Positions 1 through 64,000 of a stretch of 64,000 bases of DNA are shown one piece after another. How positions within the stretch are numbered: the first letter of the stretch is position 1; each line of letters begins with the position of its first letter. The notes beneath the pieces were generated by a model, which worked only from the letters and a program-made list of their open reading frames with translations, searched no databases and was not told the origin of the DNA. Made by a program: the position numbers and the translations under genes. The DNA comes from Dicyema japonicum (Eukaryota > Dicyemida > Rhombozoa > Dicyemidae): contig RDEW01000011.1 in assembly GCA_011109175.1 (NCBI GenBank), forward strand, positions 242,193 to 306,192, given 5' to 3'.

Positions 1-480
1 TTTCTAAAGAAACTGAGGTCTGGATACAGTCAGAAAAGATGGCTTCGTGAAATCCAGTGGCCAACATAATTCATGAAACATTTTTATGAGTTCTACCCTT
101 AGCAGTCTGCACTTCACACGTAATCCTTTTTCCTATATATCCTTTTGAATTCATCGATCCTCTCTTCAACCATATAGTTCCTAAAGGTATTTTCTACTTT
201 TAATTTAGCTCATCTTTTAATGACCCCCTTTTCCCATTCAACATTGTCGGGAGCGCGGTAGACAATCCAGAGGTTTTTTCAAGTTTATCTCTGTATTCAG
301 AGAATGTGGCCTAGGAAAGAGATCATTTTTATTCATATGTCGAGGATTTATACTACATGTTAGATGTTCGCAAAAGTATTCATTTTCTCAGAAAAAGAAC
401 TGAAATCAAACAGGTTTATAGCAACAAGTTTTAAGATGAGGTAAATTTATTAAATTAATAAATAATTAATTAACAAAGCC
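1..480. other. No recognisable gene
   Basis: AT-rich sequence at the window edge. I see no family motif, no tRNA-like boxes and no convincing short-intron gene. Around positions 20-190 there is a minus-strand open stretch with no identity I can name; it may belong to the retroelement fragment that follows. Confidence 0.4.
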
Positions 481-484
481 ATCC

Positions 485-1190
485 ATCCAAAGTGGACCCC
501 GCAGAAATAGTCGACGTTGAGTTCCCTCTCGCGGTCGCAACAGAGATCAACTGGAGAACTCACTGAGTCTCACGTGAGTCGTGGCTTTTTAGTGTAGCTA
601 GGCATCCAATTTTCTTTAGGAAACGAAGCGATTTCCAACTTATTCCTCCAGTTGTCTCAACAACAATAGGTAGAACGTGAATCGATCTCGTACGCTTCGT
701 ATTTTTCTCTTTGCCCTCATTGTTTTTCCCAGACATATAGTGTATCTACCGCGTTCCCGGCAATGTTGGATGGGCAAAGGGGATCGACACATGTAGCATC
801 CCATACTAAAGGTTTCTCTTTCTAGAATGGAATAATTGTGATTCAGTCAGGCCGTTTTCCGTCTCCTCTGTCCAAGCCAACAGGTTGGAGAGGTATCCAG
901 CAGACTCCAGGGCACGCTTAACAATTCCGTTGATCGCCTTATGTCTCGAGAATCGTCCTGCACTTCTTCGAAAAGAAAGGCATGTCCATAACAGTCGACG
1001 GTACCACCACACCGGCATTTGTGAGTCTGGCAAAACTTCTGTTCAAGTCTGATGCAGATACCGGTGCGGACTGTGTCATCATCAAGGTAGCTCCAGACTC
1101 TACCAAAGGGGAGGGAATTGACCCAAGCGCCACTCCATTCGTTTCTTCCACTGACGAGAAATACAAGTTCATTTGGATAGTTCTCTTCCG
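485..1190 (-). pseudogene. Retroelement C-terminal endonuclease-like fragment
   Basis: Frameshifted minus-strand copy of the domain that is open at 34,513-35,196. Shared blocks in order: an S/AGAW(V/L)N block, LDDDTVRTG, a Cys-rich CRCG block, RRSAGR followed by RHKAINGIVKRAL, and a W-D-A-T block near 770. The family carries a Cys cluster and then an RPDG...WDVT element that resembles a PD-(D/E)XK nuclease core; that assignment is inference. No reverse-transcriptase domain is attached here and at least two frame changes are needed, so it is a dead fragment. Confidence 0.7.
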
Positions 1191-1438
1191 ACAATAAGAA
1201 TTTTTGTTGAATAAATAAGTTTGTCAAAACATATGCAGCAAATAAAACTTTGGAATTAATCAAAAATTTGGAATGAAACCAAATTTCCCAAATCATATTA
1301 CACACTCAAAAATAATTGCTTAATAATTTTAGCTTATAAACGATTTTTTAAAATGATTTTTGATTTTTAGAAAATGATATTTTTGTTTTGCACATTATTT
1401 TGTGCTTTTGTTGGTAATTTTCTAACAATTTTAGATAA

Positions 1439-1759
1439 TAATAATAACAGCCTTTTTCACGGAGCCGTGGTATTAGCTCCGCATAGGCAGGACACACAGT
1501 TAATTTTAGTAAAGAACAGTTAATTTTAACTAATCGTAGAACCAAGGAATGATCTTCACTTTTTTTTCTTTTTCTTGTGTGTGGGTTTTTTCTAGACAAT
1601 CCAGTTCCGCAGTGAGAGTCCACTGATGACGGCGTCATTCGTCAAGCCATTTTAGCATCGTAGATGCGAGAACCTTCCACCAGGTGAACAGCAGCGAGAA
1701 TCGAACCCGTAACCTAAGTCACTTTAGCCCGACACTTAACCACTATTAACCACTATGCC
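1439..1759 (-). mobile_element. tRNA-derived SINE, full length, with target duplication
   Basis: Read on the minus strand, it begins with an A-box-like TGGCATAGTGG near 1750, has a B-box GGTTCGATTCT near 1700, and ends in a TAA-rich tail after GTGAAAAAGGCTGTTATT. These are the RNA polymerase III promoter boxes of tRNA-derived SINEs. The 14-base sequence acaattttagataa flanks it exactly on both sides (1425-1438 and 1760-1773), the mark of LINE-driven retroposition. The A-box region contains a short internal duplication (tagtggttaa twice). Partial copies lie near 18.1, 18.5, 21.0 and 63.1 kb. Confidence 0.88.
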
Positions 1760-2100
1760 ACAATTTTAGATAACAAGCACTTTTTTCGAAATAAACGTTA
1801 TTCTGGTGACAAATTTGTTTTCATTTAATATTTTACATATAGCAAAAAGGTTTCGATTATAATAAAAACCAAATGAGAGAGTACATAAGTAACCTGTTTG
1901 AGTTCTCTCGAAAATTATGCAATTGTTTATGATTCAGTATTTTGGAGCAATCAAAATAGAATCAAAACTTAGAAATTATACTTCATTAGTTACACTACAT
2001 CAACTAATTCTTTTGAAGCTGAATGCGAAAATAATAAAAATTATTTTTATAAAGTAGACGCAGTTTTATTATTTGGGTGATTATTCAAACTAATTCTTAG

Positions 2101-2304
2101 AGATGCTAACGTCAAAGGCCTATCGGGTCAAAAGGGAGCGGGAATCGAATTGTCAAAGACTGTCTGCACCACCCAAGCATTGGGAATCATTTATAAAAGA
2201 GACAACCAAAAATGGCTGCAGAAATTATGTCTCATGAGTTATTCCACTTGCTTGGGTTTCCGCACGTCAAAGCGACTGACAGTAACTGTGATGAAAACTG
2301 TTGA
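2101..2304 (+). pseudogene. Metzincin (ADAM/reprolysin-like) metalloprotease exon
   Basis: Bases 2233-2265 encode HELFHLLGFPH, a perfect metzincin zinc site HExxHxxGxxH, followed by KATDSNCDENC. Upstream, TVCTTQALGI in an adjacent frame resembles the cysteine region before the zinc helix of reprolysins. The two frames meet at a run of five A; six would join them, so one base is missing through decay or sequence error. A TGA follows DENC and the next codons continue poorly. A TTAG acceptor sits directly before 2101. No upstream exon, propeptide or disintegrin domain is visible. I read it as a protease fragment, probably broken; whether of the ADAM or another metzincin family is uncertain. Confidence 0.65.
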
Positions 2305-2459
2305 ACATGCGTATAAATATTCTTTATTTTGAGACATGTTTCAAAATTAATACTTGACTGCGTCTGCATTGGAGAGCAAATAAAAGTGCCTTGCAACTTG
2401 TTTTAATTTTAGTCGATGTTAATAATGATGTTCCCGATGATGAAGTGACCATCTATAAT

Positions 2460-2935
2460 AGTGCTTCCCGATTGAGGGTGCTCGCACCCCCTAGGAATGC
2501 GAGAAATTTTTTAAGGATGTGCGAGAAATAATCTAAAAAATCATGATTACTCGTGTGTCAAAGTCGTGAATTTCATTTGAGGAAGGGCTTTAAATCATAG
2601 ACTGTTCAAAGCATTATGTATTGATTATAATGCAGACGCCACTGTTTTCTTGTATCGTACCAATGTTAGATGGCTGTCAAGAGGTCGTGTTTCGAGAAAA
2701 TAAGCGATAGAAATGAGGATAAAGACCATTTAACTGAAATACAAGCATGTACATCACTGAAAATGTTGTACGACTCAAATTTTTGGAGGTTTTTTGGTGC
2801 AGTTCTCAAGTTGGGTTTCCGACCCTTGGAAAAAAGCACTGCAAGTTCTGGTTCCATTTGCAACAACTTGGCTATGTGAATCTGGATTTTCATCTCCACT
2901 ATATATAAAAATACTAATATGTCAAATGGAGCTAA
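2460..2935 (+). mobile_element. hAT transposon remnant
   Basis: Starts with a hAT-type terminus (agtgcttcccgattg). Two transposase blocks follow: a TNVRWLSRGRV block near 2665 and, near 2800-2900, a PFATTWLCESGFSS block, which corresponds to the conserved C-terminal dimerisation region of hAT transposases (LCESGFSAL in relatives). Frames change between them and most of the transposase is missing. Confidence 0.7.
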
Positions 2936-3009
2936 TTTATGGATTTACGCCGTTCTTCTTCTCCATGTACAATTGTTAATTATTAGTAGGGCATTAATTA
3001 TCTAATAAT

Positions 3010-3215
3010 AATTACCAGCAAGTCTCGACTGGGAAAAGGTGTCAGTACGGCCCCATCCCGAATCAAGTATTTCTCACCAAGAGAAGGGCAAGACCCGCTT
3101 CTGGGCGCTTTCAATCTCCACGATCCAGGCCCACCGATTATAAAGACAACAGGAATCCAGTCGCCTCAAGAGAGCGCTTCACAACCCCGTTGATGGCTGC
3201 GTGCCTAACATTAAT
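3010..3215 (-). pseudogene. Retroelement endonuclease-like fragment
   Basis: Another copy of the family at 485-1190 and 34,513-35,196. Minus-strand translation gives RHAAINGVVKRSLEATGF, matching RHKALNEIVRRAMDAAGY of the open copy, followed by a decayed VGLDRGD stretch. Only this segment survives; it abuts a different LINE tail at about 3220. Confidence 0.6.
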
Positions 3216-3223
3216 AAAAATTA

Positions 3224-3480
3224 TGTTATGTTGTCCAATTAAGTCGTATCCGACCCTTGGAGATCTCATGAACGACTCCCCGATCCGTTGCAATTTAAAG
3301 TAGCCTTGATATAGGCATTCCCGTGACGTCTTCCACCGTGGATAGTCACCGAGTCCTTGGTCGGCCAGGTGTTCTCTTCCCAGTAATTTTACCTTAGCAT
3401 AATGGGTCTTTCCAGTGAATCAGAGCGGACAACATGCCTAAAGAACGCCAATCTGTGTTTTACAATCTTCCTTCTAGCAA
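3224..3480 (-). mobile_element. LINE 3' end, GRPRTRW family
   Basis: Same sequence as the 3' parts at 20,350-20,740 and 33,945-34,380. The minus strand reads through the conserved tail of an APE-type LINE ORF2 (LER-type block, GRPRTRW-like block, W-K-LVHE block) and ends in the short repeat ACATAACATA at the terminus. Frames are broken. Only the last 250 bp or so are present, as expected of 5' truncation during target-primed reverse transcription. Confidence 0.7.
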
Positions 3481-3689
3481 AACATTAATGAAATTACAGA
3501 TTAAAAATAAAATTTGATATTATATCTGGAGACCTGCTCGAGATACGAGAAAAAGCCATCCATTTGTGGCAATTGATCTAGGACTCCAAAACTATCAGCA
3601 AGAGAAAGGATTGTTTAGACATCGTGATCACTTGATTTAGACGATAACTATTAACTTCTTTCTTGTGGCATATTGTGAAGGAATAAATT

Positions 3690-3965
3690 AAAACGCGCTG
3701 GGGAGAATAAGATCCACGAAGAGAAATCGTGGTGTCCATTTTGAAGGACCAATCAATGCAAATTCCTTTGGGAACTTTGGCTGGTGGGGTGATTCAAAAT
3801 CACCAATTTTCTAAGAAAATCGATACTAGGGCTTTCTCCTTTGACGTAAAGCCACTGTGAATGTTCAGCGTTCGAATCGCCGCAGATAAATATTTTGTTG
3901 GGAAACTAGAAACAACGTCATCTTTTTCAACTTGTTCCTGTCACAAGAAAGTTCCCGTAATCTAT
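3690..3965 (-). mobile_element. LINE endonuclease fragment, jockey-like
   Basis: The minus strand encodes IFICGDSNAEHSQW, the GD(F/S)NA(K/E)H block of apurinic-type LINE endonucleases, followed by an SPSIDFLRKL stretch typical of the same domain. No reverse-transcriptase domain follows in phase. An isolated fragment. Confidence 0.6.
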
Positions 3966-3989
3966 CTACGTCATCTCCTCATATGAGCC

Positions 3990-4335
3990 GCTTCCAAATT
4001 AATCTCCTCATATGAGCCGCGTCGAGACAATCGGGAAGGTGGTCCTTGGTCATCCACTGAATCATGAAGCATAGGAAGAAAAGAAGTCTTCCATTGCCAT
4101 GTTAGCTGGGATTTCAAGTCCATTTTTAATATATGCCCAAAAAGCCTCTATCGAACTTCCCCAATTTCAATCGAAAATTTCAAGAACCCTCATGGAATCA
4201 ATCGATTCATAACATTCAAGAGCCTCATAAAGATATATCTATGGTGCTCCTTTGGCAGGGCCTTGGTGCATCCGTAGCCTCATTATATCCGAAAATTCGC
4301 TTATCTTATGTCTTTTGAGTCCGAAAAGAGGACAA
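3990..4335 (-). mobile_element. RTE-like LINE 3' fragment
   Basis: The minus strand shows RLFGHILKMD and then NMAMEDFF, matching RWRFFGHILRMD and NIAMENYF of the longer RTE-like element at 49,870-52,540. It is the C-terminal tail only, with frame breaks. Confidence 0.6.
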
Positions 4336-4474
4336 GAGGTTACATCCATATAGAGAAGATGAAGACAATAAGTTTACAGGATCTATGCGTTAGTTCACAA
4401 TTTTAATTTAATTTATTGAACCCAAACCACCGTTAATTCCAAAATAACCAAATTTCAGGTGATCCCAGCCTCCC

Positions 4475-4715
4475 TCAACAGTCTCCGCATCTTTTCTCAG
4501 TGTTCTTACTGTGTTCCTGCGCATTCTCCTGACATGACGAGTCTCCACCTGAAAAGTGCCCTGATGTGTAGGAAGAGCCGTCTAGGGAGAACTCCTCTAA
4601 ATGGTCGTTGACAAATGGTTTTTTTTGGATACACTTTTACTTGTATCTGACGCCACCATACAAGGCGAACCACATGACGCACGCTAATTAAGTGAATTGG
4701 GAACAGACGAACAAA
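4475..4715 (-). repeat. Internally deleted LINE derivative, copy C
   Basis: On the minus strand it runs from GCGTGCGTCATGTGGTTCGCC through a shared GTCAACGACCATTTAGAGGA block and GTGGAGACTCGTCA, then jumps to a LINE 3' end coding for RLLREAGIT and a stop. The first part resembles the 5' region of the long decayed LINE at 23,330-25,900; the last part is the 3' end of the same kind of LINE. Related copies lie at 9,255-9,560 and 53,487-53,790. Confidence 0.55.
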
Positions 4716-4971
4716 ACAGAGACTTTAATCAATTAGCCACGAAGCAGCACATGGCTCCACGCGGCCTATATTCAAAAAAACCGTGCACAATAACTACGTC
4801 ATCAACTCAACCATCCGACAAATCGATTACTAAATTAACTGGTTTAATGGATTTTTGAATATTTTAAAATTTATTATACCAAATTAATTCCTTCTGCTGA
4901 TTACTTGGAAAAAGGTTATCCTTCTGTCCCTTTTCTTTCATTAAATTACCATGGTGTCAGGCAATCCGCTC

Positions 4972-5115
4972 TCAGGAGGCGTCTAGTACCAAGGCGGCAT
5001 TAAAAATCATTTGGTCTTCTCCACTTACTGGATAATTCTTCTGATTGGTTCTTACAACAGGTGTTCGTTTGAAATAGCTTGTCTCTCCGTCTGCTACATT
5101 GTAAACTAAATGCAT
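4972..5115 (-). CDS. Small ORF of unknown function
   Basis: A 47-codon ATG-to-stop frame beginning MHLVYNVADGETSYFKR. Composition looks coding (few rare runs, mixed charge), and a GTAAGT donor occurs inside it after a TAT-CCA codon pair, so it may be one exon of a short-intron gene. A possible acceptor, GTTAG, lies just upstream of the ATG. I do not recognise the protein. It sits 480 bp upstream of the XBP1-like gene on the opposite strand. Confidence 0.25.
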   Translation of the reverse strand: MHLVYNVADGETSYFKRTPVVRTNQKNYPVSGEDQMIFNAALVLDAS

Positions 5116-5597
5116 TCCTAACGTCAACCAATCGAGATATCTTACCTTCATTATTGCTTAAATAATTCAAATATGTGAATCCACGTGTTCAATCACCAAT
5201 CAAGACCATAGTCAGTAGTGAGAGAGTACATAGTTTCTTCAAGATATTTGAAGTTGAAAGAGAACAAATTTAGCAATAATATCGAGATTATATATCCAAA
5301 TAAGGTTTTCAGAAAATACCTTATTTGGATAAAACGTCATGTATTAATGAAATAATTTTATATGAACTATTAAGTTAACTTCATTCACAACAACAACAAA
5401 TCGATCGTATTATCCATTAAATATTGTCTACTAACACATTTTTGTAAATATTATTAAAAGGCTTAAAAAAACCTTATAATGAGATTTTATTTGTTTATTA
5501 ACTAAATTAAAAATTATAATAATTAAATATTTATTTACTGAATTTTTGAATGGTTAACCAAAATATAATACGCTAATTGACAATCAATACTAATTAG

Positions 5598-6210
5598 ATG
5601 GATGATCATTGTGGTGCTTTTTCTATGTCTATTGATTATTCTTCCAACCACTCAAAAGTTGAGGATAAACTTATGAAACGGTTCAAATGCTTTATTTATC
5701 TCTAGGAAAATAAAAACAGAATCGCTGCTCAAATAGCACGACAGGAAGAAACTCTACATAAGCGATTTAGAGGAACGTCTAAAAGACCTGGAAAAATCCA
5801 ATGCTCTCCTCACTATGCAAAACAAGGGCCTTGATCGACAAAAATAGAGACCTGACTGAAAAAATTACTGAAATAACTCGCCATGGAGCTAGTGAGTCAC
5901 TGCCGCTTTTCAAGTCCGCTGAACTTGAGTCTTCTCCGCAGCAGAAGACGGCAGTGATCACTTCCCTCCTCTTAATAACTCTTTTTTTGATAAAGTCGTC
6001 TTTGACGACGACCCTATTGGAGAGTGGAGTGCGAAACAAAATTTATTTTACGGAGACTCAGATGGATCTTTTGGATGGACCGCTGACGATTTCTTTGCTG
6101 GTGAAATTAATCGTGTTGCAGTTGACGAGGATTGGGCATTTCCTTTTGGTTTGAGAAGTCCGGGTCAGTTTAAAGATTATATTAACTTTGATCCTTTCTC
6201 GCTCAATTAA
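5598..6210 (+). CDS. XBP1-like bZIP factor with IRE1 intron
   Basis: XBP1 is the bZIP activator of the unfolded protein response; IRE1 removes a short mRNA segment in the cytoplasm to make the active form. Exon 1 (5598-5680) starts ATG-GAT-GAT and ends in EDKLMKR. A 25-bp GT-AG intron (5681-5705) is followed by KIKNRIAAQIARQ, the XBP1-type basic region, then SDLEERLKDLEK with leucines at exact heptad spacing for five turns. The unspliced frame ends at 6154 in a hydrophobic tail. Removing 5919-5938 moves translation into an acidic tail of about 90 residues (DDDPIGEW, DEDWAF) ending at 6210. Two frame breaks lie in the bZIP: after ARQ, where spacing needs one more codon (two bases missing), and near 5830, where one C is extra. 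The zipper register is kept across both. The length is short for XBP1. The gene converges on cyclophilin. Confidence 0.88.
5910..5949 (+). promoter_or_regulatory. Twin IRE1 splice-site hairpins
   Basis: Hairpin 1: stem caagt/acttg (5911-5915 with 5923-5927, plus a flanking T-A pair) closes loop ccgctga. Hairpin 2: stem gtcttct/agaagac (5929-5935 with 5943-5949) closes loop ccgcagc. Both loops fit the seven-base metazoan IRE1 consensus C-N-G|C-N-G-N; the second is the same as the 5' loop of vertebrate XBP1. Cutting after each third-position G (5918 and 5938) excises 20 bases. The excised length is 2 modulo 3, as for the 26-base vertebrate and 23-base nematode introns, so the frame changes the same way. 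Confidence 0.9.
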
Positions 6211-6229
6211 ACTGGGGTGATAATAAATT

Positions 6230-6555
6230 ATTTATTTATTTGGGACTTTTGAATTTATAATAAGCAATTACCTGACTAGTCACGTTTATAGCGTTTTTAA
6301 TTAAAAATTAAGCAAAATAGCTTTATTATCAAAAAATCTAAGTTAATCTAAATAATCTGGTATTTTTGCATTTCTTGTGACCGTTAATGTCCTAGCTATT
6401 CGTGGATCCACGGCTGGCTGTCATAGAAGGATCATTCAAAGAGCGTCAAGGGAGACTCGAAGAGGTCGGAAATAATATTATAATCATCTATTTTTGAAAA
6501 CCTTTTTGGGTCGCTGTTGAACATACGATTTTAAATCACATCTTTATCCTTATCA
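6230..6555. other. Non-coding AT-rich spacer
   Basis: Holds the probable 3' region of the XBP1-like gene (AATAAATT-type signals near 6220) and then AT-rich sequence with no recognised feature. Confidence 0.4.
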
Positions 6556-6559
6556 GCTC

Positions 6560-6850
6560 GGAATCGATGCAAACTCATAAAGTCAGGGCCCACATTCTGC
6601 AAGGCCTGCCAATCCAAGGAAAAGTCTGTCAAGTGCGTGAACTATGGCAACGAGGTATACAGGATGAGTTATGTAAAGTGTCTCCTCTATCAAAAGACCT
6701 CGAATAAGGTACTAGAGGGAAGACGACGAGTGCCCTACTCTAAGATGGGTAGCGATGTAAGCACTATCCATCGTATGGTAAAAAGCTACTGTATCAGTAG
6801 TGGTTCCACTTTCCCTAATGCCATTATGGCTATAGCCATGTGTTAAAGGA
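6560..6850 (+). pseudogene. LINE ORF1 zinc-knuckle fragment
   Basis: The translation has CKACQSKEKSVKCVNYGNEV then a C-LLYQK block, matching the layout of the second and third Cys clusters in the ORF1 at 13,420-13,884 (CLRCAGEH, CINCGSAKHG, GCPVLMEARRKL). Jockey-like LINE ORF1 proteins bind RNA through such CCHC knuckles. One key Cys is replaced by Tyr, and there is no linked ORF2, so this is a relic. Confidence 0.5.
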
Positions 6851-6990
6851 AAGAGAAGGATCCAAAATTATTTTTCAATATTGTTTTGTTGTATCTACTT
6901 GGAATTATTTGTAAATTGAGTGGCCTTTCAATTTTTTGACCTTTTAAAGTCAAACCTCTAGCATAGACTGTGTGTACGTCTAACAATTTT

Positions 6991-7120
6991 ATTATACCTT
7001 CTGGTATAATCAGAGTTTAGCGTCCGACTACTGTAGCAAATTTGGAAAGGAGTTAGAGTTCGAGATGTTTCGTAGACCATAGAACCGATAATCCCACCTA
7101 TGTTATTAACAACATAGGTG
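6991..7120. repeat. Two perfect hairpins between convergent genes
   Basis: Positions 6991-7010 form ATTATACC/GGTATAAT with a four-base loop. Positions 7095-7120 form a 10-bp perfect stem cacctatgtt/aacataggtg with a six-base loop. They lie between the XBP1-like gene and the 3' end of the cyclophilin gene. I assign no function; they may be remnants of a small inverted-repeat element. Confidence 0.5.
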
Positions 7121-7267
7121 CTAACTGTAATCCTCATGTTCACTGTAGACTACAAATCCTTAGCGCTAATTTCTCTATTCTAAGGAACTCGAGTTTATAG
7201 CCAAAATAATCAAAAATTTCAAGATTTTAAAAATAAACACGGAGAAGATTAGAAAGGCAACCATAAA

Positions 7268-7940
7268 TTAATAATATGGGACATCCACGTAATTTGCTGT
7301 GGACGCAATTATTTTGACTTCTTTAATCGGTATATCACTAGTGGATGTCTGGGACTGACCAATAAGCTTCACAATATCCTACAAATAAGAGGAAGCTTAA
7401 CCATCCCTTCAATGACCTTTCCGAATACTACATGCTTTCCATTTAGCCAGGGAGTAGCGGCGAGGGTAATAAAGAACTGCGACCCATTAGTATTTGGACC
7501 GCTATTGGCCATTGACAATATCCCCCAGTCACTGTGAGTGAGCTTGAAGTTCTCGTCATCAAACTTAGTTCCGTAGATAGATTTTCCTTTTATAACATTT
7601 GCAAGCAACCACCAGTCCCGTCGCTATTTGTAAAGTCTCCACCTTGAATCATAAAGCTATCGATAACTCTGTGAAAGATGGAGTCCTTGTAGGAGAGATT
7701 GGGATACTTTGTTGAGCATTAAAACATTACAGTGCCGTTTGCCAAATGAAAGAAATTTTCTGCAGTTTTTGGCACGGTTTTTCCGAAAAGTCCAATTTTG
7801 ATTGTTCCGACGGATTCGCCTCCAACGCTGATGACAAATTCAACCTGAGTTTGTACACTATGAATACCTCGTGAGTTATGAGTGGTCCACGCAAAGCAAC
7901 AAAATGACAGAAACAGTAAACAGAACATTAGTGAAACCAT
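7268..7940 (-). CDS. Secreted cyclophilin-type peptidyl-prolyl isomerase
   Basis: Catalyses cis-trans isomerisation of X-Pro bonds; the layout matches the cyclophilin B class of the secretory pathway. Exons on the minus strand: 7940-7731, 7706-7610, 7586-7402, 7378-7268, with GT-AG introns of 24, 23 and 23 bp. Spliced length is 200 residues. Residues 1-18 ([15 protein letters not shown]...) form a signal peptide. The core shows FHRVI with the catalytic Arg, QGGDF, a [15 protein letters not shown] block, the drug-binding Trp in [12 protein letters not shown], and GKVIEGMDIVK, all in order and without a gap. I chose ATG at 7940 because it starts the signal peptide; an in-frame TTG upstream follows a TTTTAG that could be a splice acceptor. 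The C terminus ends DVPYY and lacks an obvious ER-retention tail. Intact and very likely functional. Confidence 0.97.
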
Positions 7941-8029
7941 GACGCCTACTAAAATCAATAATTATTATTTAAATAAAAAATGATTTTTTAATAAATAATT
8001 TTACAATCTCAGTTAGCCCAGATCTCAAT

Positions 8030-8905
8030 AGTTTGTAGTAGGCCAGCTGTCTTCAAACGACCAGCAGCTAATGATGGACGCTTCCACAAGTCACTGATAG
8101 TCAGTGCAGGAGAAAGCTCTGACTAGATTGTCCTCCAGTGGAAGAATAGTGGATTCGGGTTGGTGTGCATGTTGCAACCTATGATTTTTCGCAGAGTTCT
8201 ATTTTGAACCATTTGGAGTTTTTGGAGGTCGTCCGGATAGGGGTTGCATAGTTCAATCTTGTTCTAATGAATTGTTTGAAGATTACATTCAGAGCTCTTT
8301 TGTTTTGGTTGAAGTTACTTCCAGCCAAAGCGCGGAGAGTTATCAACTTCGTTTTTGCCTTTGCAACCACGTTATCCGCATGGTAGGTAATTGCCTGGCA
8401 TCGTCGTAAATGACCCCCTGGATTTCTCTGAATGATTGGACAAATGTTCGATAAAGTAATCTTGCTGCGTAGGACATGACGGGTGGTCTTGTCAAAGTCT
8501 TTACTTATGTCAATAGAGGCCAGGAATGCTGAGAGGAGGATTGTGGTTGTTGAATCTATCGGGAATAAAGTCAGTTAACTCGATCAGGTGGGTGGAGGTT
8601 GGATGCCTAAACCAGATTCTGTATTGTGATTTGGCAAGATATTTGTTTGTAATCAAGAATTTATGTAATCAAGTACCTGCCATTCCAAAATCTTTGAGGC
8701 TGCACAAAAAAGGAGATTAGACAAAATGATCCTGGGTCACACGGGTTTTTGTTGGGATTATTGTAGATTGCTTCCAAAGTATAGGAACAAAACCCGAGTT
8801 TAATGACTTCCTTAAGATGGTCATGAAGACCTGCAATCAATATGGTACAAGATTCTTTAGATTAGGCATGTCAATTTTTATACGGTCGACGACATTGGAG
8901 CGGAC
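8030..8905 (-). mobile_element. Jockey-like LINE reverse-transcriptase fragment
   Basis: The minus strand carries broken pieces of a reverse transcriptase: GFVPILWKQS (the line before motif 1 in jockey-like enzymes), an SIPGLY-K region where the first catalytic Asp block should lie, and near 8200 RTLRKIIGCN, a block also seen in the copy at 27,755-28,870. Many stops; dead copy. Confidence 0.55.
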
Positions 8906-9254
8906 CGCGTCATTTAGATGATACCATCAGAGAAAAGCAGTTGATTTCTGTCAATGTCGTTAAATTGACAGGCCGCGATTATGAGCGTTCTAAGTGATCA
9001 GAAGACGTCATATGCTTAAACTTTACGCTTGCCCTTATATTCGAACGTTCCCAGAACAAGATACTGTTCTACAAAGTGCGTGCTTCTACGTGTTTGATGG
9101 AATATTGTGCGCTTAGGTCCATAAAATAATACAGTCCGACTCCGAAAAAGTACAAAATTCTCCAATTTTGAGGTTTTCCCCAAAAATGAATATTTATTAA
9201 AAACAAGATAAATCATTAGATTTTTGTATATTGTACTTTTAATGCCTTTTGTAC

Positions 9255-9560
9255 AGGAACTATGCCACGTGGCGCCAACGTTAGTGTAGTACTTTGGTTA
9301 CATGAATTGAAGATTATTTGTTTGATTCCTCTGTTCCTCCTCTTCCCCTTTGGCTACAGGGAGCTTAAATTGTTAGTGTGCGTCATGTGGTTCACCATCT
9401 TTAGTGGCGCGGATATAATCCTAAATTATATCCAAAAGGACCATTACTCAACAACCATTTAGAGGAGTTTTTCCTGGACGGCACTTCCTTCAAGTTAGGC
9501 TTAGGCTTAGGTTGCATGCTAAGACTGCTGAGGGAGGACGGGATCACCTGAATTTTTTCA
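9255..9560 (+). repeat. Internally deleted LINE derivative, copy A
   Basis: Starts aactatgccacgtgg and is collinear with copy B at 53,487-53,790 over about 300 bp: a ttagtgt block, ttgaattgaagatt, gagctta-attgtt, gtgcgtcat-tggttc, ataatcctaaattatat, aaaaggaccatt and a 3' end coding for LREDGIT and a stop. The tandem ggcttaggcttagg in this copy is a small local expansion. The 5' part recurs before the endonuclease domain of the LINE at 23,330-25,900. Confidence 0.6.
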
Positions 9561-9564
9561 TTCT

Positions 9565-10115
9565 GGCTATGACGGTGTTTTCTGGTTCAATAATATTGAA
9601 TTGATAAAGAAATTTGTCATTTTCATGTTATCTTGTTCTTTTTACCGTATTGAATGCACGATATCTGCTTCAAATCTATTTTAAGAACATTTTCAGGAGT
9701 TTCTTGTTTGACTACATTAAGGCGCATTATGAAAGCACGTTCCGTATCTTTCATGACTTCATACTCTAAATGTCTCGCTGTTATCTTCTTCACATCATCA
9801 TAAAAGGTCTCTAAATTTTCATTTTCCAATTATATCCTGATTAACTGGGCTGTTTTCGTTACCATGTTGTTTTCTAGTGTCATAAAGTTCATCCTCAAGA
9901 CTGATTCTTTCGTCCCAGGCCACAAGTAGTTGCAATATCTATCTGTAAGTCATTAGAATGCCTATTTGCAATTTTGCAAACAATAAGTTTTAATGGTGAC
10001 CGAGAAACCTTTGCATCTCAGAGAACGAAAAACTTCTAAATTTCCGTATTAATTGGTACCCATTTACCCAAATTGACTATATCAGCCTTCATATAAGATT
10101 TCTTCCCTTTTCAGT
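9565..10115. other. Unassigned, possible retroelement remnant
   Basis: Contains a minus-strand 68-codon frame (9623-9829) beginning MENENLETFYDDVKK, lysine- and glutamate-rich, with no motif I recognise. Upstream on the same strand a second open piece reads WDERISLEDELYD. These may be parts of a decayed retroelement polyprotein; I see no short-intron gene. Confidence 0.3.
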
Positions 10116-10119
10116 AAGA

Positions 10120-10770
10120 CTTCCTTTAGAGATGCCATACTTTTTCACAAATAAACTGGCTCGTGGTGAATGCAGAGAAGTCGTCTACGTCACTATTTAC
10201 CTCGGACAAAAAATTGGGAAGGAAGACAGTCACCTTGAAAGTTAAACAAGGTCGGCATCCCTTTCCACAGATGTCAAAGGATCTTGGGTGTGACAATTGA
10301 TATGCATCTCTGTTTAACACCTCACGTAGAAAACATTCTATTGAATTGCGAGAAGAAAACTGAACGTATTGAAAACTTATTGGAAATATGGAAGAGTGGT
10401 ACTACCCAGTCTTGATGAACGTATACAAACAATACATCGAGCCATGTTTCTCATATGCATCGCCTCGTGGGGTCCGTCCATATCTTGGACAATATGAGGA
10501 AAATTGAGGAAATGCAAAAGAGGGCTTACAAAGTAACGGAGCGTTGGATTTGTGAAGAGCTTCGACCCGGACCTACGCCTCTGGAGCCCTTATGAGACTT
10601 GTCTCCAGATCACGGGGAAATTGGCCCTGAAAATTCGGGGCAGCCGTCCTCATGCGGGCACGAAGGAAGAACGACGGGCAAAGATTAGGTCTTTGTTAAA
10701 ATGCATCGGATCACGTGATAATTAGTTTTGTTTTACCGTGGTCTGGGTTAAATAAATAAAAATTTAACTT
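10120..10770 (+). mobile_element. Jockey-like LINE 3' fragment with tail
   Basis: Plus-strand pieces match the C-terminal part of the LINE at 52,504-53,480: an NAEKSST block, KQYIEPCFSYA, a KRAYKVTERW-type block, then a terminal stretch leading to GS(R)DN and stop, followed by ggtctgggttaaataaataaaaat as a 3' tail. Several stops. Confidence 0.65.
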
Positions 10771-10884
10771 TCTGGTCATACCCTTTCTAAATTTTCTAAG
10801 ACAAATTTAAAAATTACGAATTGTAACACTAATTTTCCCCCAGATAATTTCATTATTGCTATTCAAATAATAAAATCTCCTCAA

Positions 10885-11085
10885 AATTGAGGTTTTTGTC
10901 AATTACAAGTAAAGTTTTCCTTTTTTCCTGGCAAGTTCACATTCAAAATCACTTCTTTAGCATTTGTCTCCTGTCCATCGCTTTAGAAATATTTCTGTTT
11001 CAGTCACATGGAGAACTGATCACTTAATTAGTTGGTTTACTCCTTCTTTCTTGGTGTTCCCTTTTCGGGGTTAAATAAATAAATC
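10885..11085 (-). mobile_element. pogo/Tigger fragment and retroelement tail
   Basis: Minus-strand 10,890-10,960 is nearly identical to the start of the DDE transposase piece at 16,030-16,085 (gtgattttgaatgtgaactt). The adjoining sequence 10,960-11,025 recurs at 12,500-12,560. Positions 11,030-11,085 are a plus-strand LINE tail (ggtgttccc...ggggttaaataaataaa). Confidence 0.5.
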
Positions 11086-11109
11086 AGAGTGAAATACTTC
11101 GAAGTGGGG

Positions 11110-11625
11110 ATACCTGCAATGGCGTGCCTAGGGGGCTATAGGGGCAGTAGGGGGCAGCAGATCAAAGCCATAAAGCACACATTATTAAGTTATACTCACA
11201 GTGCTGAAGACTTAGAGCGCTCTGGTTTTATTTAATCGATGACAGATGCGCGTTCGCTGTGAATTCCCTAATCACTCTTCGTCATGAAGCGCAGTCAGTG
11301 ATATTCTCTTTGTTATGACGACGATGTCACCCTTGCGAAGCATAAAGTGTTTTGATTTTCGTGTGTATTGATTTCCTATAATTTAATCCGACAAATGAAG
11401 CGAATACAACCAACGGGGCTGAAAATCGCCGCAAAAAAAAAGCTCAGAGAAGCAGAAGATAATGCCACGAGAGGCTGTTCAGATGTGTGGACGAAGAAGC
11501 AACACGATCAATTGGATGTCGACAATTTTGAACCCACGGATGTCATCCAAGAGGGCATCAGAAATCCAGTTAACAAACAGCGCTACACTGATGGTGATAA
11601 TTCATTGCAAAATTGATTCCAGATT
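11110..11625 (+). mobile_element. hAT transposon 5' end, zinc-finger MYM-type lineage
   Basis: Begins near caatggcgtgcctaggggg, the kind of terminus seen in this hAT branch (CAGTGGCG...AGGGG), and continues into a frame opening MKRIQPTGLKIAAKKKLREAE, similar to the basic N termini of the matching transposases. It stops after about 80 codons and runs into a different element. Identity rests on terminus plus N-terminal style, so it is moderate. Confidence 0.45.
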
Positions 11626-11849
11626 ACGCTGATGCAAAATAACCCACAATGGTTCAATAAATTAAATATTATGCACCTCACTATTAATCAATATTTTATT
11701 TATTCATTTTATGATTTACAACATAATTTATTTAGTCACGGTTTTTTAAGATCCCCCTACACTATGGGAAGGCACGACCTTGGTGTTTTAAAAATGTTGG
11801 CACCGAACAGAGGAGGATAGAAAAGACAGATAACCAGAATCATCAGAGC

Positions 11850-12205
11850 ACGACAACTTTATGATGTAATGCTTTTTTAAGAAATTGAGGAAATCAAGAA
11901 GGATTAAGGGCAACTCTAACCGCAATCTTTGTGCTTTAAATAGAACTTTTGCGCAGTATAGTTAATGCAGAATAACCCATAATGGCTATTAATAACCACG
12001 ACCAAGGATCTCCTAGTTACGAAAAAAACCACATGCTGTTTATGGATGGCTTAAAAATATTCTCTCGAGAAGAAGACGCAACTATGAGGTTAACTCAATT
12101 TTTAAACCCGATGTACTTGAACGAAATGACCAAAAACCTGCTAATAGATCTGAATCTAATTTGCTTGACAATGTATGGATATGGCAGTTCCTATTTTAGT
12201 TAGTT
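11850..12205 (+). mobile_element. R4-like LINE reverse-transcriptase fragment
   Basis: Collinear with 37,150-37,330: a TAIFVL block, then NNHDQGSPSYEKNH and MLFMDGLKIFSREE. The latter is the catalytic (F/Y)xDD block with one Asp changed to Gly. The family is the R4/Dong-like LINE group with a C-terminal restriction-like endonuclease. The fragment carries stops and a lost catalytic residue. Confidence 0.65.
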
Positions 12206-12214
12206 AGTTGCCCG

Positions 12215-12555
12215 GACCTCACTAACATGTAGGAGGCCGACTGGCATCAAGCGTCTAATTGATAGTGTTGGTGTTGCTGGTCCGGAGAGGATTTGATTGA
12301 TGATATCCCTAAGGGAAGGCAAAACTCTGATTTATCTCAGAGGTGATAATGTCCGAAGCATGATTCTTCTGGAATCTTTATTGAGGTTTGTTTCTGAGTC
12401 GTCTATAGGGGGAGGGGGTTATCCAGCAGGTGGTTTCTTTTTAGGCGACGAATGACCCTAGTTTACATGAAATCATGAATCGTCTACGTCATGGTAGACT
12501 TTTGATCTTCTTTAGCATTTGTCTCCTGTCCATCACTGTAGAAAGATTTCTGTTT
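12215..12555. other. Unassigned retroelement debris
   Basis: Contains a repeat (12,500-12,560) shared with 10,960-11,025. The rest has no motif I can name, although its position and orientation suit the 3' part of the LINE that follows. Confidence 0.3.
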
Positions 12556-12558
12556 TAG

Positions 12559-13884
12559 TCACATGGATAACTTTTCAAATATCTTCACTTCAGGTTGAAC
12601 AGTAAACTGTCGACAATCGGAAGTAAAAACCGTAATGATGGATTTCGAAGGGGAAGGAGTAAGTTGATTGTCAAGTAGCCACGTTGTTGGAATATCGAGG
12701 TGTGGTTGTAACCTTGTCGAGGATTTCTCGATGATATTGTGTGTTTGAAGCAATTATTAAATCATCTGCGCAAGAAAGAATAAGGGGTTCTTATTTCTCA
12801 GGGATATTCCTCAAATGAAGGTCGGGGGAGATGGCAGAATTTTGTGGAACCCTACATGATAAATATCTGGAATAAGATTTCTTTGACATCACAAGAGTGT
12901 GATCCATTCTACATAAGGTGAGATCTGGGGAGGTATTTAAGTCCCCATGGCGTAAGGCGGTTCTTTCCGAATCGTCGGCCAATACAATGCAGTCGTTTCG
13001 AGTTTGCAATAGTTTATGAAAGAAGATTGAGGTTCCTGTTCCAGCAACTGCTCCATCTTTCCATGGAATTTCCACTGAGTCATATCCTTCCAGAATATAA
13101 TTCCTTCCTTCTCGAATCTTCGTCTCGTTGACTACCACGACATCTGCCTTGGCAGTCCTCATAAGTAGTGCTAGTTCATCATGCCTTTTCACCAAGGAGC
13201 GGGCATTCACCAGCACTAACTTTAGGTTTTTTTCAGATTTCTTTTTGGTGGCCTGGGCTCTCCATGGCCAGGTCCACCATTTCCCGTAAATCCACTCCTA
13301 GTGCATCACTTAATTCTTTCAGTCTTGTTATAATTCATTTAGTTCTTCTTTGATTCTTCCTGGTATCTTTTATTTGGTTTGCCAAACCGATTTCTTCGGT
13401 ATTAGCTGAAGAGAGCTTGTTAACCCTTGGAACAATAATTCTTTTTTCGTGTTAGTGTCTCAACTTTGTCGTCTATGACGTTCATAGATTTCAGATCTGC
13501 TTTTTGGACTTGGGGAATAAGCTTTCGCCTGGCCTCCATAAGCACAGGGCATCCTTCATACCTTGCACCGTGTTTTGCTGATCCGCAATTTATGCATTTC
13601 CGTTCAGAATCCATATCCATATTACATTTGGAGATGTCATGCTCTCCCGCGCAACGTAAACATCTTTTCTTTCCTGTGCACTGGTATGAAAAGTGACCGA
13701 TCTGCTGACAGTTATAGCAGATCGGCGGTCCTCTTCTCTTCCAATCCTTCCGAAAACGAATCAGTCCTGCCCTCCTTCTATTCGGAGTCTTATTCGCGAG
13801 AGGAATACTCTGAAGGCGAAGCACAGACGATGTGTGGACATGTGGGATAGGATAACTTTGAAAAATAATATCGATGCTATCCAA
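12559..13884 (-). mobile_element. Jockey-like LINE with ORF1, internally deleted
   Basis: Read from 13,884 downward: an ORF1 C-terminal part with three Cys clusters (CYNCQQIGHFSYQC, CLRCAGEHDISKC, CINCGSAKHGARYEGC), the nucleic-acid-binding knuckles of jockey-like ORF1; then, from 13,216, an ORF2 start with the endonuclease opening LVNARSLVKRHDEL and the catalytic-Glu block VVVNETKIREG; then, near 12,850, the reverse-transcriptase block VPQNSAISPDL followed by SCADDLIIAS. The middle of ORF2 is missing, so about 2 kb was deleted. The end abuts a plus-strand LINE near 13,780-13,880, and the two frames overlap there on opposite strands. Confidence 0.75.
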
Positions 13885-15545
13885 AAAGTTCTACAGAGAG
13901 CCTGGAAGTTGTACTCCGAAAACCAAGTTAGGAAAGCAGCCTCGAAAGTGCACTGGAAGAATCATTGTACTGGCGGATCAAGATGGAAGAACAATTCCCC
14001 TGGAAAGTGTACCGTCAGTATTCAGGAAACAATTAGAAAACATACAGGGAGTAGACCCCGCCAGTATTATATCTGAAAAATTCTCAGAAGAAATATCTAG
14101 TTCTATGGATTACTCCATAGACGATCTGAATAGTATGGTAGAGGAAATCACCTTGGCAGAAGTCAGGACTGCTATACGGGAGTGCAAAAACAAGGCTCCT
14201 GGATTTGATAGCATTCCGATGACTATGTTTAAAGAAGGATCCGATGAATTGCTATCTGTTCTACAAAAGATGTATAACGCGAGTTTCAAGCTCGGACATT
14301 CCCCTTCACTATGGAAGCAATCAATTGTATAGATGATCCCTAAACCCGGAAACTCGAGGAAAGATCCTCTTAGTTATAGGCTATGAGCCTTATCTGCTCT
14401 ACATCGAAGATTATGGAACGGATTTTTTCAAGAAATTGAATCAATATATAGAAAAGATCAATTTTCTACAGTGTTACCAATGGGGTTTTCGGCCAGATGG
14501 ATCGTGCGGAAATTGCATTCACTCTCTAAACTATGAGATTGCAAATGCTTTTGAGAAGAGGAGCCAGTTGAGCCTTGTCTGCCTTGACATCTCTAAGGCT
14601 TTCGACAGTGTATGGCACGAGGCCTTATTCTGTCAATTGGTTCGATCAAAAATTTCAAGACAAATGTTCCTATGGCTGAAGAACCTGTTGACTGGGAGGG
14701 TATCAAACGTGGTGGTTGGTGGAAGATATTCCGAAGATATATTGTTTAAAAGAGGAGTGCCGCAGGGGTCTATTCTAAGCCCTCTATTATTCAACATATT
14801 TATGGAAGACTTTCCTTCTCCACAGAGACGTTAGGACCAGGCTGATGATATATGCGGATGACATCTTAATCCTAGACTCATCTCTGAAGGCCTACATCTC
14901 TGAGCGACGAATCGGGGCTTTTATCGACAGAGTTCAGGTTTGGTGCGATAGGAGAGGGATGAAACTATCTACAGAAAAATCCAGTTACTTGCGAATATGC
15001 AGGCTGGGTCGACAACAGAGAGAGTATACGCTATGGATACCTAGAGTCTCTAGCCTGAAATACCTGGGAATTGCAGTGGATGGAAGAGGATCGTATCGGA
15101 AGGACATCGAGGAGCGGAGAAGAAGGCCGTTCAAGCGATGTTCTGCTCCAGAAAACTTATGTGGATGCCGATACAATGCTCTATATCTTCCGAATGTGAT
15201 TCTCCCAAGACTGATATACGGATGCGAAAGATGGTTTTACTCCCTCGAGAAAAAGGATTCTCGTTCGCCTGGAGAAAACAAGGCGAGCGGCGATAAAAAT
15301 ATCTCTGAGGAGGAAATTACATGAAAGCCTTTCCGAGGAAGAGAATAGCCTTGTCAGGCCGGTAAAAATAGATATCGAAGTAAGGTTGGGTAACCAGCTT
15401 TACAATACGTATTAAATGGACGACTACAATGGAGATGGGATACGTGTAAAGTGTCCAGGCCGCAAAGGCGGACACGATTAAAATCCCTTTAACTAACTCC
15501 TTACTTACTTTGGAATAAATTTGATTTGATTTGATTTGATTGAGG
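13780..15545 (+). mobile_element. R1-like LINE reverse transcriptase with (TTGAT)n tail
   Basis: Plus-strand frames give TLAEVRTAIRECKNKAPGFD, then WGFRPDGSC, CLDISKAFDSVWH with the first catalytic Asp, RGVPQGSILSPLLFNIF, IYADDILIL with the catalytic Asp pair, and a LKYLGIAVD thumb block. Three frame changes are needed (near 14,330, 14,430 and 14,840). The 3' region ends in a short TTGAT repeat at 15,518-15,541, probably the element's own tail. The upstream endonuclease is missing. Confidence 0.8.
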
Positions 15546-15990
15546 CGGTTCTTTTGTGTGAATGTGGATAATTCAAAACCATGAGGTTCTTTAATTCCAT
15601 TGATGTGTGGAAACCCTTTGGTCGGACATATCACGAAAATTAAAGAGGGTTTGTGACAACTAGATGGATGGGGAATGCACAAATTAATGACGGTGTCAAT
15701 TATCAATGTTGCACGTGTAGTGTCCGTTGTGTTAATGAAGAGAATTGAATCCCGCACCATAGTCAGTACAATTTCAACCGTTTGAGCCATTCAATTGGTC
15801 AGCATGTATATAGGAGAATCCTTTGAATCTTTGTGTTGATTTTGAAGAAATTAGACGAGCTTCTTGAAGAAGTAAGATGTCCACGTTGTGAGCAGTCAGA
15901 AACAGCACAAGTTCATCTCGTTTACTAGAGATTTCATTTGTAGACTATTAAGGCCTTTAAAAGGACCATGGTTATGTTCCACGTCTCCAG
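15545..15990 (-). mobile_element. LINE endonuclease fragment
   Basis: The minus strand encodes VDILLLQEARL, the catalytic-Glu block of apurinic-type LINE endonucleases, then FKGFSYIHADQ. A later 80-codon open stretch (from 15,790 down) shows no clear motif. A separate truncated insertion, opposite in orientation to the LINE before it. Confidence 0.55.
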
Positions 15991-16019
15991 GAAGAAATAG
16001 TGACTTGAATAAAGGTAAT

Positions 16020-16310
16020 TCCGTCTTAAAGTGATTTTGAATGTGAACTTGCCAGGAAAAAAAACTTTACTTGTGATTGACCAATGTCCTTCTCATAAAA
16101 TCATACTCACTTTGAAGTTCATAGAAATTCTTTTTGTCTCCAAGAACTCCCTTGTTGTTGCAATAAATGGAATCATAAATGCTTTAAGACGATCTCACGG
16201 TTTTAAAAATAAACGATATAATCGAAAAAATTGAGGCAGGAGAAAATGTCAGAATGTAATTAATGCAATCAGCCTCAAAACTGCTGCGAGATTTACTTGC
16301 TTGGAATAAA
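16020..16310 (+). mobile_element. pogo/Tigger-type DDE transposase fragment
   Basis: The frame reads LPGKKTLLVIDQCPSH, the second catalytic-Asp block of DDE_1 transposases (LLxIDNCPxH in relatives), then IEILFVSKNSLVV and INGIINALRR, matching the block around the third acidic residue. The third acidic residue itself appears lost. No termini recognised with certainty; see the inverted-repeat unit beside it. Confidence 0.65.
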
Positions 16311-16316
16311 TTAACG

Positions 16317-16538
16317 GATCACCTGTAAAGTAGCCCCCCCCCCCGGCACAGGCCACAATATCCCCAATAGTGAAGGAATGTGTGTTTACCTGGGTACAAT
16401 CATTTGGTCGGATAAATGGAAAGGATAATCTCAATATTAACAAGTTTCTTGGAATTTCGAACACCTGACTGTAAATCATACTTTACGGTGGCTACTTTAC
16501 GGTTGTATCGAAAAGGGGGGCTGCTTTACATGTGATCC
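16317..16538. mobile_element. Short inverted-repeat element with poly-C ends
   Basis: The left end reads ggatcacctgtaaagtag followed by a run of C; the right end, reverse-complemented, reads ggatcacatgtaaagcag followed by a run of C. The roughly 25-bp inverted termini bound about 220 bp with no coding capacity, as in a MITE. I see no clear target duplication, and the C/G runs are assembly-sensitive. Confidence 0.5.
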
Positions 16539-16559
16539 AAAAACTATTATCTACACGAT

Positions 16560-16705
16560 TAGAAATTGTTTTCGGCGTATTTATTTATTAACCCGGATAC
16601 ACCGAGAAAGAAGTTAAAGTAAAAAACTAATTAAGTGTATCCAGTTTCCACTTTTACAGAAACAGTCCATCCGGAATCAACATAAAGGGTCCATACTTTC
16701 AGTTG
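16560..16705 (-). repeat. Tail-repeat family B, partial copy
   Basis: On the minus strand it carries the gtggaaactggatacactta, attagtt, cttctttctcggtgta and ccgggttaataaataaa blocks found also at 18,640-18,845, 54,830-55,000 and 56,590-56,815. It is probably a SINE or the 3' end of a LINE; no A or B box seen here. Confidence 0.5.
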
Positions 16706-16739
16706 TTGGAGCAAATCAGCAGATTTTGGAACCTGTCCC

Positions 16740-17390
16740 TGTATTATTTATATATTTTGAATATGTCCTCAATGATTGATTTAGAGTGAAATATATTCGC
16801 ATATAGTAGACAAAACAAAAAAGTGGGATTCCCTCATGGAGCAACGTTTGTAAGATAATTGGAAAAATGTGAAATTTTGCAGGTTACAATAAATTGCTGA
16901 TCAGTAGAAAATTAAAAAGCCAAAAGTTAAGGCTGATATCAAAAAAGGTTTTGAAATAACAAAATGTCGTTAAAATGATCTTTACTATGATATCACGATT
17001 GAGAGTCCTGTTATAACTTAGCTAGTTTCTATCCAATAAAAGTCTGATGTTTCTTTTGTGGTAGTATCTTCAAAGATTTGTATGGAAATGGTTGTATCAT
17101 CTGTAGAATGGTCAAGGAGTGGCATGGGCGGGTGGTCCCATGGAACTTGAGACACGCATTTGTAGAAGGTCAAAGATTAAAAGAGACGCGGGTAGTCCTC
17201 CTACACACACTGGCCCTCTATCCGTCTCTTGAATGGGCAAAGTTACTTCGATAAATAGTCAATTAGAGATAAATTTTCTTGAAAACATCTAAAATGTTAA
17301 TCACAATTATATTTTTAAAAAATTATATAATTTTTATTTATTTTAAATAAATTTAATTTAATTTGAATTAAGCGCTAATTTTGATAACAC
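16740..17390. other. Intergenic sequence upstream of PC4
   Basis: AT-rich, with a decayed GC-richer patch at 17,100-17,230 that looks like old retroelement sequence. The last 100 bp before the PC4 start is almost pure A/T and may include its promoter; no specific box is assignable. Confidence 0.35.
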
Positions 17391-17395
17391 TTGAG

Positions 17396-17745
17396 ATGGA
17401 GTCTAAAAAGAGAGCTCGTTTAAATCCTGAAACAGAAGTATCTTATTAAATATCTATTAATAGGAAGATTCAAATGCAGAGAATTGTGAATCTAAGAAGG
17501 ATCCACCAAATTCTTTTAAAGTAACAGAAAATAATATTATAGCTATCCAATACTCGATTTGTTTCTATATCAGAATTTAAGGGAAAAACCTATGTTGATA
17601 TTAGGGAGTATTATCGCCCTGACGATACTTTAAAGCCAACAAAAAAAGGTTATATATGTCTTTATTCTAAGGAATTAGCCTATCAATTGACCAATGGAAG
17701 TTACTTTGTTCTCACGTTGACGAAATTAACGGTTTATTAAATTAG
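17396..17745 (+). CDS. SUB1: PC4/SUB1 transcriptional coactivator
   Basis: PC4 is a nuclear single-strand-DNA-binding coactivator of RNA polymerase II that acts as a dimer. Exons: 17,396-17,437, 17,464-17,520, 17,543-17,648, 17,672-17,745, with GT-AG introns of 26, 22 and 23 bp. Spliced protein is 92 residues. The N terminus (MESKKRARLNPETEEDSNAE) is short, basic then acidic and Ser-rich, like the regulatory tail of PC4. The C-terminal domain is complete: FVSISEFKGKTYVDIREYY, KPTKKGISLSIDQW, and a final helix CSHVDEINGLL. The beta-strand residues and the K-P-x-K-K-G-I-S-L turn match the family closely. The start is the first ATG and gives the expected short tail. No truncation or frame break. 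Confidence 0.96.
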
Positions 17746-17762
17746 TTATTATTTGGTTACAA

Positions 17763-18057
17763 TTTTTGTTTGCTTAAATAGGTTTTTTGTTCCATTTGAA
17801 ATTCGATAGTTTTATTAAACCTCCGAAGTGATTTAAATTAGTAAGCAGCTCTCGGGTTGTTTGCATTGTTGGCTTTAAAGTATAGTTATCCATCTTCTAG
17901 GATTTCCCTCCTCCTTTTTCGCTATCAAGGATGGTACGTAAGAAGGGAAGCGATTTGGATCACAAAATCCTCGATATTTGGCTCGACGAACATGAATACG
18001 AACTGTCCTCTTATGGTAGCGTATTTTTAAGGGTTTCGATTTATTAAAAAACTGCAC
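17763..18057 (-). CDS. Possible small gene, unknown
   Basis: Two adjoining open stretches on the minus strand: one basic (RTVRIHVRRAKYRGFCDPNR, 18,057 down to about 17,935) and one reading MQTTRELLTNLNHFGG near 17,860. They could be joined by a GT-AG intron of about 41 bp, longer than others here. I do not recognise the product; it would lie tail-to-tail with PC4. Could be chance. Confidence 0.2.
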
Positions 18058-18060
18058 TTA

Positions 18061-18185
18061 TACTCAGAGCCATATTAGCTATAGCTCCGATCAGGCAGGA
18101 CACAAAGTAAAGAACAGTTATTATAGCCAATCGATGAGGGAGAACCAAGGAATGCTCTTCAGGTGCATGTCCTATATAGAAGATT
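18061..18185 (-). mobile_element. tRNA-derived SINE, 3' part
   Basis: Matches the 3' half of the SINE at 1439-1759 on the minus strand (gaagagcattccttggttct, then acigttctttac-type block, tgtgtcctgcctgatcgg, agctaatatggctc). The promoter boxes are not present. Confidence 0.6.
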
Positions 18186-18419
18186 CGATTTATTGAAAAA
18201 CCCGTAATTAATCCATTTTAGCTTTGTGAAAATTCGGTATTTTTACACGAAGTGTATGCCATAATAAATTATTCATATTAGTTTAAAAATAAAATTTTAT
18301 CACTTAAGTGATCCTATTTCAGACAGAATTTTTTATTTCCCCGTTAATTGAGTTCGAATGGACTGACGGGTGATTTTAGTGACACATTTTGTATCTCTTT
18401 TTCACTAAAATTTTTTAAC

Positions 18420-18560
18420 GAGTACCGGACAAATGTGTCTTCGGCCCCAGTTCGAATCTTGCTCTGTACATTCCGGCTGAAGGTTCCACGCATCTATGAT
18501 GCTTTCGCTCAACGACTGACGCTGTTATCAGTGAAAATTTCACTGCGGAACCAGACTCAC
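18420..18560 (+). mobile_element. tRNA-derived SINE, middle part
   Basis: Contains the B-box-like AGTTCGAATCTTG, then gctgaaggttccacgcatct, the gatgcttt-gctcaacgactgac block and ttatcagtgaaaatttcact, in the same order as the full SINE. The A-box end and the tail are missing or decayed. Confidence 0.65.
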
Positions 18561-18564
18561 ACTA

Positions 18565-18848
18565 AACATTGTTCCTGGGGCAGAATCTCCCACTTTGTCC
18601 AAGATTTATCTTTTTTCTATTTCTCCTCTTCCTTTTTTCCACTAAAGTGGCATCATGCAATTAACCTGTCTCAGGTCAAGCGCTATGGTGACACAACAAA
18701 AAATCATTTTGCACTTTCTCACTTCACTGGAAAGGTTCCCACAACTGTGAGTACTGGACGTTTTCTTCCCTGGATTGACTTGTGTGACATTATGCAGTCG
18801 TGGTAACTGGATACATTTAATTAGTCGTCAACTATTAACTCTATAAAT
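18565..18848 (+). repeat. Tail-repeat family B, long copy
   Basis: Shares with 54,830-55,000 and 56,590-56,815 the sequence cacctgtctcagg-type start, tatggtgacac, cacttcactggaaaggtt, cacaactg, gtaactggatacattta and attagtcgtcaactattaa. Adjoins a SINE fragment on its left. No coding capacity recognised. Confidence 0.55.
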
Positions 18849-18849
18849 A

Positions 18850-19285
18850 TATTCGAGGTTAATGAATTAAATTAGATCGTAAGATGGAATGCGCTAGCAA
18901 ACTCGAAAACTGCTTACTAATTTACGAAGGGAAGAGCATTACAGGAATCTCGACCCGGCCGGACTCGTCCTCTCTCTTGTCAGTCAGGATCACTTAGTTG
19001 AGAACTTTAATTTTTTTCTCTTTGAACCAGTGATCTGGGGTAATAATAACAATAATTTATAACACTTTTTTCTTTATTTGTTTAGTAATGATTAGGGCCA
19101 GAAAATTGCAAATATTTCAAAAATTTACATTATGGAAAAATAAACGACATTATTGTAATACGAAATTAAATATTCCTGAACATTTTCAGGTTTAGAGTTT
19201 CGCATTTTTATTCAAATTTTCGTCAAGAGATATCATTGCCCTTTCAACCGAGGCTGAGCTTCTGAAACAAGAATACTCTTGATTT
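18850..19285. other. AT-rich spacer with a retroelement tail
   Basis: Positions 18,990-19,050 carry tctctttgaaccagtgatct and a TAA-type repeat, also found at 32,635-32,685; this is the 3' tail of a retroelement. The rest has no recognised feature. Confidence 0.4.
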
Positions 19286-19289
19286 CTGA

Positions 19290-20010
19290 AGCTTTTTTGA
19301 TTTAATAATTTTTTTGCACCGATCTGATAAAAATCTCATGCTGTTCAGATCTGCATATGCTTTTTCAATTGAATAATCGAGTAGTTATGTATTTGAAATC
19401 ATTTTAATTAACATCAAATTTTGGTTAAACTTGAAAACAACATGGGAATATTAACTGATTCTTTGGCGAAACATTTTTGATTAAAACTTATCTCCTTCAA
19501 ATTCAGAGACAATTTTAATAATTTCTGGTAGATTCTGGGAGTAATATTTGGCTGCTTTTAGCCAGCTTGTGACAAAAACTTAGTGTGGATTTCCTATTTT
19601 TGAGAACATTTCCTAGCGTCGTTTGTTCTTCGCCGTGGCAGCCTTTAAAGAAGAAATCAAGTTATAAACATCTGTGAAGTAGGATTTTATTCTTAGAGCA
19701 CAATTGTGTAATAGAAGCGTAACACAAGTCACGTGGAAAAGATTTTGGTATATCAATTTCATTGATGCCCCAGCTAAAATTAAAATTATTCCTATCACTT
19801 TTCATACATCTTACGGCATCTGTGACAAATAAAACGAACTTTTCACGTTCGATTGAAAATTTCTTTATTATTTCACAAACTTCAACACAAACTGTTGAAT
19901 TTAAGTTGCTACACGATATCAGATGAAGATTTTTTCGGAGATTTTCCCAATCAGAGTAATTAAAAAGCGAGTTCGTTGACTTGAGCTTCACCACAAAACA
20001 GAGAAACATT
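19290..20010 (-). mobile_element. hAT-like transposase fragment
   Basis: Minus-strand frames give EKFVLFVTDAVRCMK, then NLFHVTCVTLLLHNC, then a DVYNLISSLKAA block, then WLKAAKYYSQNLPEI. In the same order, relatives of this transposase group have FVTDAxxYM, LIHVTCLAHALHR, DVDxLISxxKK and WLxAAxYYxENF. Two frame changes are needed. The catalytic His-rich block is partly altered (LLLHNC). Dead copy. Confidence 0.65.
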
Positions 20011-20083
20011 TACCACTATTCAATATTTTCAAAAATAACATTAATTGCTTCTGAATAGTTTTATTTTACATTTCGATATTTTT

Positions 20084-20317
20084 TTATATTTGACCTTCAT
20101 GTAGATCAAATAAAGTAGAAGAGAAGAAATGATTTTTTGATCTCATTCTGGCAATATGTGAGTCTTGAGATAAGTGGATCACATTCGCCACAATAAGTGA
20201 ACAAGAGAAGAGTAGGAACATAACATAGGACGACCAAATTGCCAGGAATCGAACCAGCAGAGAATTATTAGTGCATGATATCAAATTCAGTCTAAGTATT
20301 TTATGTTTGCTGTTCAT
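20084..20317 (-). CDS. Hypothetical single-pass membrane ORF
   Basis: A 77-codon ATG frame with a hydrophobic stretch at about residues 26-46 (VMFLLFSCSLIVAN). No family recognised. It could be part of the adjoining transposon debris or chance. A GGTTCGATTCC string on the minus strand at 20,230 lies inside it and could instead mark an old SINE or tRNA B-box. Confidence 0.2.
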   Translation of the reverse strand: MNSKHKILRLNLISCTNNSLLVRFLAIWSSYVMFLLFSCSLIVANVIHLSQDSHIARMRSKNHFFSSTLFDLHEGQI

Positions 20318-20349
20318 AATAGTAAAAACTGTGCAATTTTATTACTAAC

Positions 20350-20740
20350 CCTCTTATGTTATGTTATCCAATAAGTCGTGTCCGACCCTTGGAGATCTCA
20401 TGAACAGGTTTCCTCCACTCTTTCCGATCCGTCGCAATTTTGAGTAGCCTTGATAAAGGCATTCCCGTGACGTCTTCCACCTTGGATAGCCACCGAGTCC
20501 TTGGTCGACCAGGTCTTTTCTTCCAGTAATATTGCTCAGCATAATAGTTCTTTCCAGGGAGTCAGAGCGGACAACATGCCCAAAGAACGCCAATCTGTGT
20601 TTTACGATTCTTCCTTCTAGCGAAATGTCCGTCTCCACCCGTTTGAGTACATCGATGTTTGTTATTTTGGAAGTCCAAGGAATTCTTAGTAACCTCCTCC
20701 AGCACCACAGTTCAAAAGCATTAATTTTTCGTCTATCTTC
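20350..20740 (-). mobile_element. LINE 3' end, GRPRTRW family
   Basis: The minus strand opens with ISLEGRIVKHRLAFFGHVV and RSDSLERTIMLSNITG, then decays through frame changes where the copy at 33,945-34,380 reads GRPRTRWLSTVEDV. The terminus has the ACATAACATA repeat. Nearly identical in sequence to the other two copies, so the family moved fairly recently. Confidence 0.75.
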
Positions 20741-21101
20741 TCTTAGAAAAAGTTATTCACATGCAACGTCAAAACAGATTTTTATCATTCCCCCAGTCAG
20801 AGTATTCTAATGCTTCAGAACCCGTGTTAACAGTAAATGCAAATATCCTCTATACCAGTTTTCATTCAAAATGAGAATAGTTCCAATCAAAATGGAATAG
20901 TACCAATCAAAATGAGAAATTTTTGTGAGGTGTTCAAAATTTAATATAGATAAAAATAATAGTATTTTATTTTTATCTAAATGTTTTGGTGAAATGTTCA
21001 ACTGTACATTTCGGTTTACGGTTCCACGCATCTCGATACTTGGCTTGACGATTGACGCCGTCATCAGTGAACATTTCAATGCGGGACCGGATCGTCTATA
21101 T

Positions 21102-21875
21102 CAGTGCTTCTCAGAAATTTTTTTCCATGCGGCACACTTGGTGTAAAAAAATTTCCTCGGCACAACCTTAAATTTACTTTTTTTAAAGTTGAAATTAATT
21201 AGAAGTATTTAAAATACACTTTATTTATCGTTATTTTTTAATTGATGTTGCCGGCAAAGATTATCAATGTTGGGTCTAATTGTCGATAGCGCAACTCGCA
21301 TTTTTAACTCAACGTCTTTAAACAATTACGTTTATGAGTTTTAATATTTGCTAATGCTGAAAATCCAAGTTCACGTATATAAGAAGTAGAAAACATCAAT
21401 AAAATTTTCAACTCCTCGTCAGCTAAATTCATAAACTTATCTCTGATTTTCAGCCAAAATGAATCAAGTTCCATTTCAGAATATAGAAGTTTTAAGAAAC
21501 GATCATTATAATAATAATGACACCAGAGACCACGGTTACACAAACTAACTAATCACGTGATCCCAGCACGCTCTAGCAGGGACCTCATCTTGGCCTGATG
21601 CTCTTCCCTCGACCCCACACAAGCACGTATCGGTCGATTGACTGGATTTTCGCAGTCACGACGGCAAGTTCTATGGTTCATTCGTATCATGGCTTCAAGC
21701 GGTATTGGTGACTGAAACTCTTCATAAATCCAGCGTCCGTGACTTTGGAGGCTTCTTTCGGCTATCCTCGATCTTCGAAACATTTATCTAAGAGATTAAT
21801 GGGAAATACAAAAAAATAATGTATTTGCAGGCCACACCTTACAGGGTCTCGTGGCACACCGTTTGAGAAGCACTG
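21102..21875 (-). mobile_element. hAT transposon with 8-bp target duplication
   Basis: Left terminus cagtgcttctcag and right terminus, reverse-complemented, cagtgcttctcaaac. The octamer gtctatat flanks it perfectly (21,094-21,101 and 21,876-21,883), the diagnostic hAT duplication. Inside, minus-strand 21,304-21,543 encodes the transposase C terminus: SFWLKIRDKF and IRELGFSALANIKTHKRN, the dimerisation block. About 770 bp remain, so it is non-autonomous now. It also holds a LINE tail at 21,548-21,785. Confidence 0.88.
21548..21785 (-). mobile_element. Jockey-like LINE 3' end inside the hAT
   Basis: Minus-strand frame of 76 codons ends SLLERAGIT and stop, the C-terminal signature shared by LINEs here (ARTGIT at 29,048, LREDGIT at 9,540). 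The upstream residues (RRSRIAERSLQS, PIPLEAMIRMNHRTCR) match the C-terminal region of the family. It replaces part of the transposon's interior, so it was captured by or inserted into the hAT. Confidence 0.7.
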
Positions 21876-21999
21876 GTCTATATAGTACATACACCCAAAA
21901 AAAGAAGTGAAGAGCATTCCTTGGTTCTCCCTCATCGATTAATTACTATAACCGTTCTTTACTGTGTGTCCTTAAAAGAAAAATTTGATATCACGATGT

Positions 22000-22500
22000 G
22001 AACTGGAAAAAGCCAATAGTCGAGAGAATGAGCAGAATAGAATTCACACAGCAGCTACTCTTTAAGGCAGTCAAGCAATACACCTATTCTGTTTATCTCG
22101 ATCAGAGGGGAGATCTCTACGTGGAACAAGGTGTAGTGTGATAGCTGCAGAGTCCGAAGGTACCAATATCCATATCATTTGATTTGTTGACAGTTTTGGA
22201 CTCTTACATAAAAATATACACAGAGGTAGGTTAAAATAGAGTGCTCGGAAGTGAGTCAGAGAATGCCTCAGGAAAGTGAAGGCTTACTACGGACGAACAG
22301 TGGTGCTTGTAATTGATAATGCCACTCCAAATTGAGATCATGTTGAAAGAACCATAATTTGTGGGGCATATCATCTTGAGACTAGCACCATATAGTCAAT
22401 GATCAACCCAATCGACGTGTCTGGTCTTTGTGAAAAGCGATATTGAAAGAAATTTGGCTGCTCAAATGACTAATGTGAACTGAAAAAAGGAATGGTGGTT
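22000..22500 (+). mobile_element. DDE_3 (Tc1-like) transposase fragment
   Basis: Pieces read VVLVIDNATPN, the second catalytic-Asp block (VxDNAxxH in relatives), and near 22,375 HLRLAPYSxMINPI in shifted frames, the LxxYSPxLNPIE block that precedes the third acidic residue. Multiple stops. No termini recognised. Confidence 0.55.
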
Positions 22501-23165
22501 ATATTGCTGAGAATACTTGAAGGGTTAGTCACAATGCAATGGATATGGTTAATGCAACTCTTTGTAGTGTGCCTCAGCAATAAGAGTGATTTAAAAAACT
22601 TAAATTTTTATTTTTTGTAAAACTTAAAAAAGAGTTGAAAATTTCTCATTTTGAAATTTTCAACATATTGCTGCATATTTACGTATATCCGTCTCACTTC
22701 ATTCAAAAATGGAGAGTATGTGCATATAACAAAAATGAATATAAAGAAGCACTCAAAACATCTGGAATAGTTAATTCTGAGTGGGGAAAGTATTTTTTAT
22801 AATTATGTTTATTTAGCGAGATTTGGACCGAGCTAAAATTGGAAATTACCGAAATCTTACTGACTGGATCCTCTGGTCGTGAGGGATCTGCATCGTAGGC
22901 TTTAATTGGTCGGATGATAGCTCTACTTCATAGTTTGTTACGATCAGCAGATTTTTTCTTATTAAATTGCCACGTAAAGTAAATAACCAAGTATAAACAA
23001 CCACTCCTCAGAAGTTTTTTTAAGACGGTCGGTCCTCGACATACTTTAAGTCAGTTCATTCAGCAAGTATTCTATGAATTCACTGAGTTACAGATTTATT
23101 TATTTACCTCCAGTTCTTTCGAGTGAAAGAAACTGGTCGCTAACAAGAGCGTCAGAGTCAACCTG
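22500..23165. other. AT-rich spacer, nothing recognised
   Basis: No domain, tRNA box or short-intron gene seen. Positions 23,090-23,145 share a tttatttatttac and ctccagttctttcgagtgaa-type block with 55,905-55,950, so part of it is an old repeat. Confidence 0.35.
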
Positions 23166-23329
23166 GAACAATGTTCTTTGGTGAAAGTACCGCTAGACTA
23201 AATGTTACAAACAAGAGAGTTAATTCAGCATACAAAAATAAATATTGTCACAATTGTCCTCACTTGGGATCGTCTGATGACATCTTTTCCACTCTGATTT
23301 GCATGAAGCTCTTCTCATTCCTTTGGTCT

Positions 23330-25900
23330 AATCAATACTTGATAATAACCATCTATGGCGGCACCAGATATAATCGTAAATTATATCAAAAAGGACCATT
23401 AGTCAACAACCATTCACTTCCTCCAGGTTAGAGCATTTATCTGGTAGAGACTCGTCACTTCTGGAGACGTCAAACGGAATCCTGGACCAAAAAGCTGAAT
23501 TTACTGAGCCTTAACGTGAATGGAGTCAGAGGCAAAGTATCGGAGCTAAAGTTTTTTTTGTGAGAGAAACAAGGTCGATATCTGCCTCCTACAAGAAATC
23601 AAGCTTTCTGGAAGTGTCACTACTCCAAAATTCGATGAGTTTAACATACTGAGAGCGGATCGACAATTGGGTCACGGCAGGGTCTACAACCTCGTCAGGA
23701 AAGGAATTAGTTTTACGAAAACTCCTCGTATTCTGGAAACTTGCTAAAGACTCTAACACAGATGTTATTGGGCTATCAGTACAAACCTCTTTCGAAGTTA
23801 TTGTTGTCGGCAACATCTATGTTTCCCCTCCAGGATCTGTACAAAAGGATTTTCCGTGGATTTGTCTCGATAATGTGGAAAATTTGCTGGTGTTCGGAGA
23901 CTTTAACGCCAAACACCCTTCGTGGTATGCGAAACAACCTCCAGAAACAAGGGGGTATCTAATTCTTTCCCAACTGGAAATCTGTCCATTGTGAACGACC
24001 CAAAGAGTAATACAAAAACCCCGTACAATGACAAAGCTTATGTCACATCGCGGGATCTTACTATTTTTCACCACATCACGCACCTCTTATTCGCTGGTCG
24101 GTAAATTATGACTTAGGGACCAAACCCCATTTTGACTAAGATCAACTGTTCTCCATCGACTGGGACAACCCATATGTTATATTATGACTATTAATGCTGA
24201 TTGGACAGGATTTGAAAAATACCTTGATTCATCCTTATTGGACTTCCACTCTTTAATTTCAACTCCCTAGATAGGGTAGTATATCACTTTAATAAAATGA
24301 TTCTCGAGGAGAGAAATTTATGCTCAGAAAAGGAATCCTAAAACTCTCGAAAAGGAAATACGATGCTAAAACAATCAAACTAATAAAGGAAAGGAATTGC
24401 CTTAAACGTATACGCATCTAACAAGAGACGCTATTAACAGGGTCTGAGCACTGAACACGGAGATCTCCGAAAGTGTATAAAGTTTACAAAGAAGGAAACT
24501 GGGCCGCATATCCAATGCCATGAACCAAAATGGATCACTTCCAAGACTTGGGAGATATTAAAGAACATTAAAAACCCTGACAGTAAGAATGAGGGAGACC
24601 TTGATTACCAGATAGATCTAAATAAATTCATGTAGCTTGTGTGAGAAGAGGTCACAGACTCTACAAAAGAGTTATCATTCTATCAAACACCAAATTGAAA
24701 CCGAAAAAAGGGAAACCATCATTGTGTTTACTACCGAGGGATGTAGCATCGGAAGAACACATATTCCTGTGGGTTAGACGGGATTCCAGTGATTCTGTTA
24801 AAAAAATTGGGCACTGTGACTGTTTTTGTACTAACAAGCATTTTCAACCATTCGATCAATTAAAACTCAATCCCCGCTATATGGAAACTATTTGTTATTC
24901 ATGCAATCCTGAAGTCTGGGAAACCAAAGGATCCCGGCTCTACAGACCGGTGTTGTTTTTTTGTGTCCAGATAAGAATCTGTGAAAGAATAGTTATGACA
25001 CTCATCCGCCTCCCCTCCCAGACGCAAGGTTTCAGCATGGCCTCAAAGAAGGACGTCGACATACTTAAGGCATTTGACTCTGTTCCGAGGAAGATCACCA
25101 CAAACAAAATTTATTCGTCGAACCTTGACGCAACCTGAGGTTATGGTTGTGTAAATCCTTGAGCGGTCACCGAAAACGAATACGCCAGAGTAATCGATGC
25201 TTCCCATCGAGACTTACCAAATGGCATTCCTCAGGGTTCTCCATTATCTCCCCTCTTATTCAACCTTATGACAAATGACCTACCACTTCCAGGAGGTGAC
25301 AACGACATATTACTGTTGCATCGAAGGATGTGAGTATTACCAACGCAACGCGAAGATTACAGGACAGTCTGAATAATCTGAGTAAGTGGCTTTATAGAGA
25401 CCAATTGAGAGCAAGTCCGGAGAAGTCAGTTTTGACGTCATACAGGAGACTGGAGAAACTATTGATTGACGTCAAGTTAGACGGGAAAACTATCCGTAAA
25501 ACAAAACTCAGAAAATCCTCGGAGTTACCTTCGACACCTTAAATTTTGATGAGGAAATAACGGCTTGTAAAAAAAGATTAACTTCATGAAAGCTTTTAGG
25601 GGGAAATATAAGAGACACCAAATGCCTAAATTGATTGGATACCCAATACAACCAGTACATTGAACTTACAATTGAATATGAATGTGCTGCTTGGAGGACA
25701 AACCAATCAAGATCCATAAAAATTCAGTCAAAGGCGGCGAAAGTACAAGAGAAGTCTTCTTGCAAGGAAATCCTGCAGACGGAAATCGATTCCAGACATT
25801 GTTGCATCCAATGTTCTTTTTCTGAAAGTTCGCATATCCTATGTCTTCTGAGTGTATCAAGAAAAAGGAGTATAGGTCATATCCACATGTGGGGGTGATG
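23330..25900 (+). mobile_element. Long decayed jockey-like LINE
   Basis: From 23,500 a broken ORF2 can be followed: LSLNVNGVRGKVSELK opening the endonuclease, VDICLLQEIKLSGS with the catalytic Glu, VFGDFNAKHPSW, then after a diverged linker a reverse transcriptase with LKAFDSVPRK near 25,070, NGIPQGSPLSPLLFNL near 25,220 (partly frameshifted), and a C-terminal half with TIEYECAAW. The catalytic Tyr-Ala-Asp-Asp block is lost near 25,320. The 5' region (23,330-23,470) is shared with the short derivatives at 4.5, 9.3 and 53.5 kb. More than ten frame changes; old copy. Confidence 0.7.
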
Positions 25901-25979
25901 AAACTAAGTGTATCTATACAAATCAGTACCAGATCCTCGTCACCAGCTCAACCCTCCGACCCATTGGAAACTTAATATT

Positions 25980-26115
25980 ATTTGAAGATTTAGATATATC
26001 GAAGGGATAACAAATTGATGATTTTTTAATTGAAATTAGCAAACATTAAAGATTTAAATATATTGAGGGAATAACAACTTGATGATTTTTTAATTGAAAT
26101 AAACAAACATTGAAT
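25980..26115. repeat. Two-copy tandem repeat, 65-bp unit
   Basis: The blocks starting gaagatttagatatat (25,984) and aagatttaaatatattg (26,049) are about 90% alike over 65 bp, sharing tgatgattttttaattgaaa. Non-coding. Confidence 0.7.
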
Positions 26116-26600
26116 TTTCTCTACCATCCTTTATTTTCAAGTGAAATTTACCAAGAACTTCGTCTTCCCTTAAAAGTGCACTTATTTGAACCATCCAATC
26201 ACATGATGAGTTCCTTCAAAATGTCATTATCAGTGATTAAATGATTTTTACTAATCAAGTAGACCTAGGAGACAGTTAAAATGCCATGGGTCCTCCCCGA
26301 AGGTCTGGACTTCCCTTGGAGTCCCATGTCACTCGTCATTACCTTCAGGAGATTTGAGCCACCCAATGCTCATGGCTATGAAGGAAACATTTAATCGGCC
26401 ACTTCTTCTCCTCTCAATGAGTTTGCTTTCAAATGGAGTGTGATAATTTGGGGATGTCTCTGATGCTTCCACCATAATTTATCTTTCCAATTTACTTCTA
26501 TTATATTAATTCAGAATTTTCAAAAATCGAAAAATTGTTAGAACTTAATTACATAATATAAATTAATAAAACCCAGTCTTATTTCAAAAGACCAAAAATT
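26116..26600. other. Spacer downstream of the CCCH gene
   Basis: No coding signal recognised. The last part is probably the 3' region of the CCCH gene on the minus strand. Confidence 0.35.
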
Positions 26601-26619
26601 AATGAAAAAGTCAGGGACC

Positions 26620-26847
26620 TTACTGCTTAGGATTCTGAGGAGTTCTGAGTTCATCCTCTGAGTGGGCAAATTTGCATCTGTCCCCAAATCGGCAATGATT
26701 GTGTAACAGTATGTAGTCACATAACCTAGTTTTATAATTCCTAGGCTCTTTCTTTTTTTTGGGGGAATCCGTAGAGTTCTCCTCTTTTGGTGGCACTTCC
26801 TTTATTTTCTTTGAATCTCTCGACTTTCCTATCGTGAATCTGATCAT
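26620..26847 (-). CDS. TTP-type CCCH zinc-finger protein
   Basis: Proteins of this type bind AU-rich mRNA elements and steer decay or translation. The 75-residue frame has a basic, Lys/Ser-rich first half (SPKKKKEP) and then YKTRLC, the lead-in of tristetraprolin-type fingers, followed by one finger with exact C-x8-C-x5-C-x3-H spacing (C at DYILLHNH-C, then RFGDR-C and KFA-H). Relatives usually carry two such fingers about 18 residues apart; here a stop comes 13 residues after the first, so it is either a single-finger protein or has a lost second exon. I chose the first ATG. A GTG 21 bases upstream extends the frame, and a 24-bp GT-AG intron could end just before it, suggesting a spliced 5' leader. 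Confidence 0.82.
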   Translation of the reverse strand: MIRFTIGKSRDSKKIKEVPPKEENSTDSPKKKKEPRNYKTRLCDYILLHNHCRFGDRCKFAHSEDELRTPQNPKQ

Positions 26848-26869
26848 TCCTTCCCCAATTCTCGGCACT

Positions 26870-27475
26870 AACTATTTAAGCAAATATAAACCGTAGGAAG
26901 TAACGGCAACGAAAATTTATCGAATTTCAATGTAACAATAAAATTTGATAATTAGAAAAGCGTCTCGTTTTATTAACTCACGTGGTAATTCTCTTTCAAG
27001 TAATGGAGCTGAGTGGTTTGGGTGGTGACGTACATCCATGCATGAAATGTCTACTCTTCATGATGGATGAGAGCTACTTTTCTCTCGTGAACATGAACGT
27101 GATGATGGATTCAGGAGACATTGGAATCCTGAGTTCAGTGAGAAGTGTCGGATGTTCGAAGTATTTGGGTTCAAATTTTGCCCGGTTTTGAGGATCAGTA
27201 ATGCTTATAAAAATTTCTGATAGCCACGAGATTCCTTTAGTGATGGGATCGGGGTAAATAGAGAATTTACTGTAATTTCAGAAATTACTACTTTGATTTT
27301 GAATAGTTTGGCAGACTGGATTAAATTAGTGCCCACTTTATTGATTTAATCATAATAAATCACAGTAGAACCTCTAGAATCCACCACTTTTAGGGAGTCC
27401 CAAAATGTAGGAGACGGATTCAAGAGGAATTGATAAATAATTAATAGTAATAATTAGAAAAGTAAATAATTAGAA
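26870..27475. other. Upstream region of the CCCH gene, no other gene assigned
   Basis: The first 100 bp on the minus strand probably hold its 5' leader and promoter. A 38-codon minus-strand open piece (PTLLTELRIPMSPES near 27,130) has no start and no motif I know. Confidence 0.3.
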
Positions 27476-27531
27476 TACGTGCTTATTAATCCACGTGCTT
27501 ATTAAACCACGTGCTTATTTAACCACGTGCT
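27476..27531. repeat. Tandem CACGTG-containing repeat
   Basis: Three perfect CACGTG E-box palindromes and a fourth diverged unit (tacgtg) occur in a 16-17-bp repeat, ccacgtgcttatta plus two or three bases. Could bind bHLH factors, or be a chance microsatellite. Confidence 0.6.
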
Positions 27532-27752
27532 ATCAAACATAAACCACCAGAATTGGACCGCTATTTATATAGTAAATTATTCGCCAAAATTCTCTCCTCA
27601 TATGTACTCAGCCTACTCAACAAAAATAAATAATCAGCTGAGAGATCCTGTAAATCCCTCAAAGACATAAAATTGGGTTCTCACCTTCACTAAAGATCTG
27701 CGACTGTCTGGAATGGAAATTTCGATTATCGACATTTATGGGGTTAGTTATT
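27532..27752. other. Spacer, nothing recognised
   Basis: AT-rich; no coding signal or repeat unit identified. Confidence 0.3.
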
Positions 27753-27754
27753 AG

Positions 27755-28900
27755 CCCCTATCTCGCAATCTTGTAGGAGTCATGTATTGACTTTGAATTG
27801 GTTTTATCTGGAGGAGGCTGATGAATTTTAGCCAAATAACGAAACAGGAGTGTTATGGTCGGAATTATTTTTCTACAGTTTTTCGTGCAAGTCAGGAAGT
27901 GGCAAGGGTGGTCTGGTTTTGTGGTTTCATTCAATAATTGAAAGTTCCTCATACAGAGGTGATCTTCCACTGGGAGACTGGTGGCTTCCAAGTGGAGGTG
28001 GTCGGGCGGTGTAATTTATTGCATCCAATAATTGTTCAAAGAGCTCCATTTTGGACTATGAAATTTTTGGATTTTGGAGGCTGAGAGGATGAGGCCCAAG
28101 AGTCACGTAGTTCAAGGTCGTCCTGATATATTGTTTGTAGATGATTATAAGGGTTTCCTTGTCCTGACCAAAGGGCGGAGAGCGTTTATTTTCTTGTTTT
28201 TGCAACCACGTGGGAAGGAGAATGTAAGGTATTGTTCGTAGATTACTCTGAGGATTTTGGGTGTTTTGAGATAGGGAGGACTTTCTGAAGATTTTTCAGT
28301 TTCGATTTTATGTTTAGCTTAATTCGGTCGGAAGTGAATACTGCAACGCTGGACTTGGAGGAAGGGGGAGAGATGGTTCGTTAATAACCAAGAGTCTAGA
28401 GATTCCAAGTATGCTTGAAGGCGGGCTGAGGCGGAAGTAATGTTTCTCTCCCGAGCGAATATCAGGTCATCCACGTGACAAGCATACCTTCCAGCTCGGT
28501 TCTGCTATTTAAGTGGAAATTGAACAAAGCCGGAGAAAGGCAGAGAGCCTCGTAGGACTCCGTTTGGGAGGTAACGAGAACGAGATTTCTTTCACATAAC
28601 AAGGGTAAATCCTATTCTGCCAGAGAGAAATGATTTCAGATATCTCTGTATGAATGGAAGAATACTCGATGGGAATATCTTGCTGCAAACAACGTGCCAG
28701 GAAGTCCTGTCAAAAGCCTTAGAACTGTCAATGGAGTGCCGATTTGTGATTGTTGATATTCAGAATCGTTAGGTATTCTGATATGTCCGGGTTACGTTCG
28801 ACGTCTTCGGAGAAGGCAAAATACTCGCGTAAAGAGTTGAGCGCCCCTTGAGAACAGACAAAAGGATCCCGTTGAAGTGAATATTCAATTGGGAAGAAAT
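27755..28900 (-). mobile_element. Jockey-like LINE reverse transcriptase, decayed
   Basis: Reading down the minus strand: PNGVLRGSL and LSPALFNFHL (the motif that normally reads GVPQGSPLSPLLFNL), then CHVDDLIFARERN where the catalytic pair keeps DD, then SWLLTNHLSLSPSKSSVAVFTSD, and RTIIGCNKLHR. The final open frame ends SIHDSYKIAR. Frames change several times. A separate subfamily from the element that follows. Confidence 0.65.
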
Positions 28901-28974
28901 TGTGGATTTTTTAGTAATTATGTAGAACTTGACATCCAATTTTCGCCGCGAGGGTTCGAGATAGGGATTGAGAA

Positions 28975-30310
28975 ATTTTATTTATTTTTTATTTTATTTT
29001 TAATAACCCCGGGAACACCGAGAAAGAAAGACAAAAGAGTCAGACAGTTAGGTGATCCCAGTCCTCGCAATCACTTGTGCCATTCGACGTCTGTGATCCT
29101 CCATCGTCCCCACTACTTTCCGGAAGAGCCTTCTCTCGGTCTTGCAGAGGAATCCGATCGGGGAGGGGAATTTCTTATCCAATCGGTTTTCTCTTGCCAT
29201 GGGAAGGATTAGGAGAAGCGGATTTCCATCTTCCTCACAGAGGCGAAGAAATCCGGAGCCACGACTACGGATCTTAGCTTCCATGAGTAGTGGGTCGACT
29301 GTTGATCCATTACGTGGGGAAAGCATACTGATTGTTTTCCGGTATATCGAGTTGATTCTTTGGACCAAAGACTCCGATAGCCCGAATCTCCATGCAACGG
29401 AGGCATACTCAATGGCAGGCGCGATTGTTTGTTGGTAGAGTGTAGAAACGGAAAAGTCCATGTTCCTCGTGGTCCTCCGAACAAGGGCGCGTATAACGTT
29501 AACTTTCTGGAGGCCCCTGGTGATCATGTCTGTTGCGTGGGAGTTGAATTTGAGAAGGCTGTCGTACTTGACTCCAAGGACAATGGGGGACTTTGTCACT
29601 GGAATCCTAGTGGGACCAATGAAAAGACTCGGTTCATCCTTGGAACGACGGTCCGACGTGAATGTGGAACAGATAGACTTGGTTGCAGAAATCGTTAGTC
29701 GATTGCCAGCAATCCAATCGTGGAGAATGTTCAATTTTGTCTGAGTTTTAAGGGATGCGACTTGAGTCGAGCGGTTCCGTATTGCAATGACTACGTCGTC
29801 TGCGTAGGATAATAACAGGGAATCTTCGTCTCCATCATTAGGTAGGTCGTGTAGGAAAAGGTTGAATAGAATTGGTGAAAGTGGAGACCCCTGGGGTACC
29901 CCGTTCGGTAGTAATCGTGATCTAGATCTGAGATCACCACTGACTACTCTTCCACGTCTTCCAGACAAAAAGTTGGCCAGCCATAATTTCACATTCGGAC
30001 GAATATTAGTAGAAAAAATTTTTCCAACCAAGATTTTCCTCGAAACAGTGTCAAAGGCTTTGTTGATGTCAATAGAAACCAAGATTGTGCGTTTCTGAGG
30101 CGGAGGATGGGTGTTAAAACCGTCGGCAATTAACTGCGATAAAGTTTCCAAGTATGTAGCGGTGGACCTACCGCGGAGGAAACCATGTTGAAATATAGGA
30201 CGCAGAAGATACGGAATAATGACTGATAATACAAGTTTCTCCATAATTTTTGACAGTGTGCTGGTAACGGAAATAGGCCTGTTGGATGCAGGATTGAGAA
30301 ATGGTGGATT
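28975..30310 (-). mobile_element. Jockey-like LINE, 5'-truncated, with open 398-codon frame
   Basis: The best preserved reverse transcriptase in the window. From residue 1: HGFLRGRSTATYLE, SIDINKAFDTVSRK with the first catalytic Asp, NGVPQGSPLSPILFNLFLHD, LSYADDVVIA with the catalytic Asp pair, then IVLGVKYD in the thumb and a C-terminal region ending IARTGIT. The upstream piece SNRPISVTSTLSKI is continuous but lies before the first ATG, so translation would originally have come from a longer ORF2 with an endonuclease, now cut at about 30,310. The 3' tail on the minus strand reads tttctttctcggtgttcccg and ends A-rich near 28,975. All catalytic residues are present. Confidence 0.92.
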
Positions 30311-30715
30311 CGAAAAGAGTTTTTAATAATTTTATAATAAATTTTTAATTTGTTTGATTACAAAAGCATATCAGTTTCATATAATTTCTTCAGAATGTCT
30401 GAACTTCCAACCTCACTTCAATGCTTCGAGGATTATCCTCAAAGCAGGAATTCGAGGCTTGAAGTTCTACAGCCAACATTATTGTCCTCAGTACAATTTT
30501 TTAATTTAGCTTAAATAATCAAAGACACAGTAGAACATTACCTGGAAGCAGAGGAACAAGGGTATAAGTTAGTTCCTCTATGAAGGAAGTTACTTTATTT
30601 TAAGCTTACTGGCACGAAAGTACTAAGAAATGTTTATTTACAAAAATGTTAATTTAAAAATATCAACACAATGACTTCCTAACTTGATAAAGAATCGATT
30701 CAAATAAGAAAGCCC
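30311..30715. other. AT-rich spacer
   Basis: No motif recognised; possibly decayed repeat. Contains no open frame of interest. Confidence 0.35.
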
Positions 30716-30719
30716 AATT

Positions 30720-31170
30720 ATGCGCTGGTCTCTATCGGGGCAAGTAAAAGAGATCAATTCGAGTTCATTTAACTCTTTTTACCTACGAAGATCTGCCATG
30801 AATAGATTGAATAGTAATGGAGACAAAGGGATCCTTGGGGGACACTATTCAAAAGAAATCAGGAAATAGATCTTGACTTCCCAATACAGACGCCTCCCCT
30901 CCGACCAATAGGGAAGTTAGCTAACCAGAGTTCAAGCTTCCAGGGATCTTTGGTAAATTTTCAAAATAAGAATCGTCCTTGACACCGAGTCTTTAGGAGC
31001 AAATCTGCGAACGCTTAATAGCCGCCATCATCCAGTCCGACTTCCCAGAGGACGTAGAACAGGTTGACTGGGGAATAATTGTGGTTTTTTAGTTACCAGA
31101 TTGAAACTTATATCCAATTTTTCTCCACGTAAAGGTGAACCATATCGAAAAGTCCAAAACATCATGCTCA
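30720..31170 (-). mobile_element. LINE reverse-transcriptase fragment
   Basis: The minus strand encodes APKDSVSRTILILKI and, further on, IPLSPLLFNLFMADL, the GxPxGSxLSPLLFNLF block with its start altered. The fragment stops before the YADD block. Broken frames. Confidence 0.6.
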
Positions 31171-31297
31171 TAACAATTATGGATATCTCAGATCAACCCT
31201 TATTGATCATCAACATTATGAATTAAAGATCCTTCAAATTGGAGACCATTTAGAAATGAGATCTCTGCAGTTTCTCTTCCAAGCCTACAGCCTAGAC

Positions 31298-32739
31298 CAG
31301 AGGTTTTCAGAAAATAATTATCGCGGAACACTAATCGTAAAAAAATAATCCACGGCACACATTAAAAAATTAAATTTTTTTTCGCATACGTAAAAGTAAG
31401 AACAAAAATTGGTAATTTAATGCGCAAATTATTATTAATATAAAACAACAATAAATGAGAGTATTCGGCGAGAATTATAATTTTTTGTAAAAACTCAAAA
31501 CAACAACGTCAATCGCATTGTCAACCATTCTACCAGATATGGATGATATATGCCGACGAGAAACAGTGTTATCTGACAGTGGTACCTTCATTATTATTTG
31601 TTTATATTTATGACCAAGCATAGTCCGAGCAATGGTACGACAAGCAGGTAATATCAAGTTTTCGCTAATAGTATTAGGTTTCAGTTCTTTTGTTGTCAAT
31701 TCAGAAATATGAACATTTCACTGATTCAGTTAGCTCACAAAAGTATCACTAAACAACATTTGACTGGATCTACAATACATAGTAAAAACTAAATAATACT
31801 TGTTATGCTAGGAACCATAGCATCTGTCTACTTCAGGATCGTGATAACGGAAAAACTAAGTCGGACACTGTAACTCAGTAAAAAAGACCGTTGATCACCT
31901 TACAACTAGATGTGGGAGAATGCTTAATAGCTCATATCTCAGGCACCATAATAAAGTAGTCAGATGTTTACACCTACATCTTAGCCGTCAATATGGAATA
32001 AGAAAAACTGAAGACCCATTAAGTACAATCTTTTGTCGCAAATGAATTTGTGGAGATTCGTGTAGACACGACGATCAGAACGGACACGGCTATAACAAAT
32101 AAACCCGACATTTTCGTTTATGATAAAACAAAAAATACGATTACTCTTGTTGAAATTGGGATCACTTCGCAAAACTACCTTAAGCAGGTCGAGGCAGAAA
32201 ATTTCCACAAGTATGACCTACTGGCGAACGAACTTTAGATTATTCATCGTGCAAAGGTGAAAATAATCCCTGTGGTCATCACCTGCATAAAATTGTCTCC
32301 AGATTTTTCAAAGGCCACCTGGATACCCTCAATGTTGAAGGGAGGGTCAAAGCTTATATACAGACGCTAGTGTTACGGAAGACTTTGTAGAGTATGCAAG
32401 CTGAGGAGAGGCATGGAGTATCGATGCCTGTTGATAAGGAAGACGGCAGGGAATGTCAACCTAGGGTAGTCTCTGAATTTGAGGTATGCAGCGACGTGAA
32501 CACTCCTATAAAGGCAATAGGGGTTGACTCCAAGAAAAGAGGATTGAGTTAGACGGGCGTTAAATGAATTACTCTTATTTATTGTTTGATTAATAAAATA
32601 AATGGTAAACCCAAATTTTTATTTTTTATTCTTTTATTTCCTTCTCTTTGACCCAGTGATCCTGGGGGTAATAATAATAATAATATTTTTTATTGGCACG
32701 CTAGAAATTGTCTTGCGGCACACCGTTTGACAATCTCTG
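31298..32739 (-). mobile_element. hAT transposon carrying a nested R4-like LINE
   Basis: Left terminus cagaggttttcag and right terminus (reverse-complemented) cagagattgtcaaac fit the hAT ends at 61,872-62,802. Flanking octamers gcctagac and gccttgat agree at six of eight bases, a decayed target duplication. Minus-strand 31,475-31,699 encodes transposase pieces: ISENLILPACRTIARTMLGH and a PLSDNTVSRR block. The centre (about 31,790-32,560, plus strand) is a LINE 3' end and not part of the transposon. Confidence 0.8.
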
Positions 32740-33044
32740 GCCTTGATCATTCCTGCCACTCTCTAAACAAACCCTAAAACAAAAGAAAAATTATGATGAC
32801 AAACAGTAACCTGTCTCGAATGCTATCATCCATCCCTTCCAGCCCCAATGACCGGAGTCGTTTGAATTTTGTTTCTACAAGAAGCACCCGAAGACTCGAT
32901 GATAATAAAATACTACACCGGCCTCCTCCTCCAATAGACAAATCAGAATCCTCTCTTCCGAGGTACGTCCGGGTAAACCTGGTTTGTCTACGATGTGGAC
33001 ACTACCCGACGCAATTATATCCTTCGTTTCTTTTGCAACCTCCA
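31594..33044 (+). repeat. Arm 1 of a large inverted duplication
   Basis: Nearly identical by eye to the reverse complement of 40,818-42,151, apart from small indels (an extra TAA-repeat tail near 32,650 here). The arms enclose 7.8 kb. The copied material includes hAT sequence, the nested LINE and the unrelated segment 32,750-33,040, so it is a segmental copy and not a transposon terminus. Confidence 0.85.
31790..32565 (+). mobile_element. R4-like LINE 3' end with restriction-like endonuclease
   Basis: The decayed plus-strand frame shows KTVDHLTTRCGRMLNSSYLR and HHNKVVRCLHLHL (zinc knuckle tail and the RHN-type helix) and then, in the open frame 32,050-32,238, NKPDIFVYDKTKNTITLVEI, the PD...E core of restriction-like endonucleases. 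The same order is seen, better preserved, at 42,843-44,316. Stops and frame changes abound. Confidence 0.75.
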
Positions 33045-33075
33045 TGTGTTCAGAACAAATAACCAATTTAATTGT
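32750..33075 (+). CDS. Unknown ORF conserved in both duplication arms
   Basis: A frame beginning MMTNSNLSRMLSSIPSSPND and reaching VNLVCLRCGHYP is open in both arms (the other copy is at 40,836-41,069, minus strand). It is Ser/Arg-rich with a single CxxC pair. The opposite strand is also open over most of this stretch, so coding direction is uncertain. It may be the N-terminal part of a retroelement or a real gene exon. Confidence 0.25.
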
Positions 33076-33199
33076 CACAACGTTCGTCTACAATACCGGG
33101 ACTGACCGATCTATGGGAGCGACCAGCATTTGCTGCGTCCTACTTAATAGCTGCCTGCTTTCTACAAGTTAGTGAGGCGGGGTTACTTAACTAACTAAC

Positions 33200-33935
33200 T
33201 TGACACAGAGTCAAAAGCTTTTTTGGACGTCAATGGAGCAAAGTAGTCCACATGTGTCCCGGCCTGTGAGAAAAACCATATCGTATAAAGTAGTCAATGC
33301 AGTTGGCTGGAAGTAGACCTCTTTAAAACCATGTTGAAATGACAAGTCGGGAAAAAATTTTTGATTTTGCAAGAACCTGGATTTTCGACAACGGACACAA
33401 TAAGGCGACCGGTCTGTATGAAGCCGTATCCTTCTTCACTTTTCCGGGTTTCAAAATTGTCATAGGTGGACAAGCTTCCATAAGACTAAAATAGAATTTT
33501 TGTTAATAGAGTGCTTGAATATCTTCGTCAATGTAGCGATTCCATAATCCCCCGGATTCTTTAGGAGGATCATTGGGATTTTATCTGGTCTGTTAGAATA
33601 TTTTGTTTTAATGATTTTCAATACATTTCTCACGTCGTTTTCAGTGAAAACAGGTTCCTTTTTCGGTTTAGTGAGATATAAAGGGGGACATCCGACTTCT
33701 TATAACTCTTGTGGGATATTTTCACGCAATATTTTGAAGTTATTCAAATCCTTTTGGCTGTGATCCTCATCAAATATCTTTCATCCCCTCTTAGACGTCT
33801 CGAATAGTCTTTTAAACTTCTGCAGTGGATCTATTTCGATTCAAAAATGAGAGCACGTGCTTCCATGTCGATTTTTGTTATTTGATCTCCGTTTTTTATT
33901 TCATTATTCAAAAAACTCAGCTTGAGCTTATCCTC
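33200..33935 (-). mobile_element. Jockey-like LINE reverse-transcriptase 5' part
   Basis: The minus strand reads PKKEPVFTENDVRNVLKI, RPDKIPMILLKNPG, then NSILVLWKL, FQHGF and finally SIDVQKSF where the first catalytic Asp block begins, at the edge of the duplication arm. It stops there, so the 3' two thirds are missing. Confidence 0.6.
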
Positions 33936-33944
33936 AGTAGTTAA

Positions 33945-34380
33945 TTAGGCGGACTTTTTGAGTTCGTTTCTTTGCTTATAGGCGGATAGGCGAAGAATTA
34001 ATGGTTTTGAACTGTGGTGCAGGAGGAGGTTACTAAGAATCCCTTGGACCTCCAAAGTAACAACCATCAATGTACTCAAACGGGTAGAGACTGACATTTC
34101 GCTAGAGGGAAGAATCGTAAAACACAGATTGGCGTTCTTTGGGAATGTTTTCCACTCTGATTCACTGGAAAGAACCATTATGCTGAGCAATATTACTGGG
34201 AAGAGAAGACCTGGCCGACCAAGGACTCGGTGGCTATCCACGGTGGAAGACGTCACGAGAATGCCTATATCAAGACTACTCCAAATTGCAACGGATCGGG
34301 GAAAGTGGAGGAAACTTGTTCATGAGATCACCAAAGGTCGGACACGACTAAATTGGACAACATAACATAACATATTCTTT
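33945..34380 (+). mobile_element. LINE 3' end, GRPRTRW family, best copy
   Basis: A 78-codon frame (34,129-34,365) reads FHSDSLERTIMLSNITG, KRRPGRPRTRWLSTVEDV, TDRGKWRKLVHEITKG and ends at a stop followed by ACATAACATAACATA, the terminus also seen in the copies at 3.2 and 20.4 kb. This is the C-terminal tail of an APE-type LINE ORF2, beyond the reverse transcriptase. Confidence 0.8.
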
Positions 34381-34504
34381 GCTTGATTAATGCCGACCTG
34401 TCATATCCCCCGGCGTAGTTAAGGTAACGTTTGGGCACAGTGATCTCGCATTCAAGATATTTTTTTTTTTTTAAATTTAAAATTTATTTTATTTAAATTT
34501 AAAC

Positions 34505-35200
34505 AATAGAAGTCAGGTAGTTGCCGCCCTCACCGCGTGGCTGTTCCCTCTCAAAATTGCGAGCGAAATTCGCTCAAATAGCCAGCGGCGTTCGCGGAGA
34601 TCTCCAGTGCATGAGGTGATCCGGTTTCCAAGACGTCCGAAAAACTCGAGTGTAGAGGGGGAGTAAGATCCGGAAGTCTCCATAGCAAGGGGAACAAATT
34701 TGACATCATCGGGAAGGTCGACGTATTTAACGAGTTTGGCCTTCTCCGCCTTTACGGATGCTGAACAGGCCCTTGTAGCACTCTCGTGAAGATTTTTCTG
34801 GGCGAACGTGTCTGTACATGTCACATCCCAAACCAGTGGTTTCCCGGCCTCAAATGGAAATATGGTCATCCCGTCCGGTCGTTTCCCGTCACTTCTGCAT
34901 AACCCGACCGGTTCAAGAATGGCCGAGTATCCAGCAGCATCCATAGCTCGCCTGACAATTTCATTCAGAGCCTTGTGCCTTGGGGATCTGCCAGCGCTCC
35001 TCCTGCAGGCGAGAGGGTGCAGGCCATAGCAGTCTATCAGGATGCCACATCGGCACGGGTGGGGTACACATACTTTTAGTCCCAGCCGCAGAGAGATACC
35101 AGTTCTAACGCATTCATCATCCAGAAAAGTGCCCAAAGCTCCATTGGGGATGGCGTTTAGCCAAGCTCCGCTCTCAGGGGAAGCCCCCGAAAGCAAACAA
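34505..35200 (-). mobile_element. Retroelement C-terminal endonuclease-like domain, open
   Basis: A 227-codon open frame without interruption. Order: SGAWLNAIPNGALGTFLDDE, CVPHPCRCGILIDCYGLHPL with a Cys/His cluster, CRRSAGRSPRHKALNEIVRR, then KRPDGMTIFPFEAGKPLVWD with an RPD and a WDVT about 15 residues later, then an ERISLAILRGNSHAV end. Such tails follow reverse transcriptase domains in some invertebrate LINE-like elements; the RPD...D spacing resembles a PD-(D/E)XK nuclease but I infer this from motif shape only. No reverse transcriptase is attached. Older copies are at 0.5, 3.0, 56.0 and 63.4 kb. Confidence 0.75.
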
Positions 35201-35336
35201 GCGCGTCGGTGCTGATTGGCAGATTCTAGTAGGAGTCCAAATGATTTCCAGCATAATAAGTTGTCCAGGTTTCGCTGGCGATCTTGGGAAGGAGGCAGGG
35301 GGAGGTTGGTGGCATTCCAGGCTTCTCGTGCGTGGA

Positions 35337-35580
35337 TTATCTCTTGGTCAGTTGAGAGATATTGCAGTTTACATAAGTGACTATTTTTTCCATGGAATTA
35401 CAGCCATCCAGGTACTTCAGTAGGTTGTCAGTAAACGTACGGTAAAGTCTCCAGTCTTCACGTTTATAGTTGAATTGTACTGAAAACCTCCTCCCAGTTA
35501 AAGTTTCAAGATATTCTTCAGCACTGAAGTGATCTCCACAAATATAAGATCTTTCCCATATAAAATGAGTAGCCATCAAC
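35337..35580 (-). repeat. Repeat pair 1, retroelement coding fragment
   Basis: Open minus-strand frame with LTGRRFSVQFNYKREDWRLYR and TFTDNLLKYLDG. A diverged copy lies on the plus strand at 38,895-39,090 (GRRFPVQFKYKRADWRPYR, TLTDNLLQYQDG). Conserved protein sequence between copies shows it comes from a mobile coding element; I cannot name the domain. Confidence 0.5.
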
Positions 35581-35812
35581 CTGCTTTTTGTTCCGGTTAG
35601 TCCGTATTGATTTGTATCTAGGAAACAGTTGGGTAGGGCTGTTTAATGGGAGTTTCGTCTCTTGGATCAAAGTAAAAAATTTAAATTAAATTTAAGTATA
35701 CACAATCGAACGGCCATTCGAGATCCGTAAATTAAGTGTTTTTTAATTAAAAAAATTTTCAATTACATTCAAAATTAATATTTAAATTTAAGTATTTTAT
35801 GTGGTTGGGTTG

Positions 35813-36330
<518 letters not shown>

Positions 36331-36334
36331 TATA

Positions 36335-36598
36335 TCATTATTGTTACTTTTTATTATTATTATTTAATAGCAATGTTCGTGGAATCAGAAAAGTTTACTA
36401 ATTTGAGATTCCACTTTTGCCATGCATCTCAGGATACGTTTCCAACCTCCCCTTATCTCGCAGCCGCGACTTTTTTTATAATCTATCAAATTTATTTTTA
36501 ACGATTATTGAGAGATATTTTATTCGAATAAACATCAAAGTCATCAACGAGTAGTTTAAGATCATTTTTTAAATTCAAAATTTATTAATGAAAAAATA
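36335..36598. other. Spacer downstream of FDX2
   Basis: AT-rich, with a short TTATTATTATT run at 36,345-36,362 and nothing else recognised. Confidence 0.35.
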
Positions 36599-36599
36599 A

Positions 36600-37990
36600 A
36601 ATGAACAAATCAGGCGACTATCGACCATGTGGAGGACAAAATTGTGTTGGTGTCGGAAGTTTTCTGGAGAGGTAGCGAATGTGATGGGGTGCACAACTAC
36701 TTTCTCAAAAAATTCCCATCGATTCATAACCACCGATGTGAAGAGGTCTCCAAGTTAATTACGGAAACTATACTCCAGATAAATGGTTCTACACTGGAGT
36801 CACCTATCTTATCTCGAAGAAAAACGTGTGTCATACCCCAAAGGACAGACCAATTACTTTTATGCCCAATTTATACGAGTTGGGTACAAACTATGTGAAA
36901 GGAACATTATCAGACTATACTAGGCATGCCATCAGTGACAATCAATTGGAGACACGAAGAATGTGTCAAGAGGCAGAAGGGGAATAATTTGGCAACTGTG
37001 GATAGACGTTAAGAAGGCCTTCGATTCAGTGGATCATGAAATTTAGTAACTCGATAACTCTGGACTTCTTCACTGGATTGTTGATTTCGTGAAAAACTTG
37101 ATCACAAAATAAAAAATTAAGTTGAAATTTAAAGAGGGATACTGCAGGATGACTCTGTCACCGCAATCTTTGTGCTTGTAATGGAACTTCTGAGGAGGAT
37201 GCTAAATGGGAAATACCCCAAAGTGGTTATTGACAACCACGACCCAGGATCCCTCAGTAATGCAACAAACCACCTGCTGTTTATAGACTCTCGAGAAGAA
37301 AACCCAACGATTATGATGAAGAAGGGTAATTCTTTTTTGAAGTCTTTGGACTTGTCGAAAAATCTGCTACTAATGTGCTCACCCTGGAATCTGAAGCTAA
37401 CTCGGGCTCATTAATATAGAACCTTCCGAATTTGAGCTGATTGACCAAAAGGAAAATTCTTGTACAGAATCTGATTCATTTGAAGCCTGGGAACAAGGAA
37501 AGACTCTATCTGCCAAGAGATAAGCTTAGAAGAGGATTGGTATCCATTACCCATAATGTGAACGCATGCTTTTACAATTCTTCCGAGACCTAGAGAAAAG
37601 TCGAATTATTATTTGAGAAAGCAGGGAATCTACAGGTCATAAAATCAAATAAAACACATTTGGCCACAATCGTAGAATTCCTCAAACGAAGGTATAATGA
37701 ACCCGCTTTTATGCATCTCGACTTACTAAAAGAGCTCCATGAGAAATCTTTAATCGAACAAATACGGAGGATGCGTGGAACCCTTTTCGAATGTTTGGAT
37801 GACATCAACGTTGAAGCCAGGGAGTCATCTGAGTGGTTATCACATGGGAACAATTCTCCAAGATCCGAAGGATTGTTGTGTAATATACAAGACCGTAATT
37901 GTTCTTCAACTATGCTGGAGAAAAGTGCAACCATTGTAACTCTGCCAGGAAAAGTGTCACCATTCGGCACAATGCTGCAACCTCGGGAGT
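36600..37990 (+). mobile_element. R4-like LINE, reverse transcriptase through zinc knuckle
   Basis: Broken but collinear: WIDVKKAFDSVDHE with the first catalytic Asp near 37,010; GILQDDSVTAIFVLVMELL and NNHDPGSLSNATNHLLFID (one Asp of the pair left) near 37,140-37,290; NKERLYLPRDKLRRGL near 37,500; then an open frame 37,660-37,900 with ESSEWLSHGNNSPRSEGL and, shifted, KCNHCNSARKSVTIRHNA, the CCHC knuckle before the endonuclease. It then joins an RTE-like tail at about 37,995. Several stops. Confidence 0.75.
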
Positions 37991-37994
37991 CTCA

Positions 37995-38370
37995 CAGGGG
38001 GTAATGGACAAACTAGATGCCTTCCATCGTAAACCAACTCCGACTGTTGCTTGGCATCAACTGGCTAAAAAAATTACAAACAAGAATCTATACAAAGTAT
38101 GTAATACAAGACCATTGAGTCTGGATATCCTTGAATCAAGATGGCGTCTATTTGGTCACATCCTTCGGATGAGCCAGATGACGCCTGCTAAAATAGCAAT
38201 GGAGAACTATTTCTGCCCAAAAGAGAATACCTTGTTCCGTGGAAGACCTCACATAACTTTGCAGAGGTTCTACACAAGGACCTGACCAATGTAAGACGGA
38301 AGCTGAAAACAGGAGATGATCTGGATACGCTCAGAATTAATTGCCAGTAACCGTGGGGGCATGGAGGAAG
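37995..38370 (+). mobile_element. RTE-like LINE 3' fragment
   Basis: The frame reads VMDKLDAFHRK, NKNLYKVCNTRPLS and RWRLFGHILRMSQMTPAKIA, which matches the C-terminal part at 49,903-50,364 (MDNLDQFHRN, RWRFFGHILRMDML, NIAMENYF). It begins directly after R4-like sequence, making a chimera. Confidence 0.75.
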
Positions 38371-38489
38371 TTAGTTAAGAGAATTGTGAGATAAAAATAA
38401 CCTGAAGAAAAATACGGCACAAGCGGAACCTTAATTAAATAAATTACATTTTTTGGTTCTTCGAAAGTGCTATTAATAATAATAATTTG

Positions 38490-38630
38490 GCACAAGATGT
38501 GGTCGTAATGTTGACCAGCGATACCTGCGAAGGCATAATGAGGTGGTTAAATACATACATCATCTGCACCTGTGTCGTCGATATGAATTAAGAAGACTAA
38601 GAAACTCAAGAACACATACCGTGTGTTTTA
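38490..38630 (+). mobile_element. R4-like LINE fragment
   Basis: Translates to RYLRRHNEVVKYIHHLHLC with the RHN helix that precedes the endonuclease, matching YLRRHNEVVKCIHLHLC at 43,490. A short relic. Confidence 0.65.
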
Positions 38631-38639
38631 TTACTATTC

Positions 38640-38890
38640 TTTGTTATTCCACATCGAAATCACATTTTAGATTAAAGATCGGTTAAATAAGGAATAGGTC
38701 GGTTTAAATAAGGATATTGGGTTCTTATTGCATTCAGGTTTCCAAATTTTAGCTTATTTGTGAAAACTATATTTTTTTGAAAATGGAAGCGCGAAAGTAT
38801 TCCCACTATTAATTTAGCGTCATTCTAGGATCTTTCTTATGCAGTCCTTCAAGCTGCCCGATCAGTTTGATTAACATTGATGTGAGATCA
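38640..38890. other. AT-rich spacer
   Basis: No motif seen. Confidence 0.3.
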
Positions 38891-38894
38891 AGAG

Positions 38895-39090
38895 AGAAAG
38901 TTTAACTGGGAGGAGGTTTCCAGTACAATTCAAATACAAACGTGCAGACTGGAGACCTTACCGTACACTTACCGACAATCTATTGCAGTACCAGGATGGC
39001 AGTACATTGAGAATGGCCAAGCATATTGAAGAATATTTTTGCTCGTCTTGGGAGCAGATCACTGACTTGCAGAACCGTGTCGGATCAGTA
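38895..39090 (+). repeat. Repeat pair 1, second copy
   Basis: Diverged plus-strand copy of the fragment at 35,337-35,580; see there. It ends 120 bp before the Ginger-like element. Confidence 0.5.
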
Positions 39091-39212
39091 TCGCAAGGAG
39101 AAAGAAAAATATAGGGGAAATGAGCTGGCTTAAAGAGTTTTCAATTTAGATAGAGGCCATGACTGAAAAGAACTTTTAGTAGTTGTTAAGTTTTTTTTAT
39201 CAAAGTTTATAT

Positions 39213-40613
39213 TGTCACATGGGCGGCGCGTAACGCATGGGCAGCCTGTTACATTTTTTCGACCTTGAAAAGGTCTTTTAATTATCCGACATTTAATTTT
39301 GTATATCCGATTTATATCGTGATTTAATCCTATTAAATTAGTTTTTTATTCATAAATGTTATGATTATAAAGATTTTATTTTTTTATAGCGGTAAACCTA
39401 GATTTCTAGCATGGAAGATTATTTTGTTGCAATGGCTTCTTACAAGAGTTTTGTGAAAGATTGCGTTGAATATCAAACTTTAAAAGATGCTTTGCATGAT
39501 AAATTTCCCGAAAAATCTTCCGAGGCACCGAAAATATAGGCTTGTAAAGAAGATAGAGAATTTTTCCATTATCAATGACAGGTATTGTAAATTTGCAATA
39601 ATTTTAGACTGTATCTTAAATCAACTGATTCCAATTACGGTCATTGACATATATAGTAGGTTGGTTTTTTTTAATTTATAGATTCGCTTTTGTACGACCA
39701 CTCTATAATAAGTCTGGTAAAGAAGTATGTGAAAACTTAAGATCTTTGTTCCGCCTGAATGGGCCATGTAAATTTTTTCAGTCGGACAATGGTTCTGAAT
39801 TTAAAAATCAAGAAATAACAAAACTTTGCGAATATTTTAACATTAAGAAAATTCACGGAAGGCCTAACAATCCACGAGCACAAGGAATTGTCGAAAGATT
39901 TAATCAGACGATCACGAGGACGTTGTCAAAAATGCTGGATAGCAGTGAAAAAAAGTGGCTTGATAAATTAGAAAGTGCTGTCTACAGTTACAACATATTG
40001 GTCCATTCATTTTCCAACGAAAGTCCTTTCGAAAGATATCGAGGAATTAAGGGAATAAATTAAATAATTAATGGTTATACTTATATCACATTATGACTTA
40101 TATAATTTAAGTGATGAGTGTGAGATTCCAGAACAAATTGACGATTTGGTTAATTGTTCGACTCCAGAATCTATTGAAAATTCACGTAGTTTGATTTTAA
40201 AAATTTATATCTATATAATTCCCAGTCAGATAATTTGTGTCCGAATGCGAAGAGATTCAAATACTTTTAACATGGGAGATAAAGTATAAATTAAAAACAT
40301 TAATAAATAGGTTCGGGCTAAAAAGGACTTTGGAACAAATTCATTGCGACTGGATAAGTTTGAGTCTCAGTATTATCCAGTTGCAAAAATAATTAATATT
40401 TTATCGAATAATCGCATGGAGGTAGCTTTAAATAGTTTAATTTGATAGATAAAAAATTCGAAAGGAGAAATATCGACTGTATTAATGAGTAAACTAAAAA
40501 AAGTTACTTAAATTTAATTTTTTGTGGTTAATAAATCATTTATAAAATTAATTGAAGTTAATCATGGTTCAAGGTTAATGTAACAGGCAGCCCATCGCTT
40601 GGCCCATGTGACA
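39213..40613 (+). mobile_element. Ginger-like DNA transposon with retroviral-type integrase
   Basis: Both ends carry inverted repeats of about 40 bp starting tgtcacatgggc and sharing atgggc-gcctgttacat (39,213-39,254; 40,578-40,613). The pentamer tatat flanks it on both sides. There are no long terminal repeats, gag, protease or reverse transcriptase. The product is a DDE integrase: TVIDIYSRFAFVRPL with Asp 1, FQSDNGSEFKN with Asp 2, and NPRAQGIVERFNQT with the Glu, at family spacing. A GT-AG intron of 22 bp (39,660-39,681) splits the codon for Arg in DIYSRF; removing it restores the motif. A later frame (40,071-40,289 and on to 40,430) covers the C-terminal part (GDKV, KKDFGTNSLRL). Upstream, MEDYFVAMASYKSF starts at 39,411. 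Stops in the N- and C-terminal parts suggest recent inactivation. Such cut-and-paste elements with gypsy-like integrases are named Ginger. Confidence 0.85.
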
Positions 40614-40817
40614 TATATTTTCGTGAGTATTGAGTGAGAAATTGAAATGCTCAAAAAATCACGATAAAAAGAGAAATTTTCATAAATATAATGTTAAAAA
40701 TTAAATGTAAAAGGCATTTTATTAATCAAACAATAAATAAGAGTAATTCATTTAACGCCCGTCTAACTCAATCTTCTCTTCTTGGGGCCAACCCCTATTG
40801 CTTTTATAGGCATATAT

Positions 40818-42151
40818 GCAAAAGAAACAGAGGATTTATTGCGTCGGTAGATAGGGGTAGTGTCCACATCGTAGACAAACCAGGTTTACCCGGACGTACC
40901 TCGGAAGAGAGGATTCTGATTTGTCTATTGGAGGAGGAGGCCGGTGTAGTATTTTATTATCATCGAGTCTTCGGGTGCTTCTTGTAGAAACAAAATTCAA
41001 ACGACTCCGGTCATTGGGGCTGGAAGGGATGGATGATAGCATTCGAGACAGGTCACTCTTTGTCATCATAATTTTTCTTTTGTTTTAGGATTTGTTTAGA
41101 GAGTGGCAGGAATGATCAAGGCCAGAGATTGTCAAACGGTGTGCCGCAAGACAATTTCTAGCGTGCCAATAAAAAATAAAAATTTGGGTTTACCATTTAT
41201 TTTATTAATCAAACAATAAATAAGAGTAATTCATTTAACGCCCGTCTAACTCAATCCTCTTTTCTTGGGGCAGAGACTACCCTAGGTTGACATTCCCTGC
41301 CGTCTTCCTTATCAACAGGCATCGATACTCCATGCCTCTCCTCAGCTTGCATACTCTCCAAAGTCTTCCGTAACACTAGCGTCTGTATATAAGCTTTGAC
41401 CCTCCCTTCCACATTGAGGGTATCCAGGTGGCCTTTGAAAAATCTGGAGACAATTTTATGCAGGTGATCACCACAGGAATTATTTTCACCTTTGCGCGAT
41501 GAATAATCTAAAGTTCGTTCGCCAGTAGGTCATACTTGTGGAAATTTTCTGCCTCGACCTGCTTGAGGTAGTTTTGCAAAATGATTCCAATTTCAACAAG
41601 AGTAATCGCATTTTTTGTCTTATCATAAACGAAAATGTTGGGTTTATTTGTTACAGCCGTGTCCGTTCTGATCGTCGTGTCTACACGAATCTCCACAAAT
41701 TCATTTGCAACAAAAGATTTTACTTAATGGGTCTTCAGTTTTTCTTATTCCATATTGACGGCTAAGATGTAGGTGTAAACATCTGACTACTTTATTATGG
41801 TGCCTGAGATATGAGCTATTAAGCATTCTCCCACATCTAGTTGTAAGGTGATCAACGGTCTTTTTTACTGAGTTACAGTGTCCGCACTTAGTTTTTCCGT
41901 TATCACGATCCTGAAGTAGACAGATGCTATGGTTCCTAGCATAACAAGTATTATTTAGTTTTTACTATGTATTGTAGTCAAATGTTGTTTAGTGATACTT
42001 TTGTGAGCTAACTGAATCATTGAAATGTTCATATTTCTGAATTGATAACAAAAGAACTGAAACCTTATAGCATTAGCGAAAACTTGATCATACCTGCTTG
42101 TCGTACCATTGCTCGGACTATGCTTGGTCATAAATATAAACGATCCTAAAG
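40818..42151 (-). repeat. Arm 2 of the large inverted duplication
   Basis: Reverse-complement partner of 31,594-33,044. Contains the conserved ORF (40,836-41,069), a hAT terminus at 41,126 (cagagattgtcaaacgg), the R4-like endonuclease frame NKPNIFVYDKTKNAITLVEI at 41,508-41,696, and hAT transposase sequence to 42,151, where it joins a different R4-like fragment. Slightly shorter than arm 1 through deletions near 41,190 and 41,270. Confidence 0.85.
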
Positions 42152-42565
42152 TAGACAAAGCCTTCCCTCGTTATAGGGGAGTGATTTACATGCACTAGCC
42201 ATCCAAAGGATTCAGCAATATTAACTTGTATGTCTTTTATAAACTGAATTAAAATAGAGTGCAGCAGTTTCTTCTAAATTTTTCCCAATAGTTATTCATG
42301 CTGTATTTCCATCAATTTAAACCTTCACATTTTCAATGTTGTACTTTCGGGAAATGAATTATACGATAGTGGCCATGTGTGTTTTCTTTGAATTAATGAC
42401 CCATATTATTCCCGCTCTTCTTAGGCAGTAATTTGCCTTATGTTCCGAGTCACCATAAAATCGGAGGAGCATTCATTCTGCTTTGTTACTGACAGACTCG
42501 AGGCCTCTTCCAAATTTATTTCTTGGTAAATAAAGTCTTTGTTCGCCAGTTGCAAGTGGATGTAG
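42152..42565 (-). mobile_element. R4-like LINE fragment
   Basis: Minus strand shows EQRLYLPRNKFGRGLESVSN, CLRRAGIIWVINSKKTHMAT and YNEGRLCLL-DR, matching NKERLYLDRKTFGRGLSSIS and onwards in the copy at 42,843-44,316. Stops present. Confidence 0.7.
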
Positions 42566-42667
42566 CTATCCATAAGAATTATGCGGATGTTTTTATCGAT
42601 TAATTATGTTTATGACAAATAAGAAATTTATTTGGTCGGTTTATAAATTTTCCGGTGGCATCATTTT

Positions 42668-42775
42668 TAGATGCCACAAATGCTATTTTTGAAATTTAGA
42701 TGACATAAAATGCCATTTTTGAAATTTAGATGCCACAAATGCTATTTTTGAAATTTTAGTTGCCATAAAAATTGC
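42668..42775. repeat. Tandem repeat, 30-bp unit
   Basis: About three and a half copies of atgccacaaatgctattttt followed by gaaatttag. Non-coding. Confidence 0.8.
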
Positions 42776-42842
42776 TTTAATGAACCAAAAAATATGCTGA
42801 TAATTAAAATTTAATAATAGTAATCAACTAATTAAGCGTATT

Positions 42843-44330
42843 TTAATCCAGATTGTTGGTAATCCCTCTTCTTCTCTTAGAAGAAGAATGTGCCATAACC
42901 TCTCTGTTACTCCGCATCTCCACATCAGATTCAGTCAAAATATCTCCGTTAGAGTCCAGTGGGCTGTCCTCACGGCATGCCAGTTCCACAAGTTGGGAGG
43001 TAGCAGAGGCGTACTCTTCATCGTATACCTTCATCCCATGCTTATGTTCAATGAGCATACTTTCGAGCGTTCTCTTCAGCACAACCGATTGGATGTAAGT
43101 CCTCGTTGATTCTTCAATAGATAATTTATCCATATGATTCTTGAAGCATCTTGAGACAACTCCATCCCATGTCAAAACCACTGGAATAATCTTCACTTGG
43201 CATTCATAGAGCAGCGAAAGTTCATTTGCTAGCAAGTCATATTTGTGAAGTTTCTCAACTTCAACTTGCTTTAGTCGGTCTTGTGAGGTAATCCCCACTT
43301 CAATTAAGGTTACTTCCTTCTTTATTTTGTCGTAAACAAAAATATCAGGTTTATTGTATTGGACTTTTGTTTCTGCCAAAATCGACGTCAACTCCAATTT
43401 CGACATTTTGATTCGTCAATATTGACTGAACCGAATGTCCTTTCAATTTCCTGCTTCTTTTGATTCCACAAATTTGACAAAGATGAAGATGGATGCACTT
43501 TACCACTTCATTATGTCTTCGGAGATAATCACTATTTAGCATTTTACCACACTGAGTGGCCAAATGATCAACAGTTTTCTTGCTTTTTTTACAATGGTTG
43601 CATAATGACCCCGTGTGTGCAAAAAACAAATTCCTATCTTGCAAAAGACAGTACAATGCTTCGCTCCGTGGGCCGTTATTTCCTTTGGATAACCATTCTG
43701 AGGAAGTATATAGGTCGACATTTGTTTCATCAATACATTTGAACATAATTGAGTGTAGTGTTCTGCAATAAATTTTATTTAATAAATATTTTTTCTGAGT
43801 GTCCTTGAGGGACTTAATATCCATGCTTTCCCTGTCGGCAATTGCATATTTAGAGGCAAGAAATCCTGCGATTGTAGCCAAGTGCCATTTTTTTGTTTTT
43901 ATTACTCGCAGAATCCCCGACCTTCGCAAACACACAGTCGACTGTTTTTCCAAACTTTTAAAAAACTGGAAAAGTATTAATTCGCTCTTTAATGAAATCG
44001 AGGAAAGTCCTCTTCCAAAAGTCTTCCTGTCCAAATACAGCCTCTCTTTATTTGCAGGTTTGAGGTGCAACTTGAGTGACGTAAGCAGTTGCCGTATTTG
44101 TTGGTCAATATCATCAAATTCGTAAGGTTCAATATTAATTAATCCTATATAATAGTTATATAGGGACATTGCGTATTCATTTATTGCGCGAAATAAGTTC
44201 ACAGAATTTAACTTTGTTTTTGAAAGCATGGTTATTCTCTTCTTAACATTTTCAAGTATGGACTCCATAACTTTGCTTTTAAGAACATTACTTCCCTCAT
44301 CTTCAAAAACACCCAAATATCGAAACCAAA
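42843..44330 (-). mobile_element. R4-like LINE 3' half with restriction-like endonuclease
   Basis: Two long minus-strand frames (44,316-43,351 and 43,406-42,843) overlap and are separated by one frame change near 43,375. Order: YLGVFEDEGSNVL and NLFRAINEYAMSLYNYYIG (reverse-transcriptase thumb), RLYLDRKTFGRGLSS, a helical linker, SSEWLSKGNNGPRSEALYCL, the CCHC knuckle CNHCKKSKKTVDHLATQC, YLRRHNEVVKC with the RHN helix, then KPDIFVYDKIKKEVTLIEVG with the PD...E catalytic core, then a Ser/Arg-rich end. Knuckle, RHN and PD-E in this order define the R2/R4-type endonuclease. The 5' part with the polymerase palm is absent. Confidence 0.88.
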
Positions 44331-44334
44331 AAAT

Positions 44335-45185
44335 AATTATAAAAATACTATATCTCCTACTTTAGTCATATTGCATATTTACTGTAAATATCAATTATAG
44401 TTAAATACATTTGTAGTCGAAAATCTATGAACCATATTAATTTCATACTTTAAAAAGAATAGAAAACCTACATAGTGAACAATATTTTACAACAGCTTCA
44501 ATAATATTTCTTTTGATGGCAATATGTGAGCGTGAGCATAAGATATTGCATGCATTTTGAAATTAGGGTTATGGATTAGGGTTTTAACATTTATTATTTT
44601 CTCATTTCAAAATTATGTTTAACGTAACCTATTTAATTAAAAGAAAGTCACTAACATCTTTGAGCACAAATCCATCTCCAGTAATGCAATTTAAAAAACA
44701 AAGGAAAATAATTTATTATTCTTTATCGAAATGCAGGTTAGATATATATGACAGCTGCCAGATTACAAGGTAACCACTCCAGCATGTCACATATTACTTA
44801 GAATACACTATTGACAAAAGCATGTTATAAAAATGAATTAATGATCAAAACAGCGACATTAGTACAATTTGTTTATATACTCCAATAAGTCTATCGCTCT
44901 ACTCAAACATGTGTGATATAATAGTAAAAATAAATTAATCATTACATGTTCACTTCTATAATAATTATTATTATATAATAAACAAAATACAATATCCTTA
45001 ACATAATGTGATATAATCTCAGATTTGATATATTCTTCCATGTCTTCCGAAGGAAGTCGCACACACTTAATATAGCAATTACTCACCTAAATACAACTCC
45101 CTCTGAGAAGGGATTCATAGAATCCACCAATTCTAGTTCAGCATCACCTCATAGAGTTATCATTAGGTACATTATTATTATAAGC
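44335..45185. other. AT-rich spacer, nothing recognised
   Basis: About 850 bp of sequence with many stops in all frames. I see no domain, repeat unit or RNA gene. Confidence 0.4.
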
Positions 45186-45189
45186 AACA

Positions 45190-46295
45190 CTCGTAAAATC
45201 ATAATAGTTATAATTTCACTCGTGCAGCATTCAAAACAATCCTCCGAACCAACCTCTACCAACTTCCTCGATCGTAAGAGAGTTTCCTCAACTCGTCCAG
45301 GTCGTCCCCACTTCTTAGACGTTTGTACGAGCTTTAGATCTCCGTCAAGTGTTTCAGGTAGTGTAATACGCCGGCGTCCACGAAATCACGGTCCCTGTCT
45401 CATAAAGTAGTCCTCCATTGCTATGTTGCTGGAGTGCCCAAGTCCATACGCAAAATATGTCCAAATAACCTCCAGCGCATATCAGCAATTTCGAGACCCA
45501 GTGGACCCGTGCAACATCTCTTGTACAGCGATTCCTTTTTTATTCTTGCTGACCAGTTCAGTCCCAGTAGGAATCTAAGTTGTCTTCGATGTCTGGTCCA
45601 AGTTGTTCGGTTTTGGACATTTCCCAGGTCGATGAATTGTACATTAGGATAGGCTTGACAAAGCCTTTATACAGTCTCAGACGAAATGATGTGCAGGATC
45701 GTCGTTTACCAATCCATCTTTCTTCAACTTGTTCATTTTACCCATGCGAGGGCCTTCCTTCTGGAATATCTTGACTGTCTCCAAGTAAAGAGCCAAGTTT
45801 GTTTGTTTTTTCCCATATTTAACTTGATCTGCTTTCCATTCTCCTGATTTCCACAATGTCAGTTTTTGCGGTGTTCATTCCAAGGAACCATCGGTTCAGC
45901 TCAGCAGGGGCCATTTCGAGGAGTCGAAGTAGGGCTGATTTGTTTCTAACACAAAGTCGATGTCGTCCGCATAGGCAATTTCGACGATGTTGCCATCATA
46001 GAACTTCCGAAAATCTCGTAATGCCGCCTCCAGATATATGACAAATAGCAGGGACGAGAGGAATCTCCCTGGGGAGTACCAACATTGCACGTAAATTCAC
46101 GGGATGACGTCTTACCGACCATCACTCTGAGCTTCATGTAAGATAGCAACACTCTGATCATACTGACAGAATCAGGGTCCAAGAATTGCTCTAGTATCCT
46201 GAGAAGTAGACCACGACGGACCGTGTCACACGCCCTAGAGAGCTCTATTCCCAGGATTTGGTACATCTCCTTCAATTTAAAAAAAATTATCAAAT
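45190..46295 (-). mobile_element. RTE-like LINE reverse transcriptase
   Basis: The minus strand carries LSRACDTVRRGLLLRILEQF (first Asp block, Asp kept), FTCNVGTPQGDS, then in another frame LLFVIYLEAALRDF and EIAYADDIDFV with the catalytic pair, and after further breaks NIAMEDYFMRQG and RGRRRITLPET. It follows the copy at 49,870-52,540 closely (FIIYLEAALRDF, LIYADDLDFV). Confidence 0.75.
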
Positions 46296-46299
46296 CCAG

Positions 46300-47550
46300 C
46301 CATAAGTTCGCTCAAATCTCCATACAAGTCCTAACCTTCTCTAAAGACACTAAACTGTCGATATTCTTCTTAATACGCCTAGCATTAGCACAATCTAAAC
46401 ATTTCAAATTTTCTCTCATCCAATGACAATTTATCCACTCGGATTGACATCAGACAGACGGTGATCTCGTCAAAAGCCTTTTGTCCCAATGTAAATCGAT
46501 TCCCACGAATAGAAACAAATTTAGAGTAAAACTTTCAACACGTGCTTTCTGTCCTCACTAACCTTTATCTTCCTCTCCATTTCTATTTATAATTCCTTAT
46601 TATCAACCACAAAAAGGCAGCCTTTCTCTTCCAATTTATAATCTTATTCTTAGACAAACTTAAATTATCCTCACGCCCCTTCACTCCAAAACAAAAAGTT
46701 ACCTTTATTTCCTTCTTTAATCTCTCCAAATGGTGTTCAATACTACTCTTTTCACTCCCAAGATTCTCCATAGCAAAATACTTCCCTGAATTGTGAGTCC
46801 AACTCTGTTATAAGACTATGACTACCTCCTGCAGCTTTTGTTCTGATATAACTAAGGTACTTGAGTTAACTCCCTTATTATTGTCAGCAGAAGACAACCC
46901 CATCTTATTACTCACTCCTTTAGTCCCTAAACTATGTTATTACCAATATACCAGAAGTCTCTATCAATTTTTATATCCAAGGTAACCACTCGATCGATAC
47001 ATGACTGACCCGAACGCAAAGGCAGTGGCATGTCAATGTTATCAGCCACCAAAGTATTCCCATTAGTAAGAAGAAGGCAAACTATACTTAGCATCAGTTG
47101 GTCTTATCAGATAATACAACTGTTTGGCCCCTTTCTGTCTTAAATAACAACACCAAATTACATGTCAACTTTTTTTAGAGTTTCTGATTTCATTTTGTTG
47201 ATAAAATTCTCTGCAGTCTCATAATCCTCCACCACAATATTGTCTAGTCTAGAACAACCAGTTGATATAGCCACGTCACACTTAGCATCAATCATACCCA
47301 AACACTCCTAATAATTAATAATAAATTTTCCACCAATCTTCCAATAATTCCTGGTAGTCTTCCCTGTCGTTTCTCTCCATAAATGTCTTCATAATACTTC
47401 TACTCTTATTTGCTGAAGAATAAGAATTCACTTCCACTATTTTATTTCTATTTTTTCCAATCTCACAATAACCCCCTTATTAAACCTTAACGTTCATCAC
47501 TCCAATCTTATTCTTCAATTCTTATATTTTTATTAATCACTTCATTATTA
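46300..47550 (-). other. Unidentified coding debris
   Basis: The minus strand has a purine-rich, coding-like composition with open pieces, for example DAKCDVAISTGCSRLDNIVV near 47,270 and PLPLRSGQSCIDRVVTLDI near 47,010, and a 62-codon frame MENLGSEKSSIEHHLERLKK at 46,771. DVAISTGCSR faintly recalls a retroviral-type aspartic protease, but the key Asp-Thr/Ser-Gly is not intact. I cannot name the element. Long, broken and repeated elsewhere, hence probably a mobile element. Confidence 0.3.
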
Positions 47551-47552
47551 TT

Positions 47553-47960
47553 AACCCCAGGCTTACCATTGTAAGTCCAGCACAAACAGTCATAACCGCT
47601 AATCCAAGGAAGGAACAAAAGAAATAACATCTGCTTGTGCATCCAAATCCATCTTCCAATACTTCATTACAGGCTTCCACTTCCGAAGAGAGGTGGAGAA
47701 GTAGGTCCGCCCTCTTCCATTTTTGTCCCACGTCCTACCGTCGCGAACATCACTTCATTCTTTAGCGGAATAGTTTTCATAATGCAATTTTCATTAGAGG
47801 GTTTGGTCAGGGAGAAGGGTAGGAAGATCCCTTTTAACAACTTGTCGTGCCAGAAAGGACTCGTCGCCTCACGGGTGGGATCTGTTTGACAAGAATTGAC
47901 CTTCGCTGATAACTCCATCTTTCGGATAATAACCCACGACCTTCAGATCCGATGTCATCA
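47553..47960 (-). repeat. Repeat pair 2, first copy
   Basis: Minus-strand frames encode KTIPLKNEVMFATVGRGTKM and EEGGPTSPPLFGSGSL; the copy at 56,820-57,090 has LPLKNEVISPMVGRVMKM and EEGGSTSLPLFGNGSL. The DNA is alike for about 250 bp, including gtaagtccagcacaaacagt. Protein-level conservation implies a coding element; identity unknown. Confidence 0.55.
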
Positions 47961-47979
47961 GACGTTACATTCAGTCAGA

Positions 47980-49020
47980 AGACTTATCACTTCATGGGAG
48001 ATCTCTGAAAACTTTTCAATATTTTCAGTATATACCCTTTGATATACGCAGATCCCAACATTATGTTTAGTTGAATCAGCCTCTCTAATTCTGACATATC
48101 TGTTCCTGTTTCTGAATTTCCAGTTGAACAGGCTGTAATAACATTAAACTCCACCTTTGTGGCTGATTTCAGCTCATCAATGACAGTTAGCATATTGTCG
48201 TTGTTTTTTGCATGTTTAGTTTTAACAAATACCCAGACATTCTTTTTGTTTCTCACATGAGCGCTAGACCGTCGAGTAAGTGCTCATTCTAATAAATACT
48301 TGGGAAGTGAAATACCTCTGTTTTATTATGCTTGATTGAGTAGACAACTTGTGCTCGTTCCAGTTTAGTATGTTTCTGGACCTCTCTGTCTTTGTATCCG
48401 CAAATTCTAGCTTTTTGAACTTTTGTCTTTTATCAGATCCGACTTTATTAGCCGCTTAAAGTATCTAAATTATAAACACCACTACTTTTGTGTCTCAGAA
48501 TATTCCTTAGTAATAGTGCTCTCTGTGGAGTAATAGTCCTTCAATTTACATCACAGTAATCTAATTTGACCTTCAAAGACTTCTCGTCCTCCGAAGTTGT
48601 TGTACGATCCTTCAAATCAAATCTACAATTTCTCAAGATTATACATGTGTTTCTTAAACAGTTTAAATTTGTAGACAGTTCGAGAATTCAGCAGGCCCAG
48701 ATAATGAATAGCTTCATCTCAAGCCTCTCTCAGTTTGTTCTATTCAATTTCTGACTGTTTGGTCAATGTGAACTTGCATCATCAAAACAACTACCAGCTT
48801 AACTTTGGCATCAGAGAGTTTAGATATTCTATCCTCATAAAAATCAATAATTATTTTGTATCTACTCGACCAAATGATAGCCTCTAGGTTTTCAAGCATC
48901 CCTTCCTCATTCTCTCCTCCAGAGATTAGTTTCATAAGGGAAATCTGTTCAACCTCCCCCTATCATTATATCCTTCCATTTCACCTTAAGATAAGAAATC
49001 GGTTATTTTGAATTCCACTT
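47980..49020 (-). other. Unidentified coding debris, continued
   Basis: Minus-strand open pieces: 48,935-48,744 (MKLISGGENEEGMLENLEAI...) and 48,256-47,987 (MRNKKNVWVFVKTKHAKNND...). Both look protein-like and hydrophilic, in different frames with stops between. No known domain. Probably the upstream part of the same decayed element as 46,300-47,960. Confidence 0.3.
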
Positions 49021-49051
49021 CCACATTGTTTTAGATGACTGGCGACCTGCT

Positions 49052-49396
49052 TTGTTGAGATTTTCTTATAGAAACTCCTTCTTTGTGACAGTCCGACGAA
49101 TTGTGAATTTTTGTTTATCGTCGATTTGGTTAACGTTAATTTGTCTGAATTATATAGAGACTAACAACTATGAATGTTTGAGAATGATGAGCTTTTTGTG
49201 GATTAGCACTGCCGGGTTCTTTGAACGTATCTTTTGGGCTCTAAATCCAGAGACATCGAAAATCTTTGACTTTCAACTTCCATTTGGTCCGACAATACAG
49301 GAAAATTTCTATAATGGAAAAATAAAAGTACATTTTGGAATGGACCCAGTCGGTCGACTCCACCGTAGGATTTTGAAATTTTCCACTAATAGATAA
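49052..49396 (+). CDS. Hypothetical 114-codon ORF
   Basis: Plus-strand frame beginning MLRFSYRNSFF with a later stretch FGPTIQENFYNGKIKVHFGM. The first half is hydrophobic. I recognise no domain, and the opposite strand is also fairly open, so coding is uncertain. Confidence 0.2.
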   Translation: MLRFSYRNSFFVTVRRIVNFCLSSIWLTLICLNYIETNNYECLRMMSFLWISTAGFFERIFWALNPETSKIFDFQLPFGPTIQENFYNGKIKVHFGMDPVGRLHRRILKFSTNR

Positions 49397-49540
49397 TCGA
49401 TTATGAAGTGACTTTTTAGGTTAAAATCGTTTGTAAATGCGACATCTTTTTCAATCTCTATTTGTCCTAAGGACCCTAGAAGATTGCATCAATGGTGACG
49501 TTATCGAAATAAGAAGAAAATTGCATCACTGGTGACGTTT

Positions 49541-49711
49541 AGATAGTCTACTATTATTATTATTAAGGCACTTTCACGAAAGCCATAATGTTTATAACCC
49601 CGTGTGTGCAACACTCAAAACACTTAGCGTTAATCTTCTCCATTTTCCTCTATCGTGATGGCCAAGCGGTTAAGGCGGCAGATTTGAAATCTGTTGTTGA
49701 GATAGTCTACT
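49541..49711 (-). mobile_element. Retroposed insert carrying an antisense tRNA-Ser piece
   Basis: A perfect 12-base direct repeat agatagtctact bounds it (49,541-49,552 and 49,700-49,711). In the minus orientation the insert ends in a TAA-type repeat right at the left duplication, so that is its 3' end. At its 5' end lie 48 bases antisense to the first part of a serine tRNA. Confidence 0.65.
49652..49699 (+). tRNA. tRNA-Ser(UGA) fragment, 5' part only
   Basis: Contains TGGCCAAGCGGTTAAGGC (D arm, A box) and the anticodon arm CAGATTTGAAATCTG with anticodon TGA. The sequence stops at the end of the anticodon stem; there is no variable arm, T arm or 3' acceptor. It is not a functional tRNA. Confidence 0.7.
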
Positions 49712-49869
49712 TTATGCGTCAATCAATTTAAATTTATTTAAAATTAATAAGACAAAATTAAATAATCTTAATTTAATATTGCAACTATTATTCCTCTTTC
49801 TCTTAGCAAAGTTAACTTCTAACCGAAAGAAGACACAGCTTCATTCAGGCCTATTTCTCTCTTATTTTT

Positions 49870-52540
49870 TTAAGCACTCCCGGGAAATCAAAATTAATTA
49901 GATTAATTAAGTTCCCCTTGTGCCACGTCCAGTATCCTCCCACTCATCCTCTTCCATGTTCCTTTGTTCCGGGCCATTGCTCGTAGTGAGTAAAGATCTT
50001 CACCATTTCGTAGAGTTTTGTTTATTCGGATTAGGTCATCATTTAGTACTGAAGGCAACGTCACTCTAGGCCTGCCACGGAATGATCCCTTCAGTTGTGC
50101 GAAATAGTTCTCCATTGCAATGTTTGGTGGAGTCAACATATCCATTCGTAAGATGTGCCCGAAAAATCTCCACCTAGCCTTGAGAATCTCCTCTGATAAT
50201 GGCCTTAAGCCACATCTTTTGTACAGTTCTGAATTTGATATCTTTTTCGGGAAATGTATTCTCAAGATGTTTCTTAGTTGATTTCTATGAAATTGATCCA
50301 GATTGTCCATTTCCCGTTTCGTAATCCCCCATGTCCCACAGTTGTATGTCAGGACTGGAACCACGAATGTTTTTACAATTTTAGCTTTGTATTCGTAGTT
50401 ATGCTCTTCTTAGAACGCCAGATAGTTAAGAATTTTTTATATGCAGCAGTGGAAAGGATTTTTCTGTGGGTAACATCTTCTGAGTCTCCAAGTAGTGAAC
50501 CAACTTTTTTATGCCTTCTCCATGATTCATCGTAAGTGCGTACAACTCGTACAAGTTTTGTATATTCAGTTTTGTCTTGGTTGACAACTAAGAACCATTT
50601 AGAAAAGGCATTTGGTAAGTTCTTGAGAACGTGATGAAGAATTTCAACATCTTCAGAAACAAAGTCAAGATCGTCTGCATATATTAACTCGATTATTTTG
50701 TTGTTCTCAATTAAAGGCCTGAAATCTCTCAGTGCAGCCTCCAGGTAGATTATGAATAGAACTGGTGACAAAGAGTCTCCTTGCGGAATTCCACGTGAAG
50801 TATAAAAGAATTCTGAAGTAGTTTTTCCGAGTTTGGTTGCTAGTTGCGTATTCTGCAGTAGTTTTTGTATAATTTTGACATCATCCGTTGTTAGGAAGCT
50901 TGTGAGTACTTCAAGAAGTTTGCCTCTATGAACTGAGTCAAACGCTCTGGACGTGTCTATTCCGAGAACATCTATGCACTTTTTATATTTTTATAGCACT
51001 TGACCATCTGTGTGTCCAAATGACATCGGCAGTGGATCTGCCTCACCGGAAACCACTTTGTCCTGGTGACAGAAAATACTCCACCTTGTCTTTGATTTTT
51101 TCCAATGTAATGATTGACAAGATTTTTCGCAGCGTAGTTAGTAGGATGATTGGTCTTAGGTTGGAAAGGGGCCCTTTGGGTTTTCCCGGTTTTTGCAGTG
51201 GAATTAACCAACCCTTGCCAATGTCTAACGTAGTGTTTTCTTCAAATATTTTGTTGAGTATATTGGTAATGATTGTTACCAACTTCACTGGGGCATACTT
51301 TATAAGTTCGGCTGGGATATTCTCTGGTCCTGCCGATCTGTCATTTTTCAATTTTTTAATTGCATCCAGTGTTTCTTGTGTGTTTATTGGGATGTCCAAA
51401 CCATGCTTGACTTGTGCACCAAATTTATAGCCTATTTCGTTGTCCCAGTTGAGCATATGATAGTAATAAGCAGATATAGTAGCTGCTTTGTCCTTTTCAT
51501 CGATAATTATTCTGCCAAGGATGTCATTGATTATTATGGGGCTTGCACTCTTTTTCTTATTAATTAATTGAATAGCTTTGAACATTTTCACTCCATCTTT
51601 ATATTTTTCAATGTCTTCAATTTGTTTTTCTATTTCTTTAGCCGTTAGGGATTTCTGAGTTTGCTTGATTTTTAATAATGTTCGGTTTCGTTGTTGCCGA
51701 AGTTCCTTGGCCTTTTCTGGAGACCTTGAGTTTTCTATCTTCAATCTCAAGGCTTTCTGGTTTTCTGATAGGACGCAAATATCATGATTGTAAAATTTAC
51801 GGGGTTTTGTAATACTTCCCAACACATCACATGCTGTACCTTTTATCGACTTTGTGACTTTGTCCCAAATAATATGAACAGGTTTAGTTTCGTCGATATC
51901 ATTAAGTTCAAGATTTAGTTGATACGCATATTTCTGTTGAGTTGACTTGTCATGTAATAATTGGATATCATATTGCTCCTGCTTTTTATTGGAAGGTGTT
52001 TTCATTTGGTTATGGACTTTGTATAGTCCAATGCGAGATAACCACAATTTTATGATCACTATTTGTCTCTAATCCTCCATATGACCTGGAGTCTACGAGG
52101 AGATGTTTGTGACCTCGTCTGCATAGTATGTAGTCAATTTGATTATATATTTTTATGTAATTTCCTTGCAAATCCTTCCTAGTTCCAGTCCAAGTCGTCT
52201 TGTGTCTCGCTGGGTGACGGAATTCCGTATTGCACAAAAACAGATCCAAGGAAGTGCAAAAGTGGATTAATGCCATTCCAGGCGTGTTTCGCCGATTTCT
52301 TCCATGAGATCCAATACAAGTTTTTCCAGATCTGGCTTTTCCTGCTTTGGCATTCCAGTCCCCAGCAATTAAGCAAAAATATGAAGAACTGAGGGTGTTG
52401 TAAACCCTTATGAGGGCGGAGTAGAATTCTTCTAGTTCTTCTGGATTGGCAGATGCCCTGATTCCAGTCAGGGCGTATATGTTGATGATTGTCACTGTAG
52501 AGTTTGGTTTGCTTTTTATGCTCACTGGACGTCCACAAAG
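49870..52540 (-). mobile_element. RTE-like LINE, nearly complete
   Basis: Frames on the minus strand, in order: endonuclease with TIINIYALTG, LIAGDWNAKAGKARSG, HKTTWTGTRKD, NQIDYILCRRG and TNSDHKIVV (52,573-52,010); reverse transcriptase N-terminal part (52,059-51,043) with NDRSAGPENIPAELIKYAP and LRPIILLTTLRKILS; a decayed catalytic-1 region (51,040-50,780); MSPVLFIIYLEAALRDF and ELIYADDLDFV with the Asp pair (50,771-50,373); then RWRFFGHILRMDML and FRGRPRVTLPS (50,364-49,903), ending GELN. Endonuclease catalytic residues are present. Only the 5' edge and about 250 bp in the middle are damaged. Confidence 0.88.
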
Positions 52541-53485
52541 CTTTCGACTCTGTGCTAAAGAAGAACCTAACATGGAAAATCTACCAATCAGATATCCCTG
52601 AAAACCTCAAACGCTGGCTGATGAACTTCCTTAGCAGACGAAGAGGTAGAGTGTCCATTAGAAACATTCCTTCTGTCTCCCGTTTATTTCCAAATGGAGT
52701 ATTCCAGGATTCGCCGCTATCACCATTAATATTCAACTTATTTACGGCTGACATTCCGACGCCGAATGGAGAAGACCTGATTCTGGCTTATGCAGACGAT
52801 ATCGTCTTAGCTTCACGGGATCAGATCACCCAAACAGCGACGGAAAGAATACAACACCACATGGATCGACCACTCTAGTGGTTTAATGAAAATCAGATGT
52901 CAATCAATACCGAAAAATCTGTTACAACTCTCTATACCTTGGTCAATAGAGGTTACTGCGAAGGGAAGAGAATTGCCGTTCAGCAAATGGCAAAAAATAT
53001 ATGACTTTCGATACGCACATGAATTTTTCGAGACATGTCACTAACGTGCTGAACAATTGTGAGAAGAAAATCAATTTTCTGAAATGCCTAACAGGTCTAT
53101 GGAAAATTAGACATCACCCTATACTTAAAACGCTCTACTCACAGTACACCGAACCATGCATTTCATATGCGTGCACTTCATGGGGACCACTGGCCTCTTA
53201 TACGAACATCCAGAAAATCTCCGCAACCCAGAAAAGGGCCTTCAAGCTAACGGAGAGATGGTACACAGGGGAAAACATTAAATCACCCACGCCCATGGAG
53301 AAACTAATCAAAAAACAAAGATGAACACCAATGCAAAAAGAATGTGCTCGTCCGCAACGAACTTGTGTAAGCTCTAGGGATCAACACTGAGAAAAGGTGA
53401 GAGCCTTGATCCAATTCATCGGGATCACTTAGTTTAGTTTTTTTCGGTTTAACAGTGGTCTTTGGAATTTATTTATTTTTTAATT
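52504..53485 (+). mobile_element. Jockey-like LINE 3' half
   Basis: Reads LDVHKAFDSVLKK with the first catalytic Asp, LFPNGVFQDSPLSPLIFNLF (GVPQGS changed to GVFQDS), LAYADDIVLA with the Asp pair, then after stops YTEPCISYACTSWGP and QKRAFKLTERW, and an ending IQFIGIT with stop and a tail ggtttaacagtggtcttt. The left edge runs into the RTE-like endonuclease on the opposite strand. Confidence 0.82.
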
Positions 53486-53486
53486 T

Positions 53487-53795
53487 AACTATGCCACGTG
53501 GAGCCAACGTTAGTGTGGTGCTATGCGGCTACTTGAATTGAAGATTTTTTGTTTGTTTATTTTGTTTTTCCTCTTTTTCCAATTTTGGCTCCAGGGAGCT
53601 TGAATTGTTGGCGTGCGTCATTTGGTTCGCCATCTCTGATGCGCCAGATATAATTCTAAATTATATACAAAAAGGACCATTGGTCAACATCCATCCAGAG
53701 GAGTTCCCCTGGACGGTACTTCTTTCAAGTCAGAGCATACATAGACTGCTGAGAGAGGCCGGAGTCACCTGATTTTTTTTATTCTGGCTATCCAA
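53487..53795 (+). repeat. Internally deleted LINE derivative, copy B
   Basis: Begins aactatgccacgtgg immediately after the tail of the LINE before it. Collinear with copy A at 9,255-9,560; ends LREAGVT-like coding and stop, then ttattctggctat. See copy A. Confidence 0.6.
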
Positions 53796-53799
53796 GTCA

Positions 53800-54820
53800 A
53801 TTTTAATGATTTTCCCTCATTCAATGGGATATCATCGAAACTACTACATTCCATTTACATAAAATCCTGGACCGCATTGTCAAACCTTTTTACAGCTCCA
53901 TACAATGATATCACCTCCAAATCTGATTAATTATCTTCGTTCTCGAGTTCCTATAGAATCGAAATTATGCTTATTCAAGAGACTCACCTTTCACAGTCTA
54001 GAGCTTTTCTACACTCCTTACGGAACTGACCTTTATCAACCATGATCAACATTCACTTCCGATCGTCGATATCGCACTCCATCCTCGGGCAAGTTATTCA
54101 AAAGGCTACTTTCTCCAACTATCTAAGATGATTTCAATATCAAGAACCTTGTTTGGTTAACTTCCTTCCGTGTAGATTTAATGAACTGTATATACATTTT
54201 CTTTAGTATTCAATTGTTCTAAAAGATAGGATTAAGAGATTAAAACCTAGACAACTTCCAAAAGAGGTCAAACAGAACAAGTTCATGTTAAAAATAGATC
54301 ACAGCAAAAAAGGTTCCGAATTTCTGTGGACTTTTAAAGCCATTACCAGTTCCCAGCTAACTCTTGCACACTAAACGTCTCGGTGTGTAATAAACGAAAA
54401 TAGATTAAGTCATTTAAAGAACAAGCTGATTGCCTAATTAGTCACTATTCTAAGTCAGCTATATGAATATGAACAAGACCTTTGCCCTCAATAAATGCCA
54501 AATCAGAACATCATCGAGTTTCCAATTTCTTTGATATCACAGCGACTGTCAAAACTGTCAAACAATCTTCTATGCGGGCCAGATAAGCTCCGTGTTCTAG
54601 ATTTGAAAATTTTGATCAATTTGAAATACGAGCTCTGATATTTCCAATTTATCCTTTAACTCCGTCGTTATTTAGTGATATAGAAGCTGTCGACCATCGT
54701 TACTACCCTGAAGCCAAATAAGAATCTGTGGCTGGAGTCTTATTTTCGATTTCTATCATTTGTGTTTACTCCAAAATTCTAGAACGTTTTGTGCTCACAC
54801 CTATTTATTCGTGCCTCAAT
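53800..54820 (+). mobile_element. Decayed jockey-like LINE
   Basis: Recognisable pieces: HDQHSLPIVDIALHP (endonuclease region), LTPSLFSDIEAVDHRYYP and AGVLFSISIICVYSKILERF, the stretch that in relatives reads SYRPISLLSxxSKILER before the first polymerase motif. Stops throughout. Confidence 0.5.
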
Positions 54821-54829
54821 ACGTCAAAA

Positions 54830-55005
54830 AAATCATTTACTCTCCCCACTTCACTGGAGGGGTTTCCACAACTGCAAGTAATGACATCATGCTGATTCCG
54901 GATGACTCTGTTTCTGTAGAAGTGGAAACTAGATACACTTAAATAGTTGTTTACTTTAACTTCTTTCTCGGTGTATCCGGTTAATATTAATTAATTCGAT
55001 TGGGT
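54830..55005 (+). repeat. Tail-repeat family B copy
   Basis: Ends with gtagaagtggaaactagata, cacttaa, agttgttta and cttctttctcggtgtatccg gttaat. See the copy at 18,565-18,848. Confidence 0.6.
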
Positions 55006-55009
55006 GTTC

Positions 55010-56035
55010 ATAATTGATCGATACTATATTTTTCAATGTTTGTTCTCGCTAGTTTTGTCCCACAAACTACGCAACCATAGCTGATGTTTGGCTTGACGTA
55101 CAGAGTCGAACATTAATTTACATCCAAAAATGAGCTTTCTGTGATCGTGATATTATACGGTATAAGGCTTATATCATCGAAAAACCATGATAATATGCAC
55201 GTTTGTGTTAAAAATTTAATTTTATTGCGAATAAATAAAAAGCAAAATAGCATTCTCTTAAAAAATAGCAAAAAATTGAAGTTTATTTAAAAAGATAACT
55301 AAAATAATTATTAAATGCACATCTATCATTTCTAAAATTTTATGAATTTTTATTAAATATCATTTTATGACAGTTGATTGTGCTAGATATGAGAGTTCAA
55401 CTCTAAATAAATAATTTTCTATTTTGTTGTATAATACACAAATAGTTCAACCGTTAAAATAAATGAATTTATTGATTTTTATTGTTTCAGGATCGCTGGT
55501 TTAAGATAGAAAATGGAATACTTTTAGCATAGATGGCCATCTAGTGCTGGTCTTTTGATTGGCATGTTGTCAGCTCATATGTTGGGAAGTTTTCTAGTAT
55601 CTGATGAGAATTTTGTAGATAGGGCTGCTTGGAAGGTTGACCGTCCTTAAGAGTTTTCGTTGTAGATAAAGCAGTTTGGAAAAAATACTTCAACATCTTA
55701 CTTAGTCTAATAATATGAGACATGGTCCAATTCAAAATATGTGATTTTTAGTTTGTTCGATAAAAAAACAAATAACTAGTTCAACCGTAAGAATAAATGA
55801 AATTAATGATTGCTAAATAATGCGATATTTTAGACTAACTGTCAGTTCAAATTTTAAAAATGAGTTAATTTGCTTAAATTTTTTTTATACCCACGTGACA
55901 TAATGAATTTATTTATTTACTTCTAGTCTCTTCAAGTGAAGGAAAAAATATTATGAAAGCAAAAAAAATTAATTTAATTTTATTAACAATGAGAAATAAG
56001 TCACTATCAAACGACTAATTAAGTGTATTTAGTTT
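55010..56035. other. AT-rich spacer with a dispersed pair
   Basis: The block atagttcaaccgtt-aaataa (55,442) recurs as ctagttcaaccgtaagaata (55,780) 330 bp away, bracketing a 64-codon minus-strand frame (55,735-55,541, MNWTMSHIIRLSKML) with no known motif. Positions 55,960-56,040 hold a minus-strand family-B tail. No gene assigned. Confidence 0.35.
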
Positions 56036-56039
56036 CCAA

Positions 56040-56240
56040 GGTCAAACCCGAGGATTTTTTGTTTGTTCCGCTCGCGGTTGAAACGTCTAGTTCCCTTGCT
56101 CTTGCGACGTTGGAATTCTTGAGTCGTCTTGGGAATCAGATTTCTGCACGAATAGGAGATTCCTGTGAGCGCTGCTCCCCATCCTGACCTTCTCAATAGC
56201 CACGCAGTCAGGGCGGCAGCTGTATGACTTTTTTGTTTAT
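56040..56240 (+). pseudogene. Retroelement endonuclease-like fragment, C-terminal end
   Basis: The plus strand gives VPLAVETSSSLALATLEFLS and RLGNQISARIGDS, matching VPLAMETSGSYSPSTLEFFG and RLGNRITSCTGDL at 34,513-35,196. Only the last third of the domain. Confidence 0.65.
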
Positions 56241-56244
56241 TTTA

Positions 56245-56585
56245 TTTTTTAACAATAAATAAGAATTAACGTTTCCAAAAATCTTTCCAAGCACGAGTCG
56301 AGTCGATTCAAAATTATAGTTGTTGGAACTTCTCCAAGAAATGATCCATGGGAAGGGTAAATGATTTTTTGTATCTTCAACGCACTTTCTGATACAGATT
56401 GATTACATGACGCTGATCATAAAAAAGTGGACAAACATAAGAAAAGAACTATCGACAAGTAACCAGCGGGGGATTCAGACTCAGAACTATTGCTACAGGC
56501 ATGACTTGTAACTAATGACTAGTGCAGGTGTAAGATAAATGAATACTTGGTCGAAGGTTTCTCTATTTCTCTTATTCATTATGTT
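56245..56585. other. Spacer, nothing recognised
   Basis: AT-rich; no coding signal or known repeat found. Confidence 0.3.
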
Positions 56586-56589
56586 CTTT

Positions 56590-56815
56590 TGTTTTACTAT
56601 AGGCATATGATCCACCTGTCTCAGCTGGCGCCCATTGTTATGGTGGCGCGAAAAGGGATCGTTTGATTTCACTCACTTTACTGCAGTGGTTTCCATAACT
56701 ACAAGGAATGGACGATTTCTCAGATATAGGAAGATCTCTACTCCTATTAGCGTGTTAACTGGGTACATTTAATTAGTTGTTGACTATTAATTCTTTCTGA
56801 GTGTATTTAATGCCC
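56590..56815 (+). repeat. Tail-repeat family B copy
   Basis: Includes cacctgtctcagctggcgcc, ttatggtggcgcg, actcactttactgcagtggt and ttaattagttgttgactatt. See 18,565-18,848. Confidence 0.6.
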
Positions 56816-56819
56816 CCTA

Positions 56820-57090
56820 GCTTACAATCTTTGGTAAGTCCAGCACAAACAGTCACAACAAATTAATCCAAATCCATCCTCCAATAGTCCATTACAGGCT
56901 TCCGTTTCCGAAAAGAGGTAGAGAAGTAGATCCCCCCTCTTCCATTTTCATCACACGTCCTACCATCGGGGAAATCACTTCATTCTTTAACGGAAGAATT
57001 TTCATAATGTTAATCTTCACAATTGGATTTGGTCTCAGTGTATTTGGAGCAATGTCCCCCTGTAGTCGAAACTGATTTGCTTCTAATGTC
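56820..57090 (-). repeat. Repeat pair 2, second copy
   Basis: See 47,553-47,960. A 66-codon frame ends FGNGSL. Continues on the minus strand into a 60-codon frame at 57,426-57,244 (SFPVPYLPASTSLGGSNVRV) with no known motif. Confidence 0.5.
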
Positions 57091-57828
57091 AATCAGCTAG
57101 TTTTTAATAATTTACAATTTATTGTTTTCTTGCTACATTGTTAATGCTCATCGTCATTGATCACTAATTTGCTAATGACATATCCATTGTCCAAAACGTT
57201 AACTATTGATCACAGAAGCAGAGACCTTCAATATCACACAAGTTTATCCATAACCAGCAAAAGTGGAAGTAAACGCCCCTCCAATTGAACGTGGAAAATC
57301 AAATGATCTTTTTTCTTCCACTCTAACATTGGAACCACCTAGACTGGTGGACGCAGGAAGATAAGGAACAGGAAAGGAAAAGAAATCTACGATCAAATTG
57401 CCAATGGAGAAATCAGTTGATATCACATCCGAACCACTAAGCTATCCAGTATGAGAGTCAACAAGTGATCACAGTAGACATCATCAGGATCGAGAGGTTT
57501 TTATGTGCTCCTCCATAGTTCCCACAGCTTTTCTGAATCCACGGCTAAATCATATCAATTATAGGATCCATTTCAAAAATACAAATAATTAAAAGTAGCT
57601 GTTGTTTATACTGTCAATTTGTAAACAATGTAGGTATTAATTAGCATTATTTTTCCTAAATAAACGTCACATATGGAAAGTGTCAATTATATGTACTTAA
57701 TTTATCTAGTTTTATAAATACTAACAATTAATGGGTTAAGTATTTTGAGACAATAATTCATTAATTAAACACTTAGAATTTTACAGGATTTAGGTTTTTA
57801 AGCAAATTAAATAAAACCATTGCAAGAG

Positions 57829-58571
57829 TTACTTTTCGTCATCTTTATCGGCTACTTCGTCATTAGTGAAGCTTTTCTGTTGATTATAAAGGTAGTTCAA
57901 ATAATAATTGTAGTACATCAAGTCAGTCATAAACGACGGGTTAAAATTATTCACATAATAACAGTTTTGAACAGGATTGAGGTTCGGCCTTGTGATATCT
58001 TCAATGGACCATATTTTTAGTTTTTTGTCCGTGCACATGTTGCTATCTACAATGCAACCAATTCTGCAAACTTTCTGTGCTATCTGTAGGAGCGAGACCT
58101 TCCTTTTTGATTATATTGGGAAACTTTTCATTTTTTTCTCTTTTTTCAGTCGTCTCCTTGCATTAGCAAACCACGTGGAAACCTAAAACTTCATATAATA
58201 AGAACTTGAATTAACGACATGTTGGAAGCGAGGCCAAGCATTATTTTTTCGTTTTTCGTTGGGTAAGGATTGTAGGAATGAGAATTTAGCCATTCTTTAA
58301 GGATTCCGGTTGTTTCCTTAGCAGAAGAACGTTTTCGCAGAAAATTATTATATCCAAGAAACTTAATAAAATCGTAGTAATACTTTATATCAAAGCAACT
58401 TTGGATATTAGAGTTGTTTGATTCGACCTCATTGAATTCAATGTTACTCGTATTTGGGACTAAGGCATAAATCTAGTTCAATACAATATTTTGGAACATT
58501 TGCTTTAAATACTGCTGATTATTAAAATAATGTTCATTTGATGACTTTGGTTCGTTATCCGAGTCCTTGAA
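57829..58571 (-). CDS. Iroquois-class TALE homeobox protein
   Basis: Nuclear DNA-binding regulator of patterning and cell identity. Exons: 58,459-58,206, 58,182-58,125, 58,098-58,072, 58,046-57,829; GT-AG introns of 23, 26 and 25 bp. The homeodomain starts near RKRSSAKETTGILKEW, has the three-residue TALE loop in SYNPYPTKNEK, and ends VSTWFANARRRLKKEKKM across the first intron. Trp48, Phe49, Asn51 and Arg53 are present and position 50 is Ala, as in Iroquois proteins. A later KLKIWSIEDI matches the KPKIWS element found after Iroquois homeodomains. The end is Tyr/Asn-rich, then acidic (DEVADKDDEK). The N terminus is unsure: an exon at 58,571-58,485 (FKDSDNEPKSSNEHYF) is likely, but the 25-bp intron between them leaves a phase mismatch, so one base may be wrong. 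No ATG is fixed. Much shorter than vertebrate members. Confidence 0.9.
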
Positions 58572-58599
58572 CTTAGAACATCATTGTGGAAACATAATA

Positions 58600-58990
58600 T
58601 TTTAAATACAAACCTTCATGTAAAACGTCAAGCTAAAAGAATTTTTAAATAATAAGTTGGCGTCAATCATTTAATTTGATTGCTTTTCTCTTTTTTAGCG
58701 TCAAAATAGAAATCGATGATATTAATTTACCGCTCAAACAATGAAATTTTACAAAATTTTACTAAATACTGAATAAAATAATTTAAATCAAAAAATAATA
58801 TATGGACGTTTATATTTTTTAAGTCAAATAATATTTTGACATCCACAATAACAGGTGATCGTTAGTGAATACTTTGATTTGCATAACAATGTGTAAACAA
58901 TTGACATTTGGACTGCTGTCTGTGGACAAATTAATACAAAACACCAATGCATATAATTTATTTAATTGTGGGCAATTTAAATGTCTGAAT
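58600..58990. other. AT-rich upstream region of the homeobox gene
   Basis: Presumed promoter side on the minus strand. No specific element recognised. Confidence 0.3.
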
Positions 58991-58999
58991 CAACAATGC

Positions 59000-59200
59000 A
59001 GTGAAATTTATGCTTATATCACCAAGGTCTTTGTCTCCTTCAGTGTCTTCATGTTTGACCTTAGATCACCACTGAGAATTTCAGTTAGTCTCGTATCTGG
59101 ACATTTACGGAATTTTCCCAGATGCTGCGCATTAGTCAATGTTCCAGATAACACATTTTTTACATATAAAACGTATCACTTGAAAGATTTTGGTGGACAA
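59000..59200 (-). CDS. Possible exon, unknown
   Basis: A minus-strand stretch of about 45 codons reads NVLSGTLTNAQHLGKFRKCP and then DTRLTEILSGDLRSNMKTLK without stop. Coding-like, but no start, no clear splice frame and no recognised domain. Confidence 0.2.
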
Positions 59201-59252
59201 TTATAATATTGATTTCACATTTTTGGTGAAAAATATTATTTCAATGTTACCA

Positions 59253-59400
59253 TTTATTGACATCGAAGGCAATAACAATCTTATCGAAAGGTATACTTAA
59301 GATTTACCATCAAAGCTTAGAACGCACTTTATTTATATTTCATAATTTTAGATATGTAAAATTATTTTTTAACGCCCAAATTATCAATTTGATACAAACA
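59253..59400 (+). CDS. Possible two-exon small ORF
   Basis: ATG at 59,253 (MLPFIDIEGNNNLIE) runs into a GT-AG intron of 25 bp (AG|GTATAC...AAAG); the joined frame continues SLERTLFIFHNFRYVKLFF to a stop near 59,403. The intron fits the size class of confirmed introns here, but the product of about 44 residues is unknown. Confidence 0.22.
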
Positions 59401-59417
59401 TAACCGGCCTTTCGTCA

Positions 59418-59770
59418 TTTTAATAGTCCATGTTCTTGAGAGAGTTTTGCTGTGTTCCATTGGTGAGAGTGAAGCGAACCTTTCAAAATATCCTCTATTG
59501 TGAACCCCTCCTCAATTGGAGTAGGAAAGAGAAGGAACCTTTTTGGATGCCGGTCAGATATTGCGCGTCTCCTGATTTGGATAGATCCATGACGAGTCAA
59601 AATTTAAAAAATTTAGAAAGCAAATGGCAAAAAAGTTGTGTCTTGTTGACTGCACATGCGGGCCATGACCCTTGGTCCTGCAAAAGTGCGGTATTACTAG
59701 ATTTATGTTTATCCCTGAATTTCCGATGTCTATTTTTGGCATAGACATAAAATACGTTCTGATAATTAAC
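59418..59770 (-). CDS. Possible spliced gene end with an eh1-like motif
   Basis: The minus-strand frame ending at 59,418 reads RRAISDRHPKRFLLFPTPIE, EGFTIEDILKGSLHSHQWN and a short end. A 22-bp GT-AG intron (GTCATGG...ATCAG) just upstream keeps the frame open. FTIEDIL fits the Groucho-binding eh1 pattern FxIxxIL found near the N terminus of many homeodomain proteins. No homeodomain follows. The upstream frames conflict, so the gene model is weak. Confidence 0.25.
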
Positions 59771-59774
59771 TAAC

Positions 59775-60035
59775 TATCCCCGCTGACATAAGTGACGTGA
59801 TTCGCCTCTCACGAGTAACTTGAGGAGCTACTGATTTCACGGAGTTTTCAATTTTTGACTAGATAGTATTGAACCCGGATCCTAAGTGCATCGACACTTT
59901 CTTTGCTCAGAATTTAGATGCCTTCCGAGTCCATCACCTCGGCCATTGTTACGAGGAAAAAAAATATGAACTTCCACCAATTATGAAGCGAAATAGACAC
60001 TCAGTGCAATCGAGGTACGTCACCGCCTATCTCGA
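59775..60035. other. Spacer, nothing recognised
   Basis: No motif seen. Confidence 0.3.
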
Positions 60036-60039
60036 TGTT

Positions 60040-60325
60040 AAAATTTAGTGTGCGATCATTGCAAGAAAAGTTAAAAAACCGTTGACTATTTGGCGACTAG
60101 AAGTGGTAAAATGTTAAACAACGATTACTTAATAAAACATAATGGGGTCATCAGATGCATCCTTTGCATCAATACAGGAAGTATTGAATCAGGAAGCCGA
60201 AGAGACTAAACTCAGTCTACAATATCTAACCAAGACGCTGAATCCGCGACGATACATCTATCTTACAGATAACAAAATAGGCATGGGATTAAGTCCCCAA
60301 GGATGAATTCATCAATAAATATGTG
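60040..60325 (+). mobile_element. R4-like LINE fragment
   Basis: Translates to CDHCKKS-KTVDYLATRSGK and MLNNDYLIKHNGVIRCI, matching the knuckle and the RHN helix at 43,490-43,640. The knuckle has an internal stop and lost its last Cys. Confidence 0.7.
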
Positions 60326-60329
60326 GAAC

Positions 60330-61140
60330 TAATGTGATTATTATGAAGACGCTACATGGTTAGAAGTGACTGATTTATATAAGGAAAGAGCGAATATTGA
60401 TCTCCAGTTAACTCTGCAAGAAAAAGAAAAATGATTTCAATAGTCAGGGTATATGGATAATGTTTAAAATTTAGTTTAATTTTTGAAGACGCGGAGACAA
60501 GGAGAGGTCGAAAATCCGAAAGTACTAATCACTCAGGGATAACTTCCATTTCATTCCAATTGTGATGGCGACTTGCGTGGCCGAGAGAGAAGACGGACGT
60601 ATTTCTCTCCAATATCTTACAAGGGTTGCTTGTGAAGGACTCCTGGTTGTGGCAGAGGCTCGAAATGGCGGTGATCATAAGGAACGCCTTTGAAATCCTG
60701 TCCTCTTAACTTAGTCTTTAATTTTTTTCTTTTTAGTGAAAATTTTGTGTTAAAAAAATTTAATCATTAATAGTGTCTAATGGATGTCTTAATGGCAATC
60801 ATAAAGTGTCATCGCTGTCTGACCCTTTTCGAGACATCTATTGACATTCATTATTATGGAATAAGAGCACTAAAACATCTCTTAAGGAGGAGTTTGTGAA
60901 TACAGTTCTTACTTATGTAAGTTTTCATTACATAAATTTTTGCGGATGTTTTAGTATAAATTTTTAATAGTGTGTCTTGCCTGGGCGTAGCAATAGGCAA
61001 TATGGCTTTCTAGAAAAGTGCGGGTTTTTTACTATAAATTTCACTTTAATTTTGTTATCTGAACTCAATCGTAATTTTTGTTTTAAATATATTTTCAGTC
61101 CACAAGCGAGACAGTTAGAATGTAGAGTTCCGTGGCTTTT
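60330..61140. other. Unassigned sequence
   Basis: No gene recognised. Short stretches near 60,520-60,560 and 61,460-61,500 resemble each other (cttccatttcattccaatt vs cttccgtttcatcctaatt), which suggests an old repeat. A 94-codon plus-strand frame (60,977-61,261) overlaps the opposite ORF described next and is probably its shadow. Confidence 0.3.
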
Positions 61141-61146
61141 AGAGTG

Positions 61147-61323
61147 TCAATTTTTCAAGTTCAAGAACCCACTTACCACCTCAACAAAAAAGGATTCATC
61201 CTTTCCTGCAAGAGTAGCACCGGGTAGATTCCCAGACACATCACCCTCAACAAGATCATAAACGTGGTCTGGAGTCAGCTGGGTTTCTGTCTCTGATAAA
61301 ACCTCTGGAATAAAAAGAGACAT
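61147..61323 (-). CDS. Possible exon, unknown acidic protein
   Basis: A 58-codon minus-strand frame from ATG at 61,323: MSLFIPEVLSETETQLTPDH, then VYDLVEGDVSGNLPGATLAG and KDESFFVEV. After GTG there is a consensus GTAAGT donor, and TTATTCCAG precedes the AGG-TTT codons, so the real exon may run from 61,307 to about 61,172. Composition is convincing but I do not recognise the protein. Confidence 0.35.
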   Translation of the reverse strand: MSLFIPEVLSETETQLTPDHVYDLVEGDVSGNLPGATLAGKDESFFVEVVSGFLNLKN

Positions 61324-61329
61324 AAGATG

Positions 61330-61860
61330 ACATTTTTCGAAATTTCACATAGATCTCTCATTTGGGACGCAACAACTCATCTACCGGTTCAAGTTTCACA
61401 TTTTCTACTCATTTTGACTGCCAAAATGCCGACTCTCCCGAACAAAGGAAATTGAAGTCGTCAAAACTCGGAGATCGCTTCCGTTTCATCCTAATTGCCT
61501 TAGAAAGCGGTTGGAAAAATTAGTAAAGGAGTTATCAATGAAATTAGAAATGAAATCACAACGCGAATCAGAGACCCCCAAACGGAGATAATTCTCTCAG
61601 TTCTTTGTAATCGTCATCATCCACCGCAATCCTCATAGTCTCATGGCAGTTGGACCCTGATTTGCTTCTTTTGTTTATTAATGCTCAAATTTCAAAAAAC
61701 GAAAAAAGCGAGGGAAATAATTCTTAAAAACCTCAGTACCACGTGCTAGCTTTAACATATGTTATGTCGACCACTATATTAGTGGATTATATATCGACAG
61801 ATGCTACAAGCTAATTATTTTAATATTCAAGGTTGCACATGGCGGAATGGTAAAAAAGAG
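61330..61860. other. Spacer, nothing recognised
   Basis: AT-rich with no motif; includes one member of the weak repeat noted for 60,330-61,140. Confidence 0.3.
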
Positions 61861-61871
61861 AGACTTTAAGG

Positions 61872-62802
61872 AAGAGGTTGTCAAACGGTGTGCCGCCGAG
61901 ACAATTTCTAGTGTGCCGCCTGCCAAATACAAAATTTGAATAAATTTATATACATTTTTGAACTAATTAATTTAAAAAGATAAACGAATTAAAATAATTA
62001 CTAAAATTAAAATAATCATTTTTATTATACATTAAATGACATTTACATTGGTTAACCATTATTTATTAATTTTTTAATAACGTGCGCATCAACGTGCTTA
62101 TGGGTAAATCAGTTCGTCGTTCTTATAAAGATTCTTATTTGTCATTTGGATTTATATGCAAAGATAAAAATAAATTACCTCAATGTCTTAATTTGCATGG
62201 AAGTTTTGGCAAGTGATGATATGGTTCCTAGCAAACTAAAGAGACATTTTACTTCCAAGCATCAGGACTATTCCGAAAAATCTGTGGATTATTTTATCCA
62301 TTTGAAAAAAACAACTTAAGTATTATTTAGTTTTACTAAGAATCGTAGATCTGATGTTCAGTGAAACTTTTTTAAACACAAAGGAATCATTGAAATGTTC
62401 ATACCTGATCTTCAGAAGTGATAGCAAAACAACTAAAACCTCACATTATTGGCGAAAACTTGATAATCCCCGCTTGTCGTATTATTGCTTGGACTATGTT
62501 TGGTCATAAATGTTAACAAAAATAATGAAGATACTTTTGTCAGATAATACTGTTTCTCGTCGGATTTTTGCTGAAATGCGAGTGCCTTTGTCAACCATTC
62601 GACCTGATATTGATGATATATGCAAAAACAATAATAATTAAGAATTCATTTTTTTTATTAATAAAAATTTGGGCATTAAATTACCAATTTTTGTACTTAG
62701 TTTTACACATCTTAAAAAATTTATTTTTTTTATTTTTAATGTGTGTCGTGGATTATTTTTTTACGATTAGTGTGCGCGAGAATTATTTTTTGAAAAGCTC
62801 TG
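61872..62802 (+). mobile_element. hAT transposon with perfect 8-bp target duplication
   Basis: Octamer ctttaagg flanks it on both sides (61,864-61,871 and 62,803-62,810). The left end aagaggttgtcaaac and right end (reverse-complemented) cagagcttttcaaaa form imperfect termini; the first base of the left end is mutated. Inside on the plus strand: VPSKLKRHFTSKHQDYSEKS (end of the BED zinc finger and the linker), then VIAKQLKPHIIGENLIIPAC and MKILLLSDNTVSRRIF pieces. The catalytic middle and C terminus are deleted. Same family as the copy at 31,298-32,739. Confidence 0.88.
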
Positions 62803-62810
62803 CTTTAAGG

Positions 62811-63070
62811 TAATCATTATAATCGTGCTGTGCACATTGGGGGTAATTTTTTTTCTTGCCAGCAAAATAAACCATCAGTTGATATTAAGCAAAATCAAGA
62901 ATTTTTCAATCAGTGATGTTTTTATATTGGACTTGGATGTCTTGGACTAGCGTTGGTGTCCTCATTTGGTATCCTAGTTTTTCAGATTACCAAGAATCTG
63001 ATGAACAATTCAAAAGGAAGATGGTTTTGACATTTTTGCGATAAACGTGAAATTTTAATTATTTTAATCA
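62811..63070. other. Spacer, nothing recognised
   Basis: AT-rich; no motif. Confidence 0.3.
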
Positions 63071-63074
63071 ATTA

Positions 63075-63245
63075 ATGAAATAACAGCCCTTTCACGAGAT
63101 CCAAAATATTCGCTGATGACAGCGTCACTCGTAAAACCCGGAAGAATCGTTGATGTGTGGACCTTCAGCTGAAATATCACTCGTCAACCAGAAGCACAGT
63201 AGATGCGTGGAACCTTCAGCGAGATTCGAATCCGGAACCACGTGG
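63075..63245 (-). mobile_element. tRNA-derived SINE, 5'-truncated
   Basis: Minus strand: B-box GGATTCGAATCTCG, gctgaaggttccacgcatct, then an extra partial duplication of the same block (gctgaaggtccacacatcaa), then gacgctgtcatcagcgaata and the end ctcgtgaaagggctgttatt. The A-box end is missing. See 1439-1759. Confidence 0.75.
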
Positions 63246-63329
63246 ATTTTTTTTTCAAACTGTGACTTTAATTTAGTTAATTTTTTCTATTAAATTAATA
63301 CGAAAATTGACTGCTTCCTTTCCCCAAAA

Positions 63330-63460
63330 AAGACGAAAATTTTAGCTCCTGATCAGGGACTCTGTGAACGCTGCTGGCTATTGGAACGTATTTCCCTTAC
63401 AGTCCAATAACCATGCAGTCTGGACTGTATCATAACCATAATTTTTTTGTTATTTTATTA
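63330..63460 (+). pseudogene. Retroelement endonuclease-like fragment, extreme end
   Basis: Reads CERCWLLERISL and a decayed tail, matching RERRWLFERISLAILRGNSH at the end of the domain at 34,513-35,196. Confidence 0.55.
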
Positions 63461-63464
63461 CTTT

Positions 63465-64000
63465 AAGTAAAAAAAGCTCCATCTTAGAACACAAGAAATT
63501 TTTTTAAAACCAAGATAAAGACGCCTATAAAGTTATTCCTTTTGTTTTTTTCTTAAATCTCTTCACTTTTGCCTCTTCGGGTAGGCCTTGATGTCTGCTT
63601 GGAATACCGATGTCGATAAGGTGGGACAGTTGACAGGACTACATCCGCTGTCAGGAGCCGAGGGAGGTATCTTACTTGGATTCAACGTGGACAGACATTT
63701 TCTCTAACGCGAATCTGTTAAAGTCATCTTTACAACAGATTCCACATCGATACTCCTAGATGAAGTACCGCGTCATTGGATCAAGTTCTTTAAATTTCTG
63801 ACTGATTGAGATTGGACTCGAGCTCCAGGAAACCTCGGAGCATTGCTAAGACGGCGTGTGAAATCCATCCCCATTCGTATGGGCCTCTATGTCGCGATGC
63901 AATAGAATTACCGAGTCCATTATCCATTTTACCAATCACTTCAAAGGTTTCGAAGATAATTAGGACAATCCAGAAATGATCACTCGATCCTATAAATGAT
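63465..64000. other. Unassigned sequence to the window edge
   Basis: Plus-strand 63,620-63,720 and 63,740-63,900 are open in one frame for short runs (LTGLHPLSGAEGG; LDEVPRHWIKFFKFLTD). GC content is higher than in the AT-rich spacers, so it may be another retroelement piece. No identity. Confidence 0.3.

Follow-up and report, generated by a model that had tools for sequence, protein, structure and literature searches.

The stretch of DNA analysed here, 64,000 bases long and hereafter called the window, spans positions 242193-306192 of contig C13, has a GC content of 37.4% and belongs to a genome of 64.67 Mb in 191 contigs. The published assembly of Dicyema japonicum is described as having 67.5 Mb in 377 scaffolds, with 4.1% gaps and 36.7% GC, and as built from Illumina and PacBio data (PMC6736024). 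Near its beginning the window holds an XBP1-like gene, which faces a convergent cyclophilin gene (7268-7940, minus strand); the latter has a hydrophobic N-terminus and three introns (24, 23 and 23 bases) and is free of frame breaks. The upstream part of the XBP1-like gene comprises the following elements:

5598-5680, plus strand: first coding exon, with a putative start codon at 5598 and an in-frame stop directly before it, reading MDDHCGAFSMSIDYSSNHSKVEDKLMKR into the basic region
5681-5705, plus strand: putative ordinary GT-AG intron of 25 bases, assigned by eye, with a size and a GTT start like those of the 11 introns of the IRE1 and cyclophilin genes
5706-5872, plus strand: XBP1-type basic region and leucine zipper, a Pfam bZIP_2 match on read-through, with frame changes inside

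The intron at 5681-5705 sits just upstream of the basic region and was absent from an earlier, sequence-only reading of this DNA. A longer first intron of 48 bases (5658-5705), which would spare the gene one frame change, was set aside because the 11 introns read in the IRE1 and cyclophilin genes are 22-34 bases long and because the 25-base choice places KRKIKNR ahead of the basic region, as in XBP1.

Read across the frame changes, the basic region gives KRKIKNRIAAQIA.DRKK and is followed by leucines spaced 7 residues apart, the last of which lies 21 codons ahead of the first predicted cut. This read-through matched Pfam bZIP_2 with an E value of 8.6e-9, whereas the genome-wide bZIP profile search without read-through recovered 5740-5832 at E 0.04, under the cut-off of the family. 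It aligned with human XBP1 over 59 residues without gaps and with 26 identities, scoring 129 as compared with 76 for CREB1, 74 for JUN and 52 for ATF4, and XBP1 was the best of the four. A PDB search with the read-through returned weak bZIP matches of other kinds (CREB, E 0.017; Jun); we know of no XBP1 bZIP structure in the PDB. Piecewise and read-through bZIP queries of the protein database drew 47 candidates, none at E 0.001, and 70 candidates, none at E 1; a search of this word-based type may lack the sensitivity needed for bZIP homologues. The assembled bZIP is not one open frame, a point likewise missing from the earlier reading. The reading changes in a run of A (5712-5716), at 5739 and in a run of G (5826-5828), two of the three changes falling in single-base runs, and the one continuous bZIP frame expected of an IRE1-spliced XBP1/HAC1 mRNA is not present in the assembly. 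The earlier claim of an XBP1-type bZIP right before a pair of hairpins is supported on read-through, with a frame that is broken three times as assembled.

Beyond the zipper, RNA folding defines a compact element with these parts:

5897-5957, plus strand: whole folded element, two hairpins enclosed by a closing stem of 8 pairs (5897-5904/5950-5957)
5910-5928, plus strand: predicted 5' splice-site hairpin, stem of 6 pairs (5910-5915/5923-5928), loop CCG|CTGA (RNA CCGCUGA) at 5916-5922
5929-5949, plus strand: predicted 3' splice-site hairpin, stem of 7 pairs (5929-5935/5943-5949), loop CCG|CAGC at 5936-5942
5919-5938, plus strand: predicted IRE1-excised intron of 20 bases (2 modulo 3), placed by the rule of cutting after G3 of the loop (PMC4891664)

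Folded as a single sequence, 5880-5980 formed these two hairpins at -36.6 kcal/mol, while shuffled sequences had a mean of -23.1 kcal/mol (z -4.47) and none of 200 was as stable. Folding thereby recovers the two adjacent hairpins with seven-base loops that had been noticed in the letters, and their stems do lie end to end, the 3' hairpin abutting the 5' hairpin directly (5928/5929) without a spacer. The loop consensus of IRE1 is given as CNGNNGN on a stem of about 5 pairs or more (PMC3149027), and cleavage as 3' of the G at loop position 3 (PMC4891664). Both loops (CCGCTGA and CCGCAGC, on stems of 6 and 7 pairs) agree with this twin stem-loop pattern, and the predicted cuts after G3 of each reproduce the excised length of 20, 2 modulo 3, that had been proposed. 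Given abutting stems of 6 and 7 pairs with no spacer, this length is the geometric minimum (4+6+7+3 = 20). At the hairpin site Rfam gave no match up to E 1.

How often such a pair would arise by chance was estimated in 640 Mb of simulated first-order Markov sequence (one strand, composition of the window, G-U pairs allowed), in which we counted pairs of CNGCNGN heptaloop hairpins starting at most 60 bases apart. There were 17 pairs with both stems of at least 4 pairs, 2 with stems of at least 5 and 1 with stems of at least 6. In 264 kb of the real genome, made up of the 64-kb window and twenty 10-kb stretches and searched on both strands, no other pair was found even with stems of at least 4 and the looser CNGNNGN loop. 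Fold energy alone is less special: among the 12,788 stretches of 62 bases in the 64 kb, 14 fold as stably or better, which would suit a chance origin of the element as a non-functional inverted repeat next to an unrelated bZIP. However, loop consensus, position and phase coincide here in a genome that encodes IRE1, and we regard a chance origin as extremely improbable.

The two ways of reading past the hairpins lead to very different C-termini:

5939-6210, plus strand: acidic C-terminal frame of the spliced, XBP1s-like form, open and ranking first among the three frames by codon score
5939-6154, plus strand: C-terminal frame of the unspliced, XBP1u-like form, with a hydrophobic stretch at 5951-6001

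The spliced frame runs for 89 codons from 5941 to the stop at 6208-6210 and contains 18 D+E and 5 K+R; openness at that length occurred in 130 of 20,000 simulated sequences. The codon score was built on 713 codons from the IRE1 gene and a BiP candidate. The unspliced frame has two hydrophobic stretches of 17 residues with means up to 2.09 and 1.95. Removal of the 20 bases joins the bZIP to a putative acidic activation-type C-terminus, and the proposed exchange of a hydrophobic frame for an acidic one of about 90 residues agrees with the 89 codons open to 6210. In animal XBP1u, a hydrophobic region (HR2) is described as bringing its own mRNA to the ER membrane (PMC4138184). By analogy, the unspliced tail may hold the mRNA at the ER membrane here.

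An ordinary spliceosomal intron could also open the acidic frame. With GTGAGT at 5892 as its 5' end and 5929 or 5941 as its last base (38 or 50 bases), it would do so constitutively and leave the hairpins incidental; by our own reading either length is 2 modulo 3 and enters the same acidic frame, and the mean intron of D. japonicum is given as 38.2 bases (PMC6736024). However, the 12 introns that we identified by eye (eight from IRE1, three from cyclophilin and one from the XBP1-like gene), picked so that frames stay open, are 22-34 bases long and 10 of the 12 begin with GTT. Lengths of 38 and 50 fall outside this range of hand-picked introns, the twin consensus heptaloops are left unexplained, and we judge such an intron very unlikely. 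Two shorter GT-AG candidates were rejected: 5892-5914 (23 bases) runs straight into a stop, and 5914-5941 (28 bases) yields the closed third frame.

Excision by IRE1 presupposes the enzyme, and a search of the genome for a homologue, as the sequence-only reading had advised, found a kinase-RNase with conserved cleavage residues on contig C131; the lack of IRE1 that would have refuted that reading is therefore not the case. Removal of its eight GT-AG introns (22-34 bases, by eye) leaves a continuous product of 403 residues. Residues 10-401 match 6hx1, the closest solved IRE1 and, we take it, the human enzyme, with an E value of 3.4e-123 and 415 bits; the score against 3fbv, presumably yeast IRE1, is 319 bits. 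The RNase domain reads FRTYKG...RAIRNKRNHY. The catalytic residues of yeast IRE1 are given as tyrosine, arginine, asparagine and histidine (PMC3149027), and in our own alignment the YKG, RNK and HY positions keep these residue types. A protein search with the IRE1 sequence matched 2,911 entries; among the 120 listed, those naming an organism were all animal down to P0082, at 44-50% identity, and the first non-animals were a moss (P0085) and then a fungus (P0086). Lumenal and membrane-spanning stretches were recognised by eye further upstream. At a distance of about 2 kb past the IRE1 gene there is a long run of N (L015, about 1480-2660), either a gap or a withheld stretch.

The ligase of the animal pathway is named as RtcB, and that of yeast as Trl1 (PMC4891664). 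An RtcB gene on contig C119 scores above the HMM cut-off, and its three pieces together span model positions 1-426; the stops inside them lie, by eye, within gaps that resemble introns and are flanked by well-preserved RtcB sequence. The genome accordingly encodes a ligase for the putative joining of the exons. Besides this one well-kept copy, nine further contigs carry RtcB pieces, the majority of them containing stops, namely C101 and C169 (L024-L027 together with C119), C115, C45, C87, C120, C129, C148 and C62. At DNA level C101 and C169 are 74-80% like C119 and 84-88% like each other, and the extra copies look decayed.

The broken bZIP frame raises the question of whether the gene is alive. 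It changes three times within about 116 bases, as compared with no change in the IRE1 gene (1.2 kb coding) or the neighbouring cyclophilin gene (0.6 kb) of the same assembly, and because those two show none, three is more than expected. A recently dead XBP1 gene, with a bZIP truly broken and with hairpins and acidic frame still undecayed, would account for this difference. However, the hairpins are perfect, about 270 bases of acidic frame are free of stops, and no other XBP1-like copy was seen among the bZIP places inspected (the best 12 of 27 in the genome). Furthermore, by our own reading three HSP70 genes are interrupted by frame breaks as well (one on C53, two on C45 and two on C66), including the BiP candidate on C66 (L018), which ends in ASEEL before its stop. 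Breaks were counted only where overlapping pieces leave no room for an intron (one on C53, two on C45, one on C66), the second on C66 being added by eye and C65 and C123 left out, and some gaps between HSP70 pieces could just as well represent introns about 22 bases long. Note however that the density of frame changes in the bZIP exceeds that in the HSP70 genes. Overall, we consider a dead gene unlikely and the bZIP frame changes most likely to be assembly errors, because a DNA search of the genome found the locus only once, none of those 12 bZIP places is XBP1-like, and the gene is otherwise intact.

The genome thus contains the hairpins, the alternative reading frames and the genes for IRE1 and RtcB, and on evidence of this kind, drawn from sequence, it is very probable that the locus is an IRE1-spliced XBP1 orthologue. 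Its bearer would be a highly reduced animal and, to judge from tiny introns, genome size and GC, probably a dicyemid. When the ER is stressed, IRE1 would cut behind G3 in each of the two abutting heptaloops of the mRNA, releasing 5919-5938 (20 bases), and RtcB would presumably join the exons. The ribosome would then read from the bZIP into the acidic, activation-domain-like frame and not into the hydrophobic unspliced tail; the stress dependence of the splicing and the function of the tail are both presumed. It had been proposed that the IRE1-XBP1 arm survives in a reduced animal. The IRE1 and RtcB genes and the XBP1-type bZIP support survival, the reduced state is probable from the genome, and the frame changes leave some room for a pseudogene.

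The mechanism itself, IRE1 splicing of XBP1 and HAC1 mRNAs, is already known. A 2011 survey by Hooks and Griffiths-Jones is said to be the primary one of Hac1/Xbp1 introns, and our literature search found no paper joining Dicyema with XBP1. The locus shares with animal XBP1 mRNA the type of bZIP, twin heptaloops with cuts after G3 (predicted here), an intron length of 2 modulo 3, an acidic frame once spliced and, as a possible counterpart of HR2, a hydrophobic tail when unspliced. It differs from it in an intron of 20 bases, in stems that abut without a spacer and in a bZIP frame that is broken in the assembly. With fungal HacA/HAC1 it shares the very short intron and the twin loops, but the IRE1 here is animal-like, the bZIP is of XBP1 type and the ligase is RtcB, whereas ligation in yeast is attributed to Trl1 (PMC4891664). 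Among the animal intron lengths given in PMC2606855, 26 bases in mammals and 23 in C. elegans, none is as short as 20, and to that extent the statement that no shorter animal case is known stands; it is no record for eukaryotes, given 20 bases in filamentous fungi and 19 in C. albicans (PMC2606855, PMC6222058). We lean towards the view that this is the shortest animal IRE1 intron and the first sign of the pathway in a dicyemid-like animal, and that, in a lineage with spliceosomal introns reduced to 22-34 bases, the non-spliceosomal XBP1 intron likewise contracted to its geometric minimum, converging on the fungal design. If active here, the pathway would be a protein-folding rescue programme switched on by the removal of 20 bases, and tests of ER stress in an animal of this type have a concrete marker in the loss of exactly these bases.

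Elsewhere in the window, a tRNA-like match at 49652-49704 scored 28.2 bits, just below the Rfam gathering score of 29, and shows by eye an anticodon loop UUUGAAA; ARAGORN called no tRNA. Three open frames resemble by eye reverse transcriptases of the non-LTR type (12791-15324, 29048-30322 and 50373-52606).
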